Shown: in pieces, positions 1-64,000 of the stretch
Numbering within the stretch: the first letter of the stretch is position 1
Layout: each line of letters opens with the position of its first letter
From: Thioalkalivibrio sp. AKL19
Lineage (GTDB): Bacteria > Pseudomonadota > Gammaproteobacteria > Ectothiorhodospirales > Ectothiorhodospiraceae
NCBI RefSeq assembly: GCF_000420165.1
Contig: NZ_ATUK01000012.1
Location: forward strand, 124,001-188,000
DNA: 64,000 nucleotides
Direction: 5' to 3'
Made by a program: the position numbers and the translations under genes
The notes under the pieces: model-generated
The model's input: the letters and a program-made list of their open reading frames with translations, nothing else
The model's database searches: none
What the model was told of the DNA's origin: nothing

Positions 1-808
1 CCACCGCCGTACTGACCGTCCCGGCCACCGCCAGGTCGCGGAACATCAGCCAGCCACAGAGCGCCCCGAGCACGGCGCCCAGCCCGCCGCGAATCCGGGC
101 CGGCAGGGTACGGGCGAGGTAGATCCCCAGGGCCACCCCCAGAAACGGCAGGATCAGCAGCAACGGCAGCGCCCAGACCACCTCCACCGTGGGCAGGAAG
201 GTCATGTCCAGCGCCGCGCGCTGGCTGAGCCCCCCGGTGGGGAACCACTGCCAGAACTGGTCGGAGGCAAAAAAGCCGATCAGCAGCACCCCCGCCAGCA
301 TGGTCGGCACCGACCACAGGGCCAGCAGCACGACGCCCGATTGTGAATCGAAGGCCTGGCCATGCTGGGTGGCCGCGCGCACCCCCACGGCGACGGCCAC
401 GATATAGATCAGGGGGATGGACAGCACGTTCAGCAACAGCGTGATCGGGAGGCGCTCCGCGATCAGGTCGATCACCGGTCGGCCGTAGCGGAAACTGGTC
501 CCCAGGTTGGGGGCCTTGAGGTGCGGCCAGCCGGTCAGCGAGCCATCCTCGTCCTGGGCAAAGCCGACCGGCGAGATGTTGTTCAGCCAGCGCCCGAACT
601 GCACCGGTGCCGGCTGATCCAGGCCATAGAGGCGGTTGTAGTACTCCTCCATCGCCTTCTGCGCCTGTGGCTCCAGGCCCTGCCCCTCCACCAGCGTGAG
701 GGCGCTGATACCGCCGGGTGCGGCGGCCATCACTGCGAACACCACCACGGTGATGCCGAACAGGGTCGGGACCATCAGGATCATCCGGCGCAGGATGTAG
801 GTCAGCAT
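1..808 (-). CDS. ABC transporter permease, DppB/OppB type (3' end cut by window)
   Basis: Inner-membrane permease subunit of a peptide/nickel-type ABC importer. The N-terminus reads MLTYILRRMILMVPTLFGIT, the usual first membrane segment of the DppB/OppB family, and it is followed by a hydrophobic stretch ending in AAPGG. The ATG is at 806-808. About 269 codons are present and the gene runs off the left edge, so the C-terminal transmembrane helices are missing. It lies 47 bp downstream of the binding-protein gene on the same strand, which supports one transport operon; the ATPase genes would lie to the left. Family assignment is firm; the substrate (dipeptide, oligopeptide or other) cannot be told. 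Confidence 0.85.
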   Translation of the reverse strand, partial: MLTYILRRMILMVPTLFGITVVVFAVMAAAPGGISALTLVEGQGLEPQAQKAMEEYYNRLYGLDQPAPVQFGRWLNNISPVGFAQDEDGSLTGWPHLKAPNLGTSFRYGRPVIDLIAERLPITLLLNVLSIPLIYIVAVAVGVRAATQHGQAFDSQSGVVLLALWSVPTMLAGVLLIGFFASDQFWQWFPTGGLSQRAALDMTFLPTVEVVWALPLLLILPFLGVALGIYLARTLPARIRGGLGAVLGALCGWLMFRDLAVAGTVSTAV

Positions 809-855
809 CGCGCGCGCCGGGTTCCTGTCGCTTCAGCTGCCATGCGCATCGCCGG

Positions 856-2715
856 CTACTGCCCGTAGCGCTGCAGTTCGAACGGGACGAAGATCTCCAG
901 CGGCACCGCGCCAAGATTGAGCCCCAGCGCCGTCTGCTCCAGGTTCTGGATACGCCGGTCGATGAAGGCCAGGGTCTGGCGGCGCATCAGGAACGTGTAC
1001 GGCTGATCCTCGTGCAGGATGCGCTCGGCCTCGCGCCACAACTCCATGCGCGCGGGCTCGTCGACCTCGCCGCGTGCCGCCTCGATCACGGAGTCCATTT
1101 CTGGGTTCTCGTAATGGATAAAGTTGTCACCACCGGAGACGGTCTGGCTGGAGTGGAACATCTGGTAGATGTCCACCTCCACGCCGCTGGTCCAGCCCAG
1201 CGTGATGGCATCGAAGTCCTGGCGACTGAGCTGCTCCAGCATCACCGACCACTCGGTCGGCTGCGGCTTCATCTCGACCCCGGCACGGGCGTAGAGGTCG
1301 CGCAGGAACAGCGCGATGCGACGGGTGTCCTCGTTGTCCTGGAAGTAGGTCAGTTCGAAGGAAAACGGCTCGCCGTCCTCGTTGACCAGCACGCCATCGC
1401 GGTTGCGCTCGCGGTAACCGGCCTCGGCCAGAAGCTCCAGGGCACGCTCGACGTCGTACGGGATCGGATCGAGATCCGGATTGTGCTGCTCGCTGCGCGG
1501 GGAGAACGGGGAGATCGCGCGCTCGGCATACCCCAGCATGACCTCCTCGATCAGCCGGTCGACGTCGGTCAGGTAGCTCATCGCCTTGCGCACACGCGGG
1601 TCGGCGAAGCGCGTCGGTTCCCCATCGCGGCGCTGGTTCCACGCGATGTAGGAATAACCAGCGGTGGGGCTCATGTACTCGTGGGTGTCCGCGCGCTCGC
1701 GCAGGGCCTCGTCGTCGCGCAGCCGGGCATATTCGCGCGGGCGCGCCCCGTAGACGTCGATATCGCGGTTGCGGAAGGTGGTCAGACGCGCACTGTCGTT
1801 CTGGATCACGCGCCACACCAGGCGGTCCAGCGGCGGCTCCACCGGCCCCCAGTAGCGCGGGTTGCGCTCCAGCTCGATGCGGCCGGCGTCCGGGGTCCAC
1901 CCGGTCGGGTCCTCGAGGCGGTACGGCCCGGAGCCGAGCAGGATGCCGCGCGACTCGTTGAAGGTCTCGGGCTCCTGCAGGTAGCGCTCGTAGAAGTGCT
2001 TCGGCAGCACGTCGAGGCCACCGGCCACTCGCATGGCGTCGAAGTACGGCTCCTCGAAGGTGAACCGGACCGTGCGCTCGTCCAGCGCCTCGACCGCCTC
2101 GACCTTTTCCAGGAAGGCACGCGCCCGTGGGACCGCGATGGCGTCGGTCATCAGGAAATCAAAGGTGAACTCGATGTCCGCGGCCGTCAGCGGCTCCCCG
2201 TCGGAGAACTGCGGGCCAGAACGCAGGCGAAAGGTCAGCTCCGTGCCGGTGTCGTCGAACTCCCAGGACTCGGCCAGCAAGCCCTGCCACTCCAGCGTCT
2301 CCGGGTCGCGCACCACCAGCGACTCGAGCACGTAATTCTGCACCTCGGACGCGTAGGCATCGGAGGAGACATACGGTGTAATGGTCGCCAGCCCGGTACC
2401 AAAGGCCTGCACCAGCCAGTCGCCCTCGGCATAGTCCTCCCGCTCGGCGGCCCGGGCCGCGCGGCGGAAGGCCGACGGCACCTCGTCCACCCGCGGGGCC
2501 CGATCCGCCTCCATCCCGGCAAAGCGCCCGGAGGCGAGATCCGATTCCAGCCCCTGCAGGCTGCGCCGCAGCGCCCGCAGGTCCCGGGCCTGCTCGCTCA
2601 TGGTGTTCTGCATGGAGGCCATGCGCTGCCACTGGCGGTCGATCTGGACCATCACCAGCAACAGCAGGATGCCCAGCACGATCAGGGTCACGATCCAACC
2701 GAAATGACGACTCAC
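856..2715 (-). CDS. ABC transporter substrate-binding protein, SBP_bac_5 family
   Basis: Extracytoplasmic binding protein for the adjacent permease, 619 aa. Residues ~7-24 form one hydrophobic segment (WIVTLIVLGILLLLVMVQ) with no clear signal-peptidase site or lipobox, so it is probably membrane-anchored rather than free in the periplasm. A short coiled-coil-like stretch follows (~28-60), then a full SBP_bac_5 domain with the typical motifs 'LAESWEFDDTGTELTFRLR', 'FSDGEPLTAADIEFTFDF' and 'DPRVRKAMSYLTDVDRL'. It is longer than most DppA/OppA proteins (about 530-545 aa) because of the N-terminal extension. The start is GTG at 2713-2715, with GGAGG a few bases upstream. Substrate unknown. Confidence 0.85.
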   Translation of the reverse strand: MSRHFGWIVTLIVLGILLLLVMVQIDRQWQRMASMQNTMSEQARDLRALRRSLQGLESDLASGRFAGMEADRAPRVDEVPSAFRRAARAAEREDYAEGDWLVQAFGTGLATITPYVSSDAYASEVQNYVLESLVVRDPETLEWQGLLAESWEFDDTGTELTFRLRSGPQFSDGEPLTAADIEFTFDFLMTDAIAVPRARAFLEKVEAVEALDERTVRFTFEEPYFDAMRVAGGLDVLPKHFYERYLQEPETFNESRGILLGSGPYRLEDPTGWTPDAGRIELERNPRYWGPVEPPLDRLVWRVIQNDSARLTTFRNRDIDVYGARPREYARLRDDEALRERADTHEYMSPTAGYSYIAWNQRRDGEPTRFADPRVRKAMSYLTDVDRLIEEVMLGYAERAISPFSPRSEQHNPDLDPIPYDVERALELLAEAGYRERNRDGVLVNEDGEPFSFELTYFQDNEDTRRIALFLRDLYARAGVEMKPQPTEWSVMLEQLSRQDFDAITLGWTSGVEVDIYQMFHSSQTVSGGDNFIHYENPEMDSVIEAARGEVDEPARMELWREAERILHEDQPYTFLMRRQTLAFIDRRIQNLEQTALGLNLGAVPLEIFVPFELQRYGQ

Positions 2716-2978
2716 AGGGCCTCCGGATTGTTGCGGTGGCGGTCCGGCCGTCCCGTTTCCGGAACCCCGGCCGGGCGGTCACGGGGACCGCGGGTATCAG
2801 GCAGACACCGGCACTATAGCAAGCCAATTGCTCCGGCTCATCGGGTGCTGGCCGCACTTGCGGCACATCGGTATGATCCGAAGACAGTCGCGTCCGCCGC
2901 CGGTTCCGCCCGCGGTCGGACGCCGTCGAGACGACCCGCCCGGGTGCGTCGGCACGGATCTGAGCCAAGGAGTTTCAA

Positions 2979-3779
2979 ATGGGTTTTCTGAAAGGCAAGC
3001 GCGCACTCATCGTCGGCGTTGCCAGCAACCGTTCCATCGCCTACGGCATTGCCGCGGCCATGCATCGCGAGGGCGCCGAACTCGCCTTCACCTATCAGAA
3101 CGAGCGCCTGCGCGATCGCGTCGAAAAGCTGGTCGCGGATTTCGATTCCGACATCCTCGTGCCCTGTAACGTCGAGGACGATCGCGAGATCGAACAGGTC
3201 TTCGAACACCTGGACAACTACTGGGACGGGATCGACATCCTGGTCCACTCGGTGGCCTTCGCACCCAAGGAACAGCTGGAGGGCGACTTTCTCGACAACA
3301 TGACCCGCGACGGCTTCCGCGTCGCGCATGACGTCAGCTCCTACAGCCTCGCGGCCCTGGCCAAGGCCGGACGCGGCATGATGAAGGATCGCGACGCCTC
3401 CATCCTCACCCTCAGCTACCTGGGCGCCGAGCGCTCCATGCCCAACTACAATGTGATGGGCCTGGCCAAGGCGAGCCTGGAGGCCAACGTGCGCTACCTG
3501 GCCTACACCCTGGGGCCGGAGAGCACCCGCGTGAACGCAATCTCCGCCGGCCCGATCCGCACCCTCGCGGCCTCCGGCATCGGCGACTTCAAGCGCATCC
3601 TGGACCACGTCGAGGCCAACGCCCCGCTGCGGCGCAACGTGACCACCGAGCAGGTCGGCAACGCCGGCGCCTTCCTCTGCTCCGATCTCGCGGCCGGGAT
3701 CACCGGCGAGGTGATGTACGTCGACTCCGGGTACAACACGGTCGGCCTGGGCGCGGCCGAGATCGGGCTCGACAAGTAG
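2979..3779 (+). CDS. fabI: Enoyl-[acyl-carrier-protein] reductase (NADH)
   Basis: Catalyses the last reductive step of each round of type II fatty-acid elongation in the cytoplasm. The 266-aa length and the short-chain dehydrogenase layout match FabI. The N-terminal dinucleotide site '[20 protein letters not shown]' carries the GVASNRSIA form typical of FabI. The catalytic Tyr and Lys lie in '[21 protein letters not shown]' (Y-x6-K), and '[16 protein letters not shown]' is the substrate-loop region. A good AAGGAG site sits at 2967-2972, 6 bp before the ATG. The gene stands alone on the + strand, divergent from the ABC operon and convergent with ppiD, and it ends in a strong terminator. Confidence 0.97.
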
Positions 3780-3817
3780 CGCGCCTGCTTCCAGCCGTTT
3801 GGTCGCCGCTTCAGGCG

Positions 3818-3872
3818 GCAGACATGAAAAAGCCCGGCCCGCGTGAGCGGCGCCGGGCTTTTTCATGTCTGC
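3818..3872 (+). terminator. Strong bidirectional intrinsic terminator after fabI
   Basis: A 21-bp perfect inverted repeat (3818-3838 with 3852-3872) has core AAAAAGCCCGGC / GCCGGGCTTTTT and a 13-nt loop. A-run and T-run flank the GC stem, so it can act on both strands. It lies 38 bp after the fabI stop and also faces the convergent ppiD gene. Confidence 0.9.
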
Positions 3873-3939
3873 GGGCTTCAAGCCTGTCTCGCCCAAACAA
3901 TTCCGCTCGGCATTAGCGGCCGCAAGGCAAGGGCGTTGA

Positions 3940-4086
3940 ACCACAGAGTGCACAGGGGACACGGAGAATTCGCAAGGACTGCATAGCGCGAAAGGATTCC
4001 GCGAAACAGGACAAACGTATCGTACCCCGCGCCCCGTCCGGTCAATCACGACCGTCTTTCTCCGTGGACTCCGTGTCCTCCATGGT
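3940..4086. repeat. Imperfect inverted repeat of the 'ACCACAGAG...GACACGGAG' intergenic type
   Basis: The arms are 3940-3967 (ACCACAGAGTGCACAGGGGA then CACGGAGA) and 4059-4086, whose reverse complement reads ACCATGGAGGACACGGAGTC then CACGGAGA. Together they form a 147-bp imperfect palindrome in the fabI/ppiD convergent gap. Repeats of the CCACAGAGGACACAGAG style are common dispersed intergenic elements in gammaproteobacteria (general knowledge). No reading frame was seen inside. Confidence 0.6.
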
Positions 4087-4122
4087 GCTACATCCCTTGG
4101 CCTTTAAAAACACCGATTCAGG

Positions 4123-6012
4123 CTAGTCGAGCGCCTCCGGGAAGCGCTTGATGTCCGCCTGTTCTTCCAGCCAGGCCAGATAGGCCCGGAACTCCGCACT
4201 CCCGTAGGCATTGCCAATCTGGTCACGCGCCTGCTGGCGCGCCGCGGCATCGACCGTGTCCTCGCCCATGCGCACCTCTTCCAGCACGGTTACGGCGAAG
4301 TCGCCATCCCCGATCCGGGCGCCCGCGATCTCGACCGCGTCCTCGCCCGGTGCCGGCAGGCGGAACAGGTGATCCTGCAACCCGGTCGGCAGCTCGGTTG
4401 CGCGTTCGCGCGTGACTTCGACCGAGCGGCTCCATTCGCCGTTTTCCTGCACTTCCGCAGTCCAGTCATCGGCCGCGCGCAGACGCTCGATCAAGGCCTC
4501 GCCCGCCTCCCGGGCCGCGTCGGCCGCCGCCTGGCGCTGCAGGCGTTCGCGAATCTCGTCCTCTACCTCGGCCAGCGGGCGCACCTCCGACGGCTCGTGT
4601 TCGTCGATACGCAGGATCACGGTCGATCCGTCCTGCAGGTCGATCGCTTCGCTGTTATTGCCATCCTCCAGCACCCGCGGATCAAAGGCCGCATTGCGGA
4701 TCGCGCGATGCCGGGCGATGCCATCCCCGGACCCGCGGGAGAACCAGTCACTGGCCTGGATCTCCAGGCCGGTGGCGTCGGCCGCGGGTTCCAGACTGTC
4801 CGGGAACTCGATTGCCAGCGCCATCAGGTCGTCGAGGGCATCGATCTGCATCTGTTCGGCGGTGCGATCGCGCAAATCCTGCTCGACCTCGTCGCGGACC
4901 TCCTCGAACGGCTGTGGCTGCGCCTCCTGGATGGAGGTGACCTCGAGGATGAACCACCCGCGATCGGTCCGCACCGGCTGGCTGATCAAGTCCTGCGGCA
5001 GGGTAAAGATCACCGTTTCAAGGGTGGAGTCCAGATCCCCGCGGGCGATCTCGCCCAGGCGCCCGCCGCGGTCGGCCGTCAGGCTGTCCTCGGAATATTC
5101 CTCGGCCAGGTCGGCGAAGTCCTCGCCGGCCTCGAGGCGTTCGCGCAGTTCCCGGATGCGCGCCTCGCCGTCTTCGTCCGTGTCCTGGATGCGGATCTGG
5201 CGAACCTCGCGCAGCTCCGGCTCCTCGTAGCGGCTGCGATTCACCCGATAGTGCTCCCGCACCTGGTCTTCAGTGACCTCGACCCCCGCCTCCAGGCCCT
5301 CCGGATCCAGACGCAGATACCGCACGCGCACGCGCTCGGTGGTGGTGAACTCGTCCGGATTGGCGTCGTAGTACTCCCGGATGGCGTCATCGTCGACCAC
5401 ATCCGGCCGATCGAAGTCATCCGCGGAGACGATCGTCCAGCTGGCGACCCGGGTCTGGTTGCGCAGGCGACTGTAGTCCTCCACCAGGGCTTCCGGCACC
5501 ACGCCGGTCGCCTGGATCCCGCGCTGGATCTGCGACATGACGATGCTGCGTGCAATGTCCTGCTCGAAGTCCGCCGGACTGATGCGCTGGGCACTCAGCA
5601 GCTGGCTGTAGCGTTCGCGGCTGAAACGCCCCTCCTCCTGGAACACCGGCATCCCGCGGATCTCGCGCAGCACGCTGTCTCCCGCGGCCTTGAACCCGGC
5701 GGAATCGGCGGCCTGGCGCAGGAGCTCCTGGCGGATCAGGGTCTCCATGGCCTGCAGCCGGATCCCCTGCTCGTCCAGCACGTCATCCGGAATCTCGCCG
5801 CCGAACATGCGCGCCATCTCGTCACGCTGGGCACGCGCCTCCTGGTGCACGTCGCGTACCGCGATATCGGTGCCGTTTACCTCGGCGGCCACCAACGGCC
5901 CGGCGCCGCCGAAGTACTCGCCCAGGCCCCACAGGGCGAAGGGGATGGTGATCAGGCCAATGATCACATAGGCGAGCCAGCCGCTCGCCCGGTCACGAAT
6001 CGCTTGCAACAT
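4123..6012 (-). CDS. ppiD: Peptidyl-prolyl cis-trans isomerase / periplasmic chaperone PpiD
   Basis: Inner-membrane-anchored periplasmic chaperone that helps newly exported proteins fold at the Sec translocon. The 629-aa protein has a short cytoplasmic N-terminus and one membrane helix at ~13-33 (WLAYVIIGLITIPFALWGLG). A SurA/PpiD-like N-terminal chaperone region follows ('EVNGTDIAVRDVHQEA', 'QAMETLIRQELLRQAA'), then a PpiC-type parvulin domain around 260-360 ('GEDFADLAEEYSEDSLTADR', 'GGRLGEIARGDLD', 'DRGWFILEV'), and a long Glu/Arg-rich C-terminal region. Length matches E. coli PpiD (623 aa). It closes the clp-lon-hupB block, the usual gammaproteobacterial position. Confidence 0.93.
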   Translation of the reverse strand: MLQAIRDRASGWLAYVIIGLITIPFALWGLGEYFGGAGPLVAAEVNGTDIAVRDVHQEARAQRDEMARMFGGEIPDDVLDEQGIRLQAMETLIRQELLRQAADSAGFKAAGDSVLREIRGMPVFQEEGRFSRERYSQLLSAQRISPADFEQDIARSIVMSQIQRGIQATGVVPEALVEDYSRLRNQTRVASWTIVSADDFDRPDVVDDDAIREYYDANPDEFTTTERVRVRYLRLDPEGLEAGVEVTEDQVREHYRVNRSRYEEPELREVRQIRIQDTDEDGEARIRELRERLEAGEDFADLAEEYSEDSLTADRGGRLGEIARGDLDSTLETVIFTLPQDLISQPVRTDRGWFILEVTSIQEAQPQPFEEVRDEVEQDLRDRTAEQMQIDALDDLMALAIEFPDSLEPAADATGLEIQASDWFSRGSGDGIARHRAIRNAAFDPRVLEDGNNSEAIDLQDGSTVILRIDEHEPSEVRPLAEVEDEIRERLQRQAAADAAREAGEALIERLRAADDWTAEVQENGEWSRSVEVTRERATELPTGLQDHLFRLPAPGEDAVEIAGARIGDGDFAVTVLEEVRMGEDTVDAAARQQARDQIGNAYGSAEFRAYLAWLEEQADIKRFPEALD

Positions 6013-6101
6013 GATGGTCTCTGCTCACTCCGCCGTGGAGAGGGAATCGGGAATCAACCGCCGATGGTAGCAGGCACGCCCGCGCGCGTCTGCGCTTGCG
6101 G

Positions 6102-6310
6102 GTTCACCACCAAGCACACGACGCCCCGACGAAGGCCAAAGGCGATTCACAAGAAGACGGGAAGACAGGAAGGGTGCTGACGGGGGGTGCGAATGACTCT
6201 GCGCGGCGGGTCAGACCAGGAGTTCTCCGCGAATCCCTCTCCCAACAGCAAGAAACTTCCCGTCTTCCTATCTTCCTGTGAATCGCCCTTGCCCTGCTTC
6301 GTGGTAGCCA
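6102..6310. repeat. Dispersed inverted-repeat element, copy 1 (GGAAGAYRGGAAG family)
   Basis: Fills most of the 337-bp gap between the ppiD start and the tRNA-Asp 3' end. The inner arms are 6138-6172 (AAAGGCGATTCACAAGAAGA...) and 6256-6290 (CTTCCCGTCTTCCTATCTTC...), imperfect reverse complements of each other. The outer ends TTCACCACCAAGC and GCTTCGTGGTAG also pair loosely. Related copies are at 24630-24816 and 31161-31350. No gene was seen inside. This looks like a non-autonomous mobile or REP-like element; the family is not one I can name. Confidence 0.65.
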
Positions 6311-6316
6311 AAAAAG

Positions 6317-6343
6317 AAAAAGGCGCCACAAGGGCGCCTTTTT
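6317..6343 (-). terminator. Intrinsic terminator after the hupB-tRNA-Val-tRNA-Asp unit
   Basis: The stem is GGCGCC (6322-6327) with GGCGCC (6333-6338), extended by A/T pairs, with an A-run on one side and a T-run on the other. On the minus strand the RNA ends in a U-tract directly 3' of tRNA-Asp. It could also work on the + strand. Confidence 0.8.
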
Positions 6344-6349
6344 CGGAGA

Positions 6350-6426
6350 TGGCGGAGCGGACGGGACTCGAACCCGCGACCCCCGGCGTGACAGGCCGGT
6401 ATTCTAACCAGCTGAACTACCGCTCC
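6350..6426 (-). tRNA. tRNA-Asp (anticodon GTC)
   Basis: On the minus strand the 77-nt sequence begins GGAGCGGTAGTTCAGC, has the anticodon loop CTGTCAC (GTC) and the T-loop GGTTCGAGTCC, and ends with encoded CCA. All four arms pair. It is the last gene of the likely hupB-tRNA-Val-tRNA-Asp transcript, 36 bp after tRNA-Val. Confidence 0.96.
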
Positions 6427-6462
6427 GTGTTGGTGCAGCGCAACCAGGGTCAGGGTTGCACT

Positions 6463-6538
6463 TGGTGGGTGCTGACGGGTTCGAACCGCCGACATTCGCC
6501 TTGTAAGGGCGACGCTCTACCAACTGAGCTAAGCACCC
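6463..6538 (-). tRNA. tRNA-Val (anticodon TAC)
   Basis: On the minus strand the 76-nt sequence begins GGGTGCTTAGCTCAGTTGG, has the anticodon loop CTTACAA (TAC) and the T-loop GGTTCGAACCC, and ends in encoded CCA. It begins only 11 bp after the hupB stop codon with no terminator between, so it is probably processed from the hupB transcript. Confidence 0.96.
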
Positions 6539-6549
6539 GATAAAGCGCG

Positions 6550-6822
6550 CTAGTTTACTCGATCCTTGAGCGCTTTACCAGCCTTGAACGAAGGCGTTTT
6601 CGAGGCGGCGATCTGGATGGTCTGACCGGTACGCGGGTTACGGCCGGTGCGGGCTTCACGCTCGCGCACCAGGAAGGTACCGAAGCCCACGAGGGAGACC
6701 TGGTCACCCTTCGCGAGCGTATCGCCGACAACACTTACCATGGCATCCACGATCCGGCCGGCCTGGGCCTTGGGGACATCGGCTTCCGCCGCGATCGCGT
6801 CGATCAGTTCGGATTTATTCAT
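6550..6822 (-). CDS. hupB: DNA-binding protein HU-beta
   Basis: Small nucleoid-associated protein that binds and bends DNA as a dimer. The 90-aa length and sequence match HU: N-terminal [11 protein letters not shown] helix, '[14 protein letters not shown]' strand and the DNA-binding arm '[18 protein letters not shown]', ending '[12 protein letters not shown]'. It has its own promoter (6951-6980), separated from lon by a terminator, and is followed at once by tRNA-Val and tRNA-Asp. The lon-hupB-ppiD order is conserved in gammaproteobacteria, which supports HU-beta over HU-alpha or IHF. Confidence 0.96.
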
Positions 6823-6950
6823 GAAGCGCTTCCTTATCTCAGTGGTGACTCAGGCTTTCTGCCGGACGGGGCCTAGCTTACACCAGCCGGGGGCCTTTTC
6901 TCCATGGCCCCGCGACTGCCCTCGGCACGAAATCAGATGATGCGCATGGG

Positions 6951-6980
6951 GTTATAGCAAGCCCCCCGAAAACGAGTCAA
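6951..6980 (-). promoter_or_regulatory. Sigma-70-type promoter for hupB
   Basis: On the minus strand TTGACT (6975-6980) is followed after an 18-bp spacer by TATAAC (6951-6956), both close to consensus. It lies between the lon terminator and hupB and predicts a leader of about 120 nt. Confidence 0.65.
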
Positions 6981-7024
6981 ACAGCTCCCCGGCCCGAGCT
7001 CCGGACGAATGTGAACCGGCACAC

Positions 7025-7059
7025 AAAAAAATGCGGACGCCGATGAATCCGGCGTCCGC
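7025..7059 (-). terminator. Intrinsic terminator after lon
   Basis: The stem GCGGACGCCG (7033-7042) pairs with CGGCGTCCGC (7050-7059). On the minus strand it is followed by a run of seven T. It lies 23 bp after the lon stop codon and separates lon from hupB. Confidence 0.88.
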
Positions 7060-7082
7060 GGTTTGGTCCCGATTACAGGGGC

Positions 7083-9548
<2,466 letters not shown>

Positions 9549-9583
9549 GTTGCCCCCTCAGGGCTGGACGAATGTACAGGAGG

Positions 9584-9611
9584 AAGTGGGGGCGGCGGCG
9601 CCCATTTCAAG
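9584..9611 (-). promoter_or_regulatory. Candidate sigma-32 (heat-shock) promoter for lon
   Basis: On the minus strand CTTGAAA (9605-9611) is a perfect match to the RpoH -35 consensus. After a 13-bp spacer comes CCCCACTT (9584-9591), close to the -10 consensus CCCCATnT. It lies in the 82-bp clpX-lon gap, about 35 bp before the lon ATG. The -35 also sits in the loop of a GGCGCCC/GGGCGCC hairpin that could end the clpX transcript. Confidence 0.7.
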
Positions 9612-9630
9612 GGCGCCGCAGCACTTCCGC

Positions 9631-10911
9631 TCAGGAATCCGCGGCAGCCTGCTTCTTGGCAAACGAGTCGTTCTCGTAGACCAGGTACGGCTCGGCATCG
9701 CCGCGGATCACCGCCTCGTCGATCACCACCTTGCTGACCCCTTCCATGGACGGCAGTTCGTACATGGTGTCGAGGAGGATATTCTCCATGATGGTGCGCA
9801 GGCCGCGGGCCCCGGTCTTGCGCTCCATCGCCTTGTGCGCAATCGCGGACAGGGCGTCGTCGCGGAACTCCAGCTCCACGCCTTCCATCTCGAACAGGCG
9901 GGCATACTGCTTGACCAGGGCATTCTTCGGCTGGGTCAGGATGGTAATCAGGGCGTCCTCGTCCAGCTCGTCCAGCGTCGCTTGTACCGGCAGGCGTCCG
10001 ACAAACTCGGGGATCAGGCCGTAACGCACCAGGTCATCCGCCTCCAGCTGCTTGAGCCACTGGCCGCCGGATTTGGCCGCCTCGGTGGTGCGCAGTTCGG
10101 CGCCAAAGCCGATACCGCCCTTCTCGGCCCGCTGCTGGATGACCTTCTCCAGCCCGGAGAACGCCCCGCCACAGATGAACAGGATGTTGCTGGTGTCCAC
10201 CTGCAGGAATTCCTGTTGCGGATGCTTGCGCCCGCCCTGCGGCGGCACCGAGGCGGTGGTGCCCTCGATCAGCTTCAGCAGCGCCTGCTGCACGCCCTCG
10301 CCCGAGACGTCACGGGTGATGGACGGGTTGTCCGACTTGCGCGAGACCTTGTCGATCTCGTCGATGTAGACGATACCGTTCTCGGCCTTTTCCACATCGT
10401 AGTCGCACTTCTGCAGCAGCTTCTGGATGATGTTCTCGACATCCTCGCCCACGTAGCCGGCCTCGGTCAGCGTGGTGGCATCGGCGATGGTGAACGGGAC
10501 ATTCAGCACCCGCGCCAGCGTCTCGGCCAGCAGCGTCTTGCCGGAGCCGGTGGGGCCGATCAGCATGATGTTCGACTTGGACAGCTCGACTTCGTCCTTG
10601 CCGGCCCTTGCCTGCAGGCGCTTGTAGTGGTTGTACACCGCGACCGAAAGGATCTTCTTGGCGGAGTTCTGGCCAATCACGTAGTCGTCGAGGATCGCGC
10701 GGATCTCGTGCGGGGTAGGCAGGGAGTCGCGCTCGGTATGGCCGGCCTCCTGCATCTCCTCGCGGATGATGTCGTTGCACAGCTCGACGCACTCGTCGCA
10801 GATAAAGACGGATGGCCCGGCGATCAGCTTGCGCACCTCGTGCTGACTCTTCCCGCAGAAAGAACAGTACAGGAGCTTGCCGTCGGCGGAGGGGGTGGTT
10901 TCGTCGCTCAT
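9631..10911 (-). CDS. clpX: ATP-dependent Clp protease ATP-binding subunit ClpX
   Basis: AAA+ unfoldase that feeds tagged proteins into ClpP in the cytoplasm. It is 426 aa, the usual length. The N-terminal zinc-binding domain carries C-x2-C pairs ('CSFCGKSQ', 'ICDECVELC'). The AAA+ domain has Walker A '[14 protein letters not shown]', Walker B '[10 protein letters not shown]', the pore loop '[13 protein letters not shown]' and the ClpP-docking loop in the '[20 protein letters not shown]' region. It lies 141 bp after clpP in the conserved tig-clpP-clpX-lon order. Confidence 0.97.
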
Positions 10912-11007
10912 CCGTTTGCCTCGGTTGCGATTTCAGTGTCCTTCAAAACATGCCCCGTTTGCCTGCGAGTTGCAAACGAGCCAAGCAGAAGTCCGGTATT
11001 GAGGCCC

Positions 11008-11032
11008 CGCCCCGGAGCCGAGCTCCGGGGCG
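11008..11032 (-). other. GC-rich hairpin between clpP and clpX
   Basis: CGCCCCGGAG (11008-11017) pairs with CTCCGGGGCG (11023-11032). No U-tract follows on the minus strand, so it is a weak or partial terminator or an RNA-stability element that could set the clpX level relative to clpP. Confidence 0.45.
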
Positions 11033-11052
11033 CGGTTGTGAACGGCGCGGAC

Positions 11053-11694
11053 TCAGTCGTCCGCGGAGTCGCGGTGGGTCAGGACGTGGTCGACCAAGCC
11101 GTATTCCTTCGCATCGGTCGCGGTCATGAAGCGGTCGCGGTCGGTGTCCTGCTCGATCTTCTCGATCGGCTGTCCGGTGTGGTGGGCCAGCACGCGGTTC
11201 AGTTCGTCACGGATCTTCAGGATCTCGCGGGCGTGGATGTCGATATCGGAGGCCTGACCCTGGAAGCCACCCAGCGGCTGGTGGATCATCACCCGCGAAT
11301 GCGGCAGCGTATGGCGCTTGCCGGGGGCCCCGCCCGCCAGCAGGACGGCACCCATGCTGGCCGCCTGGCCCACGCACAGCGTGCTGACCTCGGGCTTGAT
11401 GAACTGCATGGTGTCGTAGATCGCCATGCCGGCGGTCACCGCGCCACCCGGGGAGTTGATGTACAGGCTGATCTCCTTGTCGGGGTTCTCCGATTCGAGG
11501 AACAGTAACTGGGCCACGATCACGTTGGCCATGTAGTCCTCGACCGGACCCACACAGAAGATGACCCGGTCCTTCAGCAGGCGGGAGTAGATGTCGTAGG
11601 CGCGTTCGCCGCGGGCGGTCTGTTCGACCACCATCGGGACCAGATTCAGGCCCTGGGCATGCTGCGCGCCCTGGTCGGCCATGTCGTGGCTCAT
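11053..11694 (-). CDS. clpP: ATP-dependent Clp protease proteolytic subunit ClpP
   Basis: Serine peptidase that forms the 14-subunit proteolytic chamber of ClpXP/ClpAP. It is 213 aa. The catalytic triad is visible: Ser in '[14 protein letters not shown]', His in '[11 protein letters not shown]' and Asp in '[10 protein letters not shown]'. A short propeptide-like N-terminus precedes '[23 protein letters not shown]'. The start ATG overlaps the tig stop (ATGA at 11691-11694), so the two are translationally coupled. Confidence 0.97.
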
Positions 11695-12998
11695 TCAGTC
11701 GACTCCTTGTTCGGATTCATCACGTCCTGGAAGCTGGTTTCCTTCTCGGTGACCTTGCCCTGCTCGACCACCCAGTCGACCACCTGATCTTCCAGCACCA
11801 GTGACTCCAGGTTGCTCTTGGCCTGGGGATTGGAGCGGTAGTACTGCTTCACCTCTTCCGGGTCCTCGTAGGTCGCGGCCATCTCCTCGAGATCGCGCTC
11901 GACCCGCTCGGCGTCCACCTCGAAGCCCTTCTGGTCGATGATGGCGCGCAGCGCCAGGCCCAGACGGACGCGGCGCTTCGCCTCGTCCTCGAACAGGCTG
12001 TCGGGGAGCGGCTGGGTCTGCTGGGCGCCACCGAAGCGCTTCTCGGCCTCCTCGCGAAGACGATTGATCTCCGACTTCACCAGGGCCTCCGGCAGGTCGA
12101 AGTCGTGCTTGTCGACCACGGCCTCCAGCACCTGCTGCTTGACCCGACCCTTCAGGGCCTGACGCAGCTCCCGTTCCATGTTGGACCGCACATCGGCGCG
12201 AAGTTTCTCCACCGAGCCGTCCTCGATGCCGAATTTCTTCGCAAACTCCTCGTCGACCTCCGGCAGCTTGGGCCCCTCGACCTTCTTGATGGTCAGCGCA
12301 AACTGCGCGGTCTGGCCCTTCAGGTTCTCGGCCGGGTAGTCATCGGGGAAGGTGACGTCGATGGTCGGCTCCTCGCCGGCCTTCACACCCTTGAGCTGCT
12401 TCTCGAAGTCCTCGATCAGTCGCCCGGCGCCGACTTCGATCTGGAAGTCCTCGGCCTTGCCGCCCTCGAACTCCTCGCCGTTCAGGCTGCCAACGAAGTC
12501 CAGGGTCACCCGATCGCCCTTCTTGGCCTTGCGCTTGACCTCCGCCCACTCCTTGTTCTGTTCGCGCAGGGAGTCGATCACACGGTCGATGTCCTCGTCC
12601 CCGACCTCGGCCACCGGGCGCTCGATCTCGACATCGGAGAAATCCGCTACTTGCACGTCCGGGAACACCTGGAAGCTGGCGGTGAACTCGATCGCGTCGT
12701 CACCTTCCAGATTGGTCGGCTCGATGCTCGGGTTGCCGGCCGGCTCCAGGCCCTCCTGCTGGACCGCCTCGCGGTAGCTTTCCTGCAGGACCTCGCTCAG
12801 CACCTCCTGGTAAACCCCGCTGCCATAGCGCTGGCGCACGACCTTCAGCGGGACCTTGCCCGGGCGGAAACCGTCCAGCTTGACCCGCTTGGCCAGGGAC
12901 TTCAGGCGATTGTCGACTTCGGTGTCGACCCGCTCGGAGGGGACCTGGATGGTCATCTTGCGTTCCAGGTTGCCGGTGGCTTCAACAGAAACTTGCAT
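11691..12998 (-). CDS. tig: Trigger factor, ribosome-associated chaperone
   Basis: Chaperone with prolyl isomerase activity that binds ribosomes near the exit tunnel. I chose the ATG at 12996-12998 ([20 protein letters not shown], 435 aa), because trigger factors begin in this way and a GAGG site lies just upstream. An in-frame start 11 codons earlier has no such support. The ribosome-binding signature is in '[14 protein letters not shown]', close to the GFRxGKxP motif. The FKBP-like domain is at ~150-245 ('[19 protein letters not shown]') and the helical C-terminal arms follow. First gene of the tig-clpP-clpX block. Confidence 0.95.
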
Positions 12999-13080
12999 GG
13001 AGGGCCTCGTCATAGTTCGGATATCGGTCATCCCTGCCGATCGCAGTGGTAACCTTCTTGGCTTTTCGAAATGCGGACAG

Positions 13081-13167
13081 TGGTGCGAAAGGAGAGACTC
13101 GAACTCTCACGGGTTTTACCCCACTGGGACCTAAACCCAGCGCGTCTACCAGTTCCGCCACTTTCGC
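13081..13167 (-). tRNA. tRNA-Leu (anticodon TAG)
   Basis: On the minus strand the 87-nt class II tRNA begins GCGAAAGTGGCGGAACTGG, has the anticodon loop TTTAGGT (TAG), a long variable arm, the T-loop AGTTCGAGTCT and encoded CCA. It lies upstream of tig, between it and tRNA-Lys. Confidence 0.96.
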
Positions 13168-13230
13168 GATCGTATAGAAAACTCTTGCGCAACGGCTGCG
13201 CATTCTAGCGTGTTCCCCGCCCACAAACAC

Positions 13231-13253
13231 AAAAGGCCCGCATGAACGGGCCC
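13231..13253 (-). terminator. Intrinsic terminator between tRNA-Lys and tRNA-Leu
   Basis: On the minus strand GGGCCCG-TTCATG-CGGGCC is followed by TTTT. It lies about 30 bp after the 3' end of tRNA-Lys, so tRNA-Leu probably has its own promoter. Confidence 0.7.
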
Positions 13254-13281
13254 ATGTGCCGGCGCGGGGACCGGAGAATAA

Positions 13282-13357
13282 TGGTGGGTCGTGTAGGATT
13301 CGAACCTACGACCAATTGGTTAAAAGCCAACTGCTCTACCAACTGAGCTAACGACCC
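13282..13357 (-). tRNA. tRNA-Lys (anticodon TTT)
   Basis: On the minus strand the 76-nt sequence begins GGGTCGTTAGCTCAGTTGG, has the anticodon loop CTTTTAA (TTT) and the T-loop GGTTCGAATCC, and ends in encoded CCA. Confidence 0.96.
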
Positions 13358-13413
13358 TTTTTCGGTTCGGCCCGGAGCGAACACCTGGATCGCCCTGGCC
13401 GTTGCAAAGTCGA

Positions 13414-13434
13414 AGGCCCGGGATCGCCGGGCCT
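13414..13434 (-). terminator. Hairpin after the YeeE-type gene (weak terminator)
   Basis: AGGCCCGG (13414-13421) pairs with CCGGGCCT (13427-13434), about 64 bp after the transporter stop. There is no clean U-run, so termination here is uncertain. Confidence 0.4.
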
Positions 13435-13497
13435 CCAGTGCCGCGTAGTTTACGGCGCGACGGGGAAAACGCAAGACGCGCCCCCGTCGCTATGCCA

Positions 13498-14766
13498 TCA
13501 GATGGCTTCCAGCTTGCGCATGCCACCCGGCAGCAGCTTCATGTCCACCAGCGAGGTGATCAGCGCCTTGCCGAAGCTGGCTTCGTCTTCGTAGACCATC
13601 TTGTAGTACTGGATCTTCATGGTCAGCGCCGCCCCGAAGACGATCATGATGAACGTCAGGAAGCCGCCCAGGGCCAGCGTGGAGATGCCGGTGATGCCCT
13701 GACCGATGGTGCAGCCCATCGCCAGCACGCCGCCGAAACCCATCAGGATCGCGCCGACAAAGTGGTTGACGAAGTCGCGCACCGAGGCGAACCACTCGAA
13801 GCGGAACGCGCGGGTGACCAGGGCCCAGAAGAAGGAACCCAGGATCACGCCGGCCAGCGCCATCACGCCGAAGTAGAGCACGGTGTTGTCAAGCCCGGTC
13901 GACACGTAGCGCAGGCTCTGCCCCATCGGGTTGATGAAGGTGAACGACTGGTTGGCCCAGGGGGCGCTCTCGGACGGACGTTCACCCGCGTCGGCATCCG
14001 CCACGAAGTCCCAGTCGGACACGTAGGCCTGCGGGGTATAGGTGTCCATTCCGTCATCGATCTGGATGTTGCTGGTCAGCCACCAGGCGCCCAGCACCAT
14101 CAGGCCGATCACCAGACCGCCCAGGATGTTGTCGAAGCTCTTGCGGAAGTCCGCAGCCTTGAAGATCAGGGCCAGCAGCAGCACGCCGATCACCAGGCCC
14201 AGCACCAGGCGCGCGGTCAGACCGTTCTCTTCACCGGCGACCAGCGTACCCAGGTCCTGGCCCGCCGGGGTGGAGATGGCCAGCGCGGTGGTCCAGTCCA
14301 TGAACAGCAGGGAGTACAGGGTGTCGGAGGTGCCCGGGAAGGGGCGCACCATGAAGTACGCGATGATCGCGATCACGATCAGCACCATCAGCGACTTGAT
14401 GTTGCCGCCGCCGACGCGCACCAGGGTCTTGTTACCGCACCCCGAGGCATAGGTCATGCCGATCCCGAACAGGAAGCCACCGAGGGCATGCTCGACCCAC
14501 TGGAACTCGCTCATACGGTAGTTCGGGAAGGAACCGTCGGCGCTCAACACACCGAAGAACTCGAGGATGGCCACGCCGAGCATGGCCACGGCGATCGCCA
14601 GCAGCCAGGAGCGCATGCGCCCAGTATCGCCCATGTTCACCCAGTCGGAGACGGCGCCCATGGTGCAGAAGTTGGTCTTGTTCGCCACGGCCCCCATGAT
14701 GAAGGCGAGGATGAACGCCCCACCGAGGAACGCCATCGCGGCGGCTGAAAAACTGGAGAATTCCAT
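13498..14766 (-). CDS. YeeE/YedE family transporter (thiosulfate/sulfur-compound uptake)
   Basis: Polytopic inner-membrane protein, 422 aa from the ATG at 14764-14766; a GTG one codon earlier is possible, but AGAGGA is better spaced for the ATG. It shows the two Sulf_transp repeats with their conserved Cys motifs: 'NKTNFCTMGAVSDW' near the N-terminus, 'GMTYASGCGNKTLVRVGGGN' in the middle and 'GVLAMGCTIGQGITGISTLA' near the C-terminus. About nine to ten hydrophobic segments can be counted. The family includes the thiosulfate transporter TsuA/YeeE and selenium-linked YedE (established). A thiosulfate or related sulfur substrate is inferred from the dsr genes in the window. No TusA-like partner gene is adjacent. 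Confidence 0.88.
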   Translation of the reverse strand: MEFSSFSAAAMAFLGGAFILAFIMGAVANKTNFCTMGAVSDWVNMGDTGRMRSWLLAIAVAMLGVAILEFFGVLSADGSFPNYRMSEFQWVEHALGGFLFGIGMTYASGCGNKTLVRVGGGNIKSLMVLIVIAIIAYFMVRPFPGTSDTLYSLLFMDWTTALAISTPAGQDLGTLVAGEENGLTARLVLGLVIGVLLLALIFKAADFRKSFDNILGGLVIGLMVLGAWWLTSNIQIDDGMDTYTPQAYVSDWDFVADADAGERPSESAPWANQSFTFINPMGQSLRYVSTGLDNTVLYFGVMALAGVILGSFFWALVTRAFRFEWFASVRDFVNHFVGAILMGFGGVLAMGCTIGQGITGISTLALGGFLTFIMIVFGAALTMKIQYYKMVYEDEASFGKALITSLVDMKLLPGGMRKLEAI

Positions 14767-14915
14767 CACGTATCCTCTCGATGAAAGATTTCAGGGCAGG
14801 CCTGCACCCACGGGGTGCGCAGCATACATCGGACGCTAGACGAGATCGAGCCCGTTTTCATTCCGGCCCCGGCAAGTCACCGGGAACGAGCATTCCGCCC
14901 GGGGCTGCCGGTGGA

Positions 14916-15602
14916 TCAGCCGGTGGTATAGCGGGTCGGATCCGGGACCCCGGCGGCGGCAAAACCCTCGCGGCGAATGCGACAACTGTCGCAGCGACCG
15001 CAGGCGCGCCCTTCGGTATCGGCCTGGTAGCAGCTGACCGTCCGGCTGTAGTCCACCCCGAGGTCACTGCCCGCGCGGATGATCTCGGCCTTGGACAGGT
15101 GCATCAACGGCGCGCGGACCTCCCAGGGTGTGCCCTCCACCCCGCTGCGGGTCGCCACCCGGGCCAGATCGCGGAAGGCCTCGATGAAAGCCGGGCGGCA
15201 GTCCGGGTAGCCGGAGTAGTCCACCGCGTTGGCTCCGACGTACAACAGCCGCGCGTCCAGGGTCTCGGCCAGCCCCAGCGCCAGCGCCAGGAACACCGTG
15301 TTGCGCGCCGGCACGTAGGTCACCGGGATACCCGCGGTCGGGGCCGTGGGCACGTCGATCGCGGCGTCCGTCAGCGCGGAACCGCCGATGGCGTTCAGAT
15401 CCACGGCCACTACGCGGTGATCGGTTACCCCCTGGTCGGCCGCGACCCATCGCGCGGCCTCCAGCTCGGTGCGGTGGCGCTGACCGTAGTCAATCGACAG
15501 GGCATGGCACTGCAGACCCTCGGCCCGGGCCATGGCCAGGCACGTCGCCGAGTCGAGCCCGCCCGAGAGCAGCACCACCGCCTTCTCCACGTGTTCACTC
15601 AC
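14916..15602 (-). CDS. queC: 7-cyano-7-deazaguanine synthase
   Basis: Converts 7-carboxy-7-deazaguanine to preQ0 (ATP, ammonia) on the way to queuosine in tRNA. 228 aa from a GTG at 15600-15602, one base after the queE stop. Motifs: PP-loop '[15 protein letters not shown]' at the N-terminus, '[15 protein letters not shown]' in the middle and a zinc site C-x-C-type cluster '[18 protein letters not shown]' near the C-terminus. Start codons further upstream would overlap queE heavily and add non-homologous sequence. Last gene of the ruvB-tol-cpoB-queE-queC transcript. Confidence 0.95.
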
Positions 15603-15603
15603 A

Positions 15604-16299
15604 TCAGCGCCCTGGCTGGTCGCCCCAGAGGAGCTTGTGCAACTGGACCTGAAAGCGCACCGGGACACGTTCGGACACGATCCAGTCGGCCAGGGTGCGC
15701 GGCTCCAGCTCGCCATACACCGGCGAGAACAGGACCTCGACCTCCGGGTCCAGCCCCAGGCGGTCCAGCTCGGCCCGGGCCCAGTCGAAATCCTCGCGCC
15801 CGGCCAGTACGAACTTCAGCTGGTCGCCGGCCTTCAGCCGGGGGATGTTTCCGGTCTGGTTGCGCGCGGCCTCCTGCGAGCCCGGCGCCTTCCAGTCCAT
15901 CACGATGGCCACCCGGGGGTCGACGCCGGCAATGTTCATCGCCCCGCTAGTCTCCAGCGATACCGCAAACCCGGCCTCGCACAGCGCCTCCAGCAGCACC
16001 AGGCAGCCCGGCTGCGCCAGCGGCTCGCCGCCGGTCACGCAGACATGCCGGACCCCGGCACGCCCGACCCAGTCGAGGATGGTCGACAGCATCAGTGCCT
16101 CGCCACCCTCGAAGGCGTATTCGCTGTCGCACCAGCGACAGCGCAGCGGGCAGCCGGTCAGACGCACGAAGGCGGTGGGCCAGCCCACCTGCGCCGCCTC
16201 CCCCTGCAGGGAGACGAACATCTCGCTGATCCGGAGCCGCACCGAGGCCGGGTCGACCACCCCGGCGCCACGGGCATCACGCAACTCAGCGGTGGTCAT
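15604..16299 (-). CDS. queE: 7-carboxy-7-deazaguanine synthase (radical SAM)
   Basis: Radical SAM enzyme that rearranges 6-carboxytetrahydropterin to 7-carboxy-7-deazaguanine. 231 aa. The Fe-S/SAM motif '[18 protein letters not shown]' has the C-x3-C-x2-C pattern, and '[14 protein letters not shown]' is the SAM-binding GGE motif. '[20 protein letters not shown]' is the family N-terminus. The ATG overlaps the cpoB stop by 4 bp and queC follows directly, so the three genes are coupled. Confidence 0.95.
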
Positions 16300-17141
16300 T
16301 GGGCCCGGTCGATCCGCTGCAAGCGTTCGCGGGCCAGGCGGTCCAGGGTGGTGCCGCCGTAGTCGGCGCGCACCGCCTCCAGCGCCTCGCGGGCCGCGTC
16401 GAAGTTCTCCAGCTCGTAGTGGGCGTAACCAATCTTGAGCAGGGCATCGCCGCTCTTGTCGCTTTCGGGGAAATCCTCGCGCAGCCGCTCGAAATCCTCG
16501 AGCGCCGCCTCGAACTCACCGCTGGCGTACTTCGCCTCGGCCAGCCAGTACCAGGCGTTGGCGGTGAAGCTGCCGTCGGGGTAGTCCTCGATGAACCGTT
16601 CCAGCTTGCGCATCGCGGTGGTGTAGTCGCCGGCCATCAGGTCATCGAATGCTGACTGATAGGCGGCTTGCTCGTCCGCCTCCGGCAGGTCCAGTTCGAC
16701 AACCTCCTCGCGCGGAGCCGCATCCGGCACCGCGGCCCCACCCTCGACGGCGGCAACACGCTCGTCCAGGTGGCGGAACTGGTCGCGCTGGCGGGTACTG
16801 AGGCGGTTCACCTCGTGGCGCAGGGTCTCCATCTCGCCACGCAGCTCGCGCAGATCCCGGTTCAGAGACTCGGAGACCTGCAGCAACTCGTTCATCGCGC
16901 TGGAGTCCAGGACCCGCTCGATACGCTCCAGACGGCGGTCCAGCTGGCGGATCTGCGACTGGGTCGCGAACACCGTGTCGTCCTGGGCCCCGGCCGTTCC
17001 CGGCATCAGGGCCAGCGGGGCAAGGAGAAGGCTCACGGCCAGCAGGGTGGCCGCAGGGAGAATGCCCGGGCGTCCCGGGCACCGAAACAGAAATGCCCCC
17101 GAGGGGGCATCTCCGCAGGACTTGTCGAACTGTGCTCGCAT
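16296..17141 (-). CDS. cpoB: Cell division coordinator CpoB (YbgF), Tol-Pal associated
   Basis: Periplasmic TPR protein that links Tol-Pal with peptidoglycan synthesis at the septum. 281 aa. The hydrophobic export signal is at ~30-52 (LLAVSLLLAPLALMPGTAGA, cleavage likely after AGA). The n-region is unusually long, so a later start is possible. Coiled-coil trimerisation region ~60-120 ('RQLDRRLERIERVL', 'LRGEMETLRHEVNRLSTRQR'), then C-terminal TPR repeats ('YQSAFDDLMAGDYTTAMRKL', 'ANAWYWLAEAKYASGEFEAA', 'GDALLKIGYAHYELENFDAA'). It lies 15 bp after pal, the standard position. Confidence 0.93.
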   Translation of the reverse strand: MRAQFDKSCGDAPSGAFLFRCPGRPGILPAATLLAVSLLLAPLALMPGTAGAQDDTVFATQSQIRQLDRRLERIERVLDSSAMNELLQVSESLNRDLRELRGEMETLRHEVNRLSTRQRDQFRHLDERVAAVEGGAAVPDAAPREEVVELDLPEADEQAAYQSAFDDLMAGDYTTAMRKLERFIEDYPDGSFTANAWYWLAEAKYASGEFEAALEDFERLREDFPESDKSGDALLKIGYAHYELENFDAAREALEAVRADYGGTTLDRLARERLQRIDRAQ

Positions 17142-17156
17142 CTGGCTTCCCGTCGC

Positions 17157-17711
17157 TTAGCGCCGGGATTCGTAGACCAGCTCGACCCGGCGGTTCTTGG
17201 CCCAGGCCTCCTCGTTCTGCTGGAAGGCCACCGGCATCTCTTCACCATAACTGATGACCTCGAGCTGGTCATCCGAGGCACCGTTGAGGTTCAGTACCCG
17301 CCGGACCGACTGTGCACGGCGTTCGCCCAGGGCCAGGTTGTACTCGCGTGTACCGCGCTCGTCGGTATGACCTTCCAGGCGCATCCGGGCCCCCGGATTC
17401 TGCGACAGATAGGCCGCGTGGGCCTCGAGCATCGGCATGAACTCGGACTTCACCTCGTCGCGATCGAAGTCGAAGTACACCAGGCGCTCGGCCAGCGGGC
17501 TGTCCGGATCGTCCAGGGCCGCGGCGTCGAATTCGCGGTCCCGTCCCAGGGCGCGGGCCTCGGCCGCCTCGCGTTCGGCGCGCTCCTGTTCGGCAGCGGC
17601 CTCGCGCTCCGCGGCGCGCTCGGCATCCTCGGCATCACGGGTCGGCGTGGCACAGGCCGACAGGGCCGCGATCACCACGGCGGCAAGGGTCAGGCGAAAG
17701 ACTTTGTTCAT
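17157..17711 (-). CDS. pal: Peptidoglycan-associated lipoprotein Pal
   Basis: Outer-membrane lipoprotein that grips peptidoglycan and interacts with TolB and TolA. 184 aa from the ATG at 17711, which has a GAGGAA site 9 bp upstream; an ATG three codons earlier is badly spaced. Signal peptide with lipobox 'ALSAC' at ~residue 20, then a Glu/Ala/Arg-rich linker ('AERAAEREAAAEQERAEREA') and an OmpA-type domain. The latter holds 'YFDFDRDEVKSEF', 'LEGHTDERGTREYNLALGER' and 'SYGEEMPVAF', and ends 'AKNRRVELVYESRR'. The charged linker is longer than in E. coli Pal (mature protein 152 aa). Confidence 0.96.
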   Translation of the reverse strand: MNKVFRLTLAAVVIAALSACATPTRDAEDAERAAEREAAAEQERAEREAAEARALGRDREFDAAALDDPDSPLAERLVYFDFDRDEVKSEFMPMLEAHAAYLSQNPGARMRLEGHTDERGTREYNLALGERRAQSVRRVLNLNGASDDQLEVISYGEEMPVAFQQNEEAWAKNRRVELVYESRR

Positions 17712-17756
17712 GGCGTTCATTTCCTCGAGAGAAGGTGACAGTCAAAGCGTCCAAAA

Positions 17757-19043
17757 TCAGTTCAGGGGCGACCAGGCGGGCTCGCGCACCTCGCCTTCGC
17801 GGGCGGCCAGCCTCTGGTGCACCTGGCCGTCGCGGCTGACCGAGCCAAGCACGCCTCGTCCCCCATCCGTCATGGCATACAGGATCATGCTGCCATTGGG
17901 GGCGAAGCTTGGCGATTCTGCATCGCGTCCGTCCGTGAGGCGCGTCACACGGCGATCATCCAGATCGAGACGGGCCAGCTGAAATCCGCCATCCCCCCCG
18001 TGTACGTACACCAGCGAACGTCCGTCCGGGGAGATCGTGGCCGCCGCCGCATAACCACTCTCGAAGGTGAGCCGGCGCGCACTGCCGCCCGCGGCCGGTT
18101 GGGCATAGATCTGCGGTGCGCCCGCCCGGTCGGAGGTGAAATAGATCGTCTCGCCGTCGGGCGACCAGACGGGCTCGGTCTCGATTGCGCTGGAGCGGGT
18201 GACCTGGCGCAGGTCGCCGGAGTCCAGGTCCATCACGTAGATGTTCGGCGAGCCGTCGCGCGACAGGCTCAGCGCCAGCTGGCGGCCGTCCGGGGACCAG
18301 GCCGGGGCGCTGTTGATGCCGGAAAAACTCGCAATGCGGCTGCGCTCGCCGGTCTCCACGTTCTGGCGGAAGACCTCGGAGCGGCGGTTCTCGAACGAGA
18401 CGTACGCCAGTTCGCGACCGTCCGGGGACCACTCCGGCGACATGATCGGATCCTCGGAGCGGAACAGGGTGCGCGGGTTGGCCCCGTCGGAGTCCGCGAC
18501 CTCCAGACGAAATTCGCGCGAGTCGTTCCGGCGTTCGACGCTCACGAAGGCAATGCGCGCGCTGAAGGCCCCCGGGTCACCGGTAATCTGCTCGTAGACG
18601 ATGTCCGACACGCGATGCGCCCCGCGCCGGAGCATATCCGCCGGGACCGGGATGCGCCAGCCACCCAGGCGCTCCTCCGCGAGCACGTCGAACACGTGGA
18701 ACTCTACGATCACGTTGTCGCCGTCCGGACGCTTGGAGCCCACCACCAGGTACTCCATCCCGGCGTCGGCCCACGGCTGGGCGATGAAATCGGCCGGACC
18801 CGAGGGCGCCCGTGGCAGCCCGTCACGCTCGACCTCGAACAGCCCGCTGCGGATCAGGTTTGTCGCCAGGATCCGGCTGACGTCCTCGTCCGGGCGCCCT
18901 TCGCCTTCCCAGGCGAACGGGGCGACGGCCACCGGAATGGCCCCCGTGACGCCCTCGGTCACCGTCACTTCCAGCACCGCATGGGCCTGGGCCGACCACA
19001 GCAGCGCCAGCCCCAGCAACATCGCGTGAATCATTCGTCGCAT
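17757..19043 (-). CDS. tolB: Tol-Pal system beta-propeller protein TolB
   Basis: Periplasmic protein that shuttles between Pal and TolA. 428 aa from the ATG at 19041-19043 (MRRMIHAMLLGLALLWSAQA), where a clean signal peptide begins and is cut near AHA-VLE. N-terminal D1 domain, then a six-bladed propeller of repeated 'SPEWSPDGRELAYVSFE', 'APAWSPDGRQLALSLSRDG', 'EPVWSPDGETIYFTSDRAG' units, ending 'REPAWSPLN'. The open frame extends far upstream but that part lacks homology and overlaps tolA. 45 bp before pal. Confidence 0.96.
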   Translation of the reverse strand: MRRMIHAMLLGLALLWSAQAHAVLEVTVTEGVTGAIPVAVAPFAWEGEGRPDEDVSRILATNLIRSGLFEVERDGLPRAPSGPADFIAQPWADAGMEYLVVGSKRPDGDNVIVEFHVFDVLAEERLGGWRIPVPADMLRRGAHRVSDIVYEQITGDPGAFSARIAFVSVERRNDSREFRLEVADSDGANPRTLFRSEDPIMSPEWSPDGRELAYVSFENRRSEVFRQNVETGERSRIASFSGINSAPAWSPDGRQLALSLSRDGSPNIYVMDLDSGDLRQVTRSSAIETEPVWSPDGETIYFTSDRAGAPQIYAQPAAGGSARRLTFESGYAAAATISPDGRSLVYVHGGDGGFQLARLDLDDRRVTRLTDGRDAESPSFAPNGSMILYAMTDGGRGVLGSVSRDGQVHQRLAAREGEVREPAWSPLN

Positions 19044-19077
19044 GGTGTTCCTCGTAGCCCGGTTGGTGTCCGGGCGA

Positions 19078-20091
19078 TCAGTCCGGCTCAAAGCGGATGC
19101 GCACCCCGCCACGCACGGCATCCGCATCCGGCGGGCGCGGCAGCGAGGACAGCCGGTCCATCGTCTGCCGGACCGACTCGCAGAAGGCGGCCCCGCCGGA
19201 GCAGCTCTCGATGTCGAAATTGATGATACGCCCGGTCTCGTTGACACGCACGAGAACAATGGCACGATCCGAGGCATCCAGACCCGACGGCTGGCGCCAG
19301 CGTCGCTGCACCACCGACTGCACCTGGGCACGCCATTCGTTCAGCTCCCGGTCCAGTCGGGCCTGACGCTCCGCGGCCTCGCGCCGGGCCTGCGCCTCGG
19401 CCATGCGCTCCTGTTCGCGCTCCATCGCCTCGCGCCGTCGCTGTTCCTCCAGCTCGCGTTCCTGCTCGGCACGACGCTCCGCCTCTTCGCGTTCCCGGCG
19501 CTCGGCCTCCTCGCGTTCGCGCCGTTCCGCCTCTTCCCGGGCCTGGCGTTCCGCCTCCTCGCGTTCCCGGCGTTCCGCCTCCTCGCGCTCGCGCGCCTCC
19601 TCGGCCTCGCGTCGGGCCTGTTCCGCGGCCTCGCGTTCCTGGCGGATGCGCTCGCGTTCCGCCTCGGCCTCCTCGCGTGCCCGACGGCGCTCTTCCTCCG
19701 CCTCCCGGCGGGCCTGCTCGGCCTCTTCCAGGGCCTGCTGCCGGGCGCGCTCCTGCTCCTCGCGGCGGCGCTGCTCCTCGGCCTGGCGGCGCTCTTCCTC
19801 GCGCCGGGCCTGTTCCTCGGCGCGGCGGCGTTCCTCTTCGGCGCGCAGCTGCTCGGCAATCTGCTCCTGCTCGGCGACTTCGCGCTGGTGTTCGATGCGA
19901 TCGAAGGTCTCGGCATCCACCGCGACCGCGTCGATCACCTCGATATCCTCCTGCACCGCGATCTCGACAGCGGCACGGGTGGAGGTCGGCGAGACGAGGC
20001 TGACATTCAGCAACAACGCCGCGAACAACACGCCATGCAGAAGCAGGACGAGGACCAGGCTCAAGGGATGACGGCGCAGGAGCTCGAACAC
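19078..20091 (-). CDS. tolA: Tol-Pal system protein TolA
   Basis: Inner-membrane protein spanning the periplasm; transmits proton-motive-force work from TolQR to Pal/TolB. 337 aa, GTG start at 20089-20091. One membrane helix at ~10-31 (LSLVLVLLLHGVLFAALLLN). Very long charged helical domain II from ~60 to ~235 made of repeating 'RREREEAERR'-style units. Small C-terminal domain III from ~240 ('LNEWRAQVQSVVQRRWRQPS', 'VRVNETGRIINFDIESCSGG') with the usual Cys pair. The repetitive central DNA may cause length variation between strains. Confidence 0.95.
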   Translation of the reverse strand: MFELLRRHPLSLVLVLLLHGVLFAALLLNVSLVSPTSTRAAVEIAVQEDIEVIDAVAVDAETFDRIEHQREVAEQEQIAEQLRAEEERRRAEEQARREEERRQAEEQRRREEQERARQQALEEAEQARREAEEERRRAREEAEAERERIRQEREAAEQARREAEEAREREEAERREREEAERQAREEAERREREEAERREREEAERRAEQERELEEQRRREAMEREQERMAEAQARREAAERQARLDRELNEWRAQVQSVVQRRWRQPSGLDASDRAIVLVRVNETGRIINFDIESCSGGAAFCESVRQTMDRLSSLPRPPDADAVRGGVRIRFEPD

Positions 20092-20102
20092 GGCGGGGCG
20101 GC

Positions 20103-20555
20103 TCAGTCCTGGTTGTCGCGCGGCGGCTCGGTGATCAGCCCGACCCGGCCGCCTCCGGCACGCTGCAGGGCAACCATGGCATCGATCACGCGGCCGTAGT
20201 CCACGTTGCGGTCGCCGCGCACGAAGGTCTGGGTGCCCGGATTCTCGGCGAGGAACTCGCGCACGATCTCGGTCATCTCCTGCGGCGCCAGCGGCTCGTT
20301 CACATAGGGCCCCTGGTTCAGGCTCATGGCCCCGGACGCATCCACCGTGACCACCAGCGGCTCGGCTGCGGATGGGTCCTCGTCCATGGCCTCGGCATCG
20401 GCCTCCGGCAGATCGACCTCCACGCCCTGCTGCAGCATGGGTGCGGTGATCATGAAGATGATCAGCAGGACCAGCATCACGTCGATAAACGGCACGACGT
20501 TGATCTGCGACATGGGCCGCCGCAGGCGGCGGCTGTTACGACGCGACTCGGCCAT
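20103..20555 (-). CDS. tolR: Tol-Pal system protein TolR
   Basis: ExbD/TolR-family membrane protein of the TolQR motor. 150 aa. A basic N-terminus (RRNSRRLRRPMSQINVVPFI) leads into one membrane helix at ~20-42. The proton-path Asp lies in 'NVVPFIDVMLVLLIIFMITA'. The periplasmic domain ends 'YGRVIDAMVALQRAGGGRVG'. Start 3 bp after the tolQ stop; tolA begins 11 bp after its stop. Confidence 0.96.
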   Translation of the reverse strand: MAESRRNSRRLRRPMSQINVVPFIDVMLVLLIIFMITAPMLQQGVEVDLPEADAEAMDEDPSAAEPLVVTVDASGAMSLNQGPYVNEPLAPQEMTEIVREFLAENPGTQTFVRGDRNVDYGRVIDAMVALQRAGGGRVGLITEPPRDNQD

Positions 20556-20558
20556 GGC

Positions 20559-21251
20559 TCAGGCCGGCGCCCCGGCGGCGCCCTCGGCCGGCTTGCCCGC
20601 GCCCTGGCGGTTCAGCAGGGCCACGAACTCGTCGCTGAAGTTCTCCAGCCGGACCGCCACACGATCGACGTCCCCCGCAAAGCGGTTGTAGGCGATCACC
20701 GCCGGGATGGCCGCGAACAACCCGAGCGCGGTGGCGATCAGTGCCTCGGCGATCCCCGGTGCAACCATCGCCAGCGTGGCCTGCTGCACCCCGGACAGCC
20801 CGAGAAAGGCGTGCATGATGCCCCACACCGTCCCGAACAGACCGATGTACGGGCTGGTCGAGCCGACCGTCGCCAAGAACTGCAGGTAGCGTTCCATCTC
20901 GTCGGTCTCGCGCGCGATGGCCACCCGCATCGCGCGGTGGGCGGGCTCGCCCGGCGTCATGCCGTGCTGCCGGGCGCGCAGGAACTCCTTGAAGCCGGAG
21001 GAGAACACATGCTCCATGCCGGACATCTCGGCCTTGCGGCGCACCCCCTCGTACAGGTGCGACAGGTCCGCACCCGACCAGAAACGCTCCTCGAACTCGT
21101 CACTGGCGCGCTGCGCCGCGTTCAGCGAGCGGGCCTTGATGATAATGACCAGCCAGGAGAGTACCGAGGCGATCACCAGGATCACCATGACCAACTGCAC
21201 GATCAGACTGGCGTCCATGATCAGCTGGTACATCGAAAAGTCGACTGTCAC
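20559..21251 (-). CDS. tolQ: Tol-Pal system protein TolQ
   Basis: ExbB/TolQ-family proton channel subunit in the inner membrane. 230 aa from a GTG at 21249-21251, with GGGAGA upstream; an ATG six codons later is the alternative. Three membrane helices: ~15-37 (IVQLVMVILVIASVLSWLVI), ~135-155 ('LQFLATVGSTSPYIGLFGTV', the conserved GxxxPxxGLFGTV motif) and ~170-190 ('EALIATALGLFAAIPAVIAY'). First of the tolQRAB-pal-cpoB set. Confidence 0.95.
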   Translation of the reverse strand: MTVDFSMYQLIMDASLIVQLVMVILVIASVLSWLVIIIKARSLNAAQRASDEFEERFWSGADLSHLYEGVRRKAEMSGMEHVFSSGFKEFLRARQHGMTPGEPAHRAMRVAIARETDEMERYLQFLATVGSTSPYIGLFGTVWGIMHAFLGLSGVQQATLAMVAPGIAEALIATALGLFAAIPAVIAYNRFAGDVDRVAVRLENFSDEFVALLNRQGAGKPAEGAAGAPA

Positions 21252-21265
21252 TTGTCCATCTCCCG

Positions 21266-21685
21266 TTATGCCCTTGTTCCGTCCGCCGCACGCATCGCGC
21301 GCGCCACTTCATCGGGGATCGCCACCGGCGCCTGCCGGGCCACGTCGACGCAGGCAATGGCGACCTCGCCGGTTGCCAGCGCCGTCGCCTCGCGCTGCAC
21401 CACCTGCTCGAACTCTATGCTGGCGCGGCGCATGCGCTGCACCTGACAGGTGACCGTCAGGGCCTCGTTGAAGTGCGCGGGGCGCTGCATCTCCACAGCC
21501 AGACGCCGGACGGCGAACACAATTCCATATTCGGCCCGCAGCCGGTCCTGCTCAAAGCCCAGGGCACGCAGCCATTCGGTCCGCGCGCGCTCCATGAACT
21601 TCAGGTAATTGGCGTGGTAGACCACGCCACCGGCGTCAGTATCCTCGTAGTACACCCGCACCGGCCATTCGAACGTCGCGGTCAT
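21266..21685 (-). CDS. ybgC: Acyl-CoA thioesterase YbgC, Tol-Pal associated
   Basis: Hot-dog-fold thioesterase usually encoded first in the tol-pal operon. 139 aa. The catalytic motif '[20 protein letters not shown]' holds the Asp of the 4-hydroxybenzoyl-CoA thioesterase class, and '[13 protein letters not shown]' follows. E. coli YbgC acts on short and long acyl-CoAs and is tied to phospholipid metabolism (established). The ATG overlaps the ruvB stop by 4 bp; 14 bp separate its stop from tolQ. Confidence 0.93.
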
Positions 21686-22725
21686 GGCTGGCGCGAACCC
21701 TCCGCCGCGGGCACCAGAAGATCGCCCTCGTCCATCCGGGTCAGCCCGAACATCGCCAGCGTGCGCCGGGTCGCCTGGCGCCCGCGCGGGGTGCGCTGCA
21801 GGTAGCCCTGCTGGATCAGGAAGGGCTCGACCACATCCTCCAGCGTGCCGCGGTCCTCGTTCATCGCCGTGGCCAGGCTCTCGACCCCGACCGGGCCGCC
21901 GTCGAACTTCTCCACCAGCACCTCCAGCAGGCGACGGTCCTGGGCATCCAGGCCCGAGGCGTCGATCGCCAGCAGGTCCAGCGCCTGCGCGGCCACCTCG
22001 TGTGTCACCACGCCGTCGGCCCGCACCTGGGCGAAATCCCGCACCCGCCGCAGCAGGCGATTGGCCAGGCGCGGCGTGCCACGGCCCCGCCGCGCGATCT
22101 CCGCCGCGCCCTCGGCCTCGATCCCCACGCCCAGCAGCCCGGCCGCGCGATCCACAATATGCGCGAGATCGGTGACAGTGTAATGATCGAGGCGCTGCAC
22201 GATACCGAACCGGTCACGTAACGGGGCCGAGAGCAGCCCCGCGCGGGTGGTCGCGCCCACCAGCGTAAACGGCGGTAGATCCACCTTGATCGACCGCGCC
22301 GCCGGGCCCTCGCCGATCACGATGTCCAGCTGGCCATCTTCCAGCGCCGGGTACAGGATCTCCTCCACCACGGTTGGCAGGCGATGGATCTCGTCGACGA
22401 ACAGCACATCGCGCGGCTCCAGCGCCGTCAGGATGGCGGCGAGATCGCCGGCACGCTCCAGCACCGGACCGGAGGTCTGGCGCAGGCCCACGCCCAGCTC
22501 GTTGGCCACGATGTGCGCGAGGGTGGTCTTGCCCAGCCCCGGCGGGCCGGCGACCAGGGTGTGATCCAGGGCCTCGTCGCGCCGGCGGGCGGCCTCGATG
22601 AACAGCCCCAACTGCTCGACCACGCGGGGCTGGCCGGTGTAGTCCGCGAGCCGCTTCGGGCGCAGGCTGACTTCCGCCCGCTCTTCCTCGGACCGACTCT
22701 GCATATCCACCAGACGTGATTCCAT
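21682..22725 (-). CDS. ruvB: Holliday junction DNA helicase RuvB
   Basis: AAA+ motor of the RuvAB branch-migration complex. 347 aa. N-terminal '[20 protein letters not shown]', Walker A '[17 protein letters not shown]', Walker B '[10 protein letters not shown]', sensor '[20 protein letters not shown]' with the arginine finger region, and C-terminal winged-helix '[20 protein letters not shown]'. ruvA and ruvC are not in the window, since the strand upstream holds prmB. The ruvB-ybgC-tolQ order is common in gammaproteobacteria. Confidence 0.96.
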
Positions 22726-22800
22726 AGCCTCGCAGTATGCATCGCCACCGGTGCCGTTTACAGGGCCATGCGGCAGGTTTTCGAACGTCGCCTCGAGGCC

Positions 22801-23694
22801 TCAGGCACCGGGCAGGTCGCGGGCGTGGACCAGGAACACCCCGTGCCCGCCGGCCTCGAACTCCAGCCAGATCAACGGCAGGTCCGGGAAGGCCGCCTCC
22901 ACCGCGGCCTGACTGTTGCCGACCTCGACAATCAGCACGCCGTCCTCGGTCAGGTGCCCGCGGGCGCCGACCAGGATGCGCCGCACGACATCCAGGCCGT
23001 CGCCGCCGGCGGCCAGCCCCAGCGCCGGCTCGTGGCGGTACTCGTCCGGCAGCGCCGCCATGTCCCCGGCATCGACGTACGGGGGGTTGGACACGATTAG
23101 CTCGTAACGATCCCCCGGCTCCAGCCCGTCGAACACGTCGGACTGCAGCGTGCGCACCTGGTCGCCCACCTGGTGGCGCTCGATGTTGATCCGTGCCACG
23201 GCCAGCGCATCCGTGGAAACATCCGCCAGGTCCACCTGCGCCTGCGGCAGGGCCAGCGCCATCGCGATCCCGATGCACCCGCCCCCCGTGCACAGGTCCA
23301 GCGCGCGGGTCACGGCATCGGGGTCGACCCAGGGCTCGAAGCCCGCGGCAATCAGTTCCGCCAGCGGCGAGCGTGGCACCAGCACCCGTTCGTCGACATA
23401 GAACGGCAAGCCGGCGAACCAGGCCTCGCGGGTCAGGTAGGCGGCGGGCTTGCGGGTCGCGACACGCTCGCGCAGCACCGCCACCACGCGCGTGCGCTCG
23501 GCCTCGCTCAGACGCGAATCCCACCACGACTCGGGCATGTCCAGCGGCAGATGCAGGGTATGCAGCACCAGCCAGGCGGCCTCGTCGAAGGCATTGTCGG
23601 TGCCATGCCCGAAGCTCAGGCCGGCCCCGCGAAACTGGCTGGCGCCGAAGCGAATGAAGTCGCGCAGGGTGCGCAATCCGGTGGTCGAATCCAT
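22801..23694 (-). CDS. prmB: 50S ribosomal protein L3 N(5)-glutamine methyltransferase
   Basis: SAM-dependent methyltransferase that modifies a glutamine of ribosomal protein L3 (HemK family). 297 aa. The N-terminal domain begins '[20 protein letters not shown]', typical of PrmB rather than PrmC. SAM motif '[20 protein letters not shown]', active-site NPPY in '[20 protein letters not shown]'. It lies 75 bp upstream of ruvB on the same strand and is divergent from psd. Confidence 0.93.
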
Positions 23695-23772
23695 GCCCGG
23701 TCTTTCCGTTGCGTGCGAGGGCGGTCATCATACCGCCTCGGCCTGTACGCCACCCACCCCACCGGACACCAC

Positions 23773-24627
23773 ATGAGCAAGATCGACCCCTGGCTGGCGC
23801 GCCTGTCGCACCTGCTGCCCCAACACGCCCTTTCGCGCGTCGTGCACCGGCTGGCGCGCATCCAGTCGCCGCGGCTGCAACCGCTGCTACGCGCCTTCGT
23901 GCGCCGCTTCGGCCTGAACATGAACGAGGCCGCCGAGCCGGACCTGGCCGCCTACCCCAGCTTCAACGCCCTGTTCACCCGCGCCCTGCGCGACGACGCA
24001 CGGCCGCTGGAGGGGGACGCGAATACCCTGGTCAGTCCGGCCGATTCCCGTGTCAGCGCCGCCGGGCGCATCGAGGCCGGACAGATCTTCCAGGCCAAGG
24101 GGCATCACTACACGGTCCGGGAACTGCTGGGCGGGGAAGACGAGCTCGCGGAGGCCTTCCGTCACGGGCACTTCGTGACCCTGTACCTGTCACCGCGCCA
24201 CTACCACCGACTGCACATGCCGCTGGCGGGCACCCTGACCCACATGATCCACGTGCCGGGGCGGCTGTTCTCGGTGTCGCCGCGCATCGTGCGTCACGTG
24301 CCGCGGCTGTACGCCCGAAACGAACGGGTTATCGCCTTTTTCGACACCCCGGTGGGGCCGATGGCCATGGCGCTGATCGGTGCCCAGAACGTCGGCTCCA
24401 TCGAGACCGTATGGGCCGGCGAGGTTACCCCGCCGCAGGGTCGCGAGATCAGCGTGAGCGAGTATCCCGACCGCGACATTACCCTGGAGCGAGGGGTGGA
24501 GATGGGACGCTTCAACCTGGGCTCGTCGGTCGTGCTGCTGCTGCCCGACCACCCGCTGAAGCTCGCCGACCACCTGACGCCCGAGACCGAAGTCCAGGTC
24601 CGCTCCGCACTCGGTCAGTTCTACTGA
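23773..24627 (+). CDS. psd: Phosphatidylserine decarboxylase proenzyme
   Basis: Makes phosphatidylethanolamine from phosphatidylserine at the inner membrane. 284 aa, somewhat shorter than E. coli Psd (322 aa). The self-processing site is 'FNLGSSVVLLLP', Gly250-Ser251; Ser251 would become the pyruvoyl group. This is the LGST-type motif with a final Ser. Other family motifs: 'FFTR'-like 'FNALFTRALRDDARPL', 'SPADSRVSAAG' and 'LYLSPRHYHRLHMPLAG' with the catalytic His. A second, unusual Psd paralogue lies at 37359-38033. Confidence 0.95.
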   Translation: MSKIDPWLARLSHLLPQHALSRVVHRLARIQSPRLQPLLRAFVRRFGLNMNEAAEPDLAAYPSFNALFTRALRDDARPLEGDANTLVSPADSRVSAAGRIEAGQIFQAKGHHYTVRELLGGEDELAEAFRHGHFVTLYLSPRHYHRLHMPLAGTLTHMIHVPGRLFSVSPRIVRHVPRLYARNERVIAFFDTPVGPMAMALIGAQNVGSIETVWAGEVTPPQGREISVSEYPDRDITLERGVEMGRFNLGSSVVLLLPDHPLKLADHLTPETEVQVRSALGQFY

Positions 24628-24629
24628 CT

Positions 24630-24816
24630 TGATTCACCACGAAGCCCACAAAGGGATGCAAGGGCGTTTCACAGGAAGATAGGAAGTTCGGAAGGTTTTC
24701 GGGCTGGACGCCCGGGTTACCCGGGGGTGATCGGTTCACACCATCTTCCGGGTTATTCCCGCCGCCGTGTAACTGCAACTTCCCGTCTTCCCATCTTCCT
24801 GTAAAAGCCCTTGAAC
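24630..24816. repeat. Dispersed inverted-repeat element, copy 2
   Basis: Fills the convergent psd/DUF3581 gap. Inner arms 24660-24694 (AAGGGCGTTTCACAGGAAGA...) and 24779-24812 (CTTCCCGTCTTCCCATCTTC...) are imperfect reverse complements. The left flank GATTCACCACGAAGCCCAC matches the other copies. Between the arms is a GGCTGGACGCCCGGGTTACC-type GC segment. No gene was seen inside; it could serve as a terminator for both genes. Confidence 0.65.
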
Positions 24817-24840
24817 TGGCTTTCGGGACGGGCGGGGAAT

Positions 24841-25596
24841 TCAGGCGTGGGCGCGGGTCCCGGCGGGCTGGTTGTAGTAGGCGGCCTTCCAGCTTTCGTA
24901 GTCGGCGACGAGGCGCTCGACGTCCGCGGCATCGAACGCGCGCAGCCCGCTCAGCACCAGGTGCTTGCTGCCGTCGGCAACCACCGACTGATCGATCACC
25001 AGCTCGTAGTCCAGGCGGATCTCGCCACGCTTGCCGTTGACCGTCATCACCGCATCCTTCAGGCGCGGCTCCGGCACCCCGGCGCTGGCCGCCAGCGGCT
25101 CGGGCAGGCGAAAGCCCATGCGCTCGTACATCACCAGTGGGCGCTTCGGATTGACCATCACGCCGTGTTCCTCCATCAGCGGCACCAGCACGTGCGGGAA
25201 ATTCTGCCCGGAAAAGCCGACATAGCTGCGGATCAGCGACTCGATCGCATTGGGCTCGTCGATCACCGGCCCGGAGCGTTCCACCTCGATCACGCTCTTG
25301 CCGCCTTCGTCGGTGATGGCGAAGGCCTCGCCCGGGTTGTCCGGGAACACCAGCGGCACGTTGCCGCCCACCATGCCGGTAAAGCGGAAGTGCATGTTGG
25401 CGCTGGCGCCGTAGGTGTCCAGCACCAGGGCGAACAGGAGATCGCCCGGGACACAGAAGCGCCGGTTGTCGGCGTCGTGGATGGGATTAAAATCGCCGGC
25501 GAGCGTCTTGGCAAAGTCGCTCCCCTGCTCCGGGGTCACGACCAGCTGACCGTCGCGAAGGCGGTAGAAATCCTCAAGGAAGCTTTTGTCGGTCAC
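24841..25596 (-). CDS. DUF3581 family protein (hot-dog-like)
   Basis: Gammaproteobacterial protein of unknown role, 251 aa from a GTG at 25594-25596 with GGGGAG 6 bp upstream. The N-terminal half holds 'KTLAGDFNPIHDADNRRFCV' and 'PGDLLFALVLDTYG'. The DFNPIH core resembles the hydratase motif (D-x4-H) of MaoC-like hot-dog enzymes, so a dehydratase or acyl-binding role is possible (inference). C-terminal half: 'GKRGEIRLDYELVIDQSVVA' and 'DVERLVADYESWKAAYYNQ'. It lies 43 bp after the recQ stop region on the same strand. Family call by remembered similarity. Confidence 0.8.
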   Translation of the reverse strand: MTDKSFLEDFYRLRDGQLVVTPEQGSDFAKTLAGDFNPIHDADNRRFCVPGDLLFALVLDTYGASANMHFRFTGMVGGNVPLVFPDNPGEAFAITDEGGKSVIEVERSGPVIDEPNAIESLIRSYVGFSGQNFPHVLVPLMEEHGVMVNPKRPLVMYERMGFRLPEPLAASAGVPEPRLKDAVMTVNGKRGEIRLDYELVIDQSVVADGSKHLVLSGLRAFDAADVERLVADYESWKAAYYNQPAGTRAHA

Positions 25597-25639
25597 GCGG
25601 TCTCCCCGAAATTGTCCTGCTGCATGGTTTTTCGCACCA

Positions 25640-27529
<1,890 letters not shown>

Positions 27530-27697
27530 TGGACGTACTCCAGACAGGAAGACAAGCGACGAAGACTGCCGAATGCCCGCCACCGCTGCAAGCCGCCGGC
27601 ACAACAATCGCCCCGCACACTCCGCCGCCCCACGCATTCCCCCGCGGATAACCGCCGCGTTAAACTCCATCCTGGATCCCGCTTCCCAGGACGACCG

Positions 27698-28159
27698 ATG
27701 CCGACATCCGCCCGCCTCCTGCCCATTGCCTGCCTGGCCCTGTTCGCACTGACCGCCTGCTCCGAAGCCCCGGCCCCGGACACCGGGGACCCGGCCGATC
27801 AGGCCACCAGCGACGAATCGAACGCGGCATCCGGTTCCACGGCCCAGCTCGACTACAGCCTGCCGCCGGAGGACTTCGCCGCTGCCCCCGAAGCCGGGCG
27901 CTCGCTGTTCCGGTCCAACTGCATGGAGTGCCACGGCGAGGATGCCCGCGGCACCGACCAGGGGCCGCCGCTGATCCACCGCATCTACGAGCCCTCGCAC
28001 CACCCGGACATCACCTTCCATCGCGCGGTGGCCCTGGGCGTGCACCAGCATCACTGGGAGTTCGGCGACATGCCGCCGGTGGCGGGCGTCACCGGCGAGG
28101 AGACCGCCCACATCATCGCCTGGATCCGCCAGGAACAGCGCGCCGTCGGCATCGACTGA
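27698..28159 (+). CDS. Monohaem c-type cytochrome lipoprotein
   Basis: Probable periplasmic electron carrier tethered to a membrane. 153 aa. Signal peptide with lipobox 'FALTAC' (Cys ~21), then an acidic, Ser/Ala-rich linker (~22-50). One CXXCH haem site, C75-M-E-C78-H79, in '[20 protein letters not shown]'. The likely sixth ligand Met is in '[15 protein letters not shown]'. The extra His-rich stretch '[20 protein letters not shown]' is unusual. Five bp before the GGDEF gene and likely co-transcribed; divergent from recQ. The partner oxidase or dehydrogenase is unknown. Confidence 0.88.
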
Positions 28160-28164
28160 ACTCG

Positions 28165-29163
28165 ATGCCCTCCAACCGCGAGGCCGCAATCCGCCAGGTC
28201 GTTGGCGCGTACCTCGACGCCTGGCTGCGTGAGCGCGACCTCGCACGCGTACTCCGGTGGCACGCACCACAGGTCAGTGGCTTCGGAACGGGGGGCGACG
28301 AAGCGGCCTTCACGCCCGAGGACGTGGAGCGCGTCGTCGGACGCGACATCGAACAGGTCCCGGAACCCTTCGACTACGAGGTACACCGCGAAGACGTCCG
28401 CCTCGTCACGGATGAGGTCGCCCTGGTGATGCTGGTATTCGACATGCTGCTCGACACCCGCGGACAACGGGTGCGACTGAACGGGCTTCGAGCCAGCCTC
28501 TTGCTGCACCGAACCGACGACGGCTGGCGCCTGGAACACCTGCACGGTTCCTTCCCCGCGAGCGTCCACGATGCCGACGAACCGTACCCGGTCAAGGAGC
28601 TGGAGGAACGCGCGCATGTGCTCGAACGCCTGGTCCGGGAGCGAACACACTCCCTGGAGGCGGCCCAGAGACGCCTGGAACGTCTCGCCACCACCGACCC
28701 GCTGACGGGCCTGCACAACCGCATGAAGGCGAGCGAGGTACTGGCCGACGAAATCCGGCGGGCCGAACGTCACGGGGGCCTGCTTGGCGCGATCATGATG
28801 GATCTGGACCACTTCAAGCCGATCAACGACACCCTGGGGCATGGTCGCGGCGATGCCGTGCTCACCGAGGTCGGTCGCCTGATCGCCGCGCGCATCCGCG
28901 AAACCGACCGGGCCGCCCGCTGGGGTGGCGAGGAATTCCTCATCCTGTGCCCGCAGGGCGATGTCGTGGCCACGAGCCAACTGGCCGAGGATCTGCGCCG
29001 CACCCTTGAGGCCACCGACTTCGAGACCGGGCACGCGCTGACCGCCAGCTTCGGCGTGGCCCAGCTGAACCCGGGCGAGAGCGCGGAGGCCCTGGTCGAT
29101 CGCGCCGACCGCGCCCTGTACGCTGCCAAGAATGCCGGGCGCAACCAGGTACAGGGCTCGTGA
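28165..29163 (+). CDS. Diguanylate cyclase with N-terminal SnoaL/NTF2-like domain
   Basis: Probably makes cyclic di-GMP in the cytoplasm. 332 aa, no membrane segment. Residues ~1-130 resemble the SnoaL-like/NTF2 fold often seen as a sensor ('[20 protein letters not shown]', '[20 protein letters not shown]'). A short coiled coil (~145-175, '[20 protein letters not shown]') joins it to a GGDEF domain. The catalytic motif is GGEEF at 254-258, and an RxxD inhibitory site (RETD) lies five residues upstream, so an active, product-inhibited enzyme is expected. The start is the ATG 5 bp after the cytochrome gene; no strong ribosome site was seen. Confidence 0.85.
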
Positions 29164-29335
29164 ACTCAATCCGGCGCCTGCGGGTCGACCTGGAACAGAG
29201 CCGGGGCGACGGTTACCGCATCCACCGCTGGCCTTCCGCGAACGCCGGGGTGGAGCCGCTACCGAACGCGCGCCCATGTGCGAATTCCGCCGCGCCTCTC
29301 TAAAGTAAGCGACCTACCCAGCCCCGGACTCCCCC

Positions 29336-31162
29336 ATGCGCGGTCATTCCAGCGTGCACGATGCGCCCGACGAGGCGATCAACTGGCGCATCGTTCGCTC
29401 CCTGTTCCCTTATCTCGCGGAATTCCGCGGGCGGCTGTTCCTCGCCCTCGGTCTGATGGGCCTGGCCAAGCTCGCGACCGTGCTGGTCCCGCTGGCACTG
29501 AAGTACATCGTCGACCACTTCGAGGATTCCGGCACCGACGCGCTGGTGACAGTACCGGTGGCACTGGTGGTGGCCTACGGCCTGTTGCGCTTTGGCGGCA
29601 CCCTGTTCGGGGAACTGCGCGACGCGGTCTTCGTGCGGGTGGCCGAACGCGCAATGCGGCGGGCGGCCCTGCGCGTGTTCGAACATCTGCATCGGCTGGA
29701 GCTGAGCTTTCATCTGGCGCGCGAGACCGGCGGCCTGGCGCGGGACATCGAGCGCGGCACCAGCGGTATCAGCTTTCTGCTGCGCTTCATGGTGTTCAAC
29801 ATCCTGCCGACGATCATCGAGATCGCGATGGTCGCGGTCATCCTGCTGATCGCGGTGGGCCCGGTATTCACCCTGACGGTGCTCATCGCGGTGGCGGCCT
29901 ACATCGCCTGGTCGGTGTGGATTACCGAGTGGCGCACCCGCTTCGTGCGCGAGGCCAACCAGCGCGACAACGAGTCCAACACCCGCGCGATCGACAGCCT
30001 GCTGAACTACGAGACGGTCAAGTACTTCGGCAACGAGGGCTTCGAGGCCCGACGCTACGACGAAGGCCTGGCCACCTGGGAACAGGCGCGAACGAAAAAC
30101 GTGCTGTCGCTGGTGCTGTTGAACTCCGGTCAGGCCCTGATCATCGCCGCCGCGATCACGGTGATGATGTTGCTGGCCGCCAGCCGCGTGGCCTCGGGGC
30201 AGATGTCGCTGGGCGACCTGGTCATGGTCAACGCCTACATGATCCAGCTGTTCATGCCGCTGAACTTCCTCGGCTTCGTCTATCGCGAGATCCGCCAGTC
30301 GCTGGCCAACATCGAGCGCCTGTTCGGGCTGCTGGAAAAACCCGTGCAGGTCGAGGACCGGCCGGACGCACCGGATCTCGAGGTCACCGGCGGGCATGTG
30401 CGCTTCGAACAGGTCGCCTTCCACTACCAGCCGGAACGGCCGATCCTCGCGGACGTCTCGCTCGAGATCCCCGCCGGGCACAAGCTCGCGGTGGTCGGGC
30501 CCAGCGGGGCCGGCAAGTCCACGCTCGCGCGTTTGCTGTTCCGCTTCTTTGATGTGACCGACGGGCGCATCACCATCGACGGACAGGACATCCGCGAGGT
30601 GACCCAGCAGAGCCTGCGCCGCGCGATCGGCGTGGTCCCGCAGGACACTGTCCTGTTCAACTCCAGCATTCGCTACAACATCGCCTACGGCGACCCGGAA
30701 GCGTCCGAAGAGGCGATCTTGCGCGCGGTCCACCTGGCGCACCTGGACGACTTCATCGAGCGCCTGCCCGACGGTCTGGACACGGTGGTCGGCGAACGCG
30801 GGCTCAAGGTCTCCGGCGGCGAGAAGCAACGCATCGCCATCGCCCGCATGCTGTTGAAGGACCCGCCGATCCTGGTATTCGACGAGGCCACATCGTCACT
30901 GGACTCGGGCTCGGAGAAGGCCATCCTGCAGGCCCTGAACGAGGTCTCGGCGCGGCGCACCACGCTGGTGATCGCGCATCGCCTGTCGACCGTGAAGGAC
31001 GCCGAACAGATCGTGGTGCTGGACCAGGGCCGCATGGTCGAACGCGGCACCCATCGCGAACTCCTCGCCGCGGGCGGCGCCTACGCCCGCCTCTGGCAAC
31101 ACCAGCAGGAACACGAACCGACGATCACCGACCCGGACCCAACGCCGGGGCCCAAGTCTTGA
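29336..31162 (+). CDS. ABC exporter, Atm1/ABCB7 type (fused permease-ATPase)
   Basis: Homodimeric inner-membrane exporter, 608 aa. Six membrane helices in ~35-320, then the nucleotide-binding domain: Walker A 'VGPSGAGKSTLARLLFRFFD', signature 'LKVSGGEKQRIAIARMLL', Walker B 'ILVFDEATSSLD', H-loop 'LVIAHRLSTV'. The membrane domain has 'SLLNYETVKYFGNEGFEARR', the hallmark of the Atm1 branch, and 'FVYREIRQSLANIERLFGLL'. Bacterial Atm1 proteins export glutathione-linked compounds and help with heavy metals (established); the exact substrate here is unknown. Convergent with arfB. Confidence 0.92.
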   Translation: MRGHSSVHDAPDEAINWRIVRSLFPYLAEFRGRLFLALGLMGLAKLATVLVPLALKYIVDHFEDSGTDALVTVPVALVVAYGLLRFGGTLFGELRDAVFVRVAERAMRRAALRVFEHLHRLELSFHLARETGGLARDIERGTSGISFLLRFMVFNILPTIIEIAMVAVILLIAVGPVFTLTVLIAVAAYIAWSVWITEWRTRFVREANQRDNESNTRAIDSLLNYETVKYFGNEGFEARRYDEGLATWEQARTKNVLSLVLLNSGQALIIAAAITVMMLLAASRVASGQMSLGDLVMVNAYMIQLFMPLNFLGFVYREIRQSLANIERLFGLLEKPVQVEDRPDAPDLEVTGGHVRFEQVAFHYQPERPILADVSLEIPAGHKLAVVGPSGAGKSTLARLLFRFFDVTDGRITIDGQDIREVTQQSLRRAIGVVPQDTVLFNSSIRYNIAYGDPEASEEAILRAVHLAHLDDFIERLPDGLDTVVGERGLKVSGGEKQRIAIARMLLKDPPILVFDEATSSLDSGSEKAILQALNEVSARRTTLVIAHRLSTVKDAEQIVVLDQGRMVERGTHRELLAAGGAYARLWQHQQEHEPTITDPDPTPGPKS

Positions 31163-31350
31163 TTCACTCCGAAGCGCACGCAGCAGGACCAGGTCAACAG
31201 CAATTCACAGGAAGATGAGAAGGCTGGAAGAAAAAATAATTGGATAAAAGTGCGTGAAATCGCCCGCGATTCGCTCGAGCGCCAGCTGTTCTTCCAATCT
31301 TCCCGTCTTCCTGTACGCTTTTCGCTCTTGCCCTGGGCCCTTTGCTTGCG
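31161..31350. repeat. Dispersed inverted-repeat element, copy 3
   Basis: Begins inside the stop codon region of the ABC exporter and fills the convergent gap to arfB. Inner arms 31202-31229 (ATTCACAGGAAGATGAGAAG...) and 31291-31316 (CTTCCAATCTTCCCGTCTTC...). The left flank GATTCACTCCGAAGCGCACG matches copy 2. The space between the arms is AT-rich (AAAAAATAATTGGATAAAAG), unlike the rest of the window. No gene was seen inside. Confidence 0.65.
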
Positions 31351-31364
31351 CCTCGGGGTGCCAA

Positions 31365-31781
31365 TCAGTCGGGGTCGACGCGGCCGCGCAGGGCCTTCTT
31401 GCGGCCACGCTGGGTCTTGCCCTCCAGGCGACGCAGCTTCGAGGCGCGCGTCGGGCGCGTCGGCTTGCGCGCCTTGATCGGGCGGCCGGCCTCGCGCAAC
31501 AGCTCCGCCAGGCGCTCCAGTGCGTCCTCGCGGTTGGCCTCCTGCGTACGGTATTGCTGCGCCTTGATGACGATCACGCCGTCCTTGCTGATGCGCTGGT
31601 CGCGGCGGCGCAGCAGGCGCTCCTTGTAGACATCGGGCAGACCGGAGGCGCGGATATCGAAGCGCAGGTGAATGGCCGAGGCGACCTTGTTCACGTTCTG
31701 CCCGCCGGCCCCCTGGGCACGGATCGGGGTCAGCTCGATCTCCTGCTCGGGGACGCTGACGCTGTTGGAGATTTGCAGCAT
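31365..31781 (-). CDS. arfB: Peptidyl-tRNA hydrolase ArfB (ribosome rescue)
   Basis: Releases nascent chains from ribosomes stalled on mRNAs without a stop codon. 138 aa, the same size class as E. coli YaeJ/ArfB (140 aa). Catalytic GGQ at 26-28 in '[20 protein letters not shown]'. The highly basic C-terminal tail ('[20 protein letters not shown]', '[14 protein letters not shown]') inserts into the empty mRNA channel. Seven bp after the upstream lipoprotein gene. Confidence 0.95.
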
Positions 31782-31788
31782 CGCGGGA

Positions 31789-32103
31789 TCAGCGAAACTC
31801 GCCGTCGCGGATCCGGCCGTCCTCGTCCAGTTCGGCGAAGAACCGGCTGTTATCGGTGCGGTATTCCTGGGTCACGATGTCGCCGGGCAGCACCAGCATC
31901 ACGTCGGGGTAGACGCGGCGGAACTCCTCGGGCGACGGGCGGCTCTCGATGAAATGCAGAAACGGATTCATTTGCTCCACCGTGCCCGGGCGCGGCTCGG
32001 GCCCATCCGCCTGGGTTTCAGCCTTGTACGCCGAACAGGCACCTACGCCCATCGCCAGCACTACAACGACTAGGGCCGGGGTCCATCGGAAATTCAACGC
32101 CAT
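31789..32103 (-). CDS. Small putative lipoprotein of unknown function
   Basis: 104 aa from the ATG at 32101-32103, which has a near-perfect AGGAGG 6 bp upstream. Signal peptide ([19 protein letters not shown]) with lipobox VGAC at Cys ~23. The mature part has no known domain that I can name with certainty. The end '[20 protein letters not shown]' then '[10 protein letters not shown]' looks like the 'PGD..T.DyR..R....lD.dG.I' core of peptidase-inhibitor I78 proteins, but the family Cys and flanking parts are missing. Seven bp before arfB, probably co-transcribed. Confidence 0.7.
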
Positions 32104-32131
32104 GCAAACCTCCTGCGCAGGCAAGATGCAA

Positions 32132-32457
32132 CGTCATTGCGAGGCACCGAAGGCGCCGCAGCAACCTCCAGAAGCTCGCACCCCAGCTAGATCCGATGGC
32201 CCACGGGAAAAGCGTAGCGCGCGACCTCCATCGCCGGCCATCCGCCATCGCGCCAAGTGCGACACCGCCCAACACCCCCGTCATTGCGAGCGCAGCGAAG
32301 CAATCTCCAGACGCCCCCGACGCGCCGGGACAGGGCAGCACTGCGGTGGACCCTGATACCGATTACTCGCTTCTCTCGCCCTTCGGGCCGGCCTTCGGCC
32401 GTTCAACACAGCTTCGCTGCTTTTGTTCTTCGTCGCGTCACTCCTCGCAGTGACGCG
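32132..32457. repeat. Cluster of 'CGTCATTGCGAGCG' dispersed repeats
   Basis: The 392-bp gap upstream of the lipoprotein gene holds at least three related units. Two are direct: 32132-32179 (CGTCATTGCGAGGCACCGAA...) and 32279-32316 (CGTCATTGCGAGCGCAGCGA...). One is inverted at 32411-32457 (ends CTCCTCGCAGTGACGCG). Repeats of the GTCATTGCGAGCGCAGCGAAGCAATC type are widespread intergenic elements in bacteria (general knowledge). No coding sequence was seen. Confidence 0.65.
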
Positions 32458-32495
32458 ATAAAGGCAGTCCTGGGCACAGGGCCGGGCTGCGGACG

Positions 32496-34088
<1,593 letters not shown>

Positions 34089-34186
34089 GAATGCGGGCCA
34101 CTTGAAACAGCCCGCAAGTTTAACGCGAAACCGGGGGTTCGGTTCAGCTTGATGGGCCCCGGGTGCGGATCCACCATCGGATACGA

Positions 34187-34211
34187 AAACGGCCCCGGAA
34201 GCCGGGGCCGT
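34187..34211 (-). terminator. Intrinsic terminator after the Sel1-repeat gene
   Basis: On the minus strand ACGGCCCCGGC-TT-CCGGGGCCGT is followed by TTTC, 29 bp after the stop codon. The U-run is short; A-run on the other side means it may also act on the + strand. Confidence 0.65.
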
Positions 34212-34239
34212 CATCTGCGGAAAAGCGGATGCCGTCCGT

Positions 34240-35046
34240 TCAGCGCGCGGAGGCGGCCTGGATCGCGGCGTTCTGCTCCTCGAAACGGCCCTGGGCGGTC
34301 ACCAGGTCACGATTGTTCATGCGGGACTCGAGGCTGGCGATACGCTCCTCGTCCTGGGCCAGGCTGTACCAGACGTGGGCCTGGACCAGGTCGCGCTCGA
34401 CCCCGCGCCCGTTCTGGTGCAGGCGGCCCAGTCCGATCTGCGCATGACGGTAGCCCTGCTCCGCCGCGGCGGTGTACCAGCGGGCGGCAGCCGCCGCATC
34501 ACGCGTCGTGCCCTGGCCGTTCTCGTGCAGCAGCCCGACGTAATACTGCGCGGCGGGCAGGCCCTGGTCGGCCGCCTTCACAAGCCATTCGAGCCCGGCG
34601 GCCGGGTCCTGCTCGCCATTGGCGAGGTGGCTCCCCAACCAGTACTGGGCGTCGGCGTGACCCAGCTCGGCAGCGCGCGTGTAGTGCTCGCGGCTGCGTT
34701 CGGCGTCCGCCGGGGCGCCCTTGCCGGTGGCAAAGAGGTAGCCCAGATAGTAGTGCGCCGCGGCATGATCCGCATCAGCGGCACGCGCGAACCACCGCAC
34801 GGCCTGGTCATGATCCACCGCCGTGCCACGACCGGAGTAGTTGGCCATGCCCACGTCGAACATCGCGGCGGTATCCCCCTTTTGTGCGTTGCTCTCGCGG
34901 ATCTCGTACCAGACCTCCAGCAGCTCCTGCTGGCGCTCCACCTCGTCGTAGCCGAAGGCTTGCTGGGCCTGCACGGCGCCAGCGGAAAACACCAGCGGGA
35001 GGGCCAGGGGGAGCGAAACGAACATTGCACGCAGGGATCGGGACAT
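34240..35046 (-). CDS. Periplasmic Sel1-repeat (TPR-like) protein
   Basis: 268 aa. Signal peptide at 1-27 ([16 protein letters not shown], likely cut after VQA). Then about five Sel1 repeats of ~36 residues: '[20 protein letters not shown]', '[20 protein letters not shown]', '[15 protein letters not shown]', '[20 protein letters not shown]', '[20 protein letters not shown]'. Such proteins are scaffolds for protein interaction; partner unknown. The unit is monocistronic with its own terminator. A second, smaller Sel1 protein is at 55879-56316. Confidence 0.88.
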
Positions 35047-35220
35047 GGGTTACCTCATCCGGTGTCGGGGCGTATACCGTTCTTGATCATAGACCCGGGG
35101 GTAGGTGGCGACAACGCCAGGATCGCAGGACGAGAACCGGTGCCGGCAAAACGTCGGAGAATCCCGGAAACGGGAGCGCAACCTGTGACCGGGTTCACGC
35201 CGCGCGCGGTAACCCGGGGT

Positions 35221-35700
35221 TCAGGCGCCGGCCGGGGCGGCGCAGCGACGCGTGAGCACCCAGGCATCCTCGCGGCCGCTGGGGAGCGGGTAGTACCGGG
35301 GCCGCGTGCCAATATGCTCGAAGCCCTCGGAGCGGTAGAGCTGGACCGCGGCCACGTTGGACGGGCGCACCTCGAGGAAGAGCGCCTCGGCATCCTGATC
35401 GCAGACATAATCGAACAGGCGCCGGACCATGAACCGGCCCAGCCCGTTCCCCTGCCAGCGCCGGTCCACCGTCAGGTTGAGCAGATGGGCCTCTCCGGCC
35501 GCGACGGTCAGCACGCTGTGCCCCACCTGGCGCCCGTCGACCTCCAGGACCCAGCAGTCATAGCCCACCCGGATGCAGTCCTCGAAGATGCGGGCGGTCC
35601 ACGGGTAGTCATAGGCCTCGCGCTCCACGCGCATCACGCCCTCCACATCGGCCGGCTGCATGCGGCGCAACTCGGGCTGGACGCGGGGTTCGGCACTCAT
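35221..35700 (-). CDS. rimI: Ribosomal-protein-alanine N-acetyltransferase RimI
   Basis: GNAT acetyltransferase of the RimI family that modifies the N-terminus of ribosomal protein S18. 159 aa from the ATG at 35698-35700; the longer open frame upstream runs into udg and lacks homology. Motifs: 'RRMQPADVEGVMRVEREAYD', 'LLNLTVDRRWQGNGLGRFMV' (acetyl-CoA site Q/RxxGxG/A) and 'EALFLEVRPSNVAAVQLYRS', the RimI signature. A position after a uracil-DNA glycosylase is common in gammaproteobacteria. Confidence 0.92.
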   Translation of the reverse strand: MSAEPRVQPELRRMQPADVEGVMRVEREAYDYPWTARIFEDCIRVGYDCWVLEVDGRQVGHSVLTVAAGEAHLLNLTVDRRWQGNGLGRFMVRRLFDYVCDQDAEALFLEVRPSNVAAVQLYRSEGFEHIGTRPRYYPLPSGREDAWVLTRRCAAPAGA

Positions 35701-35807
35701 GACAAGGGCTTCTCCGGCAGCGGTGAATGAACAGGGCGTGATGATGCCTCGTGGATTCGGAGCCCGGCGATACCGCCCGGGTTCCCATTTCCATAACGCT
35801 TGTATGG

Positions 35808-36533
35808 CTATGCCAGACAGGACCGAGCGCGCTGCAGGTCCTGCCAGGCGCGCGCCTTGTCGCCCGGCTTCCGCAGCAGGTAGGCCGGATGGTAGGTCGC
35901 GACCAGTGGCACCCCCTGATAGCGATGCTCGGACCCGCGCAGGCGCCCCAGGGGCTCTTCCGATTCCAACAGGCTCTGGGCTGCGATTCGCCCCAGGGCG
36001 ACGATGACCTCCGGCTGGATCAATGCGATCTGGCGGTCGAGATAGCCCCGGCACGCCGCCGACTCCTCCGGCTTCGGATCGCGGTTCCCGGGCGGCCGGC
36101 ACTTCAGCACATTGGCGATGAAGACGTCGTGGTGGCGGTCAAGGCCCAGCGCCAGAAGCATGTTGTCCAGCAATTGTCCCGCCCGTCCGACGAAGGGCTC
36201 GCCGCGTCGGTCCTCCTCCGCGCCCGGGGCCTCGCCGATGAACAGCCAGCGGGCACGGCGGTCGCCCACCCCGAACACGGTCTGCGTGCGTTCACGGGCC
36301 AGTTCGGTGCAGGCCTGGCAGCCGCGTACGCGCGCCTCCAGAGCCTCCCAGTCCAGGGTCTCGACGGCGCTGTCCTGCGCCCCGCTGCCGACCTCCGGCG
36401 CGGCGGCGGGAACGCCGGCGGCCGACACTTCGGCACCAGGCGGCCCGATCCCCGTTGCGGACGTGTCACGCGACCGCCAGACCGGGATGCCCATGTCCGC
36501 GAGGATGCGGCGCTGGCGCACCGACAGCAACAC
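35808..36533 (-). CDS. Type-4 uracil-DNA glycosylase (Fe-S)
   Basis: Removes uracil from DNA. 241 aa from a GTG at 36531-36533, with GGGGGAG 7 bp upstream. A ~75-aa Ala/Gly/Pro-rich N-terminal extension precedes the enzyme domain. Motif 1 '[20 protein letters not shown]', motif 2 '[16 protein letters not shown]'. Cys ligands of the 4Fe-4S cluster appear as 'GCQACTELA', '[13 protein letters not shown]' and 'ESAACRGYL'. '[20 protein letters not shown]' is also typical. It starts 4 bp after the pssA stop, so it is in the same transcript as pssA. Confidence 0.92.
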
Positions 36534-36537
36534 GTGG

Positions 36538-37362
36538 CTACTCCCCCGAGGGCGCCCGGCGACGATGCCGGCGCCAGCGCTCCAGTGTCAGCAACGGTCC
36601 GGACAGGGCATAGATGACGAAGGCCGCCAGCAGGACCTTGGGCGGATCCAGGGCCAGCAGCATCAGGGCCAGCACCACCCCGACAATCGCCAGGAAAGGC
36701 ACCCGATGCTTGAAGTCCATATCCTTGAAACTGAAGTAGGTCAGGTTACTGACCATCGCCGCGCCCGAGAGCACGGTGACCACCAGGATACCAATCACAT
36801 AGGGGTCGGCCAGCTCCGCCGGGATGCCCCAGTCCTCCAGCACCCAGACCATACCCACCAGGATCGCGGCGCTGGCCGGGCTCGGCAGGCCCTGGAAAAA
36901 GCGCTTGTCGCTGACCGCGAGGCGGCTGTTGAAACGCGCCAGGCGCAGGGCCGCGGCGGTGGCAAAGAAGAAGGCCGCGACCCAGCCAAAGTTGCCCAGG
37001 TCGTGCAGTTGCCAGAGATAGACAATCAGTGCCGGCGCGACGCCGAATGACACCAGGTCCGAGAGCGAGTCGTACTGCGCGCCGAACTCGCTCTGGGTGT
37101 CGGTCATGCGCGCGACGCGGCCGTCCAGGGTGTCCAGCACCATGGCCACGAAGATCGCGATGGCGGCGGTGATGTATTCGCCGTTGATCGCGGAGACGAT
37201 GGCGAAGAACCCCGAGAACAACACCCCTGTGGTGAACAGGTTGGGCAGCAGGTACACGCCGCGCCGGCGCCTGCGATGCGGCGGCTGGTCGTCGGCGACG
37301 GTATCCTCGCCCTCGATGTAGTCCGGCTCCACCGGCCGGTCCCCTTCGTCCCCAGCGCTCAT
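36538..37362 (-). CDS. pssA: CDP-diacylglycerol-serine O-phosphatidyltransferase
   Basis: Makes phosphatidylserine from CDP-diacylglycerol and serine in the inner membrane. 274 aa from the ATG at 37360-37362, overlapping the psd-like stop by 4 bp. The CDP-alcohol phosphotransferase motif (D-x2-DG-x2-AR-x8-G-x3-D-x3-D) is complete in '[20 protein letters not shown]' followed by YDSLSD. About eight hydrophobic helices. Membrane-type PssA of the Bacillus class, not the E. coli peripheral enzyme. The hydrophilic acidic/Arg-rich N-terminus (~1-37) is extended. Confidence 0.93.
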
Positions 37363-38033
37363 CGCAGCATCTCCACGCTCCCCTCGCCGTCCACGGTGGC
37401 TTCGGACTCCGGGAGCCCGCCCAGCAGGGCGGAACCACCCAGCACCCGCTGGCCCGGCTCGACCATCACCTGCGAACCGGCCGGCAGCCACACCTCGAAG
37501 GTACCACCAAAGCCGGCGAACCCCATGCGCTTGCCGCGTCCGAGACGGTTGCCCGGGACGTTGTTCTGCATGCGGATCATGCGCGGCCAGTGATCGACAC
37601 TGAGCGACAGCGTCAGCCGCGTGCCCTCGTCGGTCTCCAGCGCATAGGCCAGGCGGCCCTCGAGCTGGGCGTCCGGCGGCTCATCGGTCTCCTTGCCGGG
37701 CCAGACCCGCTCGCGGATCTCGGCCTCCTGCGGGGCATGCACGTTGTACTCGCCCAGCCGCCGCTGACGCAGGCGGATGCAGATCGCCGGCTTGTTCGTG
37801 AAGGGATCCCGCGTGTCGGTAATCGCCTCGATGGTGCCATCGGCCGGGGCGATTACACCCAGGGCGGGTGCCGGAGCCTTGCGCCGAAGATCGCGGAACA
37901 GCGCCATGAGCGACACGGTGACGATCACCATGAACAGGCCCAGCTCCGCCTCCCCGACCAGCAAGGTGATGACCGCCATCCAGGCAGCGATAATCACGAA
38001 CAGACGGCCTTCGGGGGCTAACGGAAACAGCAT
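37359..38033 (-). CDS. Phosphatidylserine decarboxylase-related protein lacking the processing serine
   Basis: 224 aa, of the small 'archaeal-type' Psd family. Two N-terminal hydrophobic segments (~10-45), then 'GVIAPADGTIEAITDT' (PADG motif), 'LGEYNVHAPQEAEI' (where active enzymes have NVHxNRxP), 'NNVPGNRLGRGKRMGFAGF' and the end 'VEPGQRVLGGSALLGGLP'. Active members cleave at Gly-Ser in an FGSR motif. Here residues 175-178 read F-G-G-T, so the serine that becomes the pyruvoyl group is absent. It sits between ilvC and pssA in the normal psd-pssA place. It may be inactive or have a new role; the psd at 23773 could supply the activity. Confidence 0.85.
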   Translation of the reverse strand: MLFPLAPEGRLFVIIAAWMAVITLLVGEAELGLFMVIVTVSLMALFRDLRRKAPAPALGVIAPADGTIEAITDTRDPFTNKPAICIRLRQRRLGEYNVHAPQEAEIRERVWPGKETDEPPDAQLEGRLAYALETDEGTRLTLSLSVDHWPRMIRMQNNVPGNRLGRGKRMGFAGFGGTFEVWLPAGSQVMVEPGQRVLGGSALLGGLPESEATVDGEGSVEMLR

Positions 38034-38094
38034 CGCACGCTCGGCGGGGAATAAGGGCCGTGGCGGACGGGATCGCCCGCCACGAGGAGTCGGA

Positions 38095-39673
<1,579 letters not shown>

Positions 39674-39695
39674 ACGGCTCTTCCCTGTACCCGGC

Positions 39696-41414
39696 TCAGA
39701 CCAGGATCATTTCGTTCTGGCCGGCACCGGCCGGGATCATCGGATAGACGTTCTCGGACTGGTCGGTGATGAAGTCCAGGAAGACCAGGCGCTCCTTCTG
39801 CGCCAGGGCCTCCTTGATCGCACCCTCGACGTCCCCGGGCTGGGTAACCTGGATACCGACGTGGCCATAGGCCTCGGCCAGCTTCACGAAGTCCGGCAGG
39901 GCGTCCATGTAGGACATGGCGTAGCGGCCCTGATAGAAGAACTCCTGCCACTGCCGGACCATGCCCAGGTAGCGGTTGTTCAGGTTCAGGATCTTCAGCG
40001 GCAGCTGGTACTGAAAGCAGGTGGACAGCTCCTGGATGCACATCTGGATGCTGGCCTCGCCGGTGATGCAGCCCACTGTCGCGTCCGGATGCGCGAACTG
40101 CACGCCCATCGCGAACGGCAGACCCACACCCATCGTGCCCAGGCCGCCGGAGTTGATCCAGCGATTGGGCTTGTCGAAGCGATAGAACTGCGCCGCCCAC
40201 ATCTGGTGCTGACCGACATCGGAGGTCACGTAGGCATCGCCCTCGGTCAACTCCCAGAACTTCTGCACCACGTACTGCGGCTTGATCAGCTCGGAGGTCT
40301 GGTCGTATTTCAGGCAATCCTGCGCCTGCCATTCCTCGATCTGCTTCCACCAGGTGGCCAGGGCCTCGGCGTCCGGCTTGCCGCCGTTCTCGTTGAGCCC
40401 CTTGATCAGCTCGCGCAGTACCGGCTCCACCTCGCCGACGATCGGCACGTCAACCTTCACGTTCTTGGAGATGGAGGACGGGTCGACATCCACGTGCACG
40501 ATCTTCGCATGCGGGCAGAATTTCTCGATGTTGCCGGTCACGCGGTCGTCGAAGCGCGCGCCGATGGCGATCAGGACGTCCGCGTGGTGCATGGCCATGT
40601 TGGCCTCATAGGTGCCGTGCATGCCCAGCATGCCGAGGTACTGCTTGTCCGACGCCGGATAGCCGCCCAGCCCCATCAGGGTGTTGGTGATCGGATAGCC
40701 CAGCTTGCGCGTGAACTCGGTCAGCGCCTCGGAGCCCCGCCCCAGGATCACGCCGCCACCGGTGTAGATCATCGGCTGCTTCGCCGACAGGATCAGGTCC
40801 ACCGCCTTGCGGATCTGCCCGGTATGCCCCTTCGTGGTCGGGTTGTAGGAGCGCATGTGGATGCTCTCCGGGTACTCGAACTCGCAGCTGTCGGCGGTCA
40901 CGTCCTTCGGGATGTCCACCACCACCGGGCCGGGGCGGCCGGTGGTCGCCACGTAGAAGGCCTTCTTGATCGTGGTCGCCAGATCCTTCACGTCCTTGAC
41001 CAGGAAGTTGTGCTTCACGCAGGGGCGCGTGATCCCCACGGTATCCACTTCCTGGAAGGCGTCGTTGCCGATCAGGCTGGTCGGCACCTGGCCGGTGAAC
41101 ACCACCAGCGGCACCGAATCCATGTAGGCGTCGGCAATGCCCGTGATCGCGTTGGTCGCGCCGGGGCCGGAAGTCACCAGCGCCACGCCGGGCTTGTCGG
41201 AGGATTTCGCGTAGCCCTCGGCGGCGTGCACCGCGCCCTGCTCGTGACGGACCAGTACGTGGGAGACCTTGTCCTGCCGGTACAGCGCATCATAGATGTG
41301 CAGTACCGCGCCGCCGGGGTAGCCGAATACGACGTCGACACCCTCGGCCTGCAGGCTGCGGCAGAAGATTTCGGCGCCGGTGATGGCGGTGGAGGAACTT
41401 GCGGTCTCGGACAT
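39696..41414 (-). CDS. ilvB: Acetolactate synthase large (catalytic) subunit
   Basis: ThDP-dependent enzyme that condenses pyruvate with pyruvate or 2-oxobutyrate. 572 aa from the ATG at 41412-41414 (MSETASSSTAITGAEIFCRS); AAGGA lies about 12 bp upstream. The catalytic Glu and first domain are in 'FGYPGGAVLHIYDALYRQDK' and 'HVLVRHEQGAVHAAEGYAKS'. FAD-binding middle domain 'GARFDDRVTGNIEKF'. ThDP motif 'CITGEASIQMCIQELSTCFQ' ending NLNNRYLGMV. First gene of ilvB-ilvN-ilvC-psd-like-pssA-udg. Could be named ilvI. Confidence 0.96.
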   Translation of the reverse strand: MSETASSSTAITGAEIFCRSLQAEGVDVVFGYPGGAVLHIYDALYRQDKVSHVLVRHEQGAVHAAEGYAKSSDKPGVALVTSGPGATNAITGIADAYMDSVPLVVFTGQVPTSLIGNDAFQEVDTVGITRPCVKHNFLVKDVKDLATTIKKAFYVATTGRPGPVVVDIPKDVTADSCEFEYPESIHMRSYNPTTKGHTGQIRKAVDLILSAKQPMIYTGGGVILGRGSEALTEFTRKLGYPITNTLMGLGGYPASDKQYLGMLGMHGTYEANMAMHHADVLIAIGARFDDRVTGNIEKFCPHAKIVHVDVDPSSISKNVKVDVPIVGEVEPVLRELIKGLNENGGKPDAEALATWWKQIEEWQAQDCLKYDQTSELIKPQYVVQKFWELTEGDAYVTSDVGQHQMWAAQFYRFDKPNRWINSGGLGTMGVGLPFAMGVQFAHPDATVGCITGEASIQMCIQELSTCFQYQLPLKILNLNNRYLGMVRQWQEFFYQGRYAMSYMDALPDFVKLAEAYGHVGIQVTQPGDVEGAIKEALAQKERLVFLDFITDQSENVYPMIPAGAGQNEMILV

Positions 41415-41578
41415 GATGGTCGACTTCCTTACCGGGGGCTTGTGCACGATCGTCAGGCGATCACGCACCACGAATCAAAATAGCCCACCATCCTAATATG
41501 AAATCGCCCCCATTTCACGCCATGACGCGCGGAATCGGTGCGATTCGCACGCCCGGATGGGGCAACAGCAATGGGCTG

Positions 41579-43168
41579 CTAGGTCGAGTCGGCGTCGGCC
41601 CCGGCCTGCGCGGTGGGCAGCTCGGCGAAGTGCTCGCGGGCCCGCGCCACCAGCTGCGGCGGCAGGCCGTTCTTCTCGGCGATGGTGAGGCCGAAGGAGA
41701 CCCCTGGCTCCCCGATCAGTAACCGGTAGGTGGGCGACAGGGTCTCGGCGTCGAACTGCATCGAGGCGTTGACGATACCCGCATGCTGCGCCGCGTAGTC
41801 CTTCAGCGGTGCCAGATGGGTATTCACGATCCCGCGCGTGCCGCGCGCGCGCAGCTCGTCGAGCATCGCCATCGCCAGGGCGGCGCCCTCGTCCGGGTCG
41901 GTCCCCGTGCCCAGTTCATCCAACAGGATCAGGCTCTCGGGGCCGGCGTTGTCGAGGATGCGTTTGAGGACCTCGACGTGCCCGGCAAAGGTCGACAGGT
42001 GGTGGAACAGGCTCTGGTTGTCGCCCACGTCCACCATCACCTGGTCGAAACGCCCGATGCGGCAATCCTGCTCGGCCGGGATATGCAGCCCGCACCAGGC
42101 CATGGTAACCAGCAGGCCCAGGGTCTTCAGCGCGACCGTCTTGCCGCCGGTGTTCGGGCCGGTAATCAGCAACAGCGGCTGCCCGCCGTCCAGCCGGATC
42201 GACAGCGGCACCGGCTGCGGGCCACTGCCTTCGGCGAACTGCAACAGCAGCAGCGGGTGGTAGGCCTCGATCAACTCCACGCCGGCCTCCGCCTCCAGCG
42301 TCGGGGCATGGGCATTCATCTGTGCCGAAAGCTGCGCGGCGGCCGAGGCCAAGTCGATCCAGGTCAGCGCGGTCAGCATCAGCTCCAGCGGCTCGCCATA
42401 CTGGCGCACCACATCGGTCAACTCGCGCAACAGGCGCTGCTGCTCGGTATTGATCTGGTTATTGACCGTATCCAGCTGGTTGTTCAGCGGCACCGCCTCG
42501 ATCGGCTCCACGATCTGGTCGCGCCCCCCCATCGCGGTGCCCCGGCGCACACCCTTGACCGCGCCGGCCGCATCGCCGCGCAGCACCATCACCGCGCGCT
42601 CCTGGTGCCACTGCACCTTCAGCGCATCCTCGCCCTTCTGTGCGAGATCGGAGTCCGCCAGGCGCTTTTTCACCACCGCCTCGACCTCGTCGCGCAGCCG
42701 CCCGCGCTGTGCGAAGGCCTCGACCAGCGCGGCGCTGGCATCCTCGCGCAACGACCCGCCGGGGTTCAGGCAGGCGGCCAGGCGTTCTTCCAGTGCCTCG
42801 GGGGGATACAGCTTGTTCAGGTCCGCCGGGTAGATCTCCGGGGTATCGGCAAGCTGGTCCGCCAGCTCGCGGGCATGGCGCATGATGGTCTGCAGGTTGT
42901 GCAGCGCCTGCACCGGCAGCGCCGCGCCGGGGTTGGCCGCCTGGCGCAGCGCCGCGCGCACGTCCGGCAACTGCCCCAGCCGCGGCAGCGTGCCGGCATC
43001 CAGGCGCTGGCGCGCGACGGTCACCGCCTTCTGCAGCGCGCGCGCGGCATCCAGGTTCGGCGCGGGCTCGAGCCCGCGCGCGGCATCCGCGCCGTAGGGC
43101 GTGGCGGTCAGGCGTTCCAGCAGGCGCTGGATCGCGGGGAACTCGAGGGCCTTCAGATCAACCTGCAT
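41579..43168 (-). CDS. MutS2-like ATPase lacking the Smr nuclease domain
   Basis: MutS-family ATPase, 529 aa from the ATG at 43166-43168. N-terminal part is MutS2-like ('LKALEFPAIQRLLERLTATP', 'IMRHARELADQLADTPEIYP'). The core lever region includes 'HQERAVMVLRGDAAGAVKGV'. ATPase: Walker A 'GPNTGGKTVALKTLGLL' from residue 337, 'QSLFHHLSTFAGHVEVLKRI', Walker B 'LILLDELGTGTDPDEGAALA'. The protein stops soon after 'GVSFGLTIAEKNGLPPQLVA'. Normal MutS2 (~780 aa) goes on with a coiled coil, KOW segment and C-terminal Smr endonuclease domain, all absent here. The frame appears intact, so this is a short form, not an obvious frameshift. Confidence 0.85.
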   Translation of the reverse strand: MQVDLKALEFPAIQRLLERLTATPYGADAARGLEPAPNLDAARALQKAVTVARQRLDAGTLPRLGQLPDVRAALRQAANPGAALPVQALHNLQTIMRHARELADQLADTPEIYPADLNKLYPPEALEERLAACLNPGGSLREDASAALVEAFAQRGRLRDEVEAVVKKRLADSDLAQKGEDALKVQWHQERAVMVLRGDAAGAVKGVRRGTAMGGRDQIVEPIEAVPLNNQLDTVNNQINTEQQRLLRELTDVVRQYGEPLELMLTALTWIDLASAAAQLSAQMNAHAPTLEAEAGVELIEAYHPLLLLQFAEGSGPQPVPLSIRLDGGQPLLLITGPNTGGKTVALKTLGLLVTMAWCGLHIPAEQDCRIGRFDQVMVDVGDNQSLFHHLSTFAGHVEVLKRILDNAGPESLILLDELGTGTDPDEGAALAMAMLDELRARGTRGIVNTHLAPLKDYAAQHAGIVNASMQFDAETLSPTYRLLIGEPGVSFGLTIAEKNGLPPQLVARAREHFAELPTAQAGADADST

Positions 43169-43216
43169 GACATACCCTTGTGTATGAAATCTCCACCACC
43201 GCAGAGGCTCCGGAAC

Positions 43217-43301
43217 CCTTGTAGGCGCCGGCTTGCCGGCGAAGCCCCTGCCAAAGTCGGACGCGGGCAGGGGCTTCGCGTGCAAGCACGCTCCTACAAG
43301 G
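43217..43301. repeat. REP/BIME-like paired palindrome
   Basis: Two REP units in inverted orientation: 43217-43252 (CCTTGTAGGCGCCGGCTTGC...) and 43266-43301 (ends CACGCTCCTACAAGG). The form 'TTGTAGGAGCGTGCTTGCAC' then 'GCGAAGCCCCTGCC' is like the GTAGGAGCGGGCTTGCCCGC repeats of pseudomonads and relatives. It lies between the aldo/keto reductase stop and mutS2. Confidence 0.75.
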
Positions 43302-43303
43302 CG

Positions 43304-44473
43304 TTATTCCTCCTCCGCCTTCTTGAACATGCCGAGATAGGCCTTCTTGTCCATCATCGGCTCGCGCATCACCGCCAGCATGTCGTCCAGGTGCTCCGGC
43401 GTGCTCATGCCGACCAGCGAGGTACCCAGCCCCGGCGTGGAGCGGTTGAACTGCAACGCGCGCTGCGCCGGGTTGGGCAGGCTCGCCAGTTGCTGCTCGA
43501 CTACCTCCACCGACTGCTTCGCCAGATGCCCCTTCAGCATGGAATGCGAGGCGATCATGTACACCTCCAGCTGGTGCGCGGCCTGCAGCGGGCTGGCCAC
43601 ATTGCCCTGCCCGGTCGCGGTGTTGAAGCGGGTAAAACCCTCCAGCATCACCTGGTTGAATGGCAGCATGGCGATCTTGAAGTGATGCCGCGCATGGTCG
43701 TCGCCGGTCACCGTCTGCGCGGCGCGTTCGGCCAGGCCCTGCATGGAGGTGAGCGACTGGAACACCGCCGCGTCGGTCTCCTCGCGGAAGCCCTCGAAGG
43801 TGGAGATGCCGTAGGTCCGGATCTTCTTTTCGCGCGCCGCCCGCTCCAGCATCTCGAACACCGGTTCCAGCTTGCGGTTGGTCGGCTCCTTGCCGATCTC
43901 ATGGATATGCACCTCGGGCTGGTCAATGATGAAGGCATCCAGCGTCTCCACCCCCATCAGCGAGCGCGACAACTCCATCTGGTAGTGGATGTACTCCGGC
44001 GTCAGCAGGTGTGCGCCCTTGGCCAGATCGTCCTTCGTGCCCATGCCCTGGGCCTCGATCTCGCGCTGGAACCAGGCCTCCATGTCCTCCGGTGGCCCGC
44101 CGCGCAGGGTCAGGAACCCGCCCTTGGAGATCAGGAACATCGCCTCGCGCGGGACCCCGGCCTCCAGCGCTGTGCGCACGCCCGCGCCCACCGCGGCCAG
44201 CGACCGGCCGTAGCGATAGTGCGCGCCGGTATCCACCACGTTGACGCCCTCGGCCAGGCCACGCGCAACGATAGCGGAGATCTGCGCGTCGACCTCCGCG
44301 TTGGCTGCTCCGCCAAAGGTGCCGATCCCCAGGCTCGACAGACGCATCTTCGCGCGCGAGAACTCGCTGTAGTGCCCCTCGGCGGCCTTGCCCTCCGACA
44401 CGAACTGCTCCGCATAGCGGCGCGTCGCCTTGGCGTTGGCGTATCCGGGTATCAGTTTCTGCACGGGCTCCAT
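43304..44473 (-). CDS. Aldo/keto reductase family protein
   Basis: Predicted NADPH-dependent oxidoreductase, 389 aa, longer than standard AKRs (~320 aa). TIM-barrel motifs: 'LSSLGIGTFGGAANAEVDAQ', 'GVNVVDTGAHYRYGRSLAAV' (catalytic Asp and Tyr), 'MFLISKGGFLT' (catalytic Lys) and 'VETLDAFIIDQPEVHIHEIG'. A ~35-aa N-terminal extension and an insert between ~105 and 140 set it apart from ordinary AKRs. Substrate unknown. Monocistronic on the minus strand. Confidence 0.85.
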   Translation of the reverse strand: MEPVQKLIPGYANAKATRRYAEQFVSEGKAAEGHYSEFSRAKMRLSSLGIGTFGGAANAEVDAQISAIVARGLAEGVNVVDTGAHYRYGRSLAAVGAGVRTALEAGVPREAMFLISKGGFLTLRGGPPEDMEAWFQREIEAQGMGTKDDLAKGAHLLTPEYIHYQMELSRSLMGVETLDAFIIDQPEVHIHEIGKEPTNRKLEPVFEMLERAAREKKIRTYGISTFEGFREETDAAVFQSLTSMQGLAERAAQTVTGDDHARHHFKIAMLPFNQVMLEGFTRFNTATGQGNVASPLQAAHQLEVYMIASHSMLKGHLAKQSVEVVEQQLASLPNPAQRALQFNRSTPGLGTSLVGMSTPEHLDDMLAVMREPMMDKKAYLGMFKKAEEE

Positions 44474-44587
44474 GCGTCTCCTCGTTCAGTCGCGGGTCGA
44501 ACGTGCCGGGTCCGTTGCCCCGGGAAGCTTGCGAATGCTACGTCAGCGGACGGGATTTGCGAAAACCCGTAACGCGAGCGGGCAACT

Positions 44588-44636
44588 AGGGAAACACTGA
44601 TCCATGTACACACTCGCGTTGGCACCCCTGGTTCCC
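44588..44636. mobile_element. Half copy of the 31-bp-TIR MITE-like element
   Basis: Identical to the left end of the element at 58050-58344 over its 31-bp terminal repeat (AGGGAAACACTGATCCATGT...CGCG) and about 14 bp beyond (TTGGCACCCC). The remainder is missing. It is preceded by CT, giving CTAGGGAAACAC, as at the other ends. It lies in the gap between the PEP-CTERM and aldo/keto reductase genes. Confidence 0.75.
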
Positions 44637-44658
44637 GGGCGGCGGGACAACCAAACGT

Positions 44659-44698
44659 AAAGCGCCGCGCCCCGGCGGATACCGGGGCGCGGCGCTTT
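44659..44698 (-). terminator. Terminator hairpin after the PEP-CTERM gene
   Basis: A 17-bp perfect stem, AAAGCGCCGCGCCCCGG (44659-44675) with its complement at 44682-44698, and a 6-nt loop. A short T-run ends the minus-strand stem. It is 38 bp after the stop codon. Confidence 0.7.
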
Positions 44699-44736
44699 GG
44701 CGCCCGCAGGCGGACGGAGCAAAAAGGTGGCGGGGA

Positions 44737-45630
44737 CTACCGGACCAGGGCCTGACGCCGCGTGCGGCGGAAGGCGATCAGCACCACCAGACCGATCCCC
44801 AGCAGCCAGAGCGAGCCCGGCAGCGGAACCTGAACGGTCGTCGTGGTGAACCGGCCGCTCAGGTAGAGTTCCTCGAAGCCGTTGTTCAGGTCATCCATGA
44901 AGAAATCGATCCCGAACAGGTAGCCCGCTCCGGAAAACTGGCTGAGGTCCATGGTCGGGGCAAACACGATGTAGTCGAGCTTGCCACTGCCCTTGTTGGC
45001 ATCCGCCTCGTACACCTCGCCCGACTCGCCAACGACTTCCACCTCGCCGGGCGAAAGCACCGGGCCGCCATTGCCGTCGTCAAAGATCCAGCGGGCCACG
45101 CGTTCCCCCGTGACGGGGTCGTAGATGTAGACCTCGGCCTGGACCCACAGATCGGGGGCTCGCCCTTGCTGGTTGTGATCGAAGATGAAGGTGGGAATCG
45201 TGGCCCCCGGGTTGATCGCATCCAGGTACGCCAGCAGGTTGTCCACCAGTACGGGCCCGTTGGCCTGCGTACCCATGCCCCAGACGCCGGTGAAATCCGA
45301 CGCGCCACCCCCCGGGAACGGCATGGGGTCCTCGAAGTCGAAGCTGCCTCCCGGCCCGGTGCCCAGGTTGTCCGCGCCGCCGGCCCCGGTCCCCACGATC
45401 ACGTCCAGCGTCCCGGTGCCCTGCCCGGTATAGTCGGCCTGGGACAGGAAGCCCCACTGGTTCAGCAGGGACCCGGAATAGGAATAGAAGTCGTTGTACT
45501 GAAGCGCGACCGGGATCCCGTCGTAAGTCTCGTCAACATCCGGAAGCTCGATGATCGCCGCGTTCGCGACCGACCCCGCAAGCATCAAACCCGCCAGTAC
45601 CGCTATTGGACTTCCCCATCCCTTGCGCAT
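44737..45630 (-). CDS. PEP-CTERM sorting domain-containing exported protein
   Basis: Exported protein of unknown role, 297 aa. Start at the ATG 45628-45630, with GGAGG 6 bp upstream; a GTG one codon earlier also exists. Signal peptide 'SPIAVLAGLMLAGSVANA'. The mature domain is Gly/Asp-rich, like secreted biofilm or extracellular proteins ('GTLDVIVGTGAGGADNLGTG'). The C-terminal sorting signal begins around residue 272: VPLPGS, then a hydrophobic helix (LWLLGIGLVVLIAF), then Arg-rich end (RRTRRQALVR). This tripartite signal is cut by an exosortase (established). No exosortase is in the window. A sigma-54-like promoter lies upstream. Confidence 0.88.
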   Translation of the reverse strand: MRKGWGSPIAVLAGLMLAGSVANAAIIELPDVDETYDGIPVALQYNDFYSYSGSLLNQWGFLSQADYTGQGTGTLDVIVGTGAGGADNLGTGPGGSFDFEDPMPFPGGGASDFTGVWGMGTQANGPVLVDNLLAYLDAINPGATIPTFIFDHNQQGRAPDLWVQAEVYIYDPVTGERVARWIFDDGNGGPVLSPGEVEVVGESGEVYEADANKGSGKLDYIVFAPTMDLSQFSGAGYLFGIDFFMDDLNNGFEELYLSGRFTTTTVQVPLPGSLWLLGIGLVVLIAFRRTRRQALVR

Positions 45631-45696
45631 CACTCACCTCCCGATCCCGGCCTCTCGGCCACACTGGGCGTCTTTCGCCCTCTTGAACTCCTTTCA

Positions 45697-45712
45697 AGCA
45701 AGACCTGCGCCA
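45697..45712 (-). promoter_or_regulatory. Candidate sigma-54 (RpoN) promoter for the PEP-CTERM gene
   Basis: On the minus strand TGGCGCAGGTCTTGCT fits the -24/-12 consensus TGGCACG-N4-TTGCW with exact spacing and both invariant GG and GC. It predicts a start near 45686 and a leader of about 55 nt. RpoN control of PEP-CTERM genes via PrsK/PrsR is known in other bacteria. Confidence 0.7.
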
Positions 45713-45774
45713 AAGCCGGAAAGGCCTTGGTTTCGCGGGATATTTGGATGGGCCATTTCACAACCGGTGGGCGA

Positions 45775-45838
45775 CATGTAAAGAATTCCGACGATAGGCC
45801 GCGTAACCGCGCCCATTCGCGCAGGAAATCTTTACATG
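45775..45838 (-). promoter_or_regulatory. Paired inverted repeats, candidate enhancer site for the sigma-54 promoter
   Basis: CATGTAAAGAATTCC (45775-45789) and GGAAATCTTTACATG (45824-45838) are reverse complements with one mismatch, 34 bp apart. They lie about 75-140 bp upstream of the -12/-24 elements, the usual distance for an enhancer-binding activator. No protein-binding consensus is known to me for this sequence. Confidence 0.5.
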
Positions 45839-45897
45839 CGTTCAGGGCTGATGCCGGCCGCAGGCCGGGCACCATCGGGCGAAGGTCCGACCAGCGG

Positions 45898-47115
45898 CTA
45901 GCCGCGCAACAACGGATGGGTCCGGAACAGCCGCTCCAGGCGTTCCTCGAGTTCCGGGCGCACGGGCCCCGAGCGGTCGGCGTCGAGGCGGGAGGCGAAC
46001 AGGTTGTCGTACCAGTCCTCTTCCTCGTCCATGTCCCAGTCGACTTCGCGCAGCAGGGCCTGGCCGGCCGCGGGGATCCCGGCGGGGAGTTCGCGACCGG
46101 TCAGCAGGGCCCAGACGCCGGTCCAGCAGCGGGCGAGCGCGAGGGGGTGATAGCCGCCACCGCCGAGGACCAGCAGCTTCGGCGTGCCATCCGCATGGCG
46201 CGGGCTGGTCTCGATCACGTCGTCGATGCAGGCGAGGAAGCACTGGGTGGAGATGCCGAACTTGCCGAGCGGATCCGGCAGCAGGGCATCCGTGCCGGCC
46301 TGGACGACGATCACGTCCGGCCGCCAGCGATCAAGCACCGCGTCCCAGACCCGGGTGAAGGCGGCGCGGAATTCGCTGTCGTTGGTCTCCTTCGGCAGCG
46401 GGACATTCACGGCGTTGCCGAGCGGACCCGTGTCCTCGATGCGGCCGCCCTCGAAGGGGTAGCCGTATTCGGTGTCCATGTGCAGGGAGACGGTGAGGAC
46501 ATCCGGGTCATCGATGAACGCGGCCTCGACGCCGTCGCCATGGTGGGCATCGATGTCGAGATAGAGCACACGCTGACCGGCCTGGCGCAGGCGCAGGATC
46601 GCGAGCGCGGGGTCGTTGAAGTAGCAGAATCCGCGGGCCTGGTCGGGGGCGGCGTGGTGCATGCCGCCGGCCGGGTTGAAGGCCATCTGCCCGCCCAGCA
46701 CGACCTCGGCGCCCTGGATGGAGCCGAAGGTGGCAGTGGCCGGGGTGGCGAAGAAGCCGGCGAAGAACGGGTTTTCGAAGTTGCCGATGTTGTGGCGGTC
46801 GCGGTAGCGCTGGAAGACCTTGCCCAGCGCCTCGGCGCGCTGCATCGCGGAGACATACTCGCGGGTGTGGAACCATTCGAGCTCGGCCGGCTGCGCACGG
46901 CGCGTGACGGCCATCTCCCCGGGGGTGATCGCGTCATAGGCCTCGATCAGGTCAATGGTCAACGAGACGCGCGGGATACCCAGTGGGTGATTGTCACCGT
47001 AGCTGTGCCCGCGATAGCGCGGCGCATGCAGCAGGGTCGCGTGGCGCCGGGCCGGAGCGCACTCCGACCCCGGGGCCGTGGCGTCCTGATCGATGGCTTC
47101 GGGGGTGGCATTCAC
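45898..47115 (-). CDS. Histone deacetylase family protein (AcuC/HDAC-like)
   Basis: Zinc-dependent deacetylase fold, 405 aa, GTG start at 47113-47115 overlapping the cbbO stop (GTGA). Motifs: 'PLGIPRVSLTIDLIEAYDAI', 'GQMAFNPAGGMHHAAPDQAR' (catalytic His pair), 'LYLDIDAHHGDGVEAAF' (zinc Asp/His) and 'IVVQAGTDALLPDPLGKFGI' (second zinc Asp). The C-terminal tail is acidic (DWDMDEEEDWYDN). Bacterial members act on acetyl-lysine (AcuC), polyamines or acyl groups; the target here is unknown. Coupling to cbbQO is notable. Confidence 0.9.
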   Translation of the reverse strand: MNATPEAIDQDATAPGSECAPARRHATLLHAPRYRGHSYGDNHPLGIPRVSLTIDLIEAYDAITPGEMAVTRRAQPAELEWFHTREYVSAMQRAEALGKVFQRYRDRHNIGNFENPFFAGFFATPATATFGSIQGAEVVLGGQMAFNPAGGMHHAAPDQARGFCYFNDPALAILRLRQAGQRVLYLDIDAHHGDGVEAAFIDDPDVLTVSLHMDTEYGYPFEGGRIEDTGPLGNAVNVPLPKETNDSEFRAAFTRVWDAVLDRWRPDVIVVQAGTDALLPDPLGKFGISTQCFLACIDDVIETSPRHADGTPKLLVLGGGGYHPLALARCWTGVWALLTGRELPAGIPAAGQALLREVDWDMDEEEDWYDNLFASRLDADRSGPVRPELEERLERLFRTHPLLRG

Positions 47116-49667
47116 TGGCGCAGCCTCAGGTAGATCTCGGGCAGACGGCGCGGCAGCTCGTCCACGTGGTCGATGATGGTGTAGTGCCCGGGGCCGAAGA
47201 TGGCCGGCAGGTACTCGGAGCCGGACGGGTCCAGGGTGATGCAGAAGGGGTGAATACCGGCATCCACCGCCTCCTTCATCGCCATGCGCGTGTCCTCGTG
47301 CAGGTAGCGCTGGTCGCCGCCGTCGTCATAGTCGGCCGGACGGCCGTCGGACAGGATCAGCAACAGGCGGCGCTGGCTGGAGTTGCGCCTGAACGCCTCC
47401 AGCGAATGGCGGATCCCCGCGCCCATGCGCGAAGCCAGGCGCCCGGACACCCCGGCGATGCGCCCGCGCACGGTGTCGTTGAGATCCTCGTTGAAGTCCT
47501 TCAGCCAGTAGTAGTTGACCTGGTCGCGCTGCTTGGAGGCGAAGCCGGCGATCGCGTAGGGATCGCCGACCTTCTCGATGGCCTCGGCGAACAGCATCAT
47601 CCCCTCGCGCACGCGGTCGACAATCTTGCCCTGCCCGCCCGGGTGACGCGCCATGATGGAGGTGGACATGTCCGCCAGCATCAGCACCGAGGTGTCGCGG
47701 TGCTGCACCGCCCGGCGGCGGTAGATGAAGGCCTTGGGCGAGAGCCCGGCCTTCTTGTCGGCGATGTAGTCGATCACCGCCTCGGTATCCAGTTCGTCAC
47801 CGTCCAGCTGCTTGCGCTGCGGCGCCAGGCGCATCGGACGCTGCATCTCCAGACCGCGGGTCAGGCGCTTCAGGGTATCGGCATTCTCGGACAGGATGGT
47901 CGCGGCCCGCTCCGGATCCTCGTCATCGAACACGCGCTCGTAGAGGTTCACCCACTCGGAGATGTAGCGCTGCTCGCGGTAGTCCCATTCGGGATACGGG
48001 ATCCCGTCCTTCTTTGGGGTGTAGGGTGCGGCGCGCTTGGCCACCTGGGCCGGCTGCGGAATGCCGGTGCCGATGCGCCCGCCGGTGCCGGAGGTCTCCT
48101 GCTGCGGGGTCTGGATATCCGCGTCCGGGTCCTTCTGTGCCTGCTCCGGGGCCTGCTGCGGCTGTTCTTCCTGCTTTTGGTGTTCGAGCTTGTGCTCGTC
48201 GTGCGCCTCGTGGTCGCGGAAGTCGGCCAGGCTGCCGTCGCGCTTTCTCTGCGGGTAGACCGGCAGCGACTGGTTCAGCGACAGCCCCGGCAGATAGGCC
48301 TCGGCACGCTCCTCGATCGTGATCTCCGGGAAGGCATCGTCGGCGAACAGTTCCTCGCCCACGGACCACGCAGTGACGATATCGGCGTCCGGCTCCAGCA
48401 TCCGCGCCAGGCGCGGGTCCTGGGGTTCGCCGCGCAGCAGGGCCTCGTGGGCGCGCAGGGCGAAGTCGTAGTAGATGCCGGCCGCACCCTCCGGACGCTC
48501 GTGGGCCCGGGCAAGCTCCACCAGGCGCGACAGGAAATTCGGGATGCGCGGGGCCAGGCGCGCGTTTACGCGGAGATCCTCGGCCAGGTCGAACAGCACC
48601 TGGAAGCTGAACATGCGCGCCTCGAATTGAGCGAACAACGGGCGCCAGGTGATGCGCGACTTGTCGTCCAGCGGGGGATGTTCGGCGCCGGCGCGCTCGA
48701 ACAGCCGCTCGACGTCGGGTTGCGCGTAGGTATCAAAGGCTAGATGCGCGGCCGCGTGCTGGGTGGCGACGATCGCCTCCTCGCGCGAATCCATCACCGC
48801 CGGCATGAACAGGCGGCGCCCGTCGGTCTCGAGCATCGGGCGACCCTCGCCCGGCTTCCAGCTGGAATCGGCCAGCGGGATGTCGGCATCCAGCCAGGCC
48901 ATCAGCACCAGGCGCAGGAAGCGCCCGTTCATGCGCGGGCGAAAGCCCGGCAGTGCCTCCAGCAGGAGCTTCAGGCTCTCGTCGCTCTCCAGGCGGAAAT
49001 AGGCCTCGCCACGCGAACGCCCGGCCTTCAGCAGGTCCGCCCCACGCCGCGCCCAGGAAAGCAGCCCCGCGTCACCGACCAGGTTGCGGGCGATCGGGGC
49101 GCCCTCAAGGTAGGCGTCCAGGGTCAGGCCGCGTTCGTCGAACAGCGTCTCGGCCGGTTCGATCAGCGCGCGCAGGCCCTCGATGCCGCGCCCGCCGGAG
49201 AGCTTCTCGAAGTCGGTCTCGAAATAGGCCCGGGCATCCGGAAGGCTGCGCGCGCACCAGCGCAGGCCGATCTCGGCCCATTCGCGCTCGCCGGCCTCGC
49301 CCCACGCCGCATACACCCGGTCAGCCTGGGCCATGAAGCCTTCCAGGGCGTAGTTGGAGTTCACCCACTCCTGGAAGCGCGCGGCCTGCTCCAGCCACAG
49401 CTCCACCGTCTGCATGTGTTCGGCAAGCCGGGCCGAATGGCGCATGAAGCTCTTGCCGGACTCGCGGTCATGGAAGAACAGGTCCCGCGCGGTCTCGATC
49501 CAGCGCCGCGCGACGGTGGCGCCGAACGGACGGATCGCCGGCAGGGCCTCCTTCGTATCGCGGTGCGCGACGAAGCTGATGTCCTCCAGGTGCTGGAGGA
49601 TCTCCTCGATCTCGACGAGTTCTTCTGCCTCCGGTTTCGCGCCGTCGTTGGTCGCGGGGTCGCTCAC
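47112..49667 (-). CDS. cbbO: CbbO/NorD-type von Willebrand factor A protein
   Basis: Adaptor of a MoxR-type AAA+ complex; with CbbQ it acts as a Rubisco activase in autotrophs, with NorQ it matures NO reductase (established). 851 aa, GTG start at 49665-49667 overlapping the cbbQ stop. Long helical N-terminal region. Acidic/Gln-rich middle (~480-520, '[20 protein letters not shown]'). C-terminal VWA domain with the MIDAS motif DxSxS in '[20 protein letters not shown]'. CbbO is preferred over NorD because of the length and the autotroph context. No Rubisco genes lie beside it, so the target is unproven. Confidence 0.82.
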
Positions 49668-50524
49668 GCCGCTTGGGACTCGGGGAAGTGGGCGTCGAAG
49701 ATCTCTTCCAGCGCCTGGATCAGCTCGGGGTCGTCGGTGATCGGGGCGATCATCGCGGCGCGGCAGGCCACCCGCGGGCTCAAGCCCGCCTGCATCAACT
49801 CGCCGGCGTAGGCCAGCGCACGGGTGGAGGTGGCCTCTTCCAGGCCGTGATCCTTCAGGGCGCGCGCCTTGCGCCCGGCGGCCACCAGCTTCTCCACGCG
49901 ATCGGCGTCCAGACCGCCGGATTCCTTGGCAACGATCTCGCGTTCGACGTCCTCCGCCGGGTAGTCGAAGTGGATGCCGACGAAGCGCTGCTTGGTGGAG
50001 GGCTTCAGATCCTTCAGTACGGTCTGGTAACCCGGGTTGTAGGAGATCACCAGCATGAAGTCTTCGTGCGCGTCGATGATCTGCGACTTCTTGTCCAGCG
50101 GGAGCTGGCGGCGGTGGTCGGTCAGCGGGTGGATGACCACGGTGGTGTCGGTGCGCGCCTCGACGATCTCGTCGAGGTAGCAGATCGCACCCTCCTTGAC
50201 CGAACGCGTCAACGGGCCGTCCTGCCAGACGGTCTCCTCGCCTTCCAGCAGGAAGCGGCCGACCAGGTCGGAGCTGGTCAGGTCCTCGTGGCAGGACACG
50301 GTCACCAGCGGCTGGCCAATGGTGTGGGCCACATGCTCCAGGAACCGGGTCTTGCCGCAGCCCGTCGGCCCCTTGAGCATCACCGGCAGGCGCTTGGAGT
50401 AGGCGGCCTGAAAGATCTCGATCTCGTCGCCCTGGGGCTTGTAGAACGGGGCGTCGCCCGCGTCCCCTGGCTTTTCGATGACGTCGCGTTCCACACCGCG
50501 GATGCGGTTGATCAGGTTCTTCAT
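49664..50524 (-). CDS. cbbQ: CbbQ/NirQ/NorQ-type MoxR AAA+ ATPase
   Basis: AAA+ partner of the VWA protein downstream. 286 aa from the ATG at 50522-50524, with GGAGA 4 bp upstream. Motifs: '[20 protein letters not shown]', Walker A '[19 protein letters not shown]', Walker B '[20 protein letters not shown]' and sensor '[20 protein letters not shown]'. In Rubisco activase systems CbbQ forms a hexamer with one CbbO (established). First gene of a cbbQ-cbbO-HDAC operon with 4-bp overlaps; divergent from the 105-aa gene. Confidence 0.88.
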
Positions 50525-50613
50525 GGGATCTCCGGGCAGGGACTGGTGTATGCGCGGGTGTAGCGTTACCCTCCAGCGCGCTGGGCGGGCGGCCAATCGT
50601 GTTCGCGCAGGCT

Positions 50614-50641
50614 TTGTTGTATCATTTGCTGTTTATATTCT
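50614..50641 (+). promoter_or_regulatory. Candidate sigma-70 promoter for the 105-aa gene
   Basis: TTGTTG (50614-50619), 16-bp spacer, TATTCT (50636-50641), inside a distinctly AT-rich stretch of an otherwise GC-rich gap. An overlapping TATATT (50634-50639) is a possible alternative -10. It predicts a leader of about 95 nt. Confidence 0.4.
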
Positions 50642-50744
50642 ATCGAACCTGCGCACTTGCATGAACCAAATGCCCCACCACTGCGGGGTTGGGCTTGCGA
50701 AGGCGCCCGTCACTCGGATTCAGCGCTTCAATAGAGGACCCGGT

Positions 50745-51062
50745 ATGAAACTTGTCAAGCTCGTCAAGCTGAACAACCTGCAGTACAACCCGAACCGCGA
50801 CCCGGAGGTGTACCGCCGTCCGGTCAACGAGGAGTTCCGGGTTCAGGCCGTCCTGAACGGGTCCGGCACCGCCCAGTGCAAGTTCTCGGTGGAAGGCGAG
50901 ACCCTGTGCGAGGGCAGCGTGTCCCTGCCGGGAACGTTCGACTGCAAGTTCAGCTATGACACCGCCGGCACCCGCATTGGTGACCTGGTGATCGAGGGCA
51001 ACGGCGAGACCTTCCACGAGAAGATCCGCATCGACGTGCTGGAGCACGCCTGGATCGGCTGA
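50745..51062 (+). CDS. Conserved-looking 105-aa protein of unknown function
   Basis: Not recognised. Start ATG at 50745 with AGAGGA 6 bp upstream. No signal peptide or membrane segment. The sequence alternates polar and hydrophobic residues ('EEFRVQAVLNGSGTAQCKFS', 'LCEGSVSLPGTFDCKFSYDT', 'RIGDLVIEGNGETFHEKIRI'), which suggests a small all-beta, Ig-like or SoxZ-like sandwich. Three Cys, two in repeated CKFS contexts. It begins with a curious MKLVKLVKL repeat. Divergent from cbbQ-cbbO and followed by a strong terminator, so it is a separate, probably well-expressed, monocistronic unit. Confidence 0.75.
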   Translation: MKLVKLVKLNNLQYNPNRDPEVYRRPVNEEFRVQAVLNGSGTAQCKFSVEGETLCEGSVSLPGTFDCKFSYDTAGTRIGDLVIEGNGETFHEKIRIDVLEHAWIG

Positions 51063-51111
51063 CCCCGCTTCGGTCGCGCGCCGCGCGCGGACCTGCCCCG
51101 AAAGCGAAGCA

Positions 51112-51137
51112 AAGGCCCCGCCCCGCGGGGCCTTTTT
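51112..51137 (+). terminator. Intrinsic terminator after the 105-aa gene
   Basis: AAAGGCCCC (51113-51121 region) pairs with GGGGCCTTT, followed by TTTTT. It lies about 50 bp after the stop codon. Confidence 0.82.
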
Positions 51138-51247
51138 GCGTTTATGGCGTCGACATTGCCACCTCCGCCCTTCATTGCCCGCCCGCTGCGACAACCCCCT
51201 CAACCTTCCCGGGAAACTTGACAATCCAGATTTCTTGAACCCGAAAG

Positions 51248-51276
51248 TTGCTCTCCGCAAAAAAGGGGGCCATATT
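51248..51276 (+). promoter_or_regulatory. Candidate sigma-70 promoter for the narX-like gene
   Basis: TTGCTC (51248-51253), 17-bp spacer, CATATT (51271-51276). It lies 72 bp before the ATG. Match is moderate. Confidence 0.35.
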
Positions 51277-51348
51277 AGTAGGGGTAATCGGGAGGCCGAT
51301 GCCTCCCCCGCAACTGCGGGCCTCTCCCCGCGGGAGGCGTGGATTGCC

Positions 51349-52986
51349 ATGAAACACCAACTGCCCCCTTTAAGCCGCTCGGCCCTGGGTGCGTGGCTCA
51401 TTCGCCCGAACAAGGACTGGCGCCACAAGACCAGTCGACGGGTCGCCCTCCCTTTGGTCCTGCTTCTCGTTGTGATCGGGACCCCGGTCGCCATTGCCCT
51501 GGCTCTGAACCTGTGGATGCCGGGCACCGGTGGCAACGCAGCACAACTCCAGTTGGCCGTGCTGGTGGTCGGATTGCTCGTGACCCTCGCCCTGCCGTTG
51601 CTCGCCTATCGCTACCTGGTCAAACCGCTGTTTCACCTGCGCCACTGGGCACAGCGGGTGCGCGGCGGAAACCTGGCGGCGCGTATCCCGACCCCGCAGC
51701 GCGGGGAATTCGGTGAACTGGCCCACGACGTGAACCGCCTCACCGAACAGCTCGAGCGCCTGACCCGCGACATGCGCGAGGAAGTCCACACCCAGACCGA
51801 ACGCCTGGAACAGAAATCGCGCACTCTGGAAATCCTGTACGAGGTCGCCAGCAGCATCAATACCTCGCGGGACCTCGACGACCTGCTGACCCGCTTCCTC
51901 GAGCACACCAAGGCGACCCTGGGCGCGCAGGCGGCCACCGCTCGGCTGGTCACACCCGACGGTCAGATGCGCCTGGTCGCCAACCTGGGCTTTCAACCCA
52001 ATCATCAACGCTGCCAACCCCTGCTTCCGCTCGGCCAGTGCCTGTGCGGTCATGTCGCGGATGGCGGTGACCTCGGCCAAAAGGACGACGTGAGCTGCTG
52101 CGGGCAGGCCGAGCATGGCAGCCAGACCGGCGACGACCCCTTGTCGATGATGGCCGTACCCCTGCAACACCAGGGGCGCACACTGGGGGTATACAGCCTT
52201 TTCTTCAGCCAATGTCCGGAGGCCCTGTCGGATGACATGCGCGGGCTCCTCAACAGCATCGGCCAGCACCTGGGCATGGCGATCGAGAAATCGCGTCTGG
52301 AAGAACAGGCGCGACGGGTCGGCATCATGGAGGAACGCGCGCGCATGTCCCACGAGCTGCACGACTCGCTGGCGCAGACACTCGCCAGCCTGCGCTTCCG
52401 GGTGGGTGCCCTGAACGAATCCCTGCCGGACGACAGCCCTCCCGAGCTGTGCAGGGAGGCGGGCGCCCTCTGGAGCAGTCTTGAGCAGGCCAACCAGGAA
52501 CTGCGCGAGCTGATCCGTCACTTTCGCGCCCCGCCGGTCAGCCACCAGGGCCTGGATATCGACATCGATCAGTTGATCACCCGTTTCCGCGAGGAGACCG
52601 GGGTGAGCGCCTTCATGCAGAAGGAATGGAGCCCGAAAAGGCTGCCGGAAGAGGTGGAAACCGAGGTGCTGCGCATCGTGCAGGAGGCGCTTTGCAACAT
52701 CCGCAAGCATGCCGATGCACAGCACGTACGCGTGTTGCTGCGCAACGACCACCGCAACGAGTTCCTGGTGATGATCGAGGACGACGGCTGTGGCACGGAC
52801 CTGCAGTCGGGCACCACCAGCGAAAGCGAACACATCGGCCTCAGCGTGATGGAGAAACGTGCGGCGCGCCTGGGCGCGACCATCCGCATCGAGAGCGAAC
52901 CCGGGGAGGGTACGCGCGTCAGCCTGAGCTTCCAGCACCCGAAACCCCAGGTGGTGCAGTTCGAGCCGCGCAAGGCGTTACCATGA
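51349..52986 (+). CDS. NarX-type sensor histidine kinase
   Basis: Membrane sensor kinase, 545 aa from the ATG at 51349. Two membrane helices at ~32-53 (ALPLVLLLVVIGTPVAIALA) and ~65-87, with almost no periplasmic loop between them, so it lacks the nitrate-binding P-box domain of classical NarX. HAMP (~88-140), coiled coil, GAF domain (~160-320), HisKA_3 with phosphorylated H338 in 'RARMSHELHDSLAQTLASLR', HATPase with 'EVLRIVQEALCNIRKHADAQ' and 'IEDDGCGTDL'. The GAF holds a Cys-rich stretch ('RCQPLLPLGQCLCGHVADGG', then SCCGQ), which may bind metal or sense redox. Its stop overlaps the regulator start. Confidence 0.88.
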   Translation: MKHQLPPLSRSALGAWLIRPNKDWRHKTSRRVALPLVLLLVVIGTPVAIALALNLWMPGTGGNAAQLQLAVLVVGLLVTLALPLLAYRYLVKPLFHLRHWAQRVRGGNLAARIPTPQRGEFGELAHDVNRLTEQLERLTRDMREEVHTQTERLEQKSRTLEILYEVASSINTSRDLDDLLTRFLEHTKATLGAQAATARLVTPDGQMRLVANLGFQPNHQRCQPLLPLGQCLCGHVADGGDLGQKDDVSCCGQAEHGSQTGDDPLSMMAVPLQHQGRTLGVYSLFFSQCPEALSDDMRGLLNSIGQHLGMAIEKSRLEEQARRVGIMEERARMSHELHDSLAQTLASLRFRVGALNESLPDDSPPELCREAGALWSSLEQANQELRELIRHFRAPPVSHQGLDIDIDQLITRFREETGVSAFMQKEWSPKRLPEEVETEVLRIVQEALCNIRKHADAQHVRVLLRNDHRNEFLVMIEDDGCGTDLQSGTTSESEHIGLSVMEKRAARLGATIRIESEPGEGTRVSLSFQHPKPQVVQFEPRKALP

Positions 52987-53663
52987 CGCAGCACGTCCTG
53001 CTAATCGACGACCACGCACTGTTCCGCGAGGGCCTGCAGGAGCTGCTGACCCGACGCGGCATCGAGAAGGTGAGCGCCGCCGGCGACGGCGAGGCCGGCA
53101 TCGAACTGGCGACGCGCCTGCAACCCGACATCATCCTTCTTGATATCCGCATGCCCGGGATGAACGGCCTTGAGGTCCTGCGCCGGCTGCGCCAGGCGGA
53201 CCTGAACATGCCCGTGGTCATGCTGACCACCAGCAACGAAGAGAACGACCTAGTGGAGTGCCTGCGCAACGGCGCCCAGGGTTACCTGCTGAAGGACATG
53301 GATCCGGGCGACCTGATCAGCGCGCTGATGGACATCCTGAAGGGGCAGACGGTAGTCGCGCCGCACCTCGCTCAACTGCTGGCCAGGGTCGTGCAGGGTC
53401 ACCCCGGGGAGACTAGCGAGGCCAACCCCTTCGACCGGCTCACCCCGCGCGAAAACGAGATCCTGGGCCTGCTGGCCGAGGGCCAGAGCAACAAGGTGAT
53501 CGCGCAGAACCTGGGCATCTCCGACGGCACCGTGAAACTGCACGTGAAGGCGATTCTGCGCAAGCTGGGCCTGCACTCGCGAGTAGAAGCCGCAGTGCTC
53601 GCGGTGCAGCATGGCCTGCGGCGCGCAGTCCCCGCGGGCGACACCACAGGCGGGGGCTACTGA
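52983..53663 (+). CDS. NarL/FixJ-family response regulator
   Basis: Partner of the sensor kinase, 226 aa. Receiver domain 'VLLIDDHALFREGLQELLTR' with phospho-acceptor Asp54 in 'DIILLDIRMPGMNGLEVL', Thr in 'VVMLTTSNEENDL' and Lys in 'GAQGYLLKDMDPGDL'. C-terminal LuxR-type HTH 'DRLTPRENEILGLLAEGQSN' to 'HVKAILRKLGLHSRVEAAVL'. ATGA overlap with the kinase. Very NarL-like; targets cannot be told, though the siroheme and dsr genes lie nearby. Confidence 0.9.
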   Translation: MTQHVLLIDDHALFREGLQELLTRRGIEKVSAAGDGEAGIELATRLQPDIILLDIRMPGMNGLEVLRRLRQADLNMPVVMLTTSNEENDLVECLRNGAQGYLLKDMDPGDLISALMDILKGQTVVAPHLAQLLARVVQGHPGETSEANPFDRLTPRENEILGLLAEGQSNKVIAQNLGISDGTVKLHVKAILRKLGLHSRVEAAVLAVQHGLRRAVPAGDTTGGGY

Positions 53664-53670
53664 GGGACCT

Positions 53671-54015
53671 TCAGGCGTAGTGCTTGTGCTGCGCGCGCCG
53701 GCGCCCGGCACGCTGCACCACCACGCCGATGACCGCCTGCAGGCCCGGGATCTCCAGACGGCGCTGGTCCTCCTGCAGGGCCTGCAGGTAGTGTCGACCC
53801 TCCTCCATCAGCAGCTGGCGCAGCAGGTATTCGCCATCGTGTTCGGCGATCACGAAGCTGCCATGCTCCACCACGCCCGACGGGTCCACGATCACGATCA
53901 CCCCATGCGCGAACTCCGGCGCCATGCTGTCGCCCAGGACGCGCAGGGCGAACGGCTCGGAGTTGGCACAGCCCCCGCCCATTCCGGCATCCTCGGGTCG
54001 ATTCGGTATCGCCAT
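53671..54015 (-). CDS. Orphan S24 (LexA/UmuD-type) peptidase-like domain protein
   Basis: 114 aa, the LexA/UmuD C-terminal fold with no DNA-binding domain. 'PFALRVLGDSMAPEFAHGVI' carries the nucleophile Ser30. The general-base Lys expected about 37 residues on is replaced by Arg66 in 'DGEYLLRQLLMEEG'. It may therefore be unable to self-cleave. The C-terminus is basic (QRAGRRRAQHKHYA). Convergent with the response regulator (7 bp apart) and 56 bp upstream of nothing but cysG's end, which is on the same strand. Role unknown; possible link to the two-component pair or cysG is inference only. Confidence 0.78.
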   Translation of the reverse strand: MAIPNRPEDAGMGGGCANSEPFALRVLGDSMAPEFAHGVIVIVDPSGVVEHGSFVIAEHDGEYLLRQLLMEEGRHYLQALQEDQRRLEIPGLQAVIGVVVQRAGRRRAQHKHYA

Positions 54016-54071
54016 TTCGGGTCTCCTCGTGGTCCCGATTCAGGGCCCTGGTGCAGTGCGCGCACTCAACA

Positions 54072-55544
54072 CTAGCCGGCGTGGTCGGCCACGTCCGCCG
54101 GCACCGGGGTCTCCACCGCGCCCCCCGAGGCAAACAGGCTTCCGGTGGTGGGCGGGGCATTCGGCCGGAACCACTGCAGGCGCTGGTGCAGGGACACGAC
54201 ATTGCCGACGATGATCAGGGTCGGCGGCTGGACCTGCTCGGCCTCGACAATGCCGGGCAGGGTCTGCAGATCCCCCACCAGTACCCGCTGATTCTGGGTC
54301 GTGCCCTGTTGCACCAGCGCCGCCGGGGTGCTCGTGGGCATGCCATGGGCGACCAGCTCGCGACAGATGATCGGCAGCCCGGACAACCCCATGTAGAACA
54401 CCACGGTCTGGCGCGGCTGCGCCAGCATGTCCCAGTTGAGATTGATGGTGCCGTCCTGCAGATGGCCCGTTGCGAACACCAGGGCCTGGGCATGATCGCG
54501 ATGGGTCAGCGGGATGCCGGCGAAAGAGGCACAGCCGGCCGCGGCGGTGATGCCGGGCACCAGCTGGAACGGGATACCGTGCTGCATCAGGCGATCCACC
54601 TCCTCGCCGCCGCGTCCGAAGATAAACGGGTCCCCACCCTTCAGGCGCAGCACTCGCTTGCCCTCCTTCGCCAGGCGGATCAGCAGGTCGTTGATATCAC
54701 CCTGTTCCAGCGTGTGATGATTGCGCTTCTTGCCGGCGTAGATCTTCTCGGCATCGCGCCGCACGAGCTCCAGAATGGCCGGCGACACCAGATTGTCGTA
54801 CACCACCACGTCGGCCAGCTGCATCAGACGCAGCGCACGGAAGGTCAGCAGATCCGGGTCCCCGGGCCCGGCCCCGACCAGGAATACCTCGCCGCCGGTG
54901 TCGCGTTCGTCCAGCCCGGCGTCCAGGGCCGTGTCCAGGGCATCCTTCGCCGCCTGTTCACGGCCAGACAGGAACAACTCCATCACCGGACCTTCCAGCA
55001 CCCGTTCCCAGAAACGCCGCCGCAGCTCGGTGTCCGGCATGCACTTCTTGGCACGCGCGCGGAAGCCTTCCACCAGCGTCGCCAGGCGCCCATAAGAGGC
55101 GGGGATCAGGCTTTCGATCCGGGAGCGCAGCAAGCGCGCGAGGACCGGCGAGGCACCACCGGTGGAGATCGCGATCTGCAGCGGCGACCGGTCCACCATC
55201 GACGGCGTGATAAAGCTGCACAGAGCCGGCTGGTCCACCACGTTCACCGGGATACAGCGCTGCTGGCAGCACTCCGAGACCTGGCGATTGGTCTGCTGGT
55301 CATCGGTGGCGGCGACCACCAGCACGCGCCCGTCGATGTCGTCTTCGCGGAAACCGCGCTCGGCATGCTCGATAGCGCCACTCGCCTTCAGCACCGCGAG
55401 CTCCGGGCACAGCTCCGGCGAGACCACGGTGATCCGGCCCTCCGCCTTGCGCAGCAGGGTGATCTTGCGCGCGGCGACCACGCCCCCCCCCACCACCAGG
55501 CAGGAGCGGTCCTTGATGCGCATGAATATCGGGAAAAAGTCCAT
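54072..55544 (-). CDS. cysG: Siroheme synthase (trifunctional)
   Basis: Makes siroheme from uroporphyrinogen III by methylation, NAD-dependent oxidation and iron insertion. 490 aa. N-terminal precorrin-2 dehydrogenase/ferrochelatase ('FPIFMRIKDRSCLVVGGGVV', 'DDQQTNRQVSECCQQRCIPV'), then SUMT methyltransferase ('VFLVGAGPGDPDLLTFRALR', 'RLKGGDPFIFGRGGEEVDRL', 'VPGITAAAGCASFAGIPLTH'). The C-terminus has a ~25-aa Pro/Ala-rich tail. Siroheme is the cofactor of DsrAB about 7 kb away. Last in the glutaredoxin-cysG pair. Confidence 0.96.
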   Translation of the reverse strand: MDFFPIFMRIKDRSCLVVGGGVVAARKITLLRKAEGRITVVSPELCPELAVLKASGAIEHAERGFREDDIDGRVLVVAATDDQQTNRQVSECCQQRCIPVNVVDQPALCSFITPSMVDRSPLQIAISTGGASPVLARLLRSRIESLIPASYGRLATLVEGFRARAKKCMPDTELRRRFWERVLEGPVMELFLSGREQAAKDALDTALDAGLDERDTGGEVFLVGAGPGDPDLLTFRALRLMQLADVVVYDNLVSPAILELVRRDAEKIYAGKKRNHHTLEQGDINDLLIRLAKEGKRVLRLKGGDPFIFGRGGEEVDRLMQHGIPFQLVPGITAAAGCASFAGIPLTHRDHAQALVFATGHLQDGTINLNWDMLAQPRQTVVFYMGLSGLPIICRELVAHGMPTSTPAALVQQGTTQNQRVLVGDLQTLPGIVEAEQVQPPTLIIVGNVVSLHQRLQWFRPNAPPTTGSLFASGGAVETPVPADVADHAG

Positions 55545-55565
55545 CCGTGCTGCCCCCCTGTCTAG

Positions 55566-55838
55566 TCAGGCGTTGCCGGCCCGCGGTCCCAGATCCTCGA
55601 GTTCGCCTTCCATGTCCAGCTCCACCAGCTCCTCGAATCCCCCTACGTGGCGCTCGCCGAAGTAGACCTGCGGGACCTCCTCGCAGCCGGTAACCCGGTT
55701 CAGCTCGGCGATCGACTCCGGGGTATCCGTGATCTCGATCTTCTCCAGCTGCTCCGCCAGTCCCCGCCGCGTCAGCAACCGCTCGGCACGCTCGCAGTAG
55801 GGGCAGCCTTCCCGGTAGTACATCCGAATGGCCGTCAT
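55566..55838 (-). CDS. Glutaredoxin, GrxC type
   Basis: Small thiol-disulfide oxidoreductase, 90 aa from the ATG at 55836-55838. Dithiol active site CPYC in 'RMYYREGCPYCERAERLLTR'. The cis-Pro is in 'GCEEVPQVYFGERHVGGFEE' and the glutathione-binding GGF follows. The C-terminal tail is acidic (LDMEGELEDLGPRAGNA). It lies 21 bp upstream of cysG on the same strand. Confidence 0.92.
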   Translation of the reverse strand: MTAIRMYYREGCPYCERAERLLTRRGLAEQLEKIEITDTPESIAELNRVTGCEEVPQVYFGERHVGGFEELVELDMEGELEDLGPRAGNA

Positions 55839-55878
55839 CGTCGAACCTCGTGGTTGCGGGACCCCGGAGCGACATCCA

Positions 55879-56316
55879 TCAGCTGTCAGACAGGCCCATC
55901 TCGTCGGCATCGAAACCCGCGCGGGAATACCAGTAGCGGGCCGCGTCGGGGTCGCGCTCCACCCCGCTCCCCTGGGCGTACATCATCGCCAGGGTAGTCT
56001 GGGAACCGGCCAGTCCCTGATTGGCGGCCTGCTCCATCCAGTGAATCGCCTGCGCGGAATCCTGCTCCACGCATTCCCCCTCCAGGAACATGAAACCGAG
56101 ACCGTGCTGGGCGAGGGGATCGCCCTGCTCGGCGGCCGCGCGCATCCACTTGACCGCCGCGCCCGGATTGGGAACGCCGGTCAGGCCAATCTGATGCATG
56201 ATCGCGACCCGGTACTGGGCCTGGGCGTTGCCGGCCTCGGCCAGTGGCATCAGCAGCTGCATCGCGCGCGAGAAATGTTTGGCTTCAAACGCGGCAATGC
56301 CGCTTTGAAGGCTCAT
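55879..56316 (-). CDS. Small Sel1-repeat protein
   Basis: 145 aa from the ATG at 56314-56316 (MSLQSGIAAFEAKHFSRAMQ); an ATG nine codons upstream (MTHAEEDEA...) is the alternative. No signal peptide. Three Sel1 repeats: 'AQAQYRVAIMHQIGLTGVPN', 'LAQHGLGFMFLEGECVEQDS' and 'AGSQTTLAMMYAQGSGVERD'. Cytoplasmic scaffold of unknown partner. 40 bp before the glutaredoxin gene, probably the same transcript. Confidence 0.83.
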   Translation of the reverse strand: MSLQSGIAAFEAKHFSRAMQLLMPLAEAGNAQAQYRVAIMHQIGLTGVPNPGAAVKWMRAAAEQGDPLAQHGLGFMFLEGECVEQDSAQAIHWMEQAANQGLAGSQTTLAMMYAQGSGVERDPDAARYWYSRAGFDADEMGLSDS

Positions 56317-56632
56317 CGCTTCGTCTTCTTCGGCATGCGTCATGGGTGCGGGCACTCGCTGGGTCGGATGTGCGGCGGTGGGCGCCGGATAGCGCGATCC
56401 CGGGCGGAACGGGCGTCGCGAACGGCGCGAACCCACCGATCGGCTCGTCTCGCATGATCGCGCAATCCCCAAGCGCCCGGAACCCTCTCGATAGGGGTAT
56501 ATGCCGGTTACCGGGGCACCGCTATGCTCGTTCGCAGCAGGGTGCCAGACGCCGGGGCCTGGTAGCGGGCGGCGCTGCGCCCCGGCCTCCTGGCCCCGCC
56601 AACCCGATCCAGGCCCCTCGACAGGTTGAAGC

Positions 56633-57754
56633 ATGCCCGAAACCGCGAACGTCTCCCTCGAACCCAAAGCCGTGATGCGCGGCTGCATCCAGAAGGTCGC
56701 GACCGGCCCCGAGATGAGCAAGGACCTCTCGCGCGAGGAGGCCCGCGCGGGCATGCAGGCGATCCTGGACGGCCAGGTGGACCCGGTACAGGCGGCAGTA
56801 TTCCTGATCGCGCTGCGCATGAAGCGCGAGACCCTGGAGGAATGCGAGGGCGTGTTGCAGGCGATCCGCGATCACGCGACCACCGCAATCGCAGAGGTCG
56901 AACACCTGGTGGATATCGCCGACCCCTACGACGGCTATATCCGCGGGCTGCCAGCCGGTGCATTCCTGCCAGCGGTGCTGGCAGCTTGCGGGCAACCGGC
57001 CGTGTGTCACGGGGTCGAGGCGATTGGGCCAAAATACGGTGCCACCCCGCGGATGATCCTGCGCGAGGCCGGGGTGGATACCGATCTGGCACCGGACGCG
57101 GCCGCGGCCCGGATTGCCCGCGCGGACACCGGCTGGGCGTATGTCGACATGGCCGCGTTCTGCCCCGGACTGCACGCGCTGACCGGTCTGCGCAACCTGA
57201 TGATCAAGCGCAACTGCCTGACCACGGTGGAGAACCTGATCGGACCGATCCGCGCGCGCGAGCGCACCGACATCATGGTTGGTTACGTGCACAAGGCCTA
57301 CCCCCCGATTTACGCCCACCTGGCACGCTTCTCCGGGTTCGCTTCGGGGCTCGTCGTGCGCGGCGTGGAGGGGGGCGTGATCCCCTCGCTGCAACAGCCC
57401 GGCAAGATGTTCATCTACCGCGACGGCGGCCCCGAACAGGAACACCCACTGGATCCGACCAGCGTCGGCATCCAGGCCGACACCCGAGCGGTACCGCTGC
57501 CCGCGGAGATCGCGCCGAAAAAGGTGGACGGCAAGGCGCAGGGCGATGCCGACGGACACGCGGTCGCGCGCGAGGCCGCGCGCGCGGGCCTTGCGGCACT
57601 GCGCGGCGAGCCCGGCCCGATGCGCGACAGCCTGGTCTACGCCGGCGCGATCTGCCTGCACCATCTGGGCCGGGAAGCGGATCCGGAAAGCGCCGCTCGG
57701 CGCGTGCGCCAGGTACTCGACGACCAGTCCGCCCTGGCCCGTTTCACGGGGTAA
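56633..57754 (+). CDS. TrpD2-like anthranilate phosphoribosyltransferase family protein
   Basis: 373 aa, glycosyltransferase family 3 fold. The N-terminal helical part reads 'LSREEARAGMQAILDGQVDP' and 'QAAVFLIALRMKRETLEECE', as in TrpD and nucleoside phosphorylases. 'HGVEAIGPKYGATPRMILRE' and 'NLMIKRNCLTTVENLIGPIR' are in the right places for the PRPP and substrate regions. The classical TrpD GTGGD motif is missing ('DGYIRGLPAGAF' stands there), so it is not the tryptophan-pathway enzyme. The C-terminal ~100 aa are Ala/Arg-rich. 61 bp before the 66-aa gene on the same strand. Role unknown. Confidence 0.8.
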   Translation: MPETANVSLEPKAVMRGCIQKVATGPEMSKDLSREEARAGMQAILDGQVDPVQAAVFLIALRMKRETLEECEGVLQAIRDHATTAIAEVEHLVDIADPYDGYIRGLPAGAFLPAVLAACGQPAVCHGVEAIGPKYGATPRMILREAGVDTDLAPDAAAARIARADTGWAYVDMAAFCPGLHALTGLRNLMIKRNCLTTVENLIGPIRARERTDIMVGYVHKAYPPIYAHLARFSGFASGLVVRGVEGGVIPSLQQPGKMFIYRDGGPEQEHPLDPTSVGIQADTRAVPLPAEIAPKKVDGKAQGDADGHAVAREAARAGLAALRGEPGPMRDSLVYAGAICLHHLGREADPESAARRVRQVLDDQSALARFTG

Positions 57755-57814
57755 CCCCCACCGCTGGCCGCGCCTCGACCGCGCGGCCGCCACTGCTCGA
57801 CAGGAGGAGAAACC

Positions 57815-58015
57815 ATGGACAAGCAGACCTACTACGAGGCCACCAAGAAGATGGAAAGCCTCGGCGTGGAGCCCGACTACATCATCGGCTGGCAGACCGG
57901 CTTCCTGCGCAGCCCGAAGGTGGAGGCCCAGCGCATAACCCCGCCATACGAGGCCGGTTACAACGATGGCCTGGAAGGCAAGACCGACAGCCACGGAAGC
58001 TGGGCCAAGCAGTAG
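57815..58015 (+). CDS. 66-aa protein of unknown function
   Basis: Not recognised. Very good AGGAGGAG 4 bp before the ATG at 57815 supports it as real and well translated. Soluble, Tyr/Gly-rich, no Cys ('ESLGVEPDYIIGWQTGFLRS', 'ITPPYEAGYNDGLEGKTDSH'). Downstream of the TrpD2-like gene on the same strand, and its 3' side is the MITE-like element. Confidence 0.75.
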   Translation: MDKQTYYEATKKMESLGVEPDYIIGWQTGFLRSPKVEAQRITPPYEAGYNDGLEGKTDSHGSWAKQ

Positions 58016-58049
58016 CCACCCGGGGCGAGGCGACTCGCCCCGTCCATCC

Positions 58050-58344
58050 AGGGAAACACTGATCCATGTACACACTCGCGTTGGCACCCCAGGTTTTCCG
58101 AGACAAGGCGCGTCGTGCAACAGGTAGTGGTTCTACCTATTGCACGACGCAGGATCGGGGAACCTGGGGTGCCGACCCCACAAACCATTGAAAGCAGAGG
58201 CTCGGCCGCGCGCTGTTATCAATAACGGGCGCGCGCACGGCGTTGCGGTTCCCTTATGCAGAATGACTGCACGGCAGTCACCGCGCCTTGTTCGCACGCA
58301 AAAGCAACTCGAGCGCGAGTGTGTACATGGATCAGTGTTTCCCT
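58050..58344. mobile_element. 295-bp MITE-like element with 31-bp perfect terminal inverted repeats
   Basis: Left end 58050-58080 (AGGGAAACACTGATCCATGT then ACACACTCGCG) and right end 58314-58344 are exact reverse complements. Inside the left part is a second large dyad: 58083-58095 pairs with 58161-58173, and 58110-58127 with 58133-58150 (one mismatch), forming a ~90-nt hairpin. No open frame of transposase size. The GGGAAACACTGAT tips resemble IS5-group ends (inference). No clear target duplication. It fills the convergent gap between the 66-aa and 202-aa genes. Half copy at 44588, degenerate end at 59788. Confidence 0.85.
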
Positions 58345-58355
58345 AGCGGCACCCT

Positions 58356-58964
58356 TCAGGAGCGGTCGGGACTGGCCGGCTGCACTGTCGGGAGCAGCGA
58401 TTCCAGGGCCGAGTCAAAGGCCTCGACCGCTTCCGGGCCGTCAATCGCCATCACCTGGTCGATCGCCCACTGCCGGTTGCCCGGTCCAAGGGCCTCGCTG
58501 ATCCGCGCGGCGAATGAGCGCCACAGGCTGAAACCGGGGCCTTCCTCCGCGCTGTAGCGACACTCGGCGTACTCGTCGCTGCGTGCGTTCACCTTGTCGA
58601 CAAACGCCTCGCGTACGCCGTCCACCGGTGCCGGCACCCGGTCGGGACCGGCCTTCAACTCGGCCAGGTTCTCCTCCAGCAGCCCGGCCAGGCGCAACGC
58701 CATCCCGGTCACGAAGCGGATCCGTTCTTCCTGCGAAAAGCGCTCGCTGACCCGACGATCGGCCAGGTGCAGCAGAAAGATCACGAATTCCTGAATCAGC
58801 TCCAGGCGTTGATCCTGGGTACGCGTCTCGAAGTCCTCGTTTTCCAGGTTGAGCACCCCGTTACAGGCGGCCCGCCAGGCGTTCGAGGCCGCCGCACTGG
58901 CGATATCCTCCAGACTGCGCGGACGCTCGCCCTGCGTCCAGCGATTGCGCAGGCGCAGGCTCAT
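58356..58964 (-). CDS. 202-aa protein of unknown function
   Basis: Not recognised. ATG at 58962-58964 overlaps the DUF3050 stop (ATGA). Soluble, helical, Glu/Ala-rich, no Cys in a motif: 'SLEDIASAAASNAWRAACNG', 'QRLELIQEFVIFLLHLADRR', 'RIRFVTGMALRLAGLLEENL', 'FSLWRSFAARISEALGPGNR'. The pattern suggests an all-alpha fold. Last gene of the dsr-divergent block; the MITE-like element begins 12 bp after its stop. Confidence 0.8.
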   Translation of the reverse strand: MSLRLRNRWTQGERPRSLEDIASAAASNAWRAACNGVLNLENEDFETRTQDQRLELIQEFVIFLLHLADRRVSERFSQEERIRFVTGMALRLAGLLEENLAELKAGPDRVPAPVDGVREAFVDKVNARSDEYAECRYSAEEGPGFSLWRSFAARISEALGPGNRQWAIDQVMAIDGPEAVEAFDSALESLLPTVQPASPDRS

Positions 58965-59761
58965 CCCGGCAGCCCCAGGCGCGCGCATACGCCGTCCCAC
59001 AGATCCAGGCGATCCTGGATCGCGGCCCGCGCCGCCTCCTGCGCCTCGGCGATCTTCGCCGGGTCGTCGCCGCACAGCGCCTCGACCAGCCGCAGCGAAA
59101 GCGGCCCGTGAAAGTCCTCGTCGAGATGGATGTGGCGTTGCAGGTAGAAATGGAACATCGGCGCGGCGGGGACATCGATCTGCATGCGCGCAAGGAACTG
59201 GCGGAACATCCCCGGGATCACGTGCTCGCGGCCCAGGGCCAGCGCAGCGGCAACCTCGTGCGGACGCCCGCGCTCGATGCGCTCGAAGGTCCGCCGTACG
59301 AAGCGCGCCGAGGGCTCCGGCGCAATCCCCGCATCCAGCGCCGCATCGATCCCCCGGGTCGTGGCCAGGGCGACGAACCGGCGCGCCGGCGCCGGGTCCG
59401 CGCCGACCTCGGCCATGGCCGCGCAATACAACTCGAAATGGCTCAGAAAGCGATCCTGGCCGTCGGGTCCGGGGATGCGGTCCGACTCCTCCTCCAGTAC
59501 CAGTTCGTTGATGAAGCGGCACACCCCGGCGTCCGGCCCCGGACCCCAGGGCCAGCGCACCGGAGCCACCTGCTGCTGGAGATACTTGATCAGGGACATG
59601 AAGTCCCAGACCGGATAGACGTGACTTTCCATGAACCCATGCAGGTCATGCAGATCACGCAGACCATAGACTGGGTGACGGTCCAGCTCGGCCTGCAACG
59701 GGGCGAGCGCGGCCCAGTCGGGTTGCGGGTGTTGTCGAACGGCCGCCTGAGTCATGGACAT
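58961..59761 (-). CDS. DUF3050 family protein (haem-oxygenase-like helical fold)
   Basis: 266 aa. Start ATG at 59759-59761; an ATG two codons later (59755) is equally possible. Family features: 'GLRDLHDLHGFMESHVYPVW' then 'DFMSLIKYLQQQV', 'NELVLEEESDRIPGPDGQDR', 'FLSHFELYCAAMAEVGADPA' and 'PMFHFYLQRHIHLDEDFHGP'. Conserved Glu and His residues in the helices (E-E-E-S, H-F-E, H-x-D-E-D-x-H) are arranged as in haem-oxygenase-like di-iron enzymes, so a metal-dependent oxidase is plausible (inference). Coupled to the 202-aa gene. Confidence 0.8.
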   Translation of the reverse strand: MSMTQAAVRQHPQPDWAALAPLQAELDRHPVYGLRDLHDLHGFMESHVYPVWDFMSLIKYLQQQVAPVRWPWGPGPDAGVCRFINELVLEEESDRIPGPDGQDRFLSHFELYCAAMAEVGADPAPARRFVALATTRGIDAALDAGIAPEPSARFVRRTFERIERGRPHEVAAALALGREHVIPGMFRQFLARMQIDVPAAPMFHFYLQRHIHLDEDFHGPLSLRLVEALCGDDPAKIAEAQEAARAAIQDRLDLWDGVCARLGLPG

Positions 59762-59787
59762 CTCGCGGGCCCGTCACGCTCGCGGGA

Positions 59788-59817
59788 CGCGAGCGTGCGA
59801 ATGAATCCGTGTTTCCC
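59788..59817. mobile_element. Degenerate end of the MITE-like element
   Basis: The sequence ATCCGTGTTTCCCTAGCGG at the end matches the right tip of the element at 58314-58344 (ATCAGTGTTTCCCTAGCGG), with a weaker match inward. It touches the stop codon of the 67-aa gene, so TAG is shared with the CTAG at the tip. Confidence 0.5.
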
Positions 59818-60020
59818 TAGCGGTGGGAACCCTTCTCTGCGTGCGCCATGTCGACCAGGTCCATCGCGACGTCGCGAAATTCCTGGCGGTAGTTGTGCAG
59901 GGGGTGTCCATCCTCCGCGAGGTAATACTCCTCCGGGGTCACGCCATGGGCATGCTCGTATTCGATGAATTTCCTCTGCATCTCCAGCAGCTTCTTGATC
60001 TTTTCCTGTTTGTCGCTCAT
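59817..60020 (-). CDS. 67-aa charged protein of unknown function
   Basis: Not recognised. ATG at 60018-60020 with GGAGG 7 bp upstream. Helical and highly charged, no Cys: 'KQEKIKKLLEMQRKFIEYEH', 'HGVTPEEYYLAEDGHPLHNY', 'RQEFRDVAMDLVDMAHAEKG'. The stop codon is at the tip of a degenerate mobile-element end, which may have reset the C-terminus. Confidence 0.75.
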   Translation of the reverse strand: MSDKQEKIKKLLEMQRKFIEYEHAHGVTPEEYYLAEDGHPLHNYRQEFRDVAMDLVDMAHAEKGSHR

Positions 60021-60126
60021 CTCGCAACCTCCATCCGGACATTTGGCAAGGGTCCAATCGCAATATAGCACCGGCATCCGGCACCGCTTACCCCCCTTAA
60101 GAGGTAGGGGCGCGCGACCCTCGCCA

Positions 60127-60816
60127 CTACATCATCCCCGGCGCCGAATGCACCGGCGCAACATCCTTGTGGCCGTTGAACAGTCCGCAACCCATCAATC
60201 GGCCCGGCCCCAGGCCCTCGTGCTGCAACCGCAGCGAGGCGGCAGGGTCCAGGTCGGCCACCAGCAGGCGGCGAGTGAACAGCGCGCCGTCCGGGGTGTG
60301 CAGTTCGTGGCTGCGCCCGCACAACAGTTTCGACACCGGCACATCCAGGGCGCGCAGGTCCTCCGCCACCTCGCGGAGAAAGGCGGTTTCGTCCTGGTCC
60401 GCCCGCGCCACCACATAGCGCGCCATCAGTGCCGGCTGGGCCCGCAGGGGCAATACCGAGAGCGCCCCGAGTTCCAGCGCCACCGACCCCAGATCCAGGC
60501 GCTGCCCTTCGAGGTGCCGCACGTCGTCCAGGCGCGCCCGGGGCAGCCGCAAGCGCAACCGGGCACGCCGCGACAGCGGCATGGAACCGGCACCGGACTG
60601 ATCCGGGCGGGTCCAGCCATTGCCGGACTCGGCGCCGTGGATCAGATGGATGCCGGCATGGACCTCGTCGCGCAGCCAGGGCAGCGCGGCGCAGACCACG
60701 CACGACAGGCCGTGCGCGTGATCCAGCGGCAGCTCGCGGCACTGCACACGGAACGCGACATCCACCATGTGGTCGGCCTGCATCGAGGCCCCGCCGGGGG
60801 TGTCGTCCCAGAACAT
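60127..60816 (-). CDS. Cas6/Cmx6-like (RAMP) protein, no CRISPR array nearby
   Basis: 229 aa. It strongly resembles the Cas6/Cmx6 endoribonuclease of I-MYXAN-type CRISPR systems. The N-terminus MFWDD...VDVAFRVQCRELPLDHAHG is typical, then 'EVHAGIHLIHGAESGNGWTR', 'LSRRARLRLRLPRARLDDVR', 'SKLLCGRSHELHTPDGALFT' and the C-terminal Gly-rich loop 'LQHEGLGPGRLMGCGLFNGH' (K follows), as in RAMP RNA-binding proteins. His residues (DHAHG) could serve catalysis. No other cas gene and no array is in the window. It starts 4 bp after the 64-aa gene. An RNA-processing role outside CRISPR is possible (inference). Confidence 0.8.
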   Translation of the reverse strand: MFWDDTPGGASMQADHMVDVAFRVQCRELPLDHAHGLSCVVCAALPWLRDEVHAGIHLIHGAESGNGWTRPDQSGAGSMPLSRRARLRLRLPRARLDDVRHLEGQRLDLGSVALELGALSVLPLRAQPALMARYVVARADQDETAFLREVAEDLRALDVPVSKLLCGRSHELHTPDGALFTRRLLVADLDPAASLRLQHEGLGPGRLMGCGLFNGHKDVAPVHSAPGMM

Positions 60817-60820
60817 GGCG

Positions 60821-61015
60821 CTAGTCCAGCGGAGAGGTGAAGGCCGCCTCGAGCCGGTCTTCCCAGTCGGGCGGGGTATCCGGAAACGGCGGTTTCACGT
60901 CCGAACTCAGAAAATGCTCGCCCTCGCGGGCATGCTGGCGCACTCGCTCCAGCAACGCCTCGAACGACTGCAACTGGTCCTGCTCACGCATCAACAACTC
61001 GCTCAACCACAACAT
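60821..61015 (-). CDS. 64-aa protein of unknown function
   Basis: Not recognised. ATG at 61013-61015 with GAGGAG 6 bp upstream. Helical N-terminal half ('LWLSELLMREQDQLQSFEAL', 'LERVRQHAREGEHFLSSDVK') and a Pro/Asp-rich end ('PPFPDTPPDWEDRLEAAFTS'). Lies between the TauD-like gene (23 bp) and the Cas6-like gene (4 bp), so it is most likely an operon partner of both. Confidence 0.75.
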   Translation of the reverse strand: MLWLSELLMREQDQLQSFEALLERVRQHAREGEHFLSSDVKPPFPDTPPDWEDRLEAAFTSPLD

Positions 61016-61038
61016 GCCGGTCTCCTCGGGTCAGTGGT

Positions 61039-61956
61039 TCAGGTGCCGGGTACGCGCTGCGGAAAACGCGCCCGGTAGAGCAGGCGTCGGCGCCCGGTAG
61101 CGCCTGGATCGTCAGTGAACCCGGTGCGCGCATGCAGCACGTTATTGCAGATCACGCCCTCGCCCGGGGCCAGGCGATGGCGCAGCACCCCCGGGCCCTC
61201 CTCGGTCAGGATCTCGCGGATGCGCTGGGCGGCCGCGCGGGTTACCGGTTCGTCGCGCCACTCGATACTGCGGGTGCGCGCGGTGTAGCGCATGTGCAGA
61301 TGCCCGGACCCCGGGTCCACGCTGAACACCGGGCCGGTCGATACGGCGCGCAGGGTCACGCCATCTTCCACGTTGGCGGGAATGGTCAGGGCGCGCGAGT
61401 CGCTCAGTGCCTCGATCCAGTCGGGATTCTCGTCGCGCAGACGGATGTACAGCAGCTCCGGGTCAAGGAACAGATTCTCGCCGCCCTCCCGGGCATCGGC
61501 GACGCAGTGCAGCAACATCGCGCGGATGCGCCGTTCCGGTGGGTTGTAGTAGCCGTCGCAGTGCCAGCTCAGCGGGCGATCGGTATACGGAACATACCCC
61601 GCCCGACGGCCCGCGCCGCAGACCTGCAATGCGCTGATGCCATCCTCGTCGGCGCATTCGTGCGGGTCCGGCCGGTCGAATCCCAAGGCACTGCAGAGGT
61701 CCGCAAAGCCACGCCGGTCCAGCTCGCGGGCGGACGGGTCACAGCGGTAGAAGGCGAGGTTGTGACAGCGGATGCGTTCGCGCAGCGCCGCCAGCTCTCC
61801 CGCCGTAGGTCGCGCCGCGTCGGTCAGCGGCACATAAAGGGCGTCGGGCGTGGGCATGCCACGCCCCAGGCGGGCGGCGCGCCAGGCGTGCCACGCGTCG
61901 CCGGCCTGCAGATCGAACGGCGAGGTCGCCGCTGTCTCCCGGGCAATGGCATTCAT
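61039..61956 (-). CDS. TauD/TfdA-like Fe(II)/2-oxoglutarate dioxygenase
   Basis: 305 aa from the ATG at 61954-61956. Iron ligands: H132-x-D134 in 'DRPLSWHCDGYYNPPERRIR' and distal H275 in 'GVICNNVLHARTGFTDDPGA'; the 2-oxoglutarate-binding Arg is in 'GRRRLLYRARFPQ'. Double-stranded beta-helix of the TauD clan ('ILTEEGPGVLRHRLAPGEGV'). TauD releases sulfite from taurine (established). Here the substrate is unknown, but the divergent dsrAB makes a sulfonate or sulfite link tempting. First gene of the leftward block. Confidence 0.85.
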   Translation of the reverse strand: MNAIARETAATSPFDLQAGDAWHAWRAARLGRGMPTPDALYVPLTDAARPTAGELAALRERIRCHNLAFYRCDPSARELDRRGFADLCSALGFDRPDPHECADEDGISALQVCGAGRRAGYVPYTDRPLSWHCDGYYNPPERRIRAMLLHCVADAREGGENLFLDPELLYIRLRDENPDWIEALSDSRALTIPANVEDGVTLRAVSTGPVFSVDPGSGHLHMRYTARTRSIEWRDEPVTRAAAQRIREILTEEGPGVLRHRLAPGEGVICNNVLHARTGFTDDPGATGRRRLLYRARFPQRVPGT

Positions 61957-62371
61957 CGGTCCACTGTCTCCGCCCCTGGCCGCACACATGCATTGAAGAT
62001 TTCCAGTGTAGTGCGGCCCCGCCGACCCACAACACTCCTTTCGGGGTAGCCCCGGAAACCGCCCGGAGCGCATTGGCACAGGTATTTCCATCCTCCGACG
62101 CCCGCCCCCGCGGGCACCCGAGGCCCTTGCCCCTATACCCACGGGGATATACCCCCCTCCCCCCATACACCCCAACAGCAGGATGTCCAGTGCCTTTGCG
62201 CCGGCCTAAAGTCTCCAGAAGAAGGACGGGGCCTGCGCCCACTGAAAGCGTCGGCATCCCGAAAAAAGACCTCGGACAGGGATCGGTGCTGGATCTGGTA
62301 ACGGCCACTGGTGTGGATTGCGTTCCCGGCACGTGACCCCAACGCACGCGACACCCTGCTAGGAGATTGTC
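61957..62371. promoter_or_regulatory. Divergent control region between the TauD-like gene and dsrA
   Basis: 415 bp with no gene. It should hold promoters for both directions. On the + strand TTGCCC (62127-62132) and TATACC (62148-62153) are 15 bp apart, a weak -35/-10 pair. Around them is C-tract DNA (ACGGGGATATACCCCCCTCC). A GCCCGC-CCC-GCGGGC hairpin lies at about 62102. At 62361-62365 AGGAG is the dsrA ribosome site. The long leader suggests regulation, but I see no operator that I can name. Confidence 0.4.
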
Positions 62372-63649
62372 ATGGCCAAGAATCATCACCCCACTCCCAT
62401 GCTCGACGAACTCGAGAACGGCCCCTGGCCGAGCTTCATCTCGGGCATCAAGAGCCTGCGGGACAAGCACCCCGACGACCGCATCCAGGGCATCAGCAAT
62501 GACCTGCTGGGCCAGCTCGAGCATTCCTACGAGACCCGCAAGGGCTACTGGAAGGGCGGCACGGTATCGGTATTCGGCTATGGCTCCGGGATCATCCCGC
62601 GCTTCTCGGAAGTCGGCAACGCATTCCCGAATTCCAAGGAATTCCACACGGTGCGCGTCCAGCCGCCGGCCGGCAATTTCTACACCACCGACATGCTGCG
62701 CAAGCTCGCGAACTCCTGGGAAAAGTACGGCTCCGGCCTGGTGACGTTCCACGGCCAGACCGGCAACGCGATGTTCATCGGGGTGAATACCGAGAACACC
62801 CAGAAGTTCTTCGACGAGATCAATGAATACGGTTTCGATCTCGGCGGTGCCGGCCCCTGCGTGCGTACCGGTATGTCCTGCGTGGGCGCAGCGCGTTGCG
62901 AACAGTCCTGCGCCAACGAGCAGCGCATTCACCGCACCCTGCTGAACCGGTTCACCGACGACGTCCACCGCCCGTCGCTGCCGTACAAGTTCAAGTTCAA
63001 GGTATCCGGCTGCCCGAACGACTGCGTGAACGCGATCGAGCGTTCCGACTTCGCGGTAATCGGCACCTGGCGCGACGCGATGAAGATCGACCAGGCCAAG
63101 GTGAAGGAATTCATCCAGGAGAAGGGACGCGCCGAGGTCATCGACAACGTCACCACGCGTTGCCCGACCCGCTGCATGACCCTGCATGACGACGACACCC
63201 TGGAAGTCGACGACAAGAACTGCGTGCGCTGCATGCACTGCCTGAACGTGATGCACACCGCCCTGTCGCCGGGTGACGACCGCGGCGTCAGCATCCTGCT
63301 GGGCGGCAAGCGCACCCTGAAGATTGGCGACCTGATGGGCACCGTAATCGTGCCGTTCATGAAGCTGGACACCGACGAGGATTACGCCCAGCTCACCGAG
63401 CTGGCCGAGAACATCATCGATTTCTGGGCCGAGAACGGTCTGGAGCACGAGCGTTGCGGCGAAATGATCGAACGCATCGGCTTGATGAATTTCCTGAAGG
63501 AACTGGGCATCGACGCCGATCCGAACATGATCAACCACCCGCGCCAGAGCTCCTACGTCCGTCTCGACGGCTTCGACGAGGCTGCGGAAGAGCACCTGCG
63601 TCGCAAGATGGAACAACGGCAGCAGGCGACGGCGACAGCCAGCCACTAG
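62372..63649 (+). CDS. dsrA: Dissimilatory sulfite reductase alpha subunit (reverse type)
   Basis: Catalytic subunit pair member that, in sulfur oxidisers, turns stored or carried sulfur to sulfite in the cytoplasm. 425 aa. The siroheme-[4Fe-4S] Cys are C170, C176 (C-x5-C, 'GMSCVGAARCEQSCANEQ') and C214, C218 (C-x3-C, 'VSGCPNDCVNAIE'). An inserted ferredoxin domain follows with 'CPTRCMTLHDDDTLEV' and 'NCVRCMHCLNVMHTALSPG'. AGGAG 6 bp before the ATG. Followed 56 bp later by dsrB. The oxidative rather than reductive type is inferred from the gammaproteobacterial setting. Confidence 0.95.
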   Translation: MAKNHHPTPMLDELENGPWPSFISGIKSLRDKHPDDRIQGISNDLLGQLEHSYETRKGYWKGGTVSVFGYGSGIIPRFSEVGNAFPNSKEFHTVRVQPPAGNFYTTDMLRKLANSWEKYGSGLVTFHGQTGNAMFIGVNTENTQKFFDEINEYGFDLGGAGPCVRTGMSCVGAARCEQSCANEQRIHRTLLNRFTDDVHRPSLPYKFKFKVSGCPNDCVNAIERSDFAVIGTWRDAMKIDQAKVKEFIQEKGRAEVIDNVTTRCPTRCMTLHDDDTLEVDDKNCVRCMHCLNVMHTALSPGDDRGVSILLGGKRTLKIGDLMGTVIVPFMKLDTDEDYAQLTELAENIIDFWAENGLEHERCGEMIERIGLMNFLKELGIDADPNMINHPRQSSYVRLDGFDEAAEEHLRRKMEQRQQATATASH

Positions 63650-63705
63650 GCCGGCAGCGTCCCCCGACTCGTCTCCCGAAATCGCTAGCAAGGCTGGAGC
63701 AGAAC

Positions 63706-64000
63706 ATGGCACAGGCACAGGAAATGCGTTCCCCCATCGAGTCCGGGTGTCCGGACGGATTCCAGTACATGCATCCGGTGATGCGCCGGAACTTCGGCAT
63801 GTGGGATCACCATGCCCACCCCGCACCGGGTGTGCTGTATCACGAGTCCGAGTCGGGCGAAGGCATATGGACGGTCCGCGCCGGGACCCAGCGCATCCTC
63901 GACGTCTTCACCCTGCGCAAGCTGTGCGACATCGGTGACCAGTACGGCGACGGCTACGTGCGCTTCACCACCCGTTCCAACATCGAGTACATGGTGGATG
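63706..64000 (+). CDS. dsrB: Dissimilatory sulfite reductase beta subunit (5' part; cut by window)
   Basis: The first 98 codons of the beta subunit. The ATG is at 63706, with GGAG about 9 bp upstream. The start 'MAQAQEMRSPIESGCPDGFQ' is followed by YMHPVMRRNFGMWDHH, 'PGVLYHESESGEGIWTVRAG' and 'YGDGYVRFTTRSNIEYMVD', all typical of DsrB. The siroheme and cluster Cys lie beyond the edge. Further dsr genes (EFHCMKLJOPN) are expected to the right. Confidence 0.93.
   Translation, partial: MAQAQEMRSPIESGCPDGFQYMHPVMRRNFGMWDHHAHPAPGVLYHESESGEGIWTVRAGTQRILDVFTLRKLCDIGDQYGDGYVRFTTRSNIEYMVD

Follow-up and report, generated by a model that had tools for sequence, protein, structure and literature searches.

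Cas6 proteins are known as cutters of CRISPR RNA, and the locus described here raises the question what a protein of this family does beside dsrAB, in a sulfur oxidation locus. In the window (the whole analysed stretch of 64,000 nucleotides) a Cas6/Cmx6-type protein of 229 amino acids, with a candidate catalytic histidine, His33, and a Gly-rich C-terminal motif, is encoded on the minus strand at 60127-60816. It is preceded on the same strand by p64, a small conserved protein of 64 amino acids which is a frequent same-strand neighbour upstream of Cas6 (60821-61015), and by a TauD-like dioxygenase in the DsrQ position (61039-61956; PF02668, E 8.7e-22), the gaps being 4 bp between Cas6 and p64 and 23 bp between p64 and TauD. 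The leftward set goes on with p86, a further small conserved protein kept in related loci (59817-60077, minus strand), and ends with a DUF3050 protein (58961-59761, minus strand; PF11251, E 2e-83). On the plus strand run dsrA, an ORF at 62372-63649, and dsrB, which starts at 63706, reaches the last position of the window (64000) and crosses its edge into the adjoining stretch, L056. The original prediction had described a tight leftward set of TauD, a 64-residue protein and Cas6 with the same spacings, divergent from dsrAB, and all of this was found in place.

No credible Pfam match was obtained for p64 and p86. In many relatives the p86 alignment begins at residue 19-20, therefore the true start of this gene may be near 60020. 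The DUF3050 gene is conserved in close relatives, being present at 14 of the 17 family loci and at 10 of the 80 loci of the wider set. The genome to which the window belongs (2.88 Mb in 18 contigs, 99.93% complete) has a single copy of the Cas6 gene. The locus is more than a chance assembly: comparison of this gene with two close relatives gave dN/dS values of 0.15 and 0.19, and the same arrangement is met again elsewhere in the family and in the class.

Identity of the Cas6-like protein

The assignment of this protein to Cas6/Cmx6, which had been based on N-terminal, central and Gly-rich features, was borne out by profile searches. It scored 196.9 bits against PF09559 (E 4.3e-58, cut-off 26.7) and 116.2 bits against TIGR02807 (cut-off 98.85), six PADLOC Cas6 models matched it with E 5.6e-18 or better, and the sequence match in the PDB was 8fcj_B (E 9.9e-16). 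The AF2 model, built on 73 aligned sequences, had a mean pLDDT of 85.0 and a pTM of 0.81; in the Foldseek comparison it was closest to the Cas6 of the type I-B CAST (8fcj_B, E 7.8e-16, TM 0.74/0.78; 8fcu_B, TM 0.75/0.80), followed by Pyrococcus Cas6 and then by Cas6e. By profile and by predicted fold, the window protein is shown to be a true Cas6/Cmx6 homologue. The CAST protein, the best PDB match both in sequence and in fold (TM 0.74-0.80), is part of a Cascade-transposon complex, unlike the context of the Cas6 gene in the window.

In Cas6 enzymes the catalytic histidine lies in the N-terminal part, and His33, which belongs to a DH motif, is placed just ahead of helix 1 in the model; we infer that it is the catalytic residue. 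Of 122 aligned sequences, taken from the window, from 117 loci of the class and from four of the phylum draw, 120 keep it, the exceptions being one Asn and one Tyr, thus loss of the nuclease function in the dsr-linked proteins looks less likely. Arg84 and Arg90 are present in all 122 sequences, Gly209 in 118, Cys210 in 107 and Gly211 in 120. The same histidine was found in all five CRISPR-linked cyanobacterial Cmx6 proteins compared and in one Gloeobacter homologue, whereas 8fcj_B, the nearest solved relative, has Asn at this place. Most proteins of the dsr group carry an insertion, AESGNGWxRP, whose Trp68 is present in 118 of the 122 sequences and absent from the four phylum-draw loci, and a C-terminal HK motif; the five CRISPR-linked sequences have neither.

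Co-occurrence with dsr and the CRISPR context

The distribution of the gene was followed from the family to the phylum. Among the 47 genomes of the family (searches at the order level returned the same 47) the Cas6 gene was found in 17, at 18 places. It was dsrA that tracked it: dsrA was detected in 16 of the 47 genomes, the same set except for G028, whose short contig includes just 27 residues from the start of dsrA. The best dsrA copies of family genomes were near full length and 82-100% identical, and three family genomes had a further copy which is 65-66% identical to that of the window (L074/G013, L075/G041 and L077/G042). In the 17 related family loci Cas6 was accompanied by TauD in every case, and by p64 and dsrA in 16 each, the contig of the remaining one ending first. 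In one draft genome, G042, two Cas6 loci were seen (L039 and L043), one of the two proteins being 95% identical to that of the window; since its contamination is 5%, this may be a mixed bin.

A scan of GTDB contigs, run with patterns that favour the dsr-linked group, gave 200 relatives, of which the best 80 were examined; this set shares loci with the family survey. Most of the 80 are titled as Gammaproteobacteria or as genera of sulfur oxidizers, and a few bear other names, e.g. Candidatus Muproteobacteria. When loci truncated at contig ends are counted too, p64 was found in 73 of them, TauD in 68, dsrA in 60 and p86 in 57.

In the class draw of 369 genomes, dsrA was present in 111 of the 118 genomes with a PF09559 match; seven genomes had PF09559 alone, eight of the 119 with dsrA had dsrA alone and 243 had neither. 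The two draws contained the same genomes as far as their listings show, and Fisher's test gave p 7e-75, a value which treats genomes as independent, which they are not. In each of the seven genomes with PF09559 alone no more than 2.7 kb of contig remains upstream of Cas6, and one of these genomes (G744, L315) shows a dsrA fragment there; among the eight with dsrA alone, five are less than 90% complete and three are 94-99% complete. Among the 87 class loci for which 5.5 kb or more of upstream sequence is available, 70 have a divergent dsrA upstream of Cas6. The genomes of the other 17 have dsrA elsewhere, which indicates that Cas6 is tied to the possession of dsr and not to mere adjacency. By tblastn, the 117 class loci outside the genome of the window contained p64 in 96 cases, a DsrC-like gene in 101 (some of these being the dsrC of the dsr operon itself), dsrA in 82, TauD in 81 and p86 in 57, the common order being dsrAB / TauD(DsrQ)-p64-Cas6-DsrC-like-p86. 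A 248-residue protein with no Pfam match occurs in 44 of the 117 loci, and in one group of loci lies between p64 and Cas6 (e.g. L092:9253-9996).

In the phylum draw PF09559 was matched in five of 398 genomes, including that of the window; at the other four loci a divergent dsrA adjoins Cas6 and a TauD gene lies within about 2 kb. Of the 53 genomes of this draw with dsrA (E 1e-40), five are of the same class, and these are the five with PF09559. No PF09559 match was found in the 48 dsrA genomes from outside the class, and the link is specific to this one. Outside cellular genomes, viral contigs gave 38 pattern matches, none of which encoded a relative, phage records gave no match, and the six plasmid records that matched were cyanobacterial.

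The gene has also been retained where the genome measures just 1.0-1.1 Mb (G085, G576, G683, G713 and G774), and in G544 (L387), G655 (L385) and G749 (L383), genomes of 1.4-1.6 Mb which belong to one family, it adjoins, as read by eye, rnc, era and recO. These cases bear on the possibility that Cas6 is a decaying, functionless hitch-hiker of the dsr cluster. Its high divergence would fit such a fate, the median identity over 78 pairs of genes being 0.44 versus 0.765 for DsrA, but the low dN/dS, the conserved residues and the retention of the gene away from dsr and in the genomes of 1.0-1.1 Mb make this idea hardly credible. The distances of Cas6 and DsrA are positively correlated, to a modest degree (78 sequences, Spearman 0.341, none of 999 permutations as high), hence the histories of the two genes may be partly separate.

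The NCBI model passed by the protein names a type I-MYXAN CRISPR protein. The type I-MYXAN Cmx6 of the Synechocystis sp. PCC 6714 plasmid pSYLB shares with the window protein the TIGR02807 match, a similar length, the Gly-rich motif and the DH motif with the candidate histidine. On pSYLB, however, it adjoins cas3, cmx8, cas5, cas4/cas1 and cas2, while no such gene was found near the Cas6 of the window, and the tblastn search with the Synechocystis Cas3, Cmx8 and Cas1 as queries (E 1e-3) found no relatives at any of the 117 class loci. The claim that the 64 kb hold no CRISPR array agrees with our array scan, which detected none in the window or in the 19 kb beyond it (L056); of 21 control loci, all but one of them Cas1 loci with short flanks, the scan was positive at 16. 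Profile searches of the same genome gave no Cas1 match and no Cas3 above the cut-off, with five weaker, helicase-like matches. A CRISPR-Cas locus elsewhere in the genome, to which the protein might belong, was looked for by the Cas1 and Cas3 profiles and by the scan of the window and the 19 kb, and was not found by these means. Elsewhere, a three-copy repeat at L381:15288-16429 was the sole case flagged by the array scan among the 117 loci.

One reading of the family name would be that Cas6 is a stray CRISPR gene which matures the crRNAs of distant arrays and stands beside dsr by accident. In agreement with it, Cas1 was present in 12 of the 32 Cas6-positive genomes searched for it. The other 20, including the genome of the window, have no Cas1, and 14 of these are at least 90% complete; the gene thus stays with dsr in genomes without Cas1. 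In the family, Cas1 was no commoner with Cas6 (7 of 17 genomes) than in its absence (15 of 30), and Cas3 passed the cut-off in just four of the 17 Cas6-positive genomes. The tracking of dsrA and the lack of I-MYXAN relatives nearby speak against this reading too, as does the unrooted tree of 50 rows (44 sequences drawn from the 122 of the dsr group, five CRISPR-linked ones and one from Gloeobacter), in which a single branch (100/98) separates the dsr rows from the CRISPR rows. We consider it very improbable; a CRISPR relic, or an enzyme acting in trans on crRNA, is disfavoured by the Cas1 and Cas3 results and by the gene context.

The Gloeobacter row joins the CRISPR side of the tree by a long branch, and the five CRISPR-linked Cmx6 proteins are 22-28% identical to that of the window. 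The suggestion that a Cas6 fold was recruited to a sulfur oxidation locus holds in so far as the fold and its service to dsr are supported. The direction from CRISPR to dsr is one of two that an unrooted tree allows: the CRISPR Cmx6 could equally have descended from a dsr-linked lineage outside CRISPR. As a separate observation, the Gloeobacter morelensis plasmid pGMOR1 (L217) has a gene annotated as Cmx6 whose surroundings, over 3 kb, hold no further annotated cas gene. It lies near genes of the PAPS-reductase family and of a cupin, and this may be another context of Cas6 outside CRISPR.

Partner proteins and candidate RNA targets

Where 1.1 kb or more of upstream sequence was available (109 class loci), p64 lies upstream of Cas6 on the same strand in 93 cases. 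Its dN is 0.014 and its dS 0.50 against one relative. Its AF2 model (pLDDT 86.0, pTM 0.68) had no PDB match with E<=0.001. At six loci of the Beggiatoa/Thiomargarita type (L106, L107, L127, L129, L135 and L140) p64 stays with Cas6, and dsr and TauD were not found there.

A protein of the DsrC family (PF04358) follows Cas6 in the same orientation, at a distance of no more than 1.5 kb, at 84 of the 110 loci with enough sequence. Unlike DsrC/TusE, it lacks Cys in its last three residues (e.g. L088:10687-11073 and L113:4718-5059): this holds for all of the 88 such proteins extracted, 85 of which have KGGY as their C-terminus, and eight have a Cys slightly further in. DsrC/TusE paralogues without the Cys are called RspA. 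No such gene lies beside Cas6 in the window; a search of the window together with L056 gave one real match, the dsrC of the dsr operon.

As for the TauD-like gene, the study cited for dsrQ is reportedly that of Lenk et al. 2012. A tauD/dsrQ gene divergent from dsr has been described (PMC7596348), and the PF02668 gene of the window, divergent from rdsrAB, fits this arrangement; the part of that article used here mentions no Cas6-like neighbour, and "CRISPR" occurs 0 times in its main text.

The region between the two operons holds a 16-bp palindrome, TATCCC-N4-GGGATA, whose copy in the window has one mismatch (62134-62149, no strand assigned). With up to two mismatches it was found in 69 of 82 intergenic regions on the dsrA side, that of the window included (0.9 in single-base shuffles), and in the intergenic regions of L273-L389 it is often followed by CACCCCAT, upstream of dsrA. 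The copy at 62134-62149 is the sole match with at most one mismatch in the window; outside it such sites occur in 49 intergenic regions and number 54 in all 117 loci (1.61 Mb), so that in the fetched loci the palindrome hardly occurs outside the promoter region of dsr. Upstream of the Cas6 operons away from dsr it was not found in 16 of 17 cases, where at least four mismatches are present. The palindrome seems therefore to belong to dsr, and is likely to be a DNA operator of dsr for a putative dsr regulator. Its frequent presence in the divergent region might also mean that the Cas6-like protein regulates its own operon or dsr at the shared promoter, acting through the palindrome on DNA or nascent RNA. 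We regard this as improbable, since the site does not follow Cas6 away from dsr. Its reading as an RNA hairpin was rejected, because covariation did not exceed that of shuffles: compensatory pairs numbered three in total, all of them at the same one of the six positions, and 91 of 500 shuffles reached as many.

Strong hairpins of variable sequence were found at two fixed places of the dsr operons of L273-L389, the dsrA-dsrB gap (mean z -1.43, 72 gaps) and the dsrC-dsrM gap (-2.19, 63 gaps), gaps outside 40-200 nt being excluded. The corresponding values were -0.01 for control stretches (73), -0.30 and 0.21 for the leaders (80 each) and -0.45 for the Cas6-DsrC gaps (73). As a target specific to Cas6 these hairpins were rejected, because three of four dsr operons of genomes outside the class, in which no PF09559 match was obtained, also have them at each place; a single genome of the same class with dsrA and no PF09559 match is without them and points the other way. 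A MITE-like element at 58050-58344, with perfect 31-bp terminal inverted repeats, was likewise considered as a substrate and rejected. The core of its ends occurs 34 times in the genome of the window, and the 18-nt core in 18 of the 47 family genomes, but 14 of these 18 lack this Cas6. Rfam gave two matches in 8 kb, both below the gathering score and taken as chance. No RNA element specific to Cas6 was found in the palindrome, the dsr gaps and leaders, the dispersed repeat or the Rfam search.

Function and meaning of the dsr-linked family

The occurrence of this family next to dsr, without its usual CRISPR partner genes nearby, suggests that sulfur oxidation is coupled to a step of RNA handling. 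We think it probable that a CRISPR-independent Cas6/Cmx6 group serves reverse-Dsr sulfur oxidation by a Cas6-type action on RNA, in which p64 and the DsrC-like protein would be its partners. Its function there would most likely be that of a hairpin-RNA endonuclease outside CRISPR. In the mechanism that we infer, with its cleavage, its complex and its RNA target, a short RNA hairpin would be bound by the two RRM-like halves and the Gly-rich loop of Cas6 and cut without a metal, with His33 as the catalytic residue. Cas6 would work with p64 and, in most relatives, with the cysteine-poor DsrC-like protein, and the cutting or binding of a cellular RNA (candidates are the mRNA of dsr or of the TauD operon, a small RNA or a tRNA) would adjust sulfur oxidation. 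We put forward more tentatively the fuller proposal, that a Cas6-type endoribonuclease, near-universal in the reverse Dsr systems of the class, couples RNA cleavage to sulfur oxidation with p64 and the Cys-less DsrC.

The main rival of cleavage is an RNA-binding Cas6 fold that does not cut, i.e. a structural or regulatory subunit in complex with p64 and the DsrC-like protein which has lost its nuclease activity. No array that would need cutting is known for the group, and the insertion and the HK motif set most members apart from the five CRISPR-linked sequences; the absence of Cys from the last three residues of all 88 DsrC-like proteins and the loss of His33 in two of the 122 members would also fit. 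On the other hand, the retention of His33 in the remaining 120 is more than expected if catalysis were dispensable, and this reading is in our opinion possible but rather unlikely.

In the open-licence literature searched, no report of a dsr-linked Cas6 homologue was found; an earlier mention elsewhere is possible. Although the window protein passes a model named for a CRISPR protein, in this class its family tracks dsrA, and PF09559 matches should not be counted as evidence of CRISPR. With a candidate histidine, partner proteins and named hosts such as Thioalkalivibrio denitrificans ALJD (L087) and Tv. sulfidiphilus ALJ17 (L088) at hand, the question of RNA cutting is directly testable. If the protein does cut RNA, the reverse Dsr pathway would have an unsuspected RNA-processing arm, and Cas6 would have a life outside CRISPR.
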